Shown here: one piece after another, positions 1-64,000 of the stretch | How the letters are laid out: every line of letters begins with the position of its first letter | How positions within the stretch are numbered: position 1 is the first letter of the stretch | DNA from: Strongyloides papillosus | Lineage: Eukaryota; Nematoda; Chromadorea; Rhabditida; Strongyloididae | DNA length: 64,000 bases | Direction of reading: 5' to 3' | Assembly (NCBI GenBank): GCA_005656395.1 | Contig: SRSI01000079.1 | Location: forward strand, 806,001 to 870,000 | Made by a program: the position numbers and the translations under genes | The notes under the pieces: generated by a model | Database searches by the model: none | The model's input: only the letters and a program-made list of their open reading frames with translations | Told to the model about the DNA's origin: nothing

Positions 1-1215
1 CAAAGCAGCACTCGAAGAGTTTCTAGAATGTTGCTGCAAGTAGATGTGATGATGTTCAAAAGGGGGCCGATAAACCTGCACTTGTTCCGAGTGATAGCGC
101 TCCGTGAATTGCCGGTCCAAAAATCGATTTGACGGAGATATCCCACATCTACTTGGAAACGGTGGAGTCGGCCCATACTATCACGAGTACAAAAAACAGA
201 TGCTAAAGGATGTCGCAGAAACTATAAAAAGGATAAATGTAAATAAATAAAGATAAATATTACCTTTTCTGTATTAAGATCTATACTTAATTGATTAATT
301 AAGTCGTAGAAAGCTAATTACCCCACCTATGTTCTTTTATAAAAAAGATGACACCAAAAATTGTGTACTCATAAAACAGCAAAAAAAAGAACATTCTACT
401 ACAAAGGTTGACTTTATCTAAAAAACATTGTTTTTCTTCTTGGAACACCTTATTCTACGTAGTCCTTTTGTAGGGAAAGTTTAAATGTGATCAAAAATTG
501 TTTGATACGACTAAAACTGGACTTTTGTGGGACTTTAAATGTTGCCACAAATGATGGAACTGAGAATTCCATTCGTCCATTTGAAATAAAGATCCCTAAT
601 GGTTTTAAAGTAGTTTTAGATGTTGCACCACATAGATCATTCAATGTAACTTATGAAATTTGCAGGAGAATAGTTAAGAATCACAATGGTCGTTGCTCTT
701 CCTTGTTCATTTTTGCTAAGTGTCCCTCAATTTTCCTGAATTCTTGGCACATACTGGTTCTACAAAAAGCTGGTGTTTAATCAATAATGAGTGGTGCAAA
801 TGTGGCGTAAGATTCAATATCACTACTCTGGGTTCTACTCCAAAAAAGGTGCTTTCGATAATCTAATTTCTCCTGGGACTCATAACAGCATTGAAAGGGC
901 TTCTAGAAAAGTCATCACAGGTAGACATATAAGAGGAGACCGATAAACTACATCTGGTGTTAGTGACTTCGTTTCATATATTGCTGACCCTAACACCAAA
1001 ATTGACGGAGTTGTGCTGTGTCTATTATAAAAGTGGAATCAGTCCATAGTATCATGACTGTAACAAAAGAGATGCGAGTCGATGTAGCCATAACTAAAGA
1101 GAGATGAAATGAAAGAATAAAATCAAGCATTGCCTTTTCTGTGTTAAAATCTATACTCTAATTGATAAAATAAAAGTAGTAAAAAACTAATTTTCTATCG
1201 ATGTTCTTTATTGAA
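1..1215. repeat. Diverged tandem duplication, decayed, cut by the left edge
   Basis: The first ~335 bases and bases ~880-1215 are related at an offset of about 869 bp. Shared landmarks are CCGATAAAC (near 68 and 939), a TTTTCTGT..TTAA..TCTATACT string (near 266 and 1135) and a TATGTTCTTT/GATGTTCTTT string (near 330 and 1197). In one frame the left copy reads as a short C-terminal coding tail ending at a TAA near 250. The same frame in the right copy has a TAG where the left copy has a tyrosine codon, so the right copy looks dead. I do not recognise the ancestral protein. The left copy probably continues outside the window. Confidence 0.55.
430..800 (+). pseudogene. Possible decayed coding fragment, 97 open codons without ATG
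   Basis: From 487 to 780 there are 97 open codons on the + strand in DNA richer in GC than its surroundings. There is no usable ATG: the only ATG just upstream is followed at once by a TGA. The segment lies between the two copies of the decayed tandem repeat and may belong to the same dead gene family. After the stop at 778-780 another frame continues with coding-like composition, which suggests a frameshift. I do not recognise the product. Confidence 0.3.
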
Positions 1216-1661
1216 ATAAAAAGCGTACCAAAAAAATTTGTTGTTCAGTCATACAATGACAGACAAACGTTTCACCGCCAGAATCAACGATACCCAAAAG
1301 TCTGCCATTTCTTTTCTTTTTAGAATACTTTACTCTTTTAATCCTCTGAGTTAAAGGTTTTGTTTTGTACCACTATAAAAGCGTCGGTTACCTTCTCTAT
1401 TTATTATTTTACTTTTTGCGTCTATCATTGCAATATACCTTTCTTTCATCGTGATTTATTTTGTCTTTTTGTGGTGTTGTAAATTTTATTTTTTGTCCAA
1501 AGCTTCTTTTTACCCTTTCGATACTACACTTTTTTCGTGATGTCATTTTATTTATCACCAATAATTTATCAGTTGTTTAATTTCGTAGTTTTTAGTTCTA
1601 CTGGACTCTACTAGGATACTAATCGCAATACCTTAATATCCTTGTATATAAATTTTAACTA
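1216..1661. other. Upstream region of first zinc-finger gene
   Basis: No gene seen. AT-rich DNA between the decayed repeat and the start codon of the next gene. It should hold that gene's promoter. No clear TATA box or other named site was identified. Confidence 0.5.
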
Positions 1662-3941
1662 ATGAAAAGAATCAGTAATATAGTGGATACTCCAATTTAC
1701 CAGTTACCGGGAAGTGATAGGTACCAACACACGGAGGATGAAGCTGTATCTTCAATCCCAACTAAAAAGACTAAATTTGATGTAAGTGAAATAAACACCA
1801 TTCCAAATAATATGATGTTTTAGCGAGAGTTATCTAAGGAAAATGATGAGAATGCAAATAGACATGAAGGCTCCTCAACGGTCTTGAATTTCGTACTTAA
1901 TGTTGATGATGGACAGGACGTTGCTCCAAAGAGGTCAAAAACCACGAGGCGTCGAGGATTTCCTATCAAGGTAACAAGAATCAGAGCACGAAGGGATACA
2001 ATGTCAATTGAGGAGCTACAAGACTGCTTGGACAGAAAGTTAGAGGAAAAAATAAATCGAAGTGGATGTGTAAAGCTAATTGATAGGACACATGTCCAGT
2101 GTTTGGGGTGCCCAGCAGTCATATCCCTAAACAGGAAATTTGAAGTCTGCCACATCATAAGACATTTCTCTTCCTGGCACAAGACAAACCACTTTTGTAC
2201 CAGAACCTGGCCAGGATTAGAAGGACGCCTATACACGAAATCGAACACGTACTTAAAGCTTCTACATGGATGTCCAAAAGACAAAAACTTCTTCACAGGA
2301 AAGGAGATTTCTTTCGTCCCAAAGGATGAGGATGTTGTTAAGAAGGTTACTTCGAGGGATAAGTGTAAGAAACCATTATACGGTCCAGAGAAGTCTTCTT
2401 TTAACGTTAGATGTAATTTATGTGGTTTTTTGATGGAGCATCGCGACGTATCCACACATTTTCTTACATGTCACTCGGAAAATATAAATGCTCCTAGATG
2501 TAATCTTTGTACGCAAGAAGTACTTATCAATGCTGAATTGAAATTCTTGTACGAGAAAGATTACCAAATTTCAATTGTTGATGAGGAAAGCACAAGGTCT
2601 ATCACTCTTAATAGATCTTTCGGAGGAGTTGATGATCTCTACAAAGTCTTTTCTGCTTCAGACTTTGGTGAATCGACATATAGTAAAGACAATTCATTGG
2701 ACGAGGCAATAAACATGGAAGACCCTCAGGAGGAGGACACCTTAAAAGTTGAAGGATCCAACAATTCCCGTGACTTAGGAAAAGGTGCAAAACCGAAAAG
2801 AGTTTTCGTCCACCCACGATACAGACAAGCTGTTCCAGAAAATTCGCGTTTCGTTGAGGAGTTAGCGATAAATCAGTGGAGATGCAAACTATGTGACGCG
2901 ATTATTGTTGGTGCCGTCATATCTTCAGCTGCTACAAAACATTTCAAAAAATACCACTATGAGGATAGTACCTACTTCGATGAAGGAACCAACAAAGAAA
3001 GATACAACCCAAAGTCTATCTTCTATCAGTTTTCTATGGAATTATGTGATGCACGCCTCATTAAGTGTTCTAGAGGTAGTATGCGAATGATTGATGAGAG
3101 AACCATCTGCTGTAAGGAATGTAATGGTGATTGTATGAATCTTCATAAGGATTTTAATATTTGCCGTGGAATAAAGCATTTGAAATCTAAGCATCCAGAG
3201 CTGATGCCTGAGCATAATGAATCTGTTGATGGGGAGATAATTAATAGTGGAGATCTATGTGGTATTGAAGACAGTAGAGGGTTATTGCTTGATGAAGATC
3301 TTCCACATGTTTATGAAGTTAAAGAGGAATCCTTTAGTGATCATAATGACACTATATCACATAGTGGAGCTCAGGACAATCTTGTACCAGATGTTTTTAA
3401 AGATTATGTTCCTGCTTCATCTTTAGGTGGTGAAAGTGCTTTACTTGCTCCTACAATCAAAGAGGAATGTTTGTTTAATCCTCAAGAAAATGACCACGAT
3501 CTCACTGGTCTTCCTTACAAACCCAATAATTCATTATCTCGAATAGAAACTGCTCATAGAAATATTTTTGAAGATGCCTCTTATGATGATGTCATATCAT
3601 GTAATGTTGATTATGATGACTATGTATCAAATAATTTTCCGGATTACTCATCTACTTCACCTTCCTATCTTTATGGACTAAATTCTATGGAGCACTCCGA
3701 CAATTACCCATCCTCTTCATTACTGCCATCTCAAGGAACATTAGGAATTCAACTTTATGATGGATCTACTGATTTCTTCGCAAAAGTAGTAGACTACCAA
3801 AACTATCCAATTCCAATGGATGCGGTAGATTCAATTATTATGATGCATGACATTGATGGAAGAGAATGTTATATTTTAATGACAGAGGCGGATGAACTAA
3901 ATTTCGAGACTGCATTTAAAATCTTCCGTAAGGACTATTAG
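1662..3941 (+). CDS. Multi-zinc-finger protein, paralogue A (745 aa, 2 exons)
   Basis: Probable nuclear DNA- or RNA-binding zinc-finger protein; I do not recognise an orthologue. Exon 1 is 1662-1781, a 42-bp intron (1782-1823, GTAAGT...TTTTAG) follows, and exon 2 is 1824-3941. The junction is phase 0, which supplies an ATG for an open frame that otherwise lacks one. After a basic region (residues ~75-95) come C-x2-C..H..H modules: around residues 130-160 (VQCLGC), 237-257 (VRCNLC), a CNLC pair near 265, 393-420 (WRCKLC) and 470-498 (CCKEC). The spacings between the Cys and His pairs are wider than in classical C2H2 fingers. An acidic, Ser/Asp-rich region of about 200 residues follows, and the C-terminus carries a CYILMTEADEL tail. 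Paralogue B at 6397-8962 has the same order of modules and tail but a much longer acidic N-terminus and one more finger. The coding frame is certain; the function is inferred only from the fingers. Confidence 0.85.
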
Positions 3942-6371
3942 GAGACTAACTTTGTTTTTCTATACGCAACTTACATATTTATGTATATAGAGTACATGTA
4001 CATTAATAGTATGTACTATCTTGGTAGAGATTTTTTAAAGATATAATTCCATTGTCTTCTCTACTTAATTTTTTTTTGTTGTAATTGATAATTGTATTAT
4101 ATGTTGTATTTAATTGTAAATAGTTTTTTGTAATATTTTACTAAATTAATTTAAGAGTTTACCAATAAATTAAATTTATACAATTGATCCGTTTAATTTT
4201 TTCTTTTACCTACATTGAGGTTCTTTTTCAAAATTGTTTATTTCCAAAATTTACTACCTTATATGTACCAAAACATAACCAGAAAGTAATGGCTAAAAGA
4301 ACACACCATCAACAAAGTTTATGTATATATCATGTATTATCAATTAAAAAAGTACATAATGTTATAAGTCATTCCATCATTTATAAGTGAAAGAAAAGCT
4401 AAACAATTAGATTGACTTTCTATAATCATTGCTTTTCATAGTCTAAATACATTGGTCAAATTTATTATTAATACATTATATCATAATTTCTTTTATTATT
4501 ACTGTCTATTAGAATACCAATTATCGCAAAATTTTTATTTTTACTTGTACATGACTTTTTTCCCAAAATCTACTACTTTTTATTTGGCGTCATATTATGT
4601 GAAACAGCAACATACTCTTGTTTGAGGTCTAACAAAGATCGGTTGATTACTACTGATATGATAACGTTAAAAGATGACTTTTTTTCCTCAATGAACATAG
4701 TTTATCAGTTTTGTTTTTTATAACATCTATTGTATATATTAATATTAAAGTCTATAATACTTGTTTACTTGGAGATGAAATAAATTATATTTTTTAAATG
4801 ACGGTAATCTATGATTGTTAAGAATGCAAAAGAACTCTTTATTCTTAATGAAGATAGTATTATTCATTATGGAGACATATACATTCATTTTTTTTGATAA
4901 TTATTGTCTTTTCAATCTTGAAAAAGAGATAGATACGTAACTAGAGTGTGGTCAGAAGAAGATGTAGATTGTAAATTTTATTTATTCATCATTAAGAAAG
5001 GCTGTTTCTTGAAAGAATAAATCTTACAATAGTTTTTTACACTTCTCCTAACCATGTCTTAACCTCGGTGTTTTATCATATTGTTTAATGTATGTAAGTT
5101 ATAATGTAAATTGTTTATTCCGATTAAGTAAATTTTCCTTTTATATTTTTTTGAATGTTTCATGTCCACAAATAAGTAAAATACCATGATGGGAAAGTAC
5201 TATGTTTATGCCAGATTCGTAGATATCTTATCACAACTATCGCTAATCTTATTCCTCCATACACTTATGTTTTTCCGTGGTAACATCTAGAAGAAGAAAT
5301 AACTACTAACCTTAAGAGAAGTAGAACATCCCAGGCACACTAAAAATCCGATGGTATCACCAAAAAACCCATAACAACGATACTGATACTGTGTGATAAA
5401 AAAAAGTATTCCAATAACAAACATGCACCTTTATCTTGAGCAAATAAATAACAACACATATTTAAAACATTATGTTTAAAGAAGCGCGGGAGTATGTTAT
5501 GAAGGCCCTGCTACAGTTAGATTAAAGTTTATAAACATTCTTGTTGTGTACATATTAAAATTTGTGCGATACATAAACTAGGACATTATTATTTATAAAG
5601 TTAATGTATACGTAATCAACATCATCTGGTTGCATATAGAGATGTTGTTGTGGTTCCTTTCCTCCTTCGCTCTCACCTCCATAGTTGTATTTCAGGCATC
5701 TAGAAATGAGAAGTAAAAAATATATGTGTTATATACTGGGGAGATAAAAAGAAATATAGAGTACGTACTTTGATGATGATAGAGAAAATATTTTGCCGCT
5801 TCATCTATCATATATACACTTCTCTCACCTAACAAAGGCCTCTACCCCTCCAAATGTATAAATGCGACGCGATAATGTTGGAGTAGTGTTTATAACAAAA
5901 TTTGTATACACCCTACTATGTCAAATGTATTACTTCTCGAACCTTCCCTCCATAGAATGATTCTTCTTAAGAGAATTCATTTTCTCCAAAATCGCGATGG
6001 GGTATTCATATTTATAAAATATCCTTCTAATGATAACAACAACCATTATTTTATTGAAATTTTCATAATTAATCCCATTAACAGGTGATTTCCTTTTTAA
6101 AATCTTTTAAAATATTTTGTTTATCGATTTAACATGCTACATGTGTGTTACGCGACCACTTTTTTGTACGCATTTTTAAATTATAATAGAGATCGTTACA
6201 CCATTCAATAGCGCAAATAATAATATTAGCCAATATTTAGAATTTTATTAATTAATAGTGAATAAAAATATAATTAAAATGATATTTTATTAATCTCCAT
6301 CATCCCGCGTATCACATTTTACGTTAGTGTCAATTTCTCTTCAAGATTATTTCCATCTAAAATGTCTACAG
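3942..6371. other. Intergenic AT-rich spacer between zinc-finger paralogues
   Basis: Nothing convincing. An AATAAA at 4164-4169 could be the polyadenylation signal of paralogue A. A 68-codon open frame at 4184-4390 has AT-driven composition and no splice support. Bases ~5200-5950 are slightly richer in GC but hold no open frame or RNA structure I can identify. Confidence 0.5.
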
Positions 6372-6383
6372 TTTTCTTTTCAG
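6372..6383 (+). promoter_or_regulatory. Likely spliced-leader trans-splice acceptor of paralogue B
   Basis: A run of pyrimidines ending TTTTCAG lies 13 bases before the ATG at 6397, with no partner donor upstream that would join in frame. In nematodes such an acceptor just 5' of the start codon normally receives a spliced leader. This is inferred from consensus only. Confidence 0.5.
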
Positions 6384-6396
6384 AACAGCATAAGGT

Positions 6397-8962
6397 ATGG
6401 TTAATGTTGCTACAAATAATAGTAGCAGTAGAAGAGCTTCACAACGTCTCCAACGGAAAAGGAAGTACGTTGAGGATGGGGAAGGAAATTCGAGTAGTGA
6501 GAAGCCAATTAAACTAGGCGCTGACGAGGCTGTTAATGAAGAAGTCACTGCTGAATCTACAGTCAGTGATCATCAAAACAATGAAGAAAACGTCACTGGA
6601 AGTGAGGAACAGATCCATGTAGAGTCTATAGTTGAGGAGCACGATAACAGTGTACAGATCAGTAATAACAATGGTAGTGACATCCCCATCCCCGAAGAAG
6701 GTATTCACGAGGGAGAGGGTATCGTGCACGAAGACCATACTGTTGAGGGAGATGAAGTACACCATGAACTCCCATCAGAACGTGATGAAGCAATTAGTGA
6801 CCATATAAATGTTGAGGATGGAAAGTATCACCAGGACAAGCTGAAAGGAGATGAAGTAGTGGAGCATGAAGACGATAGAAGTGATCCAATTCTAGTGGAC
6901 GAGGAGCATCTCCAAGGTCATGAAGTAATAAGAATGTACAGTCCAGGAGGTACGACAGAATACGTTCAAATCGCTGAAGGAGATATCCCGGACGGTGAAG
7001 CAGTTTACGTTGATGAGAACGGAGTCATCCTTGGTAGTGTACCGCCAGAGGAGTTGCATGAATTTGAAAATGCCGTCCAGCCACCACCTCCAAGGAGCAC
7101 GATGATTGCGACAACCGGAAGCGAAACAGGGGAGCCAAGGGAGGTTGAATTTAGTTTCTACGACCAGAAGAATGTTTGTTGTGGCATGTGTGGTGAGGTC
7201 GTGCCATTCGACTCGCTTATGAATCAGCATCTACCGGAGAGACACCCTGAGATAATGAATGGTAATGGATCTGTAGACTTTGAAGAAGTACCTTATTCTG
7301 AATGGTTGAAAGACAAGCTACACAAACAAAAGGGATCAATGGATGGAGGTAGCAGGAATATGGGGTCCGGTAGTGATTCTTATGTTGGTATACCTGGACC
7401 GGCAACTCAAAGGCACCCACCATACGCACCTCCCAGGTCAAATGGAGAACGCGTCCTTCGTAAGGTATCCCAGGTACGTGTCAATCCCACAGAGATGACG
7501 ATACCTCAATTGGAAAATGCTCTTAGAAAGAAGATGGTTGAAAAAATGGGGAGAAAAGTACCTGTAACGTTAGTAGATAAACAACACGCGCAGTGCGGTA
7601 TCTGTCAGGCTATAGTATCGTTGAACAAGAAATTTGAAATCGTACACCTTGTAAGGCACTTCAATGCTTGGCATCCAAGCGTACACAGATGTTCTGGGAG
7701 CTGGCCTGGTCTGAAAGGCAACACACCAGCAACTCAACAAGCAGGGGTTCCTAAACCGCTGAGTTGTGTTGACTTTGCGATTGTCGACTCGAACATTAAT
7801 GCAAATGATAACCTTCAATGTATTTGGTGTGGGATGTTTATGGATACACAGGCTCTTGCAATGCACTTTTATGAAGTCCATCCATCGGAAGTCGAGGTAC
7901 CGAGATGCCATTTATGTTTACTGGAGTTGGTTGTTAACGCCAGACTGTCGGAGAAGTTTGGGCACGACTTCCAAATTACACTACCCGATGAGCATCACTT
8001 CTATTGTGGAAAATATGGAACTAAATATTCAAAAGAAAAAGATCTTGAAAAAGGTATGTTTTTATTTAGTTTATTTGTTTATACTTTTTATTATCATTAT
8101 AGGCATAGTTGCAAAATTAAAGAAGCTGGAAACAGGGAAAGATGAGGATCTTCCAGAGAATGAAGATGAAGAAGAAAAGGGTGACCCTGATAGTGCAGCA
8201 AACGCCACAACTAACAAGATTGCCCCTGTTCCAGAAAGTTTTTCGAACAGCAGAATGTCTCTGGGTCGCCGCTCAAAACCAAAGCGTCACTTCGTTCAAC
8301 CGGCACTCAGACAAGCAGCACCTAAAGATTCTCAATTCATTGAAGTTATATCCTTATGTCACTGGAAATGCAAACTCTGTGGAGATGGTATTATGGCTGC
8401 GGTTATCTCAGCAGGCGCTATCCGCCACTTTAGAAGTAAGCACCCAGATGTTTTGGATCAGGTACAAGTTGAATTGTGCAAAGCAAGGTTGGAAAAAGTT
8501 TCAGATGGGTGTATGGAGTTCATCAATCCAACATGTATAGAGTGTCGTGTTTGTCAGATGTCTTATCCTCTACATAAGCCCTATAATATGTGTAGAGCGA
8601 TTCGACACCTCAAAGCGAAGCATCCACAATATATGCCGGAGTACAGCACGGACAACGACCCTAATAAACCTCCTGGTGAGGAAGCATCCAGTTCGATGAT
8701 GGATGAGAGCAATTGTTTCAACAATGACACAATCTTCAACGAAACGCAGGGAGGAAACGCCACTTCAAGTTCTTTAAGTGGTCAAGACTTGAAAGTTGGA
8801 GAATTAGTTACTGATCCAAGTGTTATAGCAGAGTTAAGAGAGAAGTATGGAGTGGAATTTGATAAAGTCCAACAGGTCACCAACTCAAATGGAGAACAAA
8901 TATATATATTAATGACTGATGATCAAGAATTGGATGACGTTACCATCCAGAATATGTTATAA
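6397..8962 (+). CDS. Multi-zinc-finger protein, paralogue B (838 aa, 2 exons)
   Basis: Exon 1 is 6397-8053; a 49-bp intron (8054-8102, GTATGT...TTATAG) is followed by exon 2, 8103-8962, and the split codon gives Gly553. The N-terminal ~230 residues are very acidic with many Glu, Asp and His. Fingers follow near residues 262-285 (VCCGMC, absent from paralogue A), 398-427 (AQCGIC..H..H), 470-492 (LQCIWC), ~500 (PRCHLC), ~640 (WKCKLC) and ~697-726 (IECRVC). The protein ends in an IYILMTDDQELDD tail matching the tail of paralogue A. Without the intron, reading runs to a stop soon after the donor, so splicing is required. Both proteins look like regulators built on one nematode-type architecture. 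No specific orthologue is claimed. Confidence 0.87.
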
Positions 8963-9869
8963 AAATCGCCTGAATCCCTGTACACTTCCCACATGGACAT
9001 ACTATACTATTTACTAGCCCCAGAACACAGAACATTTTAAATATATGAATATCGTTAAATCACCAATTAATTAAACAAATAAATACTTTTAATTATATTT
9101 GTTTGATGACTATTTTTTAAGTTGTATTTGAATTTTTTTTAATGTAATAGATAGATCCTGTTTATCTAACTTGTAATTATTGTATATATTTAACAGTTAT
9201 CTTTTTTTAATAATATTTGTTTTGACAGTTATTGTACTTTATCGGTTATATAATAAATGTTATTTTAAGTGGTTTAACTCCATTTTGATGAGGTAGAAGT
9301 TATGGAAAATGATAAAGAATGTATTTTATTGTGTTTAATTTATAATTGTACATGTCATTGAAAGTTTTGAGTATGATTATTAATGTCAATATGATAAAAT
9401 CTATACTTGGCTGTCTATTTTTATTTTAATAAATCTAATTACCATATATTGAAGTGTTTTTTAACATAAAAAATAACCACTTTCTAAACATCTTATGACA
9501 ATACGATATAGACGAAGTATTTTTAGTTATAAAATCAAGTTTAATCAACATGCTTATCAGTTATAACATTTAAATAATAAGTAAAAATAGAAGTTCAAAG
9601 GTAATCGCATTGAAAAGCATAAACAATTAACTTTTTTTAAATGAATACTATTTTTTTGGAATATTGTTTTGATAGAATTGCAAAAAATATGTTGCATTTT
9701 TTATTTTACCATTGTCATTAGCGTAAATATTATTTCATGTTACGTATGTTATTTGGAAGTTGTTATATATAATTTTTATCAGCTATTTATCAAGGATTTT
9801 ACGTGAAAATTAATTCAACCACGAATGAGGGAGATTATGTTGTGTGTAGGTTATTAATGATTATTATTC
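8963..9869. other. 3' flank of paralogue B and spacer
   Basis: An AATAAA at 9078-9083 is a plausible polyadenylation signal for paralogue B. The remainder is AT-rich with no open frame or repeat that I can support. The duplicated block begins at about 9870. Confidence 0.5.
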
Positions 9870-9978
9870 CTATTATGGTGCATTTAAAGATTTGAAGGTA
9901 CTAAAAATATATAAATGGAGGTGGGACATGGTGATAAAGTGGTATTTTTGAAATAATAAATATATGTGTTTGTTGTGG

Positions 9979-9990
9979 TATATAAATATA
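9979..9990 (+). promoter_or_regulatory. TATA-like element upstream of G1, block A
   Basis: TATATAAATATA lies about 57 bases before the G1 start codon. The same 12 bases occur at the equivalent place in block B (13852-13863) although nearby bases differ. This fits a core promoter, but such strings are common in DNA this rich in AT. Confidence 0.35.
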
Positions 9991-10046
9991 GTTTTTCCAT
10001 TGTTGAAGGTTCATATTTTCATAAGTTAACATTCTTCTCATCTACA

Positions 10047-10783
10047 ATGATTTCTGCATTAGTTTTTGAGGAAAGTATTGACATTCATGCTGTCCCACAG
10101 GTATATTTTAGTAAGACCACATACTAATTACAACTAATCTAAAGGACTACATCGTTGAGGATGTCATACGCCAACTAAAATCATATGGAGTGAAATTTGC
10201 AAAAACCTCTGGAGAAAGTTGTGACATATTTGAACAGGTTTTTGATCGATGTATGCGGAGAGAATGTATTGTTAATGCACTTGGATTATGTGATAGTGAG
10301 GTTGTTTTTGTGGTCCGCCAACCAGAGTACAATACTGATATTGTTTATTTGGATGATAATGAACTTTTGGCTAATGATTTGAGGAGATTTCTACCATCGA
10401 ATCAGTATGATGTTGATCGAACGACTGATGATACATCCAGATTGAATGTTAATGATGGTGATAATAATGGGTTTAGTGGTGATTTTGAGGGGAGAGGTAA
10501 TTGGAATTCTGATGGTCCTCAGAGGGATGATCCGGTAGAAAGGCCTGATGAAGGGTCAAGGGACCAACAGCCTGAGGAGCCAAGAGATCAACAACCTGAG
10601 GAGCCAAGAGATCAACAACCTGAGGAACCAAGAGACCAACAGCCTGAGGAACCTAGAGATGAACAACCCGAGGAACCTAGAGATCAACAACCTGAGGAGC
10701 CAACTGAAGAACCAACAGAAGAGCCAAAAGATGTACCAAGTAATCGTCAAGAAGACATCCCTGATCCTCCACGGGACAACTAA
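10047..10783 (+). CDS. G1: acidic protein with eight-residue repeats (230 aa, 2 exons)
   Basis: I do not recognise this gene. Exon 1 (10047-10100, 18 codons) joins in phase 0 across a 44-bp intron (10101-10144) to exon 2 (10145-10783). The first ~110 residues look like a folded domain with mixed hydrophobic and charged residues and three or four cysteines. Then comes an Asn/Asp/Gly-rich linker and six tandem RDQQPEEP units, followed by TEEP units and a short tail. The tail is strongly acidic and likely disordered. There is no signal peptide or membrane segment. The block B copy has the same exon structure but several stops, so this is the only surviving copy here. The acceptor, CTAAAG, is weak but is shared with block B (TCAAAG). 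Function unknown. Confidence 0.6.
10559..10702 (+). repeat. 24-bp coding minisatellite, six units
   Basis: Six in-frame 24-bp units encode RDQQPEEP, one of them as RDEQPEEP. Units differ from each other mainly at synonymous positions. The equivalent part of block B keeps only about three decayed units, so copy number has changed since duplication. Confidence 0.9.
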
Positions 10784-11322
10784 GAAGAATCAACAATATA
10801 TTCATTATCACATTAAAAAATTTGTCAATTCAATTCTGACACCAACATTTCTAGAAGATTACCATGCATAATTGACAAATATTTTTCTGAAATTTTTTAT
10901 GTTAGTAAAGTTTCTATCATTTTAATATAATTATTAGTCATCAAATTCTCTTTTAGTTTGATAGCTACTTTTTAATGCAAAATTTTATTCGGTTTACTGG
11001 TGCCTTCCATTTTATTTCGTTAATAATTAAAAAATCTTCTTTGTTCACCTCTGTAAAATATTAAGCGACAAAATTGACAATGACTGTACCAAAGTAATGA
11101 TGACATTTATTGGTATAAAAGGTACTTTTTTCACTTTTTGTAAATGCAACATCCATTCTTTTATTATCTATCATCACAACAATGTGCATAGCATTTTAAC
11201 AATATTCGTTTAGTTGAATTATAATTTACTTGGTCGTGGGATTTTTTTAATTACCATCGTTTTTCTTCACAGTTTAAAATTCATAATTAACAATATTTTT
11301 TGTAGATACTAACATTTTACTA
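10784..11322. other. Spacer between G1 and G2, block A
   Basis: No gene. The DNA is closely matched by block B (about 14570-15137). A TTTTTTGTAG at 11296-11305 lies 17 bases before the G2 start and is probably a trans-splice acceptor; block B keeps it, ending at 15120. Confidence 0.5.
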
Positions 11323-11744
11323 ATGCCATCCTCGAGAAGACCAAAACAAGATGGTGGTGCCCAGGAGAACTCATCTCTCTTAAAACACTTGCAAGAGATG
11401 CAGGATGATTACAGCAAACAAAGTGAGTTTATCACATATTTCATTGATCTTTAATTTAACATTTTTTAGTTGCCATAAAGAAGAGAGATATCCTCAGTTC
11501 TGGTCCTGAGATTGTCGTTAAGGCAACCGGAATCATCCATAAGACGATAACCGATAATTTACCAGGTGAATTATTGGATATGTCTTATGGTGAGTTCCTA
11601 AAACAGATGAAAGGGTCGAACACTACTTTCGGGAGAGCTAACGATACGCTCGTTGCTATTGAAGACTTAAGGAATAGAGTCAAAAGCGGGACTGCTACGC
11701 ATGATGAGGTCAGCAAGTACAGAGAGCTCAAGAAACTTCTCTGA
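11323..11744 (+). CDS. G2, block A: small borealin-N-terminal-like protein (124 aa)
   Basis: Exon 1 is 11323-11422 and exon 2 is 11470-11744, with a 47-bp intron (GTGAGT...TTTTAG) in phase 1. The protein starts basic (SSRRPK), then has a helical, coiled-coil-like stretch (HLQEMQDDY), an LPGELLDMSYGEFL motif near residues 64-77 and a charged C-terminal helix. The stretch from the first helix to the LP..L..M.Y.EF motif resembles, from memory, the N-terminal domain of borealin, the chromosomal passenger subunit known as CSC-1 in worms. It would therefore bind survivin- and INCENP-like partners, but this is a weak, unconfirmed match. The rest of borealin is absent. The paralogue in block B is intact and only 41 of 91 residues of the second-exon part are identical. 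Confidence 0.7.
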
Positions 11745-12566
11745 TTGGATACTTTTGTCTTGTGTATTCTTAACTATGGAAAGTCCTCCAACCAATGGAG
11801 CTATTATAGTTTTTTGTTCGTTGGTGACGTCTGTTTTACAGGCATTGTTTTTTAATTGTAATTTTATTATGTGTATGTAATTTGTGTATAGAAAATTTTT
11901 CTTTTTTTGCATAGTGTAAATATGTAAATAAAATTTTTTTGGATTTTTGTTGTTGTCTTTTTATTGTGAAAAGTATATTAGCCCTGACAAGTGGATCTCC
12001 AGAAAAGTCACCTTGATGGGTTTGTGTGTCATTCTTAACTTTTTCTAAGAGTGCGGTTTGTGATGAATAAAAATGTTAAGGTATATAGCAAAATGATATA
12101 CAGAAATATAATTGTTTCTGGTATGTATGATCCTGTGGAAATATCTAATCAACGCACTGAAGCGATGATGTATATTATTTAAGATTATTTTAAACTTCGA
12201 TTTAGTCAACATTCCATTACTTGAATTTCAGTTGTCTATGACTTTATCAGTTCTTTTACAATATCTTTCTTGTTATACTGAGAAATAGTTTTCCAAAGAG
12301 TAACTAATAACATCAGAGACATTTATCAGTTGGGAAATTTATTTGGTAACATTTTTAATGTTGTATTTGAATTCATACATTATTTATTCTTAGTGGAGAA
12401 CTTTCTGGTATCAAAGATTATGGTATTCTTTTTGATATAATTAGAAATTCAAAAGCAATATAATATACAAAATTTTTCGATCTTGTCTTATATTAAAAAC
12501 ATTCTACTTAAAATATATTAAAAAGGTCTATTTTTTAGACAATCATTCTATTATTGTTCAAGATAA
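11745..12566. other. 3' flank of G2 and spacer, block A
   Basis: An AATAAA at 11927-11932 is a likely polyadenylation signal, kept in block B at 15689-15694. Bases 11915-12014 are identical to 15677-15776 over 100 bp. No open frame is supported; an 81-codon open frame on the minus strand at 11667-11912 overlaps G2 and is not credible. Confidence 0.55.
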
Positions 12567-13179
12567 ATGGGTGGAAAAGGTCGCAAAAGAAAAAATGGAT
12601 CTCTATTGTAGGTGGAGTACGAAGATTTCACACTAAAAAATGATGCATTTATTGGTATAGAGGAGAAGGACATTTTAATTTGTCGGTTAGGGAAATGTAA
12701 AAAAAAATTTTTAGATAATGAAGCTTTAAGATCTCATCGTTTACTAGAACATGGAGTTGAACTGAGATATATCACCGATAGGATATTTCTTGATAAAAAA
12801 TCATTTGATGATAGGGTAAGTATTAGCTTTATTCATGAAATTGGCGATTATTATAGGGTATGGCTAAAAAGGAGCAAAGGTATATGAAAATGAGTGATAT
12901 ACCGAGGAAAATTGAAAAGTGTTTGCCGCATGGATTTTTTTGTCCTTTTGTGAGATCTAATGAAGATATCATAATTTGTTCAATTGACAATTGCAATAGA
13001 AAATTTACTGATCCAGAGGAATTAGACGCTCATATATCGTTAGTTCATGAGGAATCTTTTGAAACTGTCAGGTATTTTCAATGCTACACTGGTCATACAC
13101 ATATTGTAAGTTACAAAAATTAACATTTATTTTATATTTAATTTGAATATTCTAGGAGAAGTTGTCGCAAAAAAAGTAA
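12567..13179 (+). pseudogene. G3, block A: two-finger C2H2 gene with early nonsense codon
   Basis: Counterpart of the intact gene at 16329-16941. The same ATG (12567) is followed after 14 codons by TAG at 12609-12611, where block B reads a Glu codon; the two bases before it also differ. No other in-frame ATG precedes the first finger. Exons would be 12567-12815, 12857-13105 and 13156-13179. From about 12730 onward the sequence, introns included, is identical to block B, so the lesion lies just outside that tract. A product from a non-ATG start cannot be excluded. Confidence 0.75.
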
Positions 13180-13394
13180 TTCTGTTTACAGTGAATTCAT
13201 AGGAAAATTATGTTTAATTTTTGGGTTGATGTTCATTATATTTGTGACTGAAATATTTTTGTTTATTCTTATAATAGTATGTTAATTTTAATCATTTTAA
13301 AACATTATTTGCATAAAAAGTTGATATTGCATTCTAATTTTTTTCTGATACAACGACACATTTTAAAAATATTTTATAATTCTCAAAGCCTAAA

Positions 13395-13733
13395 TAAGCT
13401 TCATTCATCCATGAAAAATCACTTGTAACTTACCTTCCTGGTGATATAAGGGTTATTTCCTTTTCATTTGAAAATTTGGAGGTTGTTCAAGAAATTGCGA
13501 AGGCAATAATATCACTTCAAGGAAAGTCTTCTGTTGAATTTATGAGAAATACAGATGCCTGTAAAACTATATTCATATTTACATCAGAAAAAAATATGCA
13601 TCTTGATGATCAAAAAAGTTATAGAGGAAAATTGATAAAACCTGATGATGAATATTAATCACATTTCTCTTTCAAAATTCCATATAATTGTTCACACTCA
13701 TTCAGCGGAATTTATAGAACTATTTTTTTTTAC
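13395..13733 (+). pseudogene. G4, block A: truncated arrestin-like pseudogene
   Basis: Matches the first ~110 codons of the arrestin-like gene at 17156-18139. The start codon is gone (the ATGCGAGC of block B is replaced), there are small internal changes, a TAA at 13656-13658 replaces a Tyr codon, and homology stops at about 13725 where block B begins. The remaining two thirds of the gene are missing. The duplication endpoint therefore fell within this gene. Confidence 0.85.
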
Positions 13734-13918
13734 ATTGATTCCTATTATGGTGCATTTGAAGATATGAAAATACTAAAAATATATAAATGGAGGTGGGACA
13801 TGGTGATAAAGTGCTATTTTTTGAAATAATAGATATATATGGTTTTTTTGGTATATAAATATAATTCCCCATTATTGAAGGTTCATATTTTCATACATTA
13901 ACATTATCTTCATCTGTC

Positions 13919-14569
13919 ATGATTTCAGTATTAACTTTTGAGGAAAGTATTGACATTCATGCTGTTCCACAGGTATATTTTAATAATAACGAATGCTAAT
14001 TACAACTATTTCAAAGGACTATATCGTTGAGGATGTCATACGCCAACTAAAATCATATGGAGTAATATTCGCAAAAACCTCTGAAAGCATATATGATATT
14101 TCGGAACTAGTTTTTGATTATGCTATGGTCAGATATTTAGTTCATTATGCAATTAATATATCCAATAGTGATATTGTTTTTATTGACCGTTAACCACAAT
14201 GAAGTACTGATATTGTTTATTTGGATGATAATGAACTTTTGGCTAATGATTTGAGGAGATTTCTACCATCGAATGAGTATCATGTTGATCGAACGACTGA
14301 TGATACATCGAGATTTGATGTTACTGATAACAGTGATGATTTTGAAGGGGAGAGAAAGTTGGAATTCTGATGGTCCTCAAAGTGATGATCTAATAAAAAG
14401 ACCTGATGAATAATCAAGGGATCAACAGCCTGAGGAATCCAGCGATGAACAACCCGAGGAACCTAGAAATTAACAACCTGAAGAACCAACAGTAGCACCA
14501 TCAGAAGAGCCAAAAGAAGTACCAAGTAATTGTCAAGAAGAAATCCTTGATTCTCCAAGGGATAACTAA
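13919..14569 (+). pseudogene. G1, block B: broken copy of the acidic repeat gene
   Basis: Exon 1 (13919-13972) and the splice sites to 14017 are kept, but exon 2 meets TAA at 14191-14193, where block A has a Gln codon, and then TGA and further stops, with a shifted frame in the linker. The repeat tail is reduced to about three units, one with a TAA. A 76-residue product from the first part is possible but unlikely to be functional. Confidence 0.8.
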
Positions 14570-15137
14570 AAAGAATCAATGAACTAATGATTTGTGAACT
14601 TACTTGGAATATATTCAACGATACATTCATTATCACATTAAAAAATTTGTCAGTTTAATTCTGACTCAACATTTCTAGAAGATTACCATGCATAATTAAC
14701 AAATGTATTTCTAAAATTTTTAATGTTAATGAAGTTTCTATCATTTTAATATAATTATTAGTCATCAAATGCTCTTTTAATTTGATAGTTACTTTATTAT
14801 GCAAAATTTTATTCCATTTATTGGTGCCTTCCCATTTTATTTCGTTTATAATTAAAAAATCTTCTTTGCATACTTCTATAAAACATTAAGCGACAAAATT
14901 GATAGTGATTGTATTAAAATAGTGATGACATTTATTGTATAAAAGATACCTTTAAGAAAAGTGCAACATTCATTCTTTTATTGGGTATCGTCACCAATTT
15001 ATAGTGCTTTAACAATATTCCTTTCGATAGTTTATAGTTTACTTAATCGTGGAATTTTTTTAATTTATCTTCGTTTTTTTTCACCGTTTAAAATTCATGG
15101 TTAACAATATTTTTTTGTAGATACTAGCTTTTTTCTG
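14570..15137. other. Spacer between G1 remnant and G2, block B
   Basis: No gene. Aligns with 10784-11322 at roughly 85-90% by eye. A TTTTTTGTAG ending at 15120 is the probable trans-splice acceptor for G2. Confidence 0.5.
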
Positions 15138-15556
15138 ATGGTTTCTGCAAGAGGAGTAAAGCAAAATCATGATTCTTGCGGAGGCTCATTTCTCGATGTG
15201 CTTCAAGAGATAAAAAATGACTACAGTAAACAAGGTAACTTTATTACGTATTTCTCTAGTTTATAATTTAATACTTTTTAGTCGCTGTAGAATTATGCAA
15301 GATTCTCAGCTATAACCAAGATGCTATCACTAAGGCAGCGGATATTATATATCTGACGGTAATCGATGGCTTGCCAAAGGAGTTATTGAATGCCAATTAT
15401 GGGGAGTTTCTGAGTCAGACGGGTGGAATGAGCTCAACAAATGATGAAGCAGATGCTACAATTACAGCCTTCACAGAATTAAGCAACAGGATCAACAGTG
15501 GAACTGCCACGTTTGAGGAGATTAGGAGATATAGAGAGATCGAGAAACTTCTGTAA
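15138..15556 (+). CDS. G2, block B: small borealin-N-terminal-like protein (123 aa)
   Basis: Exon 1 is 15138-15234 and exon 2 is 15282-15556, with a 47-bp phase 1 intron (GTAACT...TTTTAG), the same structure as block A G2. It keeps the LPKELLNANYGEFL motif, the SGTAT..E...YRE..KLL C-terminus and the DYSKQ segment before the junction. Many other positions have changed, including charge reversals and new cysteines in the first exon. The frame is fully open, so both copies appear to be under constraint despite low identity. The similarity to the borealin N-terminal domain is the same tentative reading as for block A. If it is real, two diverging passenger-complex subunits lie 3.8 kb apart. Confidence 0.7.
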
Positions 15557-16328
15557 ATAAATTATTTTTATGTTGTGTGGCACGATGGAAAGAAAAATTT
15601 CAATTTGTAAAGCTAATGTATATTTTTATTTTATAATATCTTCTTTTTTTGTGTATAGTGTAAATATATTTTAATTTGTAAATATGTAAATAAAATTTTT
15701 TTGGATTTTTGTTGTTGTCTTTTTATTGTGAAAAGTATATTAGCCCTGACAAGTGGATCTCCAGAAAAGTCACCTTAATAGATTTTCTGTGTCATTATTA
15801 ACTTTTTCAAAGACTGTGGTTTGTAGTAAATAAAAAATAAAGTTATAAAGCAAGTTGGTATACAGAAATATAGTTGTTCCTGGTATGTATGATCCTGTGG
15901 AAGTATCAAATCAACGTACTGAAGCAGTAATGTATATTATTTAAGATTATTTTAAACTTCGATTTAGTTAACATTCCATTACTTGAATTTCAGTTGTCTA
16001 TGACTTTATCAGTTCTTTTACAATATCTTTCTTGTTATACTGAGAAATAGTTTTCCAAAGAGTAACTAAATACATCAGAGACATTTATCAGTTGGAAAAT
16101 TTATTTGGTAACATTTTTAATGTTGTATTTTAACCCATATATTCTTTATTCGTAGTTAGGAGCTTTCCGGATTCAAAGATTATGTTATTCTTTTTGATAT
16201 TATTAGAAATTCATTAGCAATTTAATATAAAAAATTTCCCGATCTCACCTTATATTTAATAAATTCCACTTATAATGTATTACTAAGGATTATTTTTTAG
16301 ACAATCATTCTATTATTGTTCAAGATAT
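15557..16328. other. 3' flank of G2 and spacer, block B
   Basis: Holds an AATAAA at 15689-15694 and the 100-bp segment 15677-15776 identical to block A. Otherwise AT-rich DNA matching 11745-12566. No open frame supported. Confidence 0.5.
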
Positions 16329-16941
16329 ATGAGTGGAAAAGGACGCAAAAGAAAAAATGGATCTCTATTAGAGGTGAAATACGAAGATTTCACACTAAAA
16401 AATGATGTATTTATTGGTATAGATGAAAAAGACATTTTAATTTGTCGGTTAGGGAAATGTGAAAAAAAATTCTTAGATAATGAAGCTCTGAGATCTCATC
16501 GTTTACTAGAACATGGAGTTGAACTGAGATATATCACCGATAGGATATTTCTTGATAAAAAATCATTTGATGATAGGGTAAGTATTAGCTTTATTCATGA
16601 AATTGGCGATTATTATAGGGTATGGCTAAAAAGGAGCAAAGGTATATGAAAATGAGTGATATACCGAGGAAAATTGAAAAGTGTTTGCCGCATGGATTTT
16701 TTTGTCCTTTTGTGAGATCTAATGAAGATATCATAATTTGTTCAATTGACAATTGCAATAGAAAATTTACTGATCCAGAGGAATTAGACGCTCATATATC
16801 GTTAGTTCATGAGGAATCTTTTGAAACTGTCAGGTATTTTCAATGCTACACTGGTCATACACATATTGTAAGTTACAAAAATTAACATTTATTTTATATT
16901 TAATTTGAATATTCTAGGAGAAGTTGTCGCAAAAAAAGTAA
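16329..16941 (+). CDS. G3, block B: small protein with two C2H2 zinc fingers (173 aa, 3 exons)
   Basis: Exons are 16329-16577, 16619-16867 and 16918-16941, separated by introns of 41 and 50 bp, both phase 0, with GTAAGT donors and TTATAG/TTCTAG acceptors. Reading through the introns would give two overlapping short frames; splicing joins them. Each half holds one finger of spacing C-x4-C-x12-H-x4-H: the first has ICRLGKC, the second ICSIDNC. The protein starts with a basic GRKRK stretch, a possible nuclear localisation signal, and ends EKLSQKK. Two widely spaced fingers suggest nucleic-acid binding, but the target is unknown. The block A copy is identical from mid-exon 1 onward yet carries a nonsense codon near its start. 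Confidence 0.75.
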
Positions 16942-17155
16942 TTCTGTTTACAGTGAATTCATAGGAAAATTATGTTTAATTTTTGGGTTGATGTTCATTA
17001 TATTTGTGACTGAAATATTTTTTGTTTATTCTTATAATAGTATGTTAATTTTAGTCATTTTAAAACATTATTTGCATAAAAGGTTAATATTGCATTCTAA
17101 TTTTTTCTTGTTAAAATAACATATTTTACAAGCATTTCATTAATTCTTAAAGACT

Positions 17156-18139
17156 ATGCGAGCTTCATTTATCCTTGAGAAACCATCCGCAATCTACTTT
17201 CCTGGTGATGTAGTAGCAGGTTCATTTTCATTTGAGAACTTGGAGGTTGATCAAAAAATTGTGAAGGTAGTAATATCACTTCAAGGAAAGTCTTCTGTTG
17301 AATTTATGAGGAATACAGATGATTGCAAGACTATATGCATATTTACATCAGAGAAAAATATGCATCTTGAAGATCAAAAAAGTTATAGAGGAAAATTAAT
17401 AAAGCCTGATGATGAATATTACTCGCATTTCTCTTTCAAAATTCCATATAATTGGCCACACTCATTCAGAGGAATTTATGGGACTATCCGTTATACATTG
17501 AAGGGAGATGTTATTATTAGCAAAGATTATTCAAAGAGTAAGGAATTTGAAATTATCATACAACCAAGGTTACCACTGAATGTATTGCATCAAAAGATGG
17601 AGCCTAATTATATTAATGCTGTGGTACCAATAGAAGTTTGTGGATGTCATAAGGATGCTTCTAGTGATGAAAAAATACACTTTCTAATAAAGACAGCAAA
17701 GAAGATTTACCTACCAAATGAGGATGTTGAATTTTATGTCAAAATAACAAATAAATCATCAACAAGAATATCTAAGATTCGTTACTATTTTCTCAGAGAA
17801 GAAAAATATGAAGGAAATATGGCGATGTCAGATGTTGCTTCACTCTCCAATGGTAATGATAACTCTTCTACAATAGTAACCCAGACATATGAAATGAGGA
17901 AAAAGATGTTTATTGTGAATGTAAATATTGAACCAGGACAGAAAAAGATTTTAACCTCTACTTTGAATACTGGTAAAACAAAGACTGGAATTGATTTTGG
18001 GGGTAATATTAATGTTATGCACTTTATTGTTGTTGAAGCGATTCCAGAAAAATCTCTACCGGAGTGTAATATTCATGCCAAACTTCGTTTATACATTGAT
18101 AGCGTTGATTTTGAAAAGGAAACAAATTTCACTATATAA
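17156..18139 (+). CDS. G4, block B: arrestin-domain (alpha-arrestin-like) protein (327 aa)
   Basis: Single exon. The N-terminal half has the arrestin-N pattern: a starting beta strand, IYFPGDVVAGSF, an extended strand with VVISLQGK, then FSFKIP and the loop before RYTLKGDV. The second half starts near residue 175 with FLIKTAKKIYLPNEDVEFYV and continues as an arrestin-C sandwich. Length (327 residues) fits nematode ARRD proteins, which act as cytoplasmic adaptors that link membrane cargo to trafficking or ubiquitylation. The C-terminus is short, and I see no PPxY motif for a ubiquitin ligase. A truncated copy lies at 13395-13733. Confidence 0.85.
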   Translation: MRASFILEKPSAIYFPGDVVAGSFSFENLEVDQKIVKVVISLQGKSSVEFMRNTDDCKTICIFTSEKNMHLEDQKSYRGKLIKPDDEYYSHFSFKIPYNWPHSFRGIYGTIRYTLKGDVIISKDYSKSKEFEIIIQPRLPLNVLHQKMEPNYINAVVPIEVCGCHKDASSDEKIHFLIKTAKKIYLPNEDVEFYVKITNKSSTRISKIRYYFLREEKYEGNMAMSDVASLSNGNDNSSTIVTQTYEMRKKMFIVNVNIEPGQKKILTSTLNTGKTKTGIDFGGNINVMHFIVVEAIPEKSLPECNIHAKLRLYIDSVDFEKETNFTI

Positions 18140-19042
18140 TTTTTTAAGACATTCAATTAATTCACTGATATATCCTTAGTATTACAAAAAAGTATAACAA
18201 TTAATTTTAACGTAAATAAACGTAATATTTCAAAATTAAATTTTAAATTGTCTATAATGGTAAACTTTCTATTTATTATATTATTATAACTAAAATCAAC
18301 TTATCAAGTCATGATCATGTCTATCAAGATATCTTCAATAAAAAAGATCATTTATTATGACTAACTATTTTATAGAAATATGTAAATTAAGTATTGAAAA
18401 TTGATAATTTTTACTAGATTAATATTTATGATTGTTCTCAGGAGAAGATTTTCTCAATCCAATTTGAATTATAGTATTAGAAGAAGGTTCTATCAATTCT
18501 CAAATGTGATATAAAAAAGTGACGCTTTAATACTTTTCAAAAAATTTATTGTGAAAAGAAAAGTTATTATCAATTGATAAAGCAAGTAAAGCGTTTTATA
18601 AAATTGGTGACAATCAGAAGATATAAATTGATAACATGTTTAAAGAAATGTCAGTTGTCCTAAATTTCGTCATCGTTTATGTTTGTGGTCATTTTTACTA
18701 GAGATTCAAATTTACCATCATGTTTTTTTAAGAATGTTAGTTTTCATATTAGTCTCAGGGATTACACGATGTTTCTAGTCCAAATTCCCATTTTTATAGA
18801 GGAATCTTATCATAGCAACCATTATATTTATGCATTGTTTCACATATGTTCTAGATCTATAGTCTAATTACTTATCAAACGAACACCCTACCAATAGTTT
18901 AATTCGTTATAAAAATAGTCACTACAGTACATTTTTTTTATTTTTGATAAATTTAGACTCCGATTATTTTGGTTGATTTCTAGGTGCTTCAAGTAGTATA
19001 TACACTACCACCTTGTAAATATACAAACTAAATATTAAGAAA
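18140..19042. other. Spacer after the duplicated block
   Basis: No gene supported. A 62-codon open frame at 18679-18867 has a composition expected of AT-rich noncoding DNA. Confidence 0.5.
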
Positions 19043-19615
19043 ATGGCATCAATTGAGGAGAAGTTTGAAAATCTTCAACTTAATGAAGGGTCCAAGATGT
19101 CTAAAAAAAATAGTCGTTATCCAGAAAGCGTTAGCCAGATGCTAAAGCTTAAATGTAAGTAACTAAAGTCATATAGTTTCTAAGCTTTATGTTTTATAGA
19201 TAATCTTGGTGGAGCTATATTTCAACGTTTTAATGATAAGATTGAAGATAGCCAACTTGATGAAGTATCCAATAAGATTCAAGAGCTATCTGAGTTTTTC
19301 GAGAAACTTCTTCAGGAGAGTGGCTATGAAAAACCTCAATACCGTAGACGTCGTTTCAATTATAGACGCCGTTTTAATAATGGAAATGCAAAAGGAAATT
19401 CTACCAATAATGAAGAACCGAGTAGTTCAGATAAGGAAAATAATGAAAACAAGAACAATCAAAACAACGATCCAACATCGAAGAAACCAAAGAAAAACTA
19501 CAATCGAAGATATAATAAAAGAAATAAATCAAACATGGCTGGAAAAGGTCAACCCAAATCAAATGAAATTGGAGAGGCACAAGGAAATGGATGTCCTCAT
19601 GAAAGCAATGCATGA
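19043..19615 (+). CDS. Basic Asn-rich protein of unknown function (175 aa, 2 exons)
   Basis: Exon 1 is 19043-19154 and exon 2 is 19200-19615, with a 45-bp intron (19155-19199, GTAAGT...TTATAG) in phase 1; the split codon is Tyr. The unspliced frame hits stops, so the gene is visible only after splicing. Residues 1-75 are mixed and predicted helical (IEEKFENLQL; DEVSNKIQELSEFFEKLL). After residue ~80 the protein is low complexity, with RRRRF and RRRF clusters, Asn/Lys/Glu runs and KKPKKN. The basic patches could bind nucleic acid or act as nuclear signals. No family recognised. Confidence rests on the phase-consistent splice, the open spliced frame of 176 codons and helical first half. Confidence 0.62.
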
Positions 19616-20480
19616 AGGGATTAATTTTTTCTATTAAATGCTTCAAAATTTAATTATATAAAATTGTTTAATAATAATATTTATTACAATAATCTTTATG
19701 TCTTTTTTGATTTCTGTATATTTGTTAATAAAATGTTCAGAAGTTATAGTGTCTCATATTTCGTATTTACAGAAGTTCCATGTCGTCATAATGATAAAAA
19801 TGTATTGAAAAAGGGTTGTTTTCGAAATTTGTATCAGTATGAAGTTGATAAATATATTATAAATTAATTATCAAAACTTTTAAACTCCATTTAGAGAACG
19901 AAGAGAAATTAATGATATAAAAATTAGTAGATTCCAGGTGTGATGAGCTTGAAGATAGCTGGATTCTGAAAATACAGGATGTTGGAATCAGAGGTTTAAA
20001 GAATATTTTAAAAAAAAAGGTATAGATTCATAGGATTAGTGGTACAAAAGGTTTTTAAATCATTTTATTAGAATTACAAATATTAAAAACATATTAAAAT
20101 TGATAATTATTTTAATATTCAAAAATTGATAACGTTTTGCACGGAAAGACATAAAATAATCCTTGGAAAAATAATGTTTACCCCTTCGAGTTACCTATGA
20201 TATGAGAATATTCTTGAAACAGGTTCACATACACTAGCATCCGATGATATTAAAGTTTTCTCCTTTGAAACACACTATACAAACATAAATAGATAAATAT
20301 TATACTAATTCTAAGCACAATTTTTTATTTATTTCATGAATCTTAAGAAGAATATACAATAATACATTAAAAATATTCTTACAGTTAAATCAACGTACAT
20401 TTATTGCCTTGTTAATACAAATAATCAGCTAAACTTTTTCAATCATTAAAATAATAGGTTATATGTTTTTGATAACTATT
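19616..20480. other. Intergenic spacer between convergent genes
   Basis: Nothing identified. The neighbouring genes converge here, so both 3' ends lie in this stretch. Confidence 0.5.
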
Positions 20481-21561
20481 CTAGTTTTTACTTATATCAT
20501 CAAAAACAAAGGACATCTTAACATCTTTCTTAGTTGTTGTTCCGTAAATCTTATCAATTGTTACATTTAACTCCGATGGATAACAGGCTAACCAATTTAT
20601 TTCCTTATCAAAATCAACCTCAGGATCAAAGAAGTTTCTAATGAAATAAATTCCATTCATCATAATTTCCATGGGATCCTTAGTAGGAAGAACACTTTTG
20701 ATAAGTTGACTCAAGGTAGCCTTAGTAAAGTTGATCTCTATATCAATTCTTTGAATATCTCCATCGTCCGCCTTGATTGAATTGTACTTTCTTATGAACA
20801 CTCTTATATCAATAAACTTGTCTTGTTGTGAAGGAGAGACTGCTTTTGACATTTTTAGATTTATATTAGTTTTATATTTTCTAATATTACAATTGGTGAT
20901 AGAAGATAATAATTCACTTCCCGATACAACTGATGATTCCGTTGATGATGTGGAAGTTGAATCGTTAACTTGACTACTCTCAATTTTAAAATGTTTTGAA
21001 GTACTTGAAGAGGATCTTGCTGGTCCTATTGATGATCCTGAGGATGATGTTTCAGTGGAATCATAAACTGTGCTATCCTTGTCTTCCTTAACTTTCGTAA
21101 TAATAAAAGTTTTTTTCCTCTGTCCCTTTGATGGTTTTGAAGATGACTGTGCAGTTGAATCGAACATTTTAATATCCTTACAGCCTGTTGAGGTACATAA
21201 AGAACTGTCCGTAGATGCCATTGAAGCTTTCGAGGATGTTGTCGTACTTGAATCATAACCTTTAACACTCTTGTCATTACAACCCTTTGAAGCATCTGTT
21301 GAAGAATAAGATATACTGCTTATAGAAGACAGTATACTAGATCCAATTGAAACATCATCCGAAATTTCAAACTCAATAACCAAATTAATGTTTTGTCTAA
21401 AATTATTAATTAACAACATTCAAATTTCGTTAAATTTACCCATCCTCTTTTGTAGATGATCTTTGACATTCATAACTTAGAATCTTTGTATTAAGCTTTA
21501 ATAATTGCAAACCATCGTTTAGACGTTGGAGTTTCTCCACCTGTTCAATTTCTTTACCCAT
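20481..21561 (-). CDS. Ser/Thr-rich protein with a C-terminal folded region (345 aa, 2 exons)
   Basis: I do not recognise this gene. On the minus strand exon 1 is 21561-21440, a 43-bp intron follows (GTAAAT...TTTTAG), and exon 2 is 21396-20481. Using exon 1 supplies a coiled-coil-like start (KEIEQVEKLQRLNDGL), better than the ATG available inside exon 2's upstream reading, which lies in the intron. Residues ~50-225 are dominated by Ser, Thr, Asp and Lys. The last ~130 residues look folded (KFIDIRVFIRKY, FTKATLSQLIKSVL, MMNGIYFIRNFFDPE, MSFVFDD). The serine-rich part may be phosphorylated. No signal peptide or membrane segment. Confidence 0.72.
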
Positions 21562-22494
21562 AAGAAATAAAAATGATTTGTAAACAGAGTTATCATAGTT
21601 CCGTAGGTTGTCTTATAAAAAAAATGGTAAACAAAATTTGAATTTATTTTATTTCAATAATTAAATTTTTTTCACAAAAATTATGCACAGTTATCCAATG
21701 AATAATGATAGCAAAATGAAACAAAAAAAAGATAAAGCTTTTGCAAAAAATTTATAAAGAATCACTCTTTTAAAGCGAATAGAATTCTTTTGCTTTTGGG
21801 ATATTGTTGGCTACAGTAGGCATTTTCTTTCTTGTCACGAAATTAATTTATTATTTCATCATACCAGGTGTCCTCTTTATTTAATTACTTTCCACTAACC
21901 ACTGTTAATGGAGACTTCTATATTAGAAGGATGTGGAAGCAGTGAGAGGGATCTGAAAAATGCCACCTCGAGGATTTGCTTGACCCAAAGCCACCGGAAT
22001 TTTAACTTACAAAATGGGCCAGTAGTTGCAGTTTAAAAAAATTATTAAAAGAGGCGATCCTGACCAAGTAAAGCAATAAAAGAATTTTCTTCTAAAATAG
22101 GATACGCTATTCCTTCTCCGCGTCTATGGATCCCTTATCTCTAAGTCCTCTGAAGCCGATTATTTAAAAATTTATGGATCTCTACTGGCCCATGGAGATA
22201 ATGGAATATTGTATATATAGAGAGGACTCCATCAAATATGTCGTTCTCTTCTTAGGCAGTTCTGGAAACAAAAATGATTCCATTCAATTAAAACTGCATT
22301 TCACGCTCCGTAAGTTTTGAAATAATCTCTTATATGATTGTGATTTTTAGAATATTTTATGAATTGTACTAGTCACTAATCATCGGATATTTCTGATGAA
22401 GTGACAACGACAAACACCCTGGTGATACCATGAAAAAAGTGAAGAATACACCTCTTTTTTAAAGGTTGGTGTCTTTTTCTCCTCCGTAAGATAT
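21562..22494. other. Spacer with a GC-richer patch of unknown nature
   Basis: Bases ~21880-22480 are richer in GC than the surrounding spacer but contain no long open frame on either strand. A TGATGA at 22393-22398 resembles a C box, but no matching D box was found. This could be a decayed gene or a noncoding RNA. Unresolved. Confidence 0.35.
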
Positions 22495-22665
22495 TATTGT
22501 ATATATTTTTTTTTGGCTCGCAATGAACCATTATTTTTTATGTGTATTGTATTTGTATATTTTATTGTATATATATTTTTTTTGGTTCGTAATGGGCCGT
22601 ATCCTTCAACGTGTATTGTATCTGTATATTTAATTGTATATATATTTTTTATTAATTTGTATTGT
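22495..22665. repeat. Imperfect tandem repeat, unit about 70-75 bp, 2-3 copies
   Basis: The pattern TTGTATATATA, a T-run, GG(C/T)TCG(C/T)AATG(A/G) and TGTATTGTAT repeats twice in full and partly a third time. It lies just downstream of the rhomboid gene's 3' end. The minus-strand open frame across it is a by-product of the repeat. Confidence 0.7.
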
Positions 22666-22683
22666 AAATAAAACGCTAACACA

Positions 22684-22691
22684 AACTTTAT
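22684..22691 (-). terminator. Polyadenylation signal of the rhomboid gene
   Basis: On the minus strand an AATAAA lies about 95 bases after the stop codon (TAA at 22785-22783). It is the first such hexamer I can see after the stop, and may also serve the nested gene. Confidence 0.5.
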
Positions 22692-22782
22692 TGTTTTATC
22701 GCTTCGTAAAAATTATTATAACACAAAAAGTAGAATTATGTACACATTTCTTCTCACCAAAAAAAACAAACAAATAATAACA

Positions 22783-25700
22783 TTATGAATAAATATCGTG
22801 TCTCCATCCATAACTTCTTTCACTTCCGTAATCTCTGAATCCATAGGTGTTGTTTGTACTATGGCTACCTCTACTAAAATTACTTCCAGCATCTTCTCTA
22901 TAAGTACCAGTTTCTTCAAATCTAGGTAACACTCCAGAAAGAAACATTTCAATGGTAGACACAATTTTTCTCAATATACCAGTCTCCATATAAATTAACC
23001 CAACAATAATACCACTCAAATGGCCAACAAAACTAGCATTTGGAGTTACCATCTGTATAGCTATTAACTCTGCCCAGCATGAATATTTCCCTGGCACTGG
23101 TATCCCCATAAAAAATTGCCTCTCCTCCCCACCGAAATAATTATTCATCAGAACTTTTAGTGCAAACAATACACCTATAAAAAGTATATTCTGTGGTTAT
23201 ACCAAAAAAAAATAAAACAACATATATATTTAACAAAATATTTTTTTTTAAATAAAATATATATTTATACGCATAATTGCCATCAATTTGAAGAAGAAGA
23301 CAAAAAGATTTACCCAAAGATTATCATTTAAAAATCACCTATATCCATAGTAAGAATAGCACTTTCAATTGCATATTGAAGTTTAGTAAATCCTAACTCA
23401 ACAACTTTAAGCCATCTCTCAGCCTCTTTTTTGTCACCAATATTAATGTAATTCTTATACTCAGTTGCTGGGTCAAGTATTAGTGAAAAAACTTTTCCTG
23501 AGTAACTGTCATGTTGGTTGGGAGCAAAAACTGCATGCCTGTACAAGGCTCTCTCGGGATATATTCCTTGTTCAATGATAAAACTCTTCTCAATATCCTG
23601 GAGAATGTTATTAATTAATCTTTGTTGAGTTATTGTCACCCCAAGATTTCCGTTTCTTATTGCTTCTATCTGATCTTGTAATAATATTGCCTTACCATTA
23701 AATCTCTTAACAGCATCTCTAAGATTATTAATTTTTTCTGAATACTTATCAGCACCCATTGCTTTGTTAATTTCATAAGTTTTTAGAACAACTTCCATTT
23801 GGGTTATAAAATCATCCAACTTTATTGCATAATCTTCTATATTATATGGTATAATTAGGGAATCAGCAATATTCCTACTTAACTCCAACCATAAACTACC
23901 CAATGAACTAAAAACTTTTCCTGTTGGATCTATTAAATTTTCCGTTGTCCATGGAACTTCGTACATTGAATGGTATAGCATATAATTCATAAATGGGGCT
24001 CCTTGCATTTTTAAATCAAGGACAGGAATACCAATATAAGAGATGAAACGTTGGAAATCACTTCCTGATCCTGGGTTTTTGACTTCTGGTATACTTTTAT
24101 CACCGGATAATGGTCCTTTTGGATTATAATGCTGCCAACCATCATATAATGTATTTAGACCTTGTTTTACATCATCTGGGTTAGGGTGAGGAACCTTCTT
24201 TGCTGCATCAACGATACTTCTATATAATAACGGAACTGTTTTAACTAGTAAAGTATTATTTCCATTGATATTATCAACATTCAGATAAACCAAAGCTTTA
24301 TTTTGCAATAACTTCATGTATTCTTCAACAAATTCCGTACTCCCAATCAAACCATATTCCTCAGCATCCCAGGCACAAAAAACAATACTCCTCCTCGGTA
24401 CCCAACCGGTTGTCTTTGAAACTTTCGTCAGGACACGGGCAGCCTCTAACATTGTTGCTGTACCACTATTAGGATCTATAGAACCTTTAACCCATGCATC
24501 AACATGATTTCCAAGCATAACCCATTTATCTGGTTCCTCAGATCCAACAAATCGTCCAATAACATTTTTTATTTTCCTTCTAACAGTTCCCGAGTGGACA
24601 TCTAATGTTATTTGAGCTGAACCTGTGAATCTGTAGGTTGTATCCATACTACCGTTCCAACCATCAATATCAACTTTGGGTCCATCCATTAAGTTGAATA
24701 TTTTGATGGCATCACCATAACCAATAGGTGTAGCAGGAATGCTCGGCATTAGATTTTGCTTTCTCATTTCTTCTTCACTTCCAGTTCTCATTACATAATC
24801 TTTGGAAGGAAAGTATGGTGTCAATGGGTCACCATCGAATTTTAGTAATGTTCCTCTTTGTGCTCCTTGATCTGGTAGGTAGATGTTATGTGGAAATGTT
24901 TCATTATCCTTCTTCAGTAACGGTGCATATTCATGGGGATCACTATAAATAATAACCCCTTTAGCTCCCCTAACACCAGCCATATTAACTTTATCAGCTC
25001 TAAAATTACCACCATATCTAACCAAGACAATTTTATCCTTTAAACTAATATTCTTCTTATCTAGGACCTCATAATCATCTAATTTTCCGTAATTAGCATA
25101 AACTATACTTCCAGTAACAGTACCATTCTTGGCATAGGCAAGCCATTGCACTTTAGAACGATAATCATCTCCTAATTGGGAAGCCAACTCCCCATCACCA
25201 AGTACATCGGACAACCCATCAGATAAAACTTCACAATTATTTTTCTTATCGCAATAAGATAAAGTATTTGGTTTATTATAATTAGGATAGTCTAATAGTA
25301 CATCGTAGACTGAGGAAGTTACTTCTAGACCTAATTCTGTGAACTAAAATGAGATTATAGAAAATATAAGAAGAATAAAACATACCTCTTTTTCAATATG
25401 ATTCATAACAGCCATATTATTATCTGTCCCAGCAACGTGAATCTTCTCACTTAACCATCTGATAGAATTCTTAATATTCTCACCATCCCATTCTTTCAAA
25501 AGATCATCTCCAATATCATTTGCTCTTTTGACATCTTCATGTAATAATACGTTAAAAATATCAATATTTTTGTCAGGTGTAGAGGTATTTTTTTGGTTAG
25601 CAACAATAATAAGAGCAACCATAAAACTTATAGCCATTAAAGTTGAAATAATTCCAAAAAATACTCCAGTAAACATCAAGCATCTCTTGGTTCCTTCCTT

Positions 25701-28700
25701 CTTAGGATCACCATAATAATATTTATCATTCTCAGGTTTAACTTTTACCATTGTATTAAACTTTTTAGGGAAAGTAAAATCTTCATTAGAAAAAGTGTAA
25801 TATTTTAAATGGCTGTTACTTTTTGATATTTTTTTGTTATCATTTACATACCCAACAGTCTCAAGGTTATTACTATCAATATACTTGGGATTATTACTTT
25901 TACCTGATAAGGTACTATTATACTTCATTTCATTGACAGGGGAAGGTATTTTGTAGTTCTTATTTCTTGTTACGTTACTATAATCGCTATTAACATTTCC
26001 ACCATCATTGAGAGATGATCTTAGAGAAGAGGATTGTGATGAGATTGTCGTCCTACACGTTGATGGAGATGTCTTATCTTGGTTTAGTATTCCATGGTAA
26101 TTGTATGGAGTTGGTAGTGTTGATAACCGCTGATACCCCTCCTTCTTGGTACATTTTTCGCTTTCACTTTTATGTATTGACACTTTTGCTAATGTTATTG
26201 TTGGTGTGTAGAAGGACTGGGAGATTGGGAACTTTTTTAATGTATTTGGTGTTGAGTAGGTGTTTAAATAATTATCATTAGGGTGAATAATGTTTTTATT
26301 ATTATATACATCATAATAATAGTTTAAATCGCTATTGTTATCCTCCTCAATAAGTAAATCTTTTTTATATGGTGTTGAATCAAGAAATTCATACTCGCTG
26401 ACTCTTGAATTCATAATATTACTAGCATTTCTTCTTATCTATCTCCATAAGTATAAAGCTAATGAATAAAGTTTATAAAACTCAAGAAACAAAATATAAT
26501 AACAATTATTATTATATTCTTAAGAAATCTGTAACGATTTGAAATGAAAATTTTTGAATATTAAGAAAAAAAAAGTTTACTTATTTTATTAAACACATAA
26601 AATTGTGTAAAGAAGTTAGATAATATATAATGTACTTATAGAAGATAAATTATTAATAAACGAAAGAAAAAGTTAAAAGAAGAGAAAGTATTAAAAGGGG
26701 TTAAGATAGGAGTATAAGACAAATAAAATATTGTAAAAAAAAGACTTCATTTTTAGAAAATCAAAAAAGACAACTAAAATCTCCTCTTCTTAATCTTTTT
26801 TTTCTATGATCGTAAATAATTATATAGTCCTCAATGGTAGAGAATGTAAAAATAAGCACATGTTATATATTACAAAGTATTAACAAAAAATCCACATTAA
26901 TAGTTATAATAATATAAATAAAAAATTTTTCACTAAAATGAGGTGAAATGACAATAAATAAATAGTCATAAACACATTCTTAAGCTATATACTTTTACTA
27001 TAATAATATATTTAATGATATAGGTTGAAATATCTAATAAACCTAGATCACATCCCATTACCACCCTCTATGAATCATGTTAAAAAAATCGACTTTCCGG
27101 TACCTTCTTGTATACATAATATTACATGATTAATATACCATTCTCAATCTTTCATCAAACTATATTTTGGAAAGTTTTCTCAAAACATCTTACTTATAGT
27201 AAACTATACATATTTTATGTATAAAATTACAATTACACATAGATTCATTCAACTGAAATATCCCCTCCTCACTAATTTTACCCTCTTGAAAGGGAATTAG
27301 ATTTTTGTTCTAGAATTTAATGAGGCATAAAAGTTTACACCATATATGTATGTATTATCAGAAGTATAATATGTAGCAAGCTAAGGAAAATAGAAAACTT
27401 TTCAGAATACAAATATAGAACAAAGAGTTATATTACTTTTCTAATCATTTTTCATTTGATTACATAATAATAGTGATAATATTGTTATAATATGTTATTA
27501 TTTAATGTGTTAAGCTAAGTAGACAAATAATATTAAAGAAAAAGAAGGACACTAAAAAAAATTGCACTAATAATAATATATATTCACTCACCTATTAATA
27601 TTTATTTATTAGATATTCGAGTTAAAAAATGTATGTCATATTATTTCTTGATTTATAGAAATTTTTAACTTGATTACATATAATAAAATAAATAATAATA
27701 ACAATAAAATAATCCACCTGTCAATGAGATTTTTTGTTTTTGTAATACAAAAAGATTTATATTTGATCTTTCAATAAAAATAATATTATTTATACAAATA
27801 AATAGTCTACCTATTTATAAAATAGTAATAACTTAAGATTTATATTTATCAAAAGAAAGGAGTATGATTTATTGTAAAATTGTTAAGAAGCCATAAAATT
27901 TTTGTATTGATAAAATATAAGTACAAATTATACTATAACAATAATAGTATTCAAGAAGAAAATAAAAAAAGTTAAAAAAAGTAGAATTTTTACATTTTCA
28001 ATAAGTTTAAATAAAATATTAGCATTAATCTTTCTCACTACTTTTCAAAACAACAATTCTCTTTTATAAATTTTTAAAATCATAAAGAAAGAAATAAAAG
28101 TTTCTAAAAAGTTGTATAACAATCAACTCTTGATGTAAGTATATTTATCACATAAAAGGAACTATCAACTTAGAGAATGCCAATTTAATATGTCTTTGAT
28201 AAGAAGATATACATATTTAACATTGTTGCATGATGAAGTATGTAATATTTTTACTTCCCTCTCTCTTAAAATATTATTTAATACAGTTTTGGAGATTAAA
28301 CTTGACAAATAAAAAGTACTCACATAACTAATTTACACAATGTACACAATACAATCTTTAAGGATTAAAATAAATAAAAAGAAGATCTTCTTGTTTTAAT
28401 ATATATGTTTTTTTATCATATCAAAAACAGTATAACAATAATAAAAGTGTGAATAATATTCTCATAAAATTATTGTAATATTGGGTAAATTAACAAACAA
28501 CTTTTAATCATTAAAATAAATCAAAAAGGAACTATGGGATGGAAGAATTTTTGTTAAAACAAGACAAATGTACATCCTTTTCACAGGGTATGAATAAAAT
28601 AATATTAATTTTATTAATTTAACCATTGAAATAGTAAATGAACACTAAACATACAGTCCAATTAATAGAAATTTTACTTAAATAATAAAATATAACCAGA

Positions 28701-30754
28701 TTAATATATTATATTATAAATTATATCATTTAATTTATAAATGATTGTAATGAAAAAGTGCCAAAAGGAGTAATAAAGGGGATAAAAATTTTAAGATATT
28801 TAATATCTCTCTCCTCCTTTGCCTACTAAAATAATTGAGGAGAAGAAATATTTATAAGAAAGGGGTGAAAAAGTAGAGGAAGGATATCTGATACATAAAA
28901 ACTTTATCAGATGAGAAATATATATTGTTATTATTAGGAAAGGGTTTTTTGATATAGGTATATTGATGACAATTTTTCATCAAATATAGATTAACGCAAA
29001 TATTATGCTAAAATATACCTCAGTGTTTTAAACAAATCGTGGTATATGAAAATAGTAAACTGATACTTCTAACATACTTCAATTATATAAATTCCCTAAA
29101 TTCACTTTCGCAATTAATTTTTAAATTTTTTAAAGAAACTCTCACAAGAGATCTAGGGGAAAATATATTATTAATAAAAATATTGTCTAAGAAACGTTAA
29201 TAATGCATTAAAACAATAAAAAGATGTAATTCCTTTTTTTTAAACATTAATAACTAGTTAAAAAATTAGAAGAACAAACGATTAGAGTAAAGAAAAAATT
29301 AAACAAATATATGAATGATAAATATTGAAGCGTAAAAGTTTTAGAGTACATTTTAAAACTTAAACAACTGTCAATATCTAATCCAATATATATCATTTAC
29401 AACACACAATACCACATAATTAATAATCTAAATTAAATGTCATCACTTTAAAATCTAAATTTTCACTTAGCTATCATCACATTTGTAATACTTAATGTAA
29501 TTGGGAAACAAATAACATAAAATTTATTATTTTATCGTTTAATGAACTTCTAATAAACATGGGAGTCTTCCTATTATTTATATTATAGTAATAAATAATA
29601 TATGAGATAAAATATATGTTGGAAATACTTTTACTATTATATGTGTTCTTATATTTATATATTTTCATAAATCATTAATTTTATGGAGTTTAAAAGGTAA
29701 TTTTAAAATATTACCTATAGGAAAATCTTAAGTAAAGATAAAATTAAACCCATTTTTCATTATAAATAATAGTTCTGAGGTAAAAATAATTAACAATAAA
29801 GGTAATAAATCCTAATCTAGTTAATCTTTTATAACAAATTACAAATTATCTTCCTCCATTAAACAATAACAAAATAAAGTATTATCAACAGCTGTTAAAT
29901 GTGTGTGTATGTTCAAAGGTAAGAATAAAGGAGAATTCATGTCTAATTCTTTTTATAAATTCAAGTACCATATTATAATGCCAAGAACTTTCCCTATTCC
30001 AAATTAATACACCCCATTGATACTATTAATAATTAAACTGCCAAGTTTAATTAAAATCAACAACAATGCAAAAATTTTACTTATAAACATATTATTAGCT
30101 TATACATCAAATTATGGAGATAAGAATAAGAAACACTTCAATGTGCCATGCTAGAATGATTGTGTATCTTTTTATCCCCCCTTCAAGAACTTTTAATATC
30201 CGTCCAATTCAAATATTTATCTCTTATCAATGGCAATTATGTATGCATATAATTAAGAATCCTTATGAATCACAAACTTTTTAATATATTTAATAAAACT
30301 AACCTGAGAATCCAACTGTACATTCACGCATGAACCGGCCCATATCAAAAAATTCATCTCCAGCATATGACAATAATATATGCACCAAGGGTGTTGCAAT
30401 TATAAAAGTAATAAGAATACTCAGAAATCTTACACTCCCCAGAAGTCTTTCTAGTCTTTTCCCCTTATACATAAATGATACCATATTGTAATATAGATGA
30501 AGATCATCATCATGCATTAGTATCGGTAAAAGTATCCTATACCATTGTTTCTTTTTAAATATTGCCCGTGGAAGGAGGCACAGGTCATGTGTTTTGTCTG
30601 GATCCATGAAAGGTATGAATCCTGCATAGATGGCACCTTGAAGAATGATAAATAATAATGTTATAGGCGGTATAGGTCCAGATGATAATAATTGTTGTGC
30701 CAGCAATATTACTCCTGTCTGCCTTAATCTTGCTCCTTGCCGTCCTCTGAACAT
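22783..30754 (-). CDS. Rhomboid intramembrane protease, RHBDD1/RHBDL4 type (280 aa, 2 exons)
   Basis: ER-type rhomboid serine protease that cleaves membrane substrates in quality control. Exon 1 is 30754-30304, exon 2 is 23174-22783, joined in phase 1 by a 7129-bp intron (GTTAGT...TTATAG). The join yields GFSGVLFALKVL, which agrees with mammalian RHBDD1 as I recall it. The catalytic Ser is residue 150 (GFSG), the last whole codon of exon 1; the catalytic His is residue 202 (FVGHLSG) in exon 2, so neither exon alone can be active. Other family signs are the RQTGVILLAQQL start, WYRILLPILMHDDDLHLYYNM and HDD..LY.NM region, and several membrane segments. The tail after the last membrane segment (~75 residues) is hydrophilic; I see no clear p97-binding motif. 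A probable trans-splice acceptor (TTCTTTTAG) precedes the ATG by nine bases. A complete peptidase gene lies in the intron on the same strand. Confidence 0.9.
23328..26414 (-). CDS. Glutamate carboxypeptidase II-like zinc peptidase, M28B (1014 aa), nested in rhomboid intron
   Basis: Type II membrane metallopeptidase of the PSMA/NAALADase family, which removes C-terminal glutamate from peptides or folate outside the cell. Exon 1 is 26414-25386 and exon 2 is 25343-23328, with a 42-bp phase 0 intron (GTATGT...TTTTAG). The cytosolic N-terminus (~244 residues, Ser/Asn/Tyr-rich) is far longer than the ~20 residues in human; the membrane anchor spans ~245-272. The protease-associated segment includes KIVLVRYGGNFRADKV. 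All zinc and catalytic residues are visible: His623 and Asp633 (GNHVDAWVKGSID), Glu671/672 (WDAEEYG), Asp700 (LNVDN) and His801 (YHSMY). Their spacing matches human GCPII. Near the C-terminus, where human GCPII has a Lys-Tyr pair that holds glutamate, this protein has Ser-Tyr (HDSY), so strict glutamate preference is uncertain. C. elegans has similar gcp-2 genes; which one is orthologous is unclear. Confidence 0.95.
26415..30303. other. AT-rich part of the rhomboid intron, upstream of the nested peptidase
   Basis: About 3.9 kb with no open frame above background on either strand, no recognisable RNA gene and no transposon. It must hold the promoter of the nested gene unless that gene is transcribed from the rhomboid promoter. 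Confidence 0.5.
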
Positions 30755-30818
30755 GTTACGTCTCTAAAAGAATATATTTTATTAAAAAAACAAGTTTCAA
30801 AACGGATTGGTATAAAGG

Positions 30819-30912
30819 GTAAATTACACTGGATCTATTGGGCTAGTATGTATTTACCTGTATTTCGAAGAGGTTAAATAGATACTAACCCAATAAGGCT
30901 AGTGTAGCTTTA
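30819..30912. ncRNA. Candidate small-RNA hairpin (inverted repeat)
   Basis: Arms 30825-30856 and 30875-30906 are reverse complements at 26 of 32 positions, with one further G:U pair on the + strand. Inner ACCT/AGGT pairing shortens the loop to about 11 bases, and outer GTAAA/TTTAC lengthens the stem. It stands alone about 70 bp upstream of the rhomboid start. The shape fits a microRNA precursor or a tiny fold-back element. I do not recognise a known nematode microRNA in it. Confidence 0.4.
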
Positions 30913-31914
30913 CAGAGTATAAAAAATTATTAATAGAAACAGAGGACTTCAGGTGAGTGATAGGGGAGTGGTTGTTTTTTACCACAAATTTTGGTGAAAA
31001 GACACGTCATTGTTACGAAATAAATTTCCCATATCTTTTTATTCAAAGATAGTACAAATTTATTGTGTCATAATGATATTATTTTCGTTGATAATAAATG
31101 TTATAATCAAAACTACGTAATTAGAAAAAATTGATAAGCAATATTTCTCCAAAAGGATGTTTTTCAAAGACAACATCAGTACTTGATAAACTATAAATAT
31201 TTTTTTGTGATTAACTTAAGTTCTCTGACACATTAATGTGTAGGAAAACAGAAGTATTAACAATTTTAATTTGCATAAGGAGATCTAAACTGAAAAACGT
31301 ATTAAATAAATGTTGGGAACTCAGGAACAAAAACTTTTTTTTCCATAGGTTAGATAGTAACAATTATTTACACAATTGATACACAAAATATAAAATTAAG
31401 TAAAAATATTCAAAAAAATATATAAATATACCGCTCTTTAAAAAAAGTTAATCTGTTAAAAAATCAATTACGATTAGAAATAGAAGTGTGAAATAGTCAT
31501 AGTGACTTTCCATCATACGTTTTAGAAGATATTCCATAAACGATTTGCATACAAAATCCCATATCTATGTATTATACGTACCAGCACTGAAAACATAAAA
31601 TAAAGTTCCATTCTTGAAACCAATACCATGAAAAAACACAACATTAACAAATGATTTAACATTTTAATCTTTTAAAATGCAAAATTTGACATCTCCCAGA
31701 AAAATAATAGAAATATATTATCAATGAAAAAATAAAAATTTGAACATAACACAATAAAAGACATTAATGAAATATTTATTATTAATCAAGAAAAAAAAGC
31801 ACAAACTCCAATCCAAGATATATTTAATTAAAATCCGGATTTTCGTAAGTTTTATTACCACATCAAATTTCTAAACTAATTCTTTTTCATACTTATTTCA
31901 ATTTTTACATCTTT
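30913..31914. other. Spacer between rhomboid start and membrane-protein 3' end
   Basis: No gene identified. Contains the rhomboid promoter region on one side and the 3' end of the next minus-strand gene on the other. Confidence 0.45.
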
Positions 31915-32781
31915 TTATGGTTTCTCTGCAACAACACTCAACTTCTTATAATCCTCCTTGGTATATCCGAATACGTAGTAGAATACTAATTGAATATACA
32001 TGACAGCGATGAAGTTGTAGTACATGTAAAGGTGAGGCATAGCCTTAGTCTCTGCTGGGTTAAGATAATATTGTAAGAGGATAAAAGCGGCTGCAGTGTA
32101 CAAAAGAGCCATAAGAAGGTAGATGAATCCAAGTTGACCAAAAAGAAGTCCAATAACGAAGTGTACAGCAAAACCTGATCCTGTAACAGCTACGAGGTAA
32201 TTTAATCTGCTCTCCCCAAGGACTGGATGAAGGAATAAAGCTGACAATCCCATGACAGCTAATCCAAGGAAGGCAAATGGATCACTGAATAAGAGGAAAC
32301 TGTCTTGTTGGATGTACCCAACAATAAGTCCTTGGATTCCGGCATAAGCAAGTAATCTGAATCTTGATTTCTCTTCGCTAAGTGGTTCACGAGATTGTTT
32401 GAAGTGAACGTAGACTGGAATGAAGATAGCTGAGAGGTATAATGCTGTTGAACCATCAAATACGAGGTGGATGAATGGATGGAGAAGGAAGTGTGATAGC
32501 GTTGAGGTAATCTTTGATCCAAGAACTAAGATTGAAGACCACAACATTATATTCAAAATGTCGTTTGAATGGATTTTTGTCTCTTTAAAGTCCGTTACAA
32601 CACTTATGAAATAATCCTTAAATCCTATAGCTGTAGGGGCAATGCTGTCAACCTTCTGTTGGACTGTAGAAACAGCTTCACGAGCTGTGATTGTTATGGT
32701 ATCTCCTGTCTCTATTGCGTTGCGTTGGAATTCATCCTGGTATTTTTGAGCTAATTGTGCCACGTAATGTGGTGAAGTCAT
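31915..32781 (-). CDS. Multi-pass membrane protein, possibly divergent Bax-inhibitor-1 family (288 aa)
   Basis: Single exon. A soluble N-terminus of ~75 residues precedes about seven membrane segments: ILNIMLWSSILVLGSKI, ALYLSAIFIPVYV, LLAYAGIQGLIVGYI, AFLGLAVMGLSALFL, YLVAVTGSGFAVHFVIGLL, FIYLLMALLYTAAAFILL and YNFIAVMYIQLVFYYVF. The A..GIQG..VG segment and the HLY.YYNFIAV region recall TMBIM6/BI-1, an ER calcium-leak protein that limits cell death, but the family's usual aspartate pairs are not obvious, so the assignment is tentative. Codon use is more biased than in neighbours, which suggests strong expression. Its ATG lies only 210 bp downstream of the COG6 stop on the same strand, and an acceptor-like ATTATAAG sits at the ATG. 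Confidence 0.85.
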   Translation of the reverse strand: MTSPHYVAQLAQKYQDEFQRNAIETGDTITITAREAVSTVQQKVDSIAPTAIGFKDYFISVVTDFKETKIHSNDILNIMLWSSILVLGSKITSTLSHFLLHPFIHLVFDGSTALYLSAIFIPVYVHFKQSREPLSEEKSRFRLLAYAGIQGLIVGYIQQDSFLLFSDPFAFLGLAVMGLSALFLHPVLGESRLNYLVAVTGSGFAVHFVIGLLFGQLGFIYLLMALLYTAAAFILLQYYLNPAETKAMPHLYMYYNFIAVMYIQLVFYYVFGYTKEDYKKLSVVAEKP

Positions 32782-32991
32782 CTTATAATATTTGTTAGTT
32801 AGTATGCAATGAGCAGAAAAGAAAAGAGATGAGTCTTAGGAGTGTCTCAACAATTTCTGTTGTACTTATAATCTTTATTGAAAACAATTTTTAAATAATA
32901 CATCTATTTAAATTTACAATATTCATTTTTTATTAATATTTATTTATAAATAAAGTTGTTGAAAGTTGCTCATACGCGGCGGGAGCTTTAA

Positions 32992-35003
32992 CTAATTTAG
33001 TGTTGCGGATGAATTAGATTCATTGAATTCAGCCATTACCTCATTTTTTATTTCATCGACAGTCTTAAGTTCCATTGTATCGACAGGATATCCATTGATC
33101 GGGTTAGTGATCTTCTCATATATTACGGAGTAAGCTAAAACTACATGTTCCAGAGTTCTTTTCCTAATTGAATCAACGATTCTTACACATAATATTTTCG
33201 GCAATTGATCACACTCGATACCATCAATTGACTTTATCTCGCTGTAGAATTTCTTCATAACCTCTTTGACCTTATCTGGACTAGCTTCTATAACCTTCGA
33301 TAGAGGTCCTTGAGATTGTTGATGACCATTACACCGTACATAAAGATCCATCAACTGGCAATTAGTAAGAATCCTACTAGCTTGATCACCCACAATCAAA
33401 TCTTCATTTGCCTCTATCTGACATTTTATCATTTCAAGTCTCGTTTCAGTAAATTGGTATATTATTATAATATCCCGGATTTCGTTTAGACAATTTATCA
33501 TATATACAGCACTATCCAAAGGGTCATGCAACTTTGAGCAGGCCAATTGAATAGCTTGGTTTAATGGATCAAGAATACATGTTAATATTTTGGTTTGAAT
33601 ATCTTTACGTGCAGCTAAATTAATTTGGTTATTGGATACAGATGCGGTACAGTCAAGGATGCTTTTCAGTAGTCCTAAACATTGGTAAATATTCAATATT
33701 GGTTTCAAGTCATAGTCGGGGAGAGTATTTCTGTTTAGAAGTTTCTGAATATTCGAGTTCAATATACTGAAGAACAAATTAAGTGCTAGATCCCTTAAAT
33801 CATTTAATGTTGCAATGAAAACTGAATCCTCCGATAGGAGTATTTTTAACGAATCAACACACCATGCGAAACTTGTACTTATTTGGTAAACAACAACGCA
33901 ATTACTTTCTTTGGCTAAACTGGTTTCAACTCTAACTTTGGTCGCTTGACATAACGCCTCACTGATCTCTCCTAAAGCATCCTGGAAGTATTTTTCTCTG
34001 ATTCTATGGTCACAGTTTTTCAATAGATTCTCCAACATCTCATATTCAATGGTGATTGCTGAGTTTATCCAATTTAACATATCGTAAATGTAGACTAATG
34101 GATCGTTTGAGTTGTACTCGATTCCAGTCTCACCGTTACCACCTTTCATTAAAGCATCAAGAAAGGCTCTGACGATGTATGTCCTCCTTACGCTGCAGTA
34201 TTCTGTTATAGATACCTCCATAAGTTCAGAGATCTTTTCTATAGCTTTGAAGGCATCGAATAATAGTGGCTTTGGTTCCATAAATTCATGATTAAGTGAG
34301 CGGACCTCTGACTGGATGTATCTAACAATCAATCCATAACATTGCTTTAATTTATATTCACCATCATCCTTCATGTCATATAAAGCAACAATCTTATCAT
34401 CCTCCTCCAATTTTTCAGGTATCGTTAAGTTGATGTTCTTTAACCTGTTGAACACTTTAAAGAACTTGTCATTTATATTTCCTGTGTCAAAGCACTCTTT
34501 TAGGACATCCTCCTCATCATCTGTTAAGCTGTAGGTATCCAAGAATGTATTGACATAATTCTTCTTGTCCTCCAATGTCTTTTTCTCTTTTTGGATAACA
34601 GAAGTCTTCTCAAGTAAATCTCTTGTCTTCTCTTTGTTTGTCTTAATTTGGTTTCTTAAATTTATACACACTTCATTCATCCTCTCAACACGTTCCTTGA
34701 ACACGGAAACCTCCTCCGAAAGTTTAGTGAAGTTTGATAGGTACTCTTTCTGTGCTTCTAGCATCCCTTCCTCTGCACTTTGAACTAAATTCCTTTCTGT
34801 ATGTATATTTAACGTTGTAACAAGATTGTTTAGAAACTCTATCTCATTTATCACTCCCTGAAATAATCAACAATACTTCTCCATAACACATAATACAAAC
34901 TTACTTGGTCTTTATCAAGTTTAATAGCCATAATTTTGGAAATTTTTTCTTTGATCTCATTGTCATTTCCTGTACCCGATTTTTGACTAGTAAGTGCAGT
35001 CAT
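32992..35003 (-). CDS. cogc-6: Conserved oligomeric Golgi complex subunit 6 (654 aa, 2 exons)
   Basis: COG6 belongs to lobe B of the COG tether, which guides retrograde vesicles within the Golgi. Exon 1 is 35003-34905 (33 codons) and exon 2 is 34857-32992, with a 47-bp phase 0 intron (GTAAGT...TTTCAG). Total length is close to human COG6 (~657). The first ~130 residues form coiled coils. The hallmark region near residues 265-300 reads YIVRAFLDALMKGG, followed by NDPLVYIYDMLNWI, matching the AFLDALTRGG and DPLRYVGDMLAW segments I recall from human COG6. The helical C-terminal rods follow. A possible polyadenylation signal lies ~50 bases after the stop on the minus strand. The gene precedes the membrane-protein gene with a short gap. 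Confidence 0.95.
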
Positions 35004-38000
35004 CTTTGATATCCTCTATTCTTCTTAAAATATATATAAAAATTCCAATAAATAAATATTATTTGCTTATCCTTCGATGAAAAACTTTTTGGAAATAACC
35101 AGCCACGACGACAGGGAACACTTTACCAAATATATCGGGTTTAAGTACATTCTTGAATCAAAAAAAATCTAATTTGGTACTACTGAAAAGAATAAGATAT
35201 TAGGTAATTGATATTGAAAATTTTAAGTGAACACTTTAAAAATCGTGATAAAGATTTAATTAATGATAAGACAAAGTTTCATAACAGGAAGTAGGATGTT
35301 ACCGCGTACGCTGTTGCCTTCATACAGTAAAAAGGTACAAGCAAAAAAAAAGGGATAACAAAAATAACCTTAACGTAATAAATAGAAATTTCATAATTCA
35401 CGATACCTTAGACTAATAAATCACCCAAAAAAGTCATTAATATAAATTTTTCTACACCCCTAACTGGAATGGTAGAAGAAAGATAAAAATGTTTCTCTCC
35501 TTCTTATAATCACCCAAAAAAGACAGTGCACATATTTCTATATATATGAAATAAATTATATTTAAAAAAATCATAAATTATCTTCATTTCCCTTATACCA
35601 CTTTTTTGCCCCACTATCATATACAAATCATTTATTAAAATAACTTTACTACCAATATACATATTGTATTTATTTATTTATAGATGTCTATAAATTAACA
35701 AATTAACAAAAAATGTACACCAATATTTTATTTATTTTGCCATCTAAGTAGAAATCAGATAATTTCTATAGGTTTTAAAAGAAATATATCATTTTTCTAC
35801 TATAAAGTTAGTGCATAAAAAAATAGGTATAATATATAGATGACTTGAAGTCATTATATAAATGTTAAGTTACTTTTTTAATGACCTCCTGGTGTTTGTT
35901 TGGGGTACCTTTTTAGTGGATTAAGATTTATATTATTATATAATTGATGTAATTAAATTACACATTATGAAAGTTTATCCATTTTTTAAATACTTTTTTA
36001 GCCTTCATAATTAGAAGGAAAGTAGTTGTTTTATTTATATGAGAAAATGATTGTGAATGGTTAAAAATATGTATAATATTTAATACAAGCTATTTAATGG
36101 TAGATTGATATTTGTTTTATAACAAACTTTATGTCATTTCAACCTTTCTCTAGTGTTTTTTTACATTGATAAAGTGATTGTCTAAGTATAAATTTTTTTG
36201 TAGCGTTAATAAAAGTTTTATTATTATTTTTAGAGTACATTTTATGTCTTTTTCTTAATTTTAATATACTTATACTACTTATTTTTGTTACATCCTTTAT
36301 TTGTAGGATATGAATCTCTCTCTTAATCAAGATAAATACTACATAAACCTAACATATACCAGATGACGAATAATTTTCTGTTATGAAGAATAAAAAAAAT
36401 TTGGAATTTGTAATAAAAATTTTAATGCCCCAAGTTGAGAGTGATTTATTAGGAATAAATTTTTGATTTATTTTATTATTATATATGTGATTTTGGTAAA
36501 TTTGTAAGGAAAACCTTCCAACCTACATCACTACTAATTTATTTTTTTCATCTCATTTCCTTAAATCTATGGGAATGTCATTTTTTTAAGACACATACAC
36601 ACACAACTCCATTTATTGAAGGTGGTTGATAATATTTTCAAAAGTTAAATTTATATTTCCTCAACCTTAACTTTTTCTTCTTTCTCCCTATTTCCTACCA
36701 TATACAATTATAAAAATAATACATAAATCATATGTATAAATATATTACACACATTAATTCTACCGTACACTTTTGAATGTCTAATTATATCACTTTTTAA
36801 AGGCAATTTGCTTTTGAGATTTTTATATTATTTTAACTAATATATACCTTTATTCTCTTTAAGGAATTGTATTATCAAGGGAAAGATGAGGAAAAGTTAA
36901 CTTCCTTTTATCTAATTAGCTTAATGAAAAGCCTTTCATCTAATTAACTATTACATCACACTAATCTTCCTACCTTAATGAAAGTTCAACAAATTATTTT
37001 TTCCCATTACATCATTAAATGGTTAAATTAGTTACAAAAACATTTCCTAGAATCGGCATCTCCTAATCATAAACATGAATCTCTATTTAATCAACTTTCC
37101 TACTACCTATCCTCAAAACATTAAACATATCTCTCTTCTATCAAAAAAATATAAAGAAAATATAAAAAAAAAACATAGATAACATTTCTCCATAGAAATA
37201 GAAAACTATTTTTGATTAAACATTTCATTTCAAAACACCTTATATTTATGTTTTGATTAAAACAATCAGATAAAATTAATTTAAACTTTAAAATCACATA
37301 TCTCCACATATACATTGTATAAATATCAAAAAGTTATATTTCTCTTTCATATGTATATATTTACTTTTCCATAATAAGATTGCCGAATATGTTTTTAAAA
37401 GTAAGGAGCGTGTGCGCGCGTGCCAACAACATATTACTAAATTTATTTTTATGATTAAAAAGGTTACAAGAGATACTGATATTTAATTACAATGTGAGAA
37501 AAAGAGAAAATTCTCCTGATTATTTTGTATTCCTTTCTTATTTACCCCTTTTTATCAACAATTAATAACATTTAAGATAGTTAGGTACAATAATAGTGTT
37601 GAAAAAATAGATATCAAAGCTCATAAAAAATATGGCATAATAACAATACAACACCTTCTGATTTATTACACTTTATATTTAGGATCTTCTTAACACAATT
37701 ACGTACCCACTCTTTTTGATATGATTTGATTACCCATATTATCACACTTTAACTAGTAGTCATAATTGTAACCTTTTTATCTTTCCGACCACACTTTCAC
37801 CTATTTTTGGTAAATAATAAGGATGTAAAAAATTATATAAATGTACCTAAGATGAAAAAATTACTTTGATCAGACCGAATTCCTTCTATTTAGTAGTAAT
37901 TTTTACCCAAATATAAAAGATTCAATCTTTTCTTATTCCTTTATCAAAAGGTTTGGCTTCTTTATAAAAAGAACTGTTAGTACATTTTTTATGCCTATCA

Positions 38001-39807
38001 TTGTTTCTAGTGAAGGGATGAAATGAAAAAATAGATCTATTTCATTTTAGTTTCTACCGAAATAAAAGCACACATTCCCTATTAAAACAAAAGTTATATT
38101 ATTTTTAAGTTGTTTTTTTAACGTTCGAAAATATTATCACTAAAAAATATCTAAATTTTTTGCATATTATGTTTTTTCTCTCAAAATAAAAAAATCATTC
38201 ATAGATCATTCTACCCCTTTATACCACCTTATACAAGAATTACAGAGAAGTGAAGGAATTTTTATAATATTTTATAATAATCTTATTCACTTCTCAGATA
38301 TCGTCATCCTCCAAAATTATTACATATTTATCTATTTAAAAAAATGTAACAATAAAAATAAATACATCATTTATGGGGAGAAAAGTTACATTCTCCTCAT
38401 TAAAATAAACTTTTAATTCGTGTAAAAAAATAATAATATCATTTTTCGTTGGATGGAAGGTGATAACTATTAAATTATAGTCACCTATTGTTCTATGAAA
38501 AGTTTTAACAGATTTAATGACTATTGTTAGTAGTAAATGCCTAAACTATTAAATTGAAAATATAATGGCCTATTATACTATAATAATATGTGTATGATCA
38601 CCCCATTTTTGTCAAAACTATCACCTTCCTTATTAGTCTTTTTTTTAACTTCTATCACCAGAAAAGATGGTAACTACATAGATGTTTGTTTACTGTTAAA
38701 CAAAATGTGCTAAAATCCTTTTTTAACACTTCCCTTCTAATATCTCAAATAAAAGAAAATACTTTTTTATTTACATTCCTTAATTTATCTTTACATCATC
38801 AAAAAGTCTCCAGTTAACTAAAAGCTTGCATTAAAATAGAAATATATTATTTTCACACTTCCCTTTTTACCCCTCACCGCATACATTTTAATATCCCCTT
38901 TCTACTCTGTCTTATGATACTTCTAAGTATGTATACAAATTTACAGTAGATCATGTCACAGAGTATCTTACATTTCAAAAATAATAAATATACATGTCTT
39001 AAAATTAAACTTTGTTGCTAAAATTTTGTACAAACATTAATGTAATCTTCAAAAAAGATCACCCGATCTTAATAATTTTGCATTTATTTTTATACCATAA
39101 AACTTACATTTTTTCTCCTGTCCATAGAACTTCAAAAACCATCTCCTATTGCATTTGTAATTAGGAGTACAAAAAAATAAAAGAGATCTAAGTGTTTGCC
39201 GTTAAGAGTGTACTAATCCCAAAATTTTAAATATTTTCATTTCCTTTTTGATTTCTAAAAATATATTCATTAAATTAATTTTTTTCTAATCTTCTAACTT
39301 GCACTAAGAAGCTCCATTACCTTAATTGAAATTAATACCATTTTAACATTACCACAAAAGGTAAAAAAATTCTCTCTACATCGGCATTCCCTTTTCATCC
39401 CCTCATAAATTTAAGTTATAAGTATAATTAACACAAAAAGGTCCCCTTCCAAAGTAATTGATATTGAATTTTCAAAAATACCTATAATTAATTTTTTATT
39501 CCTAATTATCTATATACGAATAGTGCAAACTTACACTTCTTCCATCATTTCCTTTGTAAAAAAAGAGTAATGCTAATTTGAAAAGCCATGAAGCGTGTCA
39601 TAATTTGATTTGATTAAATCGGCAGATTATCCTCTTAATTTCTTTTTTGTCTACACACAAATATGTGTTGGTTCACAAATTAACGATTGTATAAATTATG
39701 TAAAGGAGTATTAGGTTTTTTATTGTTAGATTGAGAGAGGTAATGAAAGAAACCGATGCCGCATATCAAAAGTTTTGATTTCGTTACTTTCCCTTTATAG
39801 CAGCTTA
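35004..39807. other. Long AT-rich gene desert
   Basis: About 4.8 kb with nothing supported. Short open frames (such as 36139-36330 and 37121-37315, minus strand) have composition typical of noncoding AT-rich DNA. A lone GTGTGCGCGCGTG near 37409 is the only GC-rich oddity. Confidence 0.5.
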
Positions 39808-39810
39808 GCT

Positions 39811-39820
39811 TTTATTGCCT
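39811..39820 (-). terminator. Possible polyadenylation signal of the small gene near 40 kb
   Basis: GGCAATAAAA on the minus strand, about 110 bases after the proposed stop codon at 39931-39929. Confidence 0.3.
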
Positions 39821-39928
39821 TGAGTTACGAAGTTTCGATGACGTCTTTGAAGAGCGATTGGTGGTGTCTTTTGAGATAAAGTTAAATGTATGTAACTGCG
39901 TTTATTCCTATAGCTGGAGACTGTAGAT

Positions 39929-40492
39929 TCACAGAGATTGTGTGTTGTTGAGTGATAGCTCTTCTGTAAGACAGTTGTGTAGACTGTTATTACGTTGCGA
40001 AACTTTCTTTTAAAATATGTGTTCACCGTTTGTAGGAGTTCCTATCATTTGCCTTGTTCTAATACGTTTCATTTATATCAAGCTACCATAGGAAATGAAT
40101 TTCTGACAAAATCCTTGAGGGACAAGTTGTATTGTTCTTGAAATAAATCCATGGAGACATGACATTTACGAATTCTTCTAACTGACGGCGTGGAGTTAAT
40201 GGAGGCTGAAAAAAATGTACCATTAGAGAACATCCCTTGAAAAAAAAACATACATGTAGAAGCATAAAAAAATATTTAGCACAAGATACTGGAAGCACAA
40301 GCGGCTTACGTACCGGGAAAGTAGTCTTTGAACAAGTGTACATGTGGCTCAATAGAACTGCCGCCAATCTATTTTTTTAATCTCTTAAACTGATTACTAG
40401 CTTCCAATCACGATGTCTTATCTTATCCTCAAGCATTGCCACATATTTTGGAATGTCATTTACCAATTTATGTCCTTCACGTTAAAGTACAT
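39929..40492 (-). CDS. Possible small gene, four exons (about 89 aa), unknown product
   Basis: A local island richer in GC within a desert. Proposed exons on the minus strand: 40492-40464, 40357-40314, 40205-40087 and 40006-39929, with introns of 106, 108 and 80 bp. Donors are GTAAAT, GTACGT and GTAGCT; acceptors are CGGCAG, TTTCAG and TAAAAG. Phases agree at each junction. The ATG follows a good acceptor-like ATTTTTAG by 14 bases, and an AATAAA lies after the stop. The product has segments such as VHLFKDYFP, SVRRIRKCH and LSLKDFVRNSFPM and looks globular. The first acceptor and last donor are weak, so exon edges may be wrong. I do not recognise the protein; it could also be a decayed gene. 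Confidence 0.37.
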
Positions 40493-40506
40493 TTCAGGGA
40501 GAAGCT

Positions 40507-43500
40507 AAAAATGCGAAAAGTTACTGATTTTAGTTATCAATGTATCTACTTCCATCATTTAGTTATCATCCCTAACTATACACTTTCCCATTCAACCAAT
40601 AGTGCAATATCTAGTTATCCATTACATGAGACAAAAAACTTTCCTGACTGATTCATCATTTATCTCGGCTTCAAATGGACGAAAGCATTACAAATATGGC
40701 CCCACTACCATTATTAATACTCCAGAAACATTTTTCACTCAATAATAACCTAATGTCGTCATTTTTTCTTTCCCATCAATCCATTTCCCTCCAGTACCTT
40801 TCTTTTCTACCTCTAAGGTAAACCTAATGTTTGTAATTTTTAATACTCATTTTACGTTCATATTCCCATTGATGACTGTTTTTTATATTATCATAATTAA
40901 TTATTAATCTTGTATACCTTTTTTTGTTAATGTTTTGGTATTACTCATATCAGTGTAAACTTTTAATTTTTGAGTAAGATTATACAGTCGTCTTTTGTCG
41001 TGTGAAAATTATGTGCTTTTTTATCGCTTTTTTGTTAATCTTTTTGGTATTTTAACTTTTTTTTCGATGTTATTTGTAAATTTGTCGTTAAAGTACCTTT
41101 ATTGCATATTATTACATAGGCTATCAATTTCTAATGTAATTATTATTAGACGACTGACAGTAAATCAAAAATTCTATTAGGCTATATAAAAAAAAGAAAG
41201 AAAAAAAGTTATAAATTAGTAATAATATTTCAATCAAACACTCTGACAATTAGTTTCCTCTCCTTTTCACTATCCATATCCACTCGTATCTTAAGGCATC
41301 ACTATTATAATTGTCCTAATTAGTTTCAATTAACAAACTATTATTAATTAACAACTCAACCTTTAAGAGACGTAAATAGAAAACAAAAACATAGGTGAAA
41401 CTGTTTGTTTGATAGTTACTTCCTAATATGTGTGTATCAGGAGGATAGTATTATCTCTATATATATAATAATAAACTCTACGACTTTCACACTATTGTAA
41501 TATTTTTGGTGATGTTGAATAATTATAACATTTGTTGCGTGTACGATGCTATTATTGTTACCATATTTTTAAGGTTAAAGTATCTCACTCTCCCTGGATC
41601 TCCTCTGTGGGGTTTCTTTATGTTTTTTCTTATCATTAATTAAATATTATACGTGTATTGTACTTCTCTTTCGGTGAAGGTATAATGTATTGTGGTGTGG
41701 TAGGTGTCTCCATAAAAATATGTTCATTTTCTCACACATTTCTATATCAACTATTCATCAATCATTTTGATAGTTATTTCTTGTAATGTAAATTACCTAT
41801 GACAACTTTACTTAAATACCTTTCTATTATCTTATGATCATTCATTTATAACTGATATCTTTTTCTATCGTTTGCCACTTAATTGCTTTTTTTTGTCGCG
41901 TCTTGAATAATGATATGAATTATCTGTTCGAAGTTTTTATGTTACTTTGGGTCGAAAGATAAGTAGTTATTTATGTGTTTAATTTTATCGTGAATCTATT
42001 ATTTTATTAATCTTTTTAATTGTCCTTTAATTGTTTATAACATCATTATCATCCTGAGAAAGTTTGCAACATTATTTTATTCTTTATAAGATCAAATACC
42101 TACTACTGTTTCTTGAGATTGACAAAAATACGAAAACAAAAGCACACTATTTTCTTTATCTATAAAATGTTGCATATAGATTATCTCCAATTGTTTGGGT
42201 AGACATTTTATTGCTACTAAAAGTTTTGATTTCATTATCTTAGTTATGAAAAAATAACTAACCATCTCTTCTACTATTACCTTAATTGATATTTTCCCAG
42301 CTAATATAAAATATTGTTCAAGGAATTGTTGATTGTAAAAGGAATGAGAGGGGGCAAACAATTAATGATACCTTTTTTATTTGACACATTTCGTGTATGA
42401 TGTATAATATATTTATTAGATAATTTATTTATTTTAAATTTATATCTTTTTTTTAACTTTTAGTATCTGTAATTATATATTTATAGTTTAATTTTTTTTG
42501 TTAATACATTGTCTATTACAGTTATTTAACTCCTAAAATAGATAAAGAAAAAGAAATAGGGGTGGGGTGTGTTATATGAAAATTATTAAATGTCAAAATA
42601 AGGTGTATCTTTTGTGTAGGTGAAAGTAAAATGTAAAAGGACGGTTTACGATACAACAAAAGGTGAGAAGAGGAGGGGGATATACTTGTGAATAGATTCC
42701 ATTTATGTATATAAATAAAAAATAACTTAATCCTCTTAATAATTTAATTAGGAAATATCCACGCTTTTTATTTTATATTCTTATACAATTTAACTTTTCA
42801 CATACATAAACTTTTCGAGAGAGGTAATTAATAATATGCCACCTTATGTACTTTCTTTTCATTTGTAATATATCATTGGAATTTTGTTCAAATACCGAAA
42901 GAGAAGTTCTTTTTTTAAATTTAGACAAGTACATTAATCTTCATTAACATCCTAATATTTTAAGTTAACTACCTACTACTAGATGTATTAATCTTCATTA
43001 ATTATTCCTTTTAATGTTCTATCTTCTTTAAACATAGTAAAAGTTATTATATTTATAAAAATTTACATCACATAAACTTTTCTTTTCTAAATAGTACATT
43101 TCATGAAGTCATCACCACACTTTTGTTTATATATATTATACTTATATTTAATATAATACATATCGTGATTTTTATAAAATCTAAATTTCATCGCTTTTAA
43201 TATGAATCTTTTTTACAAAACCTTTATCATTTCTATTAAAACTTTTAATTTCAATATAAACATTAATGGTTCCTACAAAAATACCTTAAACAATATTTAT
43301 TAATATTTTAAATATATCTTTTTGTTTCTAATATTACATTATTACAAAATGAAAATATATATGACTTATAACTTGTATAGTGTCATATTAGACATGATAA
43401 CATGTAATCGCTTTCCTCCCCACCCAACAAAAACCTTTTTAATTTTAATAAAACAATATTAAGGTATTTTTATTATGATTTTTGCACTTTTATTTTGATC

Positions 43501-44008
43501 AATATAGGATTACTCTAGATTTCTTTTTGTCTCTCGAGTGTGTGTATTTATTTTAAGGAGAATCATAAAAATGGTTATTTTTGAGATTGATCTTCATGAT
43601 TAGGTTTTATGTTTTGTTGTACCTTTTATTTTAAATTGTATTAGGATTAAATTTAATTATTAACCTACCTTTCTTTGTTCTTTTTTTAGGAGAATTGTAG
43701 TATAATTTCCCTTGTGTAAAATGTTGCGAAGGGAGAAGTATATTTTGAGAGGAAATATAAATCATCTAATTTTGTATCTTTCTCTTTTTAACATTCCTTT
43801 TATTGCCGTGTTAATGATTGCACATTTTTTCTCTATCTTTTTACCTTATTTTTATATATTTTTAGAACATTTGGAGTATTTTTATACAATTGTCTTTACT
43901 ATAGATATCTCTAATTTCAAGAACGAGAAGGATTGTATTTTTATATATAATTAAAAATAGGGAGATCCAGAACACATATGTTGATTGGATACTACTAATT
44001 TATATACA
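40507..44008. other. AT-rich desert upstream of Notch
   Basis: About 3.5 kb without a supported gene. A 89-codon minus-strand frame at 42092-42361 lacks an ATG and an 80-codon + frame at 43712-43954 is rich in Phe, Ile and Leu as expected by chance. A short imperfect hairpin lies at 41411-41454. This region should contain Notch control elements. Confidence 0.5.
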
Positions 44009-47000
44009 ATGGTTTTTATCAAAACAACACTACAACTAATAATAATATTGCTATCCTCTATTAATGGTATTTTATCATTCCAAGATCCCTGTAATTCCTC
44101 TAATGTCACTTGTAATCTCAACAATTCATTTTGCCTACCAACATACGATGGCTCATACAAATGCCAATGTTTATACGGCTACACAGGTAAGTATATTTTA
44201 AATACAATAAGTTCAAATGTTATATTTTCCTATTATTATGCTAACTACATGTATTGTATTGTGTTTTGTTTATGTAGTAACAGGAGAATGAGAATGTAAA
44301 ATCTTTATATCTTGGATGGGTAGTTTTTAATCTCCTTATTAGCATAACAATAAGTACCATTTATTACATCTTTACAATGAGAATGACAAAAAAGTCCCCC
44401 TTCTTGTTATTTATTTTTTTAATCTTATTTTATTATATCCTTAAAAGTTAATATTATAATAACATTAGATCTATCTATTACCTAATACATGCTTCTCTTA
44501 TTTATACTGACTTTTAACTCAATGATCCATCAACACAAATCTCGTTATTATAAAATTTACATTTAATAGCTAATATACAAATAATTATTTATCACTTCCC
44601 CTGGGAATTGTCAACAAAAAATCTTATAACATCACATTCCCTTCAAGTATATATTACACAATTTATGGTACTTAAACACCTTTTTCCCCTCTTCATGTAT
44701 TAGTTTCTTATTTAATCACAAACATTTTAACCTCCTTTTTTTAAATGTTTACCTTTTACAACAATTAAATTATATCTTCATGTGATGTAAAAAATATATT
44801 AAAAATTAGTTTTTTAAAATGATTATTTTTTATTTATGTTCTTTTTTTTAGGGAAGACATGCAACGAGGTAGATTATTGTATCAAGAAACCATGTTTGTA
44901 TATAGATGATGATGAGGAAGACTGTATAAATAAAAAGGATGGTTATGAGTGTGTATGTTCGAGTGGGTATACAGGAGTCAATTGTACTATAGATATCAAT
45001 GAGTGTAAAGAAAACCCAAATATTTGTAAGAACGGTGGGAAATGTATTAATAAGGTAAGTATTATTTATTATCTACTCAATTACTAAATTTCTTGTCTTC
45101 AGGATGGTTTTTATACATGCCAATGTAGAGGACAATTCACTGGCCCGAACTGTGAATATAAAGTAAGCGAAACTTTGAAAAAACAAAAATGTTTCAATGG
45201 AGGAGCCTTTGATAGTGTCGATGGGAGATGTTCATGCATTGATGGTTTTGAAGGTCTTTTTTGCGAGAAACAAATTCAACAATGCGCCGAAGGTCTTTGT
45301 CAGAATGGAGGTATTTGCAGAGAGACTTTTGATGATCTTAATTGTTACTGTCCAGAGGGTTATGAAGGTGAATTCTGTGAGAGTCCTATTGAATTTTGCA
45401 ATGAAGATTACATGTGCAAGAATGGTGGGACTTGTTTGGACAACAAGAATGGCTCCTTCAGATGTTTATGCCCTTATGGTTTAACTGGAAGATTCTGTGA
45501 AATCAATATAGATGATTGTGGTGACAACAAATGCTATCCTGGATCAGTTTGTGTTGATATGGTAGCATCTTACAAATGTCAATGTAGCGAGGGGCGTTTT
45601 GGAAGGTACTGCCAATTCGAGAATCCATGCTATGGTAAGAATCCATGTCAAAATGATGGATATTGCGAAAGTTTCCCTCATAATGGTGAATACAAATGTC
45701 ACTGTAACCAAGGCTTCGAAGGTACCAACTGTGAGAATGATATCGATGAGTGTGAGAGGAACCCGATGGTTTGTAACAAAGGAATTTGCGTCAATGTACC
45801 AGGGAGTTTCAACTGTGAATGCCATTATGGGTATAACGGAACATTTTGTAATGACAAAGTTGATTTATGTGCTGAGATGAGATGTGCATCTGGTGCTTCA
45901 TGCTTAGATTTTGGCTCATATGCTGAATGTATCTGTCCATCTGGTTTTAAGGGTGATCTATGCCAGGAGAAGATAAAATCAGAAGCTGAGGAATGGATGG
46001 AAATGGATAATATGATGAATAAGATTTGCCACAACAATGGTTGTGAAAATAAAGCCAGAGATGGTATCTGCGACGAGGAGTGTAACTACTTCAGTTGTGG
46101 TTATGATGGCGGAGATTGTACAGGCAATGTAACATTGTACAAATACTGTGAGAATGCCTTCTTCTGTTCCTCAAATGCTAATAATGGCGCTTGTGATGAG
46201 ATGTGTAATACACAATACTGTCTTTTTGACGGAGGTGATTGCCATCCGAAATTATCAATAAAAGAGAAGGAGCTTAATTCTTTGTGTTCTGGACATTATG
46301 CTAATGGAGTTTGTGAACCTAGATGTAATATAACGACCTTCTACTTTGATGGTGGAGATTGTTTGGTTGAGAGTAAACCTATGGACGCAACTGTTTATCT
46401 TGTTTTCAATATGACTGTTGGCCAATTTATGGAGCATAAATCCGAGTTACTTCAACATCTTTCAAGAGCAATTCGTGGAAAAGTATCGATTATCAACAGT
46501 ACTGATACAAACTTACCAAGTATCAAGCCTTATGATTTGAAGAATAATACTGAGATTGAAGGAAAAGTTGTTGATCCAAAACAGAAGGGTGTTATAGTAA
46601 ATGTTGCTGTTGATAATACACCATGTCTAGAATCTGGACAAGAGAATTATTGTTACAATGACATTGAAGCTGTCGAGGAGGAGTTTGGTAATATAGCCAA
46701 GAGACATATTGTTATTGATCAGGAACCATTAAGTCTAGCTTACATCAGAGCTGAAAAAATATCAAGACATCCTTCAGTGAAGAAAATCCACACACCATTT
46801 TGGGTGATTCTTTTACCTGTAGTATGTATCAGTGCTTTAGTTTTCTCAATTATCGGTATCGTTATCAGAGATAGGAAAAGAAAACACTACTTTTCTAATG
46901 TTTGGAGGCCTTTAAATTCAGATGGAACACCGAGTTTACCACATACAAACTTTACTCTAACATCTAAAGACTTGTACCCAGCAAAGAAGCCTAATCTTGC

Positions 47001-48507
47001 TGGTACTGCTATTCATGGTCTTATTGAGAATCGTAATGGAAAGACAGAGGAGATGATTATCAATGAAATTAAGAGAATGGTTAATTGTGGTGTTAACATT
47101 AACGAGATTAATGATAAAGATGAGACTGTTCTCACTATATCCGTAAGGAAAGAGATGACTAAAGTTGTTGAGGCTCTCCTACGTCTTGGAGCTGATCCAA
47201 CATTATCAGATGACCAAGAAATGACACCACTCCATCATGCAGCAATGGCAACAAACATCGCAATCGGTACATTATTATGTCAATCCTCAAAAGTTGATAT
47301 TGAATCAATAGATTTCCTTGGGAGGACACCATTGAAATGTTGTGTATTCTCTGATACTGATGAATCACTAGACTTTGCTAAACTCCTTTTTTCAATGCAT
47401 TGCGATCCAAATAATTCTGGAAAGAAGTCTGGTGTCCTGTTAGATGGAAAGACACCTCTTCATATTGCTGCCGAGACAAATAATACGGAGATTATTGAAT
47501 ATCTTATCGATCATGGAGCCAATAAAGATGCCGGTGATGTTTACGATCAAACACCATTGTTCATAGCTGCTAAAGAGGGTAATCTTGCTGCAGTTAAATG
47601 TTTGCTTAATAGAGGTGCTAGTAAAGAGATAACTGATCAACAGGATAAGACACCAAAAGACATTGCTATGCAGAAGCATTTTGAAAAGATTGTCAAAGTT
47701 CTTGAGGTTCACGTACCAATGGAGGTTAAGAAATCATCTGAATCAGGATACACAAAAGCTGCATGTGGGAGGAAGAAAAGAAAATACCCTGGTAGTGTTA
47801 GTAATAATGCTCCAACAAATGGAGGAACAATTGTAAATAGTAATAGTGGTAATGTTAAAAATACGTTGTCGCCTTTGACTCCACCAATTTCTGATGGTTC
47901 AAGTTACTCGAAAACACCATCTCCATCACATCCACCATGTAATAAGAAAGCTTCTATGAGTTATATGCATATGTATCCACCGTTACCACAACCAAATTCC
48001 GGTCCTTCTATTCTTAGTAGTCCTTTGAGTGACAATCAGTATAATGGTGGTGGCCTACCGATGGGTAATTTCATCCAAGAACCACAACAATCACAACAAC
48101 AAATGCAGAATATGGGTGGATTGAATCATGGTCAACTTCCATCAGGACACCAAGGATCAGGAAGGCAACAGATTCAGCAACACACACAAATGAGTGGAGG
48201 ACATTGTGGTGCCCAGCAACAACAGGAACAACATTATGTAGATGTCTATGAACAACAATACCACCAACAACAGCAAATGTCCCATCACCACCATTCGCTA
48301 TCACATCAACAACCACAGCAGCACCAACAAATGGTTCAGAATTACTATCAAGGAGGTCTAGATAGCCACTATCAACAACCCCTCCTCCAGCAACAGCATC
48401 ATCACCAGCCTTCACCTCCGGTTAATCATCATATACCTCCAGTTAATCATTATTACCATCAACCAGAGAATCACTACTACGCAGGTGGTTATTATCACCA
48501 ACATTAA
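44009..48507 (+). CDS. glp-1: Notch receptor, LIN-12/GLP-1 type (1261 aa, 3 exons)
   Basis: Single-pass receptor for DSL ligands; after cleavage its intracellular part enters the nucleus and acts with LAG-1/CSL. Exons are 44009-44186, 44852-45054 and 45103-48507; introns are 665 and 48 bp, phases 1 and 0. Order of parts: signal peptide (~1-23); ten EGF-like repeats (~28-420), the fourth short of cysteines; three Lin12-Notch repeats (~436-547), the third lacking some cysteines; heterodimerisation domain; membrane segment (~692-714, FWVILLPVVCISALVFSIIG); RAM tryptophan (VWRPLN, ~728); ankyrin repeats (~771-991); a basic GRKKRK nuclear signal; and a Pro-, Gln- and His-rich tail of ~170 residues. 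Length and EGF number are closer to C. elegans GLP-1 (1295 aa, ten) than LIN-12 (1429 aa, thirteen), but the two arose by duplication in that lineage, so the symbol is provisional. Confidence 0.97.
44187..44851 (+). other. First intron of Notch (665 bp)
   Basis: Much longer than other introns in the window apart from the rhomboid intron. GTAAGT donor and TTTTTTTTAG acceptor. No gene or RNA seen inside. Enhancers could lie here. Confidence 0.85.
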
Positions 48508-51500
48508 TGGTAGAAGACAAATCTAGTTCAGAATATTATTTGTTATTTTTTAATTAATTATAATTAATGTAAATTTTTGTAAATAAATTGCCTTGAATAA
48601 TAGTATTTGATTTCTTAATAAACTTATCTACAAATGGTTTTTGTTGTTTTTTTTTGGTTAAAGTTATCATTGTTATCTTTTTTTTGAGATGAAATAGAAT
48701 ATGGAGGAGATGAAGATAAATTGAAGAAGGAGAAGATTCTTTCAAAAGTAATTGGAGAAGAACTATAAATATAAAGCATGTAAATGTTTTAGAAAGGTCA
48801 TTTTAGGTATAAATAAAATTTGATGTGATAAATAACTTTTCATCAGGAAATATGTAATTAAAATACACATGTGAAAAAAATTTTCGTGTGAAAAATCTTT
48901 AGAGAATATTTATATGGGATTTTTATTGAAAATATTTTTCATTTATTATGTGGTTGTGTTGAAAATTAGTAGTTAGTTGATGATGTGTGTTTTAGTAAAC
49001 TTAATTTTTACTTTATATTTTTAATTATGATATTTTGGTGGTTTTGATAATTGTTATTTTTAGATAAAAAATAAGCTAACTTTGGTTTTGAAATGCTAGG
49101 TCAAGAATTATTGTTTTGAATTTTTGCTATTCAGGATTGTTCTCTCTTTTTTCTTTATCATTTAATTGATGTAGGTATATTATATACATAAAAATAATAG
49201 TAAAAAGCCATAGGTAGGGGAATAATACATAAGGTACGGATAAATATTTAAAAAGGAATCTTTTTCTAGAATCTTTGAACTCCACACTCTCCATCACCAA
49301 TAATTTTTTATTCATATCATTATTTTATTCCTCCTCTCTATACTCACCATGCAAAATAGTTTACTTTATCATCTCCTTTACATAAAATATTTCATTTACA
49401 TCATATCTTTTTTCCTGATAATTACTTTTTTTTAATATGTGATAAAAAATAATAATTTGCCTCCCTTTATAATGTATACTTATATTTGTATGCTCCTTCA
49501 AACAAATTAAAGTAATTTTTTGGGAAAAAAAGAAAGATAAGAGATAAACTATTATATTTTTAATAAAAAATAAAGCTATAGTTAATATTAAGGGGCTTTA
49601 TAAATTAATCACTCCTTACATACATATTAACTATTCCTTTATTTTGTTTTTGTATATTATTTATTTATTTTTTCCTTACTATCACTAAAAATAGATGTAG
49701 TTGTATATTAGAAGTTTTATTTTTTCTAATTTTTAAGTTTGTTCTTGTCTTTTAAATTTCTATTTATAGTCGAATGTGTATGAAGATCTTGAGAACATTT
49801 TACTTTTTTTGTCAGTTTATAAGTTTAAAATATAGATAAAGTTTAGTATGGGGAAGTGTGAATAATTTTGATGGGAATATTTTTAATATTACCAAACTCT
49901 ACCATAAATATCTCTTTAAAATTTTCATTCTACCACAAGATTGGGATATTTTATTCTCCTTTATGTAATTGGTTAAATTTCTCCTAAATTATTGTGTATG
50001 TAATGATTATGTTTATAATATAGATATTATATAGTTAATGTATTTAATTTTATCACGACTAATAAGTTAGATACATCTTTATGGTGCCAATGTAATGATT
50101 ATGAGAGTTATTAAAAGGGTAATTGAATCTCACAAATCACTCTCTAAAACATACATTTATTATCTAATTATTCTGACATCTTAAGATTTATAAATTAAAA
50201 CTTGTTTTGATTAAAAATATAAACTCTACTATCATGAACTTTACATTTTTTAAACATTCTATTAACAATTCATAAACTATTGTTTAAAGTAAAACACATT
50301 AATAATATTTTTATATACAGTTACATGAAAGTTAAATAAAAATATAATATTTCCTTTTCTTCTCACCTATCAATATCAATTAAATATTTATTTATTTTTC
50401 TATCATTTTACCTGTACCATAAACAATTTATTAGCCTTTTTTTATCAACATCATTAGCATTTATTTACCATAAACTTAAAATCATTTTTAGAAGTATTTA
50501 TAGAATGGGGGATGGAGTCAGGATGGCACTAGATCTTGAATAAATTATTTCTTAACTTTATTAACACCACCCAAAGAATGCATATTTATCATTTTAGCAT
50601 TTTAAGAATATAAAATAATATATTTATCATTTAATATGTGTTCAAGATTTATCCTCAATAGTATTCCCCTCCAAATGTTTTTTTGTTTATTTTTTTCGTA
50701 ACAAATTTGTTTCATTAATCAAAAGTAAACCAATCTCTTTAACTATATATAAAAATAAATTAAATTTTTATTTTTGTTATCCTTTTACATAATATATCAA
50801 AAAACTTTATATAGATTTCTTTTAATTTCATATGTTTGTCTCTACCAACTTAATAAAACTTCATATAGATGTATATCCACATACATTTTGGGGGTATATT
50901 AAAAAAAGATTCATACCAAATATGTAGTGCTCCCATCTCCTGTATATGTTCTTTCTTTGACCACCAATTCAAGAATGAAAAAATAATCCCTTGATACTAT
51001 CAATTAAAAGGGTCAGCCGCCCCTCCTGTGTTTTCAATTTTGTGTTAATAAATTTTATACAATATAAATAGAGAGATATGCCATCTTTTGATATATGAAT
51101 ATATAAAACTTTTACAATAACACATACTTTAATTTTCCATCCACAATATTGTGTGTGTTTCATGAAAATTAGGGTAGGAGGAAAAATTCATTTGAAAATA
51201 TACAATCTATATACATCTAAATGTAGTAAATATAAATTTTCAACTGGTTAGAAGAAACAATTTGACAAATTTATTATTGTCTTATATATAAATATATATC
51301 AATTTTAGGCTCTTTATATTAAAGAAAAAAGATACCAAAAAGTTATTGTTTTCCTCTTTGATTCAAGTATCATCTATTAACAGACAGATATATTAATATT
51401 AATATATATCAAGAGACAACAATCTCCATAAATAATAATTGGAGGAGAAGGAACAAAAATATGTATAAATATTGTTTATTTTTAAATGATAAAGGAAAGT

Positions 51501-51714
51501 CAAAAATATTTTAACATATTACTCTTATATTATTAAACATCTGAAGGAATTTTTTTATAATATTTATTGGAGAACACAACTTTTGCCAAATATTTTGGAT
51601 AAATTTTTTATCCCCCTCTCTTTTATCTTTTTTTTCTTAAAAGATTATCATTTAATTATAACGTGTCTATTGGAAGGAAGTCAAGAGTAAGAGGAAACAA
51701 CAACAATACTTTAC
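48508..51714. other. 3' flank of Notch and AT-rich desert
   Basis: An AATAAA at 48582-48587 is the likely Notch polyadenylation signal. The rest, about 3.1 kb, has no supported gene. Confidence 0.5.
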
Positions 51715-52654
51715 ATGATGTATAGTTTGTTTTTAATAATTATGAAAAGGAAATCTCTATGTCTACCAAGAATTTTTTCTATTAATTTATTTCTATTTAT
51801 GGGTTTATTAGGTGCTCCAGCTGATGGTAAAGATCCCTGCTTAATGAGATGTAAAGATACTTATGTAAGTGGGAAAATTTCTTTTTAATCCCCTCTACTA
51901 ACTCTATAATTAAAATTTAAACCTTTTTTGGTGCTTTAAGATGAATGCAATGCAACATCTGATGTCATCAGATAGTTCTTCATGGACAGTTGATTTGGTG
52001 ACACCCCTACAGTCCTTATTATCATCAAAAACCAACATATACCAAAGGATCCAGAGCTCCTGCAGCAATCACCAGACATTCATTAAATGTCTAGGTACAT
52101 GTAGGCAAACTAAAGCAACCCAAAGTCTCCTACTTGGCCAGGAGAGTTGGAATACCATATGTTACTCCTTTGAGAACGAAAAAGATTTCAAGAGACAAAT
52201 AATTCCATGTTGGAGTAAGTACGGTGATCAGATATCTTCACAATGCCATATCCATGCTTTAATGGTCCAAAATAGTATTATAGATCTCATGCAACATGGT
52301 TTTAGGAACTTTCATGATGATTTGAGTGATTTGTGTAGGTCAACGACGATTTATGATAAATGTTATATTTGGCAGACTGATAGATTTTGCGGTGAGAAGG
52401 GGTGGAATTTTTTGCTGAAACTTAGTCAGAAGTCTTCCGCGATTCTTGTTAAGATGATCAATTCTACGGGGTTGTTGGAGAAACTTCCAGATGAGTGTGA
52501 ACAGTGGATGAGACCTAATGAGTACGCTCATTGGCATATTGAGAGGTTAAGGAGTTTTAGGCAAATGAGAAATCCATCTTCAACACCTTTTCCATCACTT
52601 TTCTTATTTATATTAGTAATAATTATGTATATTTGCCGTTTGTTTTCATATTGA
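51715..52654 (+). CDS. Secreted or surface CPG4-domain-like protein (about 278-287 aa, 2 exons)
   Basis: Exon 1 is 51715-51864 and exon 2 is 51941-52654, joined in phase 0 over a 76-bp intron (GTAAGT...TTTAAG). Start may be 51715, 51718 or, more likely, the ATG at 51742, which begins a good signal peptide (KRKSLCLPRI, then a hydrophobic stretch). The mature part has a regular cysteine pattern: DPCLMRCKDTY, IQSSCSNH, FIKCLGTCRQT, ICYSF, PCWSKYG, SQCHIH, LCRSTTIYDKC, DRFCGEKGW and DECEQW. This matches, from memory, nematode proteins with the chondroitin proteoglycan 4 domain. The C-terminus is a hydrophobic stretch (FPSLFLFILVIIMYICRLF) after a Ser/Thr/Pro segment, which suggests a GPI or membrane anchor. 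Biological role unknown. Confidence 0.82.
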
Positions 52655-52712
52655 TAAATAAATATTTTTTACCATATACTTTTTCCATTTCTTTTTAATC
52701 AAATTAATAATT

Positions 52713-52786
52713 TTTTGCCACCAAGTAACCTTACTCCAAGACTGTCTTTGAATAGCTCTTGAGAGGAAAAGTTACTTGGTAAAAGG
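52713..52786. ncRNA. Candidate microRNA-like hairpin
   Basis: ACCAAGTAAC (52720-52729) pairs perfectly with GTTACTTGGT (52771-52780). The stem continues inward as CTTACTC.CAAGA against TCTTGAGAGGAAAA with one small bulge and G:U pairs, giving about 21 pairs and a loop of ~15 bases. It lies alone, 60 bp after the CPG4-like stop. Size and shape fit a microRNA precursor on either strand; no known family was recognised. Confidence 0.42.
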
Positions 52787-53070
52787 TATTATTCTTCCAA
52801 CACTATCCCAATGTAATTTTTAGTTGACATCTTTAAATTTTCCCTATTTTCAACCATTGAATCTATGAAGATTATCATTCAAAATTCATAGTAATCTGTT
52901 TTTATTATTTTTATTTTATCAAAATATATTTTTCTAAACTATTTTTTTGTCTTATACACTTAATTTCTACCCATTAAATTTTATCATTTAAAAATAATAA
53001 TAAATCTTTATATTTATTCGAAAATATTTTTAATTTCTCAGCAAATTGTTATCATAACATTTTTCTCAAC
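52787..53070. other. Promoter region of rpl-2
   Basis: About 280 bp of AT-rich DNA leading to the ribosomal protein gene. No specific motif identified. Confidence 0.4.
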
Positions 53071-53076
53071 TTCCAG
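53071..53076 (+). promoter_or_regulatory. Likely trans-splice acceptor of rpl-2
   Basis: TTCCAG after a pyrimidine-rich run, 14 bases before the ATG. Ribosomal protein mRNAs of nematodes usually carry a spliced leader. Confidence 0.5.
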
Positions 53077-53090
53077 GGTAAAAATAAGAT

Positions 53091-53917
53091 ATGGGACGTC
53101 GTATTCGTGCTCAGCGTAAGGGACGCGGAAGTGTCTTCACTTCTCATAACAAACACCGTAAAGGAGCAGCCAAACTTCGTGCATTGGATTACTCAGAACG
53201 TGAAGGATACATCAAGGGAGTTGTTAAAGACATCATCCATGACCCAGGTCGTGGTGCTCCATTAGCCGTTGTCCATTTCCGTAACCCATACAAATTCGAA
53301 ACCAAGAAGGAATTGATGATTTGTTCAGAGGGTATGTATACTGGACAATATGTTTATTGCGGAAGAAAAGCCCAATTGACTGTTGGTAATGTTTTACCAG
53401 TCGGACAACTTCCAGAAGGTACAGCCATCTGTAATTTAGAAGAAAAGACCGGAGATCGTGGTCGTCTTGCTAGAACCTCTGGTGGGTATGCCGTTGTTGT
53501 GGCTCACAATCCAGAAACTAACAAAACTCGTGTTCGTTTACCATCAGGACTTAAGAAAGTTGTTCCATCCGCTAACCGTGCTATGATCGGTAAGTTATTG
53601 GTAAAAAGGATAGTATAAATTAAAATTTTTAAGGAATCGTTGCCGGTGGTGGTCGTGTTGACAAACCAATGCTTAAAGCTGGACGTTCTTATCATAAATA
53701 CAAGGCTAAGAGAAACTCATGGCCAAAGGTACGTGGTGTTGCTATGAATCCAGTAGAACATCCCCATGGTGGTGGTAACCATCAACACATTGGTCACCCA
53801 TCAACAGTCAAAAGGCAAACATCAGCTGGTCGTAAGGTTGGTCTTATTGCTGCTAGACGTACAGGAAGAATTCGCGGAGGTAAACCAGAAAAGAGATCCA
53901 AGGATGAAATCGCTTAA
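53091..53917 (+). CDS. rpl-2: 60S ribosomal protein uL2 (L8; 260 aa, 2 exons)
   Basis: Core protein of the large cytosolic ribosomal subunit near the peptidyl-transferase centre. Exon 1 is 53091-53589 and exon 2 is 53634-53917, joined in phase 1 over a 44-bp intron (GTAAGT...TTTAAG). Starts [16 protein letters not shown], contains the conserved [22 protein letters not shown] and LPSGLKK segments, and in exon 2 [12 protein letters not shown], which includes the histidine region that contacts rRNA. The 260-residue length equals that of the C. elegans protein. Codon use is strongly biased and GC content is high for this window, as expected of an abundant protein. Confidence 0.99.
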
Positions 53918-53960
53918 GATGTTTTTACTCTCTCCTACCTTTTTTGTTATGTTGATGATG

Positions 53961-53966
53961 AATAAA
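53961..53966 (+). terminator. Polyadenylation signal of rpl-2
   Basis: AATAAA 43 bases after the rpl-2 stop codon. Confidence 0.7.
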
Positions 53967-54716
53967 GTTAATGTTATAACTACTATTTTAAAAAAATATT
54001 TTTGTTGGAGTTTATATAAAAGTTATTACAAAATATCTTTTTTTTTATTTATCATTTAATATCATTCGTAAATTTTAATGCACCTTATTACGTCATTTGG
54101 TTTTTTTATGATGTTTTGTTTTAAAGTAAACTTGACAGGAGCGTGGAAGAAATTTATAATTATTTTAAAGTGATAGTTAGAAATATTATTTGTGATTGTC
54201 ACTTTAAGATGAAGACTACGTAATTATTTTAGTTAATGTAATTGTTTAGTATTTTTTTGGAGGAAAATATTGGGATAAAAAGTTTATATTCTTTTAAAGT
54301 TGTAACATTTTTTTATACATTTTATCTTGATTCTCGGAAGCAATTTACATCACCGTCATATAACTATAGTATATTGCTTTTTCTCCATCGTTTTAAATAA
54401 TTTATTTTAAAGATACCAGGAAGGAAATTTCTTTTTTAAAAACTTAAAGAAACACCAAAAGGTTAACAAACATCTTTTACCATAAAGCACCCTCTTAATA
54501 TCATAATTTAACTTGTTATGATAAAAAGCATAAATAAAACTTTATTTATTATATTTTTAACAACAAAAATGTCCATTTTTTTCTTTTTTAACATTAAGTT
54601 TTTTTTAAACAATATATAATAATAATAATAATAAAAAGTTATGAGAAAGAATATTTGAAGTAAGCATACATATATATTTAAAAGAATAGACATAATCAAA
54701 GAAAATATGTGTATTG
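53967..54716. other. Spacer between convergent genes
   Basis: No gene supported. Contains an ATAATAATA microsatellite near 54615-54633. Confidence 0.5.
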
Positions 54717-55031
54717 TTAGGAGGAACGTAATGAATTGACTTTAACTGTACTAGAGACAACATTCGTTATACGTTCATCAATGAAAGCAATTTCTGGAGA
54801 TTCAATATTTGAAGTATATGATACAGATGTCAATAGGGGTTCGTTTGTATTTGTTTTAATATGTTTCGTTAGGACACCACTCTCACTGCTGGTGGATTCT
54901 TTGCGTCTCGCCTTACAACATGTTTTTGCTCCACAATAACAAAAAAATGCTAGAAATATAGCGATTGCTGCTGATAGGAAGGTAAAACCAATTAATAGTT
55001 GATTTAATTCATGAAATTGAAATGATGCCAT
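54717..55031 (-). CDS. Small single-pass membrane protein (104 aa)
   Basis: Single exon of 104 codons from ATG, GC-richer than its flanks. One membrane segment spans residues ~12-33 (LLIGFTFLSAAIAIFLAFF), followed by Cys-rich basic CYCGAKTCCKARRK, typical of a palmitoylated cytosolic edge, then a Ser/Thr-rich tail with EPLLTSVSY. The N-terminus is short, so topology is probably N-out. GTTTATAG about 18 bases before the ATG could be a trans-splice acceptor. I do not recognise a family. Coding composition and the membrane segment with adjacent Cys/Arg/Lys support a real gene. Confidence 0.6.
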   Translation of the reverse strand: MASFQFHELNQLLIGFTFLSAAIAIFLAFFCYCGAKTCCKARRKESTSSESGVLTKHIKTNTNEPLLTSVSYTSNIESPEIAFIDERITNVVSSTVKVNSLRSS

Positions 55032-58000
55032 TTCAATGATATTTTAAACCTATAAACAAAGGGAGAAAATTAATTTTATTAGTTACAACTTTATTTTTAT
55101 ATTTTTAATTTATAAAAGGGTGATAAAAAAAACATGTATAAGATGGGAAAAAGTTAAGTATCAAATTGAAAAAGAATAATACTATGAGAGGAAATAAGAA
55201 TGGAGAAGATAAAAGAATTATATATATACAATTTTCAATTGATAAACTTTATATATCACGAACAAAATAGAAAAAAAGGAAAAATCATTGATGCTTGAGA
55301 TATGTATGTTTCTATATATCATTAGGATGTTTTCAATAATCATATAACATAATATATCTAGACATATAATAATAATAAAAAAATTACTTATCATTCTCAT
55401 ATATCACATCAAAGAGATAATATAAAAATATATAAATAATCAGAGGGAGGAAAAACTCAAGGCACATTCATAAAGTATAAAATATCAAAATATAAACCTC
55501 CAATTGTAAGTGCGACATTTGATTATATGATATTTAATATATATTTATATTTATATATGTATATAAATATGTATAAATGCCAATAAGCACAAAGTATAAT
55601 ATTTTTCTACTAATGAAGTATCACACTATCATCATCTTCTAAAATATACTTATCATTTTGTTTAGTATCACAAAGTTTCTCTCTCTTAATAATAATATTA
55701 TAAACGAGAAAATATTAGTTATATAACAAGACATTATTATTATTTTTCCTCCTAACTGAACACTATCTCTCTCTCATCTTTAATAATAATATTTAATCCA
55801 TCTCAACCTATATATGTTAGACTTAAAAATTTAAATATTTTCATTTTTTGCCTACAAAAATTTTTCCTATATCTTTTTTTTTGTATTTCTTGTAATATAA
55901 TAAGAAAATTAAAAATTGTTTTTGTTATTTTGTTTGGTAAAAAATGAATACCGACAGATAGGAGAAATTACATGAAAATTAATATTATTAGAGGAGAATT
56001 AGAAATATTTTTTAATGGAAGGATTCTAATTATTTTTTTCATACATAAAAATATATCTACATTACATTTCTAATTCATTAGAATGTCTAAATATAGTGTA
56101 CCTTTTAAATATGTAATGGTATATTTTAAAATGGAGTGGAGGATAAGAAATATATATAAAATATTTTAATTTTCTATTTTTTCCTTCTTCTTTTTTTCTT
56201 ACTAGTGGTAGTACTTATTCTTGTAAAAATATACAGGTGATATTTATATATAATATATAAATTATATATATGTGTGATTTAGATACATTAATATATAATG
56301 AATGTAAAAATATATTTAATATTTTAACGAAAAGAAGAAAAGCTGTCGTCTATTTAGCAGTGGATTTCCATCATTTTTTAACTATCAATTCTCCCCCTCT
56401 CCAAGAATATGTGTACTTCTCCTCTTCCTTCTCCTTCTCTATATTTTGTGTTCTTGAAACTGAAAGTATTTTACGAAGAAACTATATTATAGGCAACTAT
56501 TTTTTTCCTCCCCCCTCAACAACGCTCCTCATTAACAATATATTGTGGGGAGGCGAAAAAAAAATTCAACATATATATAATTTTAAACTTAATATAATCA
56601 AATATCTTTTGTATATATTTTTTTATCACCATAAAGGTTAATCTAAATAAACTTATGGTAAATCAAATATTAAAAGTTATAAATAAATACAAAAAGCTTA
56701 TATAAATGTGTATGTGTTTTGGTGCCTATTAAATGACGATAAAAAATGATTATCTTCTTATATATTTTTTTATCTTCCTCTTCAATCTATTAGTAAAATT
56801 AAAAAAAAATAGATAAAGAATATAATACAAAACTTTATTATATATTTATGGATATTTTAAGACTTCACCACAAAAATGCAGAAAACTTATATTATTTTAT
56901 TTTGGTAAATATTAAAAAACATTTAAAATAATAATAGATAGAGCTAAAAAATATTTGAGAGACAGAAATGATATTATATGTTGTACATTAAATCTTCTCT
57001 TGTTATATAACTTTTAACATATATAATCCTATACCGATAGATCATAGATATAGTATTTTATCAATTGTTAGTGAAAATTAAGTTCAATCTTAGGAATAAA
57101 AAAAGAAAAGACAATAATGTAAGAAGAGATACACTTCTTATCATATTAATGAAATGTGATATTTATTAAAAGTAGAATTTTGACAAATTATACAAAATTT
57201 TTATTTATTATACAAGTTACACAACAAAATCTAAGATTAGATGATGAGAAGCAAGAAAAAAAGTATTGTGATAAATGGAGAAAAATCATCTCTTCTAAAA
57301 TATATATGTTATATACAATAAATATTTAAACATTCTTATCAATTTCTTCTTTTTCCTTTATATCTCCAAACTTACAAATCTAATATAATAATTAACTAAA
57401 CAAAAAGATAAATAAATAACTACTAACATCCACAATGCACATAAATGTCTTCTTGTATCATCTTTTTATTTTTTTTATTTTTTATAAGATAAAATAAATA
57501 ATCAAACACGATATAAATATATGTATATTTAATATAACTTTTAAAACTTTTTCCTCCACCATCAACTACCCTTTTATATATTTATTTTTTTTTGCTATCT
57601 CTTTCAACCACATTATTTTTATGTGATTAATTTTCGAGGATTGACAAAATAAATTTTTTAACTTAATATATAACAATATTAAAAATGTATATATATTTTA
57701 ATCTTATTTATTAATCCGCACTAATACTCCTTGGTTTCTCTTATTTATTATTTATATATAGATTTATACACATTTATATTACGGATAATTTTTTTGTCTC
57801 TAAAAATAATTGAGGAAATTTTTACTATCCGCATGGTATTTTGTTTCACAAAACATTCCACATTAAGATGGAAATTAATCTTCCTGTTACAAACTTTTAG
57901 TTTTCCCTTAATATCATACAAAGTCATATCAAATCTTTATTTTAATATAATATTTAATGGGTTTTCTTTATTATCTTTACCAAAGTGTGATGTGTAATAT

Positions 58001-59155
58001 TAACGAAACTTTCATAAAAATATCTACATAACAATAAAAATATAAATCTTAAGATAATGGTACAAAAAAAAGGATATAAGGAAAGGGAGAAAAAATATTT
58101 ATTTTTATCACCATGCTTTCACTTTTTCTTAGTTGCCAGAAAAAAAGTAGATAAAGATTGGGAATTTAATTTAAGAAACTAACGATATTTAACTTTTTTC
58201 TTCATCCTCCCTATTTTCTTAATTTATAAAGCAGTATTTTAATAATATTTTTCCAAAAAAAATTAATAGGCTTTTTTATCTTTTTAATCATATTATAGTT
58301 CCTATTTTTAGATTTCGTGTTCTTAAAACTTTTTTAATAACGACAAAACATTATTTATGTACTTTTAGGGGACAACATATCTTTAATCGTTTCCTTAACA
58401 ACTTATTTTCTCGTGTAATATTAGTAAAAATGTAGTTATAAAAATATTAATAATTCTCCTCAACAACCACCTTCATGTCATATAATTATTCTTCAACAAC
58501 ACAGTTATCACATCTCTCCACCCCCTTTCTCTCTCTCCATCCTGATTAAACATCAATCTTCCATAGAATTCTTAATCTTTATCTCTTTTAAGCAACAAAT
58601 TGGTAAATCGTCTACTATTCTTTTGTCCCGAAACAAAGTTATACCCTAAATACTTTTAATAACACATTCCGTAGTTCAATAATCACATTCAACATAGCTC
58701 TACACCCTCCAGTGATTAAACAATGGCATTTTAATTTTTTTTTAATTGAAGAACGTTCCTGTGCATTCGTTAGATAATTATTTTTATTACCATTTATTAT
58801 TCTATTGATCATTTACCTAATGATTTTATATATTTTTACCAACTATCTTGATCTTATTGTCATTTGTTTTTTAATCTTTAACCTATCTTCCAGATATACA
58901 ATTATTCCTCCATTTCCTCTTGGTAGAGTAAAAAAAATACATAAAAAATAATCCACTACCTATATTTTTAACTACAGCATTTTTTTAGTCCTCGGAGGTT
59001 TTTGCAAATAAAAAGGAAAGGAAGTAATAAGTAAAAGTTCCATTTCTGTAAAAATTACACACTTCTTCCGTTATCCTTTCTCCCTCCTCCTTCCTCTTCT
59101 TCTTTCACTTCTTATTTATTATATGCTTAAGTTCTCTTAGTATATTAAAAGAGGT
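55032..59155. other. Long AT-rich gene desert
   Basis: About 4.1 kb. A 123-codon frame at 56270-56641 overlaps a slightly GC-richer patch with a poly-T/poly-A hairpin (about 56499-56564), but its composition and lack of splice or family support make it doubtful. An 88-codon frame at 57731-57997 is also doubtful. Nothing else seen. Confidence 0.5.
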
Positions 59156-60344
59156 ATGGACTCAGGAGTTCAATTGGAACAGTACTCAAATCCGAAACTA
59201 AAAACATTCAATAGCCATTCTATTAAAGCAACAAAGATAACAAGATGGTATTGCGATATTTGTGGGAAGTCTTTGTGTTCCAAGAGGAGTCATAATGATC
59301 ATATGAATATCCACAAGAATGCCAGGCCCTTTAATTGCCCAAATTGTCCCTACTCTGCTGGTATGTGTGTCTTTTTAAAACCTCTTTCAAAGATAATTAT
59401 AATAATTGTTATTTTTTTTTGTAGCCAGCAAAAATACTTTACAAAGACACTTCCTTAGACATCATCAATCAAAAGAGAAATGGAGTTATTTGTGTCCCTA
59501 TTGTCCGGAGATGTATGTGGAGGCGGCTGGGTATAGGAATCATTTGAAACAAAAACACCATGGTTACTCAGGAACTTTTGGTTGCCCTTTTGGTGATTGT
59601 AAATTTAGTACGATGTCCGTGGCACATTTTAAAGACCACATCCTTCGCCATAATCCATCATACTTTGAGGAGGGAGCTTCTGTTAAGGTTGATTTGTCTC
59701 AAGTTTCACTTCGGTTGTATCTTGTTGATGATAATTTTGGTAAAACTATCTCTGGGCCTTCGGTGGTTCTTGAGAGTTGTGGTACCCTTGATGAGGTGGT
59801 GGATGATGGCATCGATGGGGCTTCTAGAGATAGTAGTTGTTTTGAATCAAGACATGGTGTCTTGTTACCAAAGTATATAATTGAAAAAAATGATATAAAT
59901 GGGGTTGTTTCGAGTTATAGACAAAGCCTTCCGTTACCGAAAAGAATACTGGAGGGGGGTGTTGTGGATAGGTTGTCACAATCTCCCACTGAATCATCTC
60001 CTTCTCCTCCTGTCACAAAAAACTTTAAAGAGAATGATATTGAGGGAGATGATACAGTGGTGGAGGTGGGTGATTGTGATAAGAATAAAGTAAATGAGAA
60101 TAATATTAGTAAAAAATCATTGACTCCATCGATATCTGATAATATATTGAGGACCAATAGTAATTCAAGGAGAGAAAAAAGAGTTTTCAAAACAGTTGAG
60201 GGATTTATAGATGAGGATATAGATGATGGTGACGATGGGGCAGGGAAAAAAATAGATGTAGGGGATGGTGGATCTCCAATTTTCCTACAAAAAGAGAAGG
60301 CTTTCAAGACCAATGAGGGCACCTATGATTGGGATTTAGATTAA
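59156..60344 (+). CDS. C2H2 zinc-finger protein, four fingers (374 aa, 2 exons)
   Basis: Likely transcription factor. Exon 1 is 59156-59360, exon 2 is 59425-60344, with a 64-bp phase 1 intron (GTATGT...TTGTAG) that falls inside the second finger; splicing restores it. Fingers: YCDICGKSLC..H-x3-H (residues ~37-58), FNCPNCPYSA..H-x3-H (~63-84), YLCPYCPEMY..H-x4-H (~92-115) and FGCPFGDCKF with C-x4-C..H-x3-H (~120-145). The remaining ~230 residues are acidic and Ser-rich, with repeated VFKTVEGF and AFKTNEGTYDWD motifs near the end. Start chosen at the ATG 59156, the first in frame after upstream stops. No specific orthologue named. Confidence 0.87.
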
Positions 60345-62011
60345 TTAATCTAGGAACTAAAAAGTTGTTATTTTTATGTTGTAACACGTACCACATGAAA
60401 TCAAATATTCTATCACCAAATCTATACCATTTTTTTATCACTCTCTCTTTCTCTCTCTCGTTTTTTGTTATCAACGACATTGCCTTCAAAAGTCTCTTTC
60501 TTTATGTTATGTTATTTTTTTGTTATTAATACAATTAGAAATTTTTTAGAATGTAATTTGTACATATATGATATTATAATAACATGTAGATATTGTTTAA
60601 TAATAACCCTACCATATTATCATTATATTTCTTATATTTTGATATCAAAAAAAATGAGGAAGGAAAAATGGTGGTACCCGAATTTTGAAATAATTTTATA
60701 TTTCTTTTTTGTCATTTCCTATATTGTTAAATTTTAATAATAATAATGATTTTTAAAGATTATTTATAAAAAAAAGATTAAAAAGGTTAAAATGCCTACG
60801 AACATATCTGATACCAATATTACATAGAAATCTCTTTCGTATTAATGAAATTGAGAAGAAATATAAAAGAAAAAATTATTATTCAATACATACATATGTA
60901 TAGATATTTTTATCATTGGGGTAAATATGATTAGTTTATGTAAAAAAAATAGCGACAAAACATTTTAATTAATTTTCTAAAAAATTTATATCCATATCGA
61001 AGTATCTATAAACCATTGGGGAAGATGTATTATCATATAAAATATCCCTCATTTATTACATTCCTTTCTATTCACCATTTGTTTTTCCTTCAAACATTAG
61101 GTAAACTTTTTTTAATGTATTTTTTATCAAGTAGAAATATTTATTATAAACACCAAAATAAGGGAGGTTGTTAGAAGGTGATGAAAAGTGTTTATAGTGT
61201 TGAATAAAAAAGAATATTATTATAGGTTTTTTATTATGATAATTGTATTGTATAATGATACCATCTACAAATGTTCGTTTCTTTTTTTCCCCATTCATAT
61301 ATTAGTAACATAATATAAAATTTCTTTTTTCTTATCTTATCATATTTTTGTAGCATTATACATAATTAAGGTATTATTTGTTTTATTTTTGTAATTTCAT
61401 TTTGTTAACCATTATCATAGTTTTTTTAAGTAATCATTTTTATAATGTTTCATAATTATTATTTCTTTTCCTAACTGCCATGTAATAATGTTTTTTATTT
61501 TATTTGTTGCACGCATATATTTTTATATGTTTTTCAGAGAGGTAAGAATTAAAAAGAAGTAATAATAAGAGAATATAAATTTGAAAGGGCATTGCTTTAA
61601 TTGGTCTTTTGCCCTTTTTCTATGTATTACACAATAATCTCCTATTTATAATTATTTTTATATATGGTTTTGGTGATTCGCTTTTACGTTAATTAATATT
61701 ACTTTACTCTTTAGTTCTTTAATTGTTTTATTTTTGATATATATATGTAAATGGTTTCTTCTTTTTTATCGTAGAAAATTTTTTAATCTTTCTTTTATTT
61801 TTAGATGAACCTACAGTTATAATTTCTCTTATTATTAATATATAATAATTTAAACAATATTTCAATCAAAAATAAAAAAGCCTCTCTTTTTTACTATTTT
61901 TTTTTATTATTTTCTTTTATTTTATGCCCTTAAAAAAGAAAGATATATAATTATAATAAAAATATAGTTGGTAATAATTATATATATATTTTGCTTGTTT
62001 TGTAACTATAA
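60345..62011. other. AT-rich spacer upstream of the kinase gene
   Basis: No supported gene. Several short frames reflect base composition only. It should contain the kinase promoter. Confidence 0.5.
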
Positions 62012-62521
62012 ATGGATGGAAGAAACCCAAAGAATCATCATCATACTTCAGGACCTGGATTGGCTGTTGTTATAGGATGTTCCTCCTCTGAGGAGGAGGA
62101 GGATCTCCTTATTAGGGAGGCACCAGGAAATTTTATAAGAAACGCTGAGATCGATGATGACGACAGTTTCCTCCTCCATAGGAGGACATCATTGAAAGTT
62201 AGTTATCAACAACAGGGAGAAGACAGCATTATTGAGGATGATATTAATATTATTATACCGGGTCATCAGGATTCATCAAATCAATTATCATGGCATGAAC
62301 CTTTTATTGATATTGATGGGAGGCAACCTTTTTTATCAGGGGTATTTGAGGATCTAGCCATCCAGAGGTTGGATGATGGTTCTTATGTTAACGAAGTAAA
62401 GGCTCCAAAAATTGTTGAAGGGTACCTTTTTGGGTCTATTCTTGGACAGGGTAGTTATGGTAAAGTTAAAGAAGTTGTTCATGAGAAGGGTCTTCAGAGG
62501 AGGGCTGTAAAGATTATTAAG
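62012..62521 (+). CDS. par-4: LKB1/PAR-4 (STK11-like) kinase, first coding exon only (170 codons)
   Basis: Master serine/threonine kinase that activates AMPK-family kinases and, in worms, controls embryonic polarity. Only the first coding exon lies here: ATG 62012 to a donor GTTAGT at 62522, phase 0. Residues 1-130 are a non-catalytic, acidic, Ser-rich region with HHH and EEEEED stretches, longer than in human LKB1 but in keeping with worm PAR-4, which also has a long N-terminal extension. The kinase domain starts at about residue 133: YLFGSILGQGSYGKVKEVV holds the glycine loop, and RRAVKIIK holds the ATP-binding lysine. GSYGKVKEV and RRAVKI(I/L)K are the LKB1 signature as I recall it. The remaining kinase exons are not in the next 1.48 kb, so the gene runs past the right edge. 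Confidence 0.9.
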
Positions 62522-64000
62522 GTTAGTTTGAATTAAAAAAATTATTGCTATTTTGTAATATTTGTATATTTAAATATCCTTTATTTGATTATCTTTCTTT
62601 TTATCTACGAATCAATGTGTTGGTTAAATAATATTTCGTCAAATATTTGCAGATATTAATTAAAAAAACTTTTCATTATATAATATATATCAGTATAGGT
62701 ATATCCATCATTTAACTTATTGTTCTTTTATTTTTACATCTCTCTCTTATTCTTTTCCCTATATTATTAAATTATCATATCATTGTTAATAATTGATGAA
62801 TCATAAAAAACGAACTAGGTGTGTTTTTGTTATATTGTTATTAATGTATATAGATCAGATGGAATGATAATAAATATAATATATATGTTAATAATGAGAA
62901 TTATTGATAAAGTGGCAGATTAATAAATTACTTAACCTTCTTTCTATCTCTCCTTAACGATTTTTTTTTATTTTCCTTCTTCATAACGGCATTCTCTTTC
63001 ATTCTAATTATTTTCTTCCTAATAAACATCTTAATAAAAAGACTCTTGACTAACTTCAGATTAACTCTATTGGAAGCAATTAAACTTTGGTGAAAGGTTA
63101 TAATTATTTTATAATAATCTTATTTTTATCATCAAAAAGAATCTATGAACCTCCCTAACTATTAAATCTTTTATCTTTTTTTATCATCTTTCTTAGTCAT
63201 TCATTTCTCGAATGTATGTGTATAACATTAAAAATAGAGGACGTATATGTATCTTTATTAAATATAAAAAGTAATGAAGTTCAGTTTATTATCTTTACAT
63301 TTTTAATTTTGCTTTTTATGTAAATATATGCTGTAATGATGGGTAAAAAGTTTTTATCATGCAAGTTGTTTATATTTTATTTATAATATTTATAGTTTTT
63401 ATTGTATAAGTTCTAAGACTATGAATATCCCTTACTACAATATAGTTTATTATTAATAAAGATATTAATTAAAATTATAGGAAGTAATTATTAATAAGTA
63501 TTCCATTATATTCTATATCTATTCATCTTTTTGCCACCCCTTCAATCATATTGTTGTAAGTAATAAAAGAAAGAAGGGGGTATCCTGTAGTAAAATTATC
63601 ACATATATAATATATAGAGTGACTAAAAAAGATCTGTCTATTTTTAGAGTAATAGTACAACTATTAATACAATGTTTAGTTGTAGGTTTTCTCTTTTTAA
63701 TACTATTTGAGTTTAGGTCATATATACCCTAACACAAATTTATTTTTCTTCATATCTCTCTCTCGTTCTTTCTTTCCTAAAACTAAGTTTCCTTTATACT
63801 CTCTTCCTCTTTTTTAACCCTTAACAGCATCATTAACTTTTACATTTAATGATATTGTTTCACTTCTTATTGTCTTCCACCCATTTTGTGTATATATATT
63901 ATTTATTCATTGTCCAAATTAACTTTCCTTATCTTGGAAGATTACATAAAATTCTATTTATTATTAAATTTCGTAATAAGTTACATTTCCATGTAATGCA
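62522..64000 (+). other. Start of a long intron of the LKB1-like gene, to window edge
   Basis: From the GTTAGT donor to the edge I find no kinase exon (no HRD, DFG or APE-like segments in any frame), so the intron is at least 1479 bp unless the gene is broken. Nothing else identified. Confidence 0.6.

What the first reader, a model, noticed from the sequence alone, without database searches (positions are those of the whole stretch)
9870..18140. Tandem four-gene block with reciprocal gene decay
Two adjacent copies carry G1-G2-G3-G4 in the same order. The left copy keeps G1 and loses G3 (nonsense) and G4 (truncation); the right copy loses G1 (several stops) and keeps G3 and G4. Only G2 survives in both. 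The set has been returned almost to single-copy dosage by complementary loss, while G2 was kept as a pair. None of G1, G2 or G3 matches a family I can name with confidence, so the block may be lineage-specific.
Basis: partly seen in the sequence, partly recalled or inferred. Interest (0 to 1): 0.8.

Follow-up and report, generated by a model that had tools for sequence, protein, structure and literature searches.

The report
Tandem block keeps diverged borealin pair
In a parasitic worm of the genus Strongyloides, an old tandem duplication of four genes has only one working copy of three of them, while the fourth, which resembles the cell-division protein borealin, stayed as two very different copies; the same genome also carries several copies of borealin's likely partners.

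Summary
Two head-to-tail units (9863-13733, 13734-17502) carry G1-G2-G3-G4: G1 intact left and broken right, G3 nonsense left and intact right, G4 a 5' stub left and complete right, G2 intact in both. The window matches Strongyloides papillosus.

The interpretation needs three corrections. (1) Left G4 was cut by the duplication junction: born truncated, not decayed. (2) The block is not evenly aged. G1, G3, G4 and spacers are about 80-100% identical by segment, with identical tracts of 527, 100 and 100 bp that indicate gene conversion; G2 is 46% identical in protein and near saturation at fourfold sites (7/20 identical, neighbours 66/72). S. venezuelensis has an orthologue of each G2, so the pair predates that species split. 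(3) G2 is borealin-like (chromosomal passenger complex), G3 a C2H2 protein, G4 an arrestin-domain protein; G1 occurs in other Strongyloididae.

Best reading: an old tandem duplication kept young outside G2 by conversion, with two borealin-like genes preserved as distinct functions. The genome has two more borealin-like genes, five or six survivin-like and four INCENP-like loci. Distinct roles are inference.

The parts
9863..13733 (+). Left unit of the tandem duplication (G1, G2L, broken G3, G4 5' stub)
13734..17502 (+). Right unit, duplicated part (broken G1, G2R, G3, first third of G4)
13723..13745 (+). Tandem-duplication junction: G4 sequence (matching to about 17502) joined to the unit start (matching from about 9866)
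   Evidence: three edges printed, compared by eye; precision limited by later divergence
10047..10783 (+). G1 left, intact: exons 10047-10100 and 10145-10783, 230 aa, C-terminal Asp/Gln/Pro/Glu-rich repeats
   Evidence: relatives (residues 1-150: 88% S. venezuelensis, 68% S. ratti, 60% P. trichosuri)
13919..14569 (+). G1 right, pseudogene: internal in-frame stops at 14191, 14200, 14411, 14471 and gaps of 14 and 72 columns
11323..11744 (+). G2L, borealin-like, exons 11323-11422 and 11470-11744, 124 aa, identical to UniRef A0A0N5BHI6 of S. papillosus
15138..15556 (+). G2R, borealin-like, exons 15138-15234 and 15282-15556, 123 aa; 75% identical to S. venezuelensis P0007, 46% to G2L
12567..13179 (+). 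G3 left, broken: TAG at 12609; exons 12567-12815, 12857-13105, 13156-13179
16329..16941 (+). G3 right, intact: exons 16329-16577, 16619-16867, 16918-16941, 173 aa, one C2H2 finger over Pfam's cut-off and a second finger-like stretch
13392..13738 (+). G4 left 5' stub: no start codon, TAA at 13395 and 13656, ends at the junction
17156..18139 (+). G4 right, complete arrestin-domain protein, 327 aa, single open frame
12729..13255 (+). 527-bp tract identical to 16491-17017 (G3 exons, introns and downstream spacer): recent gene conversion
11915..12014 (+). 100-bp tract identical to 15677-15776, directly after the diverged G2 3' region
12208..12307 (+). 100-bp tract identical to 15970-16069

Best explanation
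An ancestor of S. papillosus and S. venezuelensis duplicated in tandem a segment running from about 180 bp upstream of G1 into about codon 115 of G4. Left G4 was therefore born as a stub. Right G1 decayed, perhaps before the species split. Left G3 took a nonsense mutation, by the evidence at hand in the S. papillosus lineage. Gene conversion between the units has kept G3 and parts of the spacers (and possibly G1 and G4) alike, while the two G2 genes escaped or resisted conversion and diverged to near saturation at synonymous sites. G2 encodes a short, mostly helical protein resembling the N-terminal region of borealin (Nbl1 in yeast, CSC-1 in C. elegans), the part that by recall binds survivin and INCENP. 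G2L and G2R were kept as a pair because they do different jobs, most likely as alternative borealin subunits of chromosomal passenger complexes used in different cells, stages or sexes. Shown: duplication, junction, broken copies, identical tracts, the divergence contrast, an S. venezuelensis orthologue for each G2, sequence resemblance to borealin. Inferred: order and timing of the G1 and G3 losses, CPC membership, distinct roles, selection as the reason conversion spares G2.
For: Colinear units and junction. K2P outside G2 is 0-0.24 by segment, against 0.60-0.62 in G2 exons and 0.78 in the G2 3' region. Fourfold sites identical 7/20 in G2 against 24/26 (G4), 12/13 (G3 before the tract) and 30/33 (G1), Fisher p 5.5e-7 for 7/20 against 66/72. 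Outside G2 there are three identical runs of at least 95 columns; 0 of 5,000 shuffles had three and 8 had at least one. The tree pairs G2L with S. venezuelensis P0003 (86/92) and G2R with P0007 (100/100), both pairs together 94/91. S. venezuelensis G3 (P0009) has a tail matching the right G1 remnant better than left G1 (36.6 against 30.4 bits). G3 left and right agree at 113/113 residues in the tract but each only at 95/113 with S. venezuelensis, so they were homogenised after speciation. The four-row G2 profile finds borealin as its seven best PDB hits (E 4e-4 to 1.5e-3; with nine rows 1.7e-3 to 7.5e-3). One of the four genes, not G2L or G2R and so one of the contig 7 pair, hits Pfam Nbl1_Borealin_N at 5.8e-5. 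Partner families are also multi-copy: BIR 7 places, INCENP 4 places.
Against: Neither G2L nor G2R reaches Pfam PF10444 on its own; only 2 of 9 family members match it; adding rows made the PDB match weaker; the AlphaFold model (pLDDT 69, pTM 0.26) gave no PDB match at E <= 0.001 and no borealin among its 27 listed matches. The G2 intron is more alike (25/35 interior sites) than fourfold sites in its exons (7/20), p 0.012, which a simply older G2 does not predict. GC3 is raised in both G2 copies (0.46 and 0.40, against 0.27 and 0.26 in the contig 7 genes), so part of the synonymous divergence may come from shifted codon usage. dN/dS of 0.27 is unreliable because dS (1.73) is near saturation. 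The P0009 tail also matches S. venezuelensis G1 (36.3 bits in a separate search), so its origin from the right remnant is favoured, not certain. No S. venezuelensis DNA was available. No expression data.
Confidence: 0.65

Rival explanations
1. Accelerated exon evolution: one duplication of one age, no special protection from conversion; the G2 exons alone changed fast under divergent selection and a shift in codon usage.
For: The G2 intron and the stretch just 5' of G2 are only moderately diverged (74.5% and 79.6%); intron interior 25/35 against fourfold 7/20; raised GC3 in both G2 copies.
Against: Fourfold and twofold sites are near saturation (7/20 and 19/33), the 170-bp region after the stop codon is the most diverged stretch of all (53.8% with 52 gap columns), and the identical tracts show that conversion has acted next door.
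Confidence: 0.2
2. One G2 copy was overwritten by ectopic conversion or insertion from another borealin-like paralogue, bringing an older sequence into a younger block.
For: Sharp 3' edge: 53.8% identity steps to a 100-bp identical run at 11915/15677; other paralogues exist on contig 7.
Against: G2L and G2R group together apart from both contig 7 genes (94/91); the intron is alike beyond shuffles (0 of 500); the genome search found no further copy that could be the donor (E <= 1).
Confidence: 0.1
3. One reading: a lineage-specific block of unknown genes returned to single dosage by symmetric reciprocal decay, G2 kept for dosage.
For: Right G1 and left G3 are indeed broken.
Against: Left G4 is a breakpoint product; the two G2 proteins are 46% identical, which argues against dosage; three of the four genes can be given a family or a resemblance.
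Confidence: 0.07
4. Assembly artefact: two haplotypes joined head to tail.
For: The assembly or strain shows homopolymer-length differences (contig 7b exon 1 frame against UniRef P0004, compared by eye).
Against: S. venezuelensis has a separate orthologue for each G2 copy and a G3 model with a G1-like tail; haplotypes would not be saturated inside one gene only.
Confidence: 0.03

Closest known systems
Borealin / Nbl1 / CSC-1 N-terminal region (Pfam PF10444)
   Same: Helical region followed by an LP..LL.M.Y..F motif that aligns with LP.AL.EMNW.DY of borealin in solved structures
   Different: 122-127-residue proteins; about residues 83-124 lie outside the match; the W of the solved borealins is Y in all nine rows
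Drosophila borealin-related and its paralogue Australin
   Same: A duplicated borealin in which one copy replaces the other in one cell type, spermatocytes (passages of PMC8870657)
   Different: Australin lacks a stretch of 140 residues of its paralogue; here both copies are short, sit in one tandem block, and the family numbers four in the genome
Zebrafish Birc5a/Birc5b (survivin paralogues)
   Same: A passenger-complex subunit kept as paralogues that the authors call subfunctionalised (passages of PMC3630083)
   Different: A different subunit, in another lineage
Tandem duplicates under concerted evolution with a diverged island
   Same: Identical tracts beside a diverged functional gene
   Different: Known cases such as RHD/RHCE or opsins are recalled, not looked up here; this one involves a borealin-like gene in a nematode

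Membership tests
Borealin/Nbl1 (PF10444) | Profile match to the N-terminal region | tested here: inconclusive
   2 of 9 family members match PF10444 (best 5.8e-5); G2L and G2R alone do not. The four-row profile hits PDB borealin at 4e-4, the nine-row profile at 1.7e-3.
Borealin/Nbl1 (PF10444) | Helix, then LP motif and aromatic residue that pack on survivin and INCENP | tested here: inconclusive
   LP invariant, Tyr in place of Trp; the model is helical but of low confidence and gives no borealin fold match. The role of these residues in binding is recalled.
Chromosomal passenger complex | Binds survivin and INCENP, recruits Aurora B | not testable with these tools
   Partner families are present in the genome in several copies.
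C2H2 zinc finger (G3) | C2H2 profile match | tested here: met
   PF00096 25.4 bits against cut-off 25.2 for residues 124-147; the first finger-like stretch is recognised by eye and weakly by a related model (ZN142, residues 42-63).
Arrestin-domain protein (G4) | Arrestin_N and Arrestin_C domains | tested here: met
   PF00339 5.5e-13 and PF02752 3.6e-14.
Reciprocal gene loss after tandem duplication | Each unit lost different genes by mutation after duplication | tested here: inconclusive
   Met for G1 (right) and G3 (left); not met for G4, which was cut at the junction.
Gene conversion between units | Identical tracts longer than chance; paralogues closer than orthologues | tested here: met
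   0 of 5,000 shuffles had three runs of at least 95 columns. G3 L-R 113/113 against 95/113 to S. venezuelensis. Met for G3 and two spacer tracts; not shown for G1 and G4.

The most novel reading that the evidence does not exclude
The papillosus-venezuelensis clade has evolved a set of alternative chromosomal passenger complexes (in S. papillosus four borealin-like, five or six survivin-like and three or four INCENP-like genes), and this tandem block holds two of the borealins, shielded from the conversion that homogenises their neighbours. Such complexes could serve mitotic parthenogenesis, the fused I-X chromosome, or sex-specific chromatin diminution. A role only in diminution is less likely, since S. 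venezuelensis has orthologues of both G2 genes and no reported diminution. Survivin and INCENP copy numbers in other Strongyloides were not tested.
Probability: 0.3. Interest if true: 0.8.

Novelty: new variant of a known kind. Interest (0 to 1): 0.52.

Why it matters
The block is a compact natural record of how a duplicated segment resolves gene by gene: stub at birth, decay, conversion and divergence side by side. If the G2 genes are borealins, the genome offers a set of duplicated passenger-complex subunits in worms known for mitotic parthenogenesis and, in S. papillosus, for chromatin diminution that makes males. Passages of PMC10676810 say that S. [quoted passage not shown] venezuelensis; paralogue-specific expression in the two species would test whether the passenger complex was remodelled with that system.

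Tried and rejected
Rejected: dosage as the reason both G2 are kept (proteins 46% identical). Rejected: positive selection proven by dN/dS (dS near saturation; omega 0.27 is not interpretable). Rejected: the whole block as a lineage-specific novelty (G1 in S. ratti and P. trichosuri); G3, by contrast, was found only in S. venezuelensis (1 hit). Contig 7 as a second copy of the whole block: only the G2 genes match there.

Led nowhere: Rfam (0 matches); tRNA scan (0); AlphaFold of the G1 family (pLDDT 36); Foldseek of G2 (27 matches at E <= 10, 0 at E <= 0.001); PF10444 in the genome (3 weak hits, 0 over cut-off). Paper searches of the held open library: Strongyloides with borealin, 0 papers; with INCENP, 1 paper, a review of DNA elimination read in passages; with tandem duplication and gene conversion, 1 paper on major sperm protein, seen as listing only.
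Full report
What the window is. A search with the G2 family returned a UniRef protein of Strongyloides papillosus identical to G2L over its full length; the genome held has 58.2 Mb in 79 contigs and the window lies on contig 3. The identification rests on that identity and on all 8 hits being Strongyloides.

The block. blastn of the region against the window shows two colinear units, aligned end to end. Left unit 9863-13733, right unit 13734 to about 17502; only the right G4 continues, to 18139. At the junction, G4 sequence matching the right copy up to the bases ACATTGA runs into sequence matching the unit start at ATTCCTATTATGG. The left G4 is therefore a product of the duplication breakpoint. 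It later lost its start codon and gained two stops. Right G1 has four internal in-frame stops and gaps of 14 and 72 columns; left G3 has a single TAG at codon 15. In left G3 the next in-frame ATG is in exon 2, so a one-finger product is conceivable (by eye).

The genes. G1: 230 aa, no Pfam family over cut-off; 3 relatives found, in S. venezuelensis (88% over residues 1-150), S. ratti (68%) and Parastrongyloides trichosuri (60%). G3: 173 aa with one C2H2 match just over cut-off; 1 protein found, from S. venezuelensis. G4: arrestin N and C domains. In their own genome G1, G3 and G4 matched only these two units, apart from one weak G3 hit elsewhere (E 0.03). G2 gave five match rows, which are the two G2 genes here and two genes about 1.2 kb apart on contig 7.

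G2 is borealin-like. A profile of the four genes found borealin as the seven best PDB chains (E 4e-4 to 1.5e-3); with nine rows the same seven lead, more weakly (1.7e-3 to 7.5e-3). Pfam Nbl1_Borealin_N matches 2 of 9 members, best 5.8e-5; the answer does not say which, but UniRef gives that domain name to P0002 and P0006, the contig 7a type. G2L and G2R alone do not match the model. AlphaFold gives helices at low confidence and no useful PDB match. Borealin is the best-supported label, short of proof.

Uneven divergence. By segment the spacers and G1, G3, G4 are 79.5-100% identical between units (K2P 0-0.24; single 100-column windows go down to 72% in G1, at and next to the G1-G2 spacer). G2 exons are about 60% and the 170 bp after G2 are 54%. 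At fourfold sites with the same first two bases, 7 of 20 are identical in G2, against 24/26 in G4, 12/13 in G3 and 30/33 in G1 (Fisher p 5.5e-7). These counts leave out codons with stops or gaps, the G1 repeats, and the part of G3 inside the identical tract. Three identical tracts (527, 100 and 100 bp) lie in a background of 11.3% mismatches outside G2; in 5,000 shuffles of those columns the longest run was 122, 8 shuffles had at least one run of 95 or more, and none had three. The long tract covers introns and spacer as well as exons, so coding constraint is not the reason. Against a simply older G2: its intron keeps 25/35 interior sites, more than the fourfold sites (p 0.012), and both G2 copies have raised GC3.

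Dating with S. venezuelensis. In a nine-protein tree G2L pairs with P0003 (86/92, below the tool's mark for strong support) and G2R with P0007 (100/100), the two pairs together at 94/91, apart from the contig 7 genes. P0003 and P0007 bear accession numbers A0A0K0G343 and A0A0K0G345, which suggests but does not prove neighbours. The only S. venezuelensis G3 found, P0009, ends in a tail absent from G3 here; within the window that tail matches the right G1 remnant best (36.6 bits, left G1 30.4), and it also matches the S. venezuelensis G1 protein (36.3 bits in a separate search with other settings), so the side is favoured and not certain. If that gene model is right, S. venezuelensis has a G3 next to a G1 remnant as in the left unit, and it has no stop at codon 15. 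Left and right G3 of S. papillosus agree at 113 of 113 residues in the tract and 48 of 53 before it; with P0009 they agree at 95/113 each in the tract, and at 41/53 (left) and 40/54 (right) before it. That is conversion after the split.

The wider setting. BIR domains occur at 7 places: one lies in a 674-aa open frame that I take, from recall, for a BRUCE-like protein; five carry an intact survivin-like open frame of 110-119 aa; one is short, 66 aa. Two of those five were rescanned with Pfam and passed; one was compared with the PDB, where survivin is among the hits but BIRC1 (NAIP) chains score higher. INCENP ARK-binding regions occur at 4 places over Pfam's cut-off; 3 of 4 were rescanned and passed, and the one on contig 2 is the weakest and lacks part of the region. 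Aurora-like kinases were not clearly counted (62 kinase matches; three places stand out at 50-69% identity). S. papillosus makes males by chromatin diminution of a fused I-X chromosome and this is not reported in S. venezuelensis (passages of PMC4183129 and PMC10676810). Whether these copy numbers differ from other nematodes was not tested; passages of PMC8172070 name BIR-1, ICP-1 and CSC-1 as the C. elegans subunits, and that each is single there is recall.

Verdict.

Noticed in passing
G000 contigs 1, 4, 7, 47 (BIR) and 1, 2, 7 (INCENP): Survivin-like (five intact open frames, one short) and INCENP-like (four) loci in the S. papillosus genome, suggesting a multi-copy passenger-complex toolkit.
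   Followed up: partly
G000:C7:652969-654614 (L011): A second tandem pair of borealin-like genes; one has a frame break at a homopolymer in exon 1 relative to the UniRef protein P0004, so assembly or strain indels exist (by eye).
   Followed up: partly
window 1824-3941 and 6394-8962: Two large zinc-finger-like genes in tandem that look like old paralogues of each other (by eye, not computed).
   Followed up: no
window 11323-11744 and 15138-15556: Raised third-position GC (0.46, 0.40) in both G2 copies compared with the contig 7 genes (0.27, 0.26).
   Followed up: partly
protein P0009 (S. venezuelensis): Gene model that fuses a G3 protein to a G1-like repeat tail; may be a real fusion or an annotation read-through across the unit boundary.
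   Followed up: partly
UniRef proteins of S. papillosus: The searches for G1, G2 and G3 returned no S. papillosus entry for G1, G2R or G3, so the published gene set may lack most of this block.
   Followed up: no
window 19044-19500: A further small gene downstream of the block with a similar short first exon (by eye); no link to G2 was tested.
   Followed up: no
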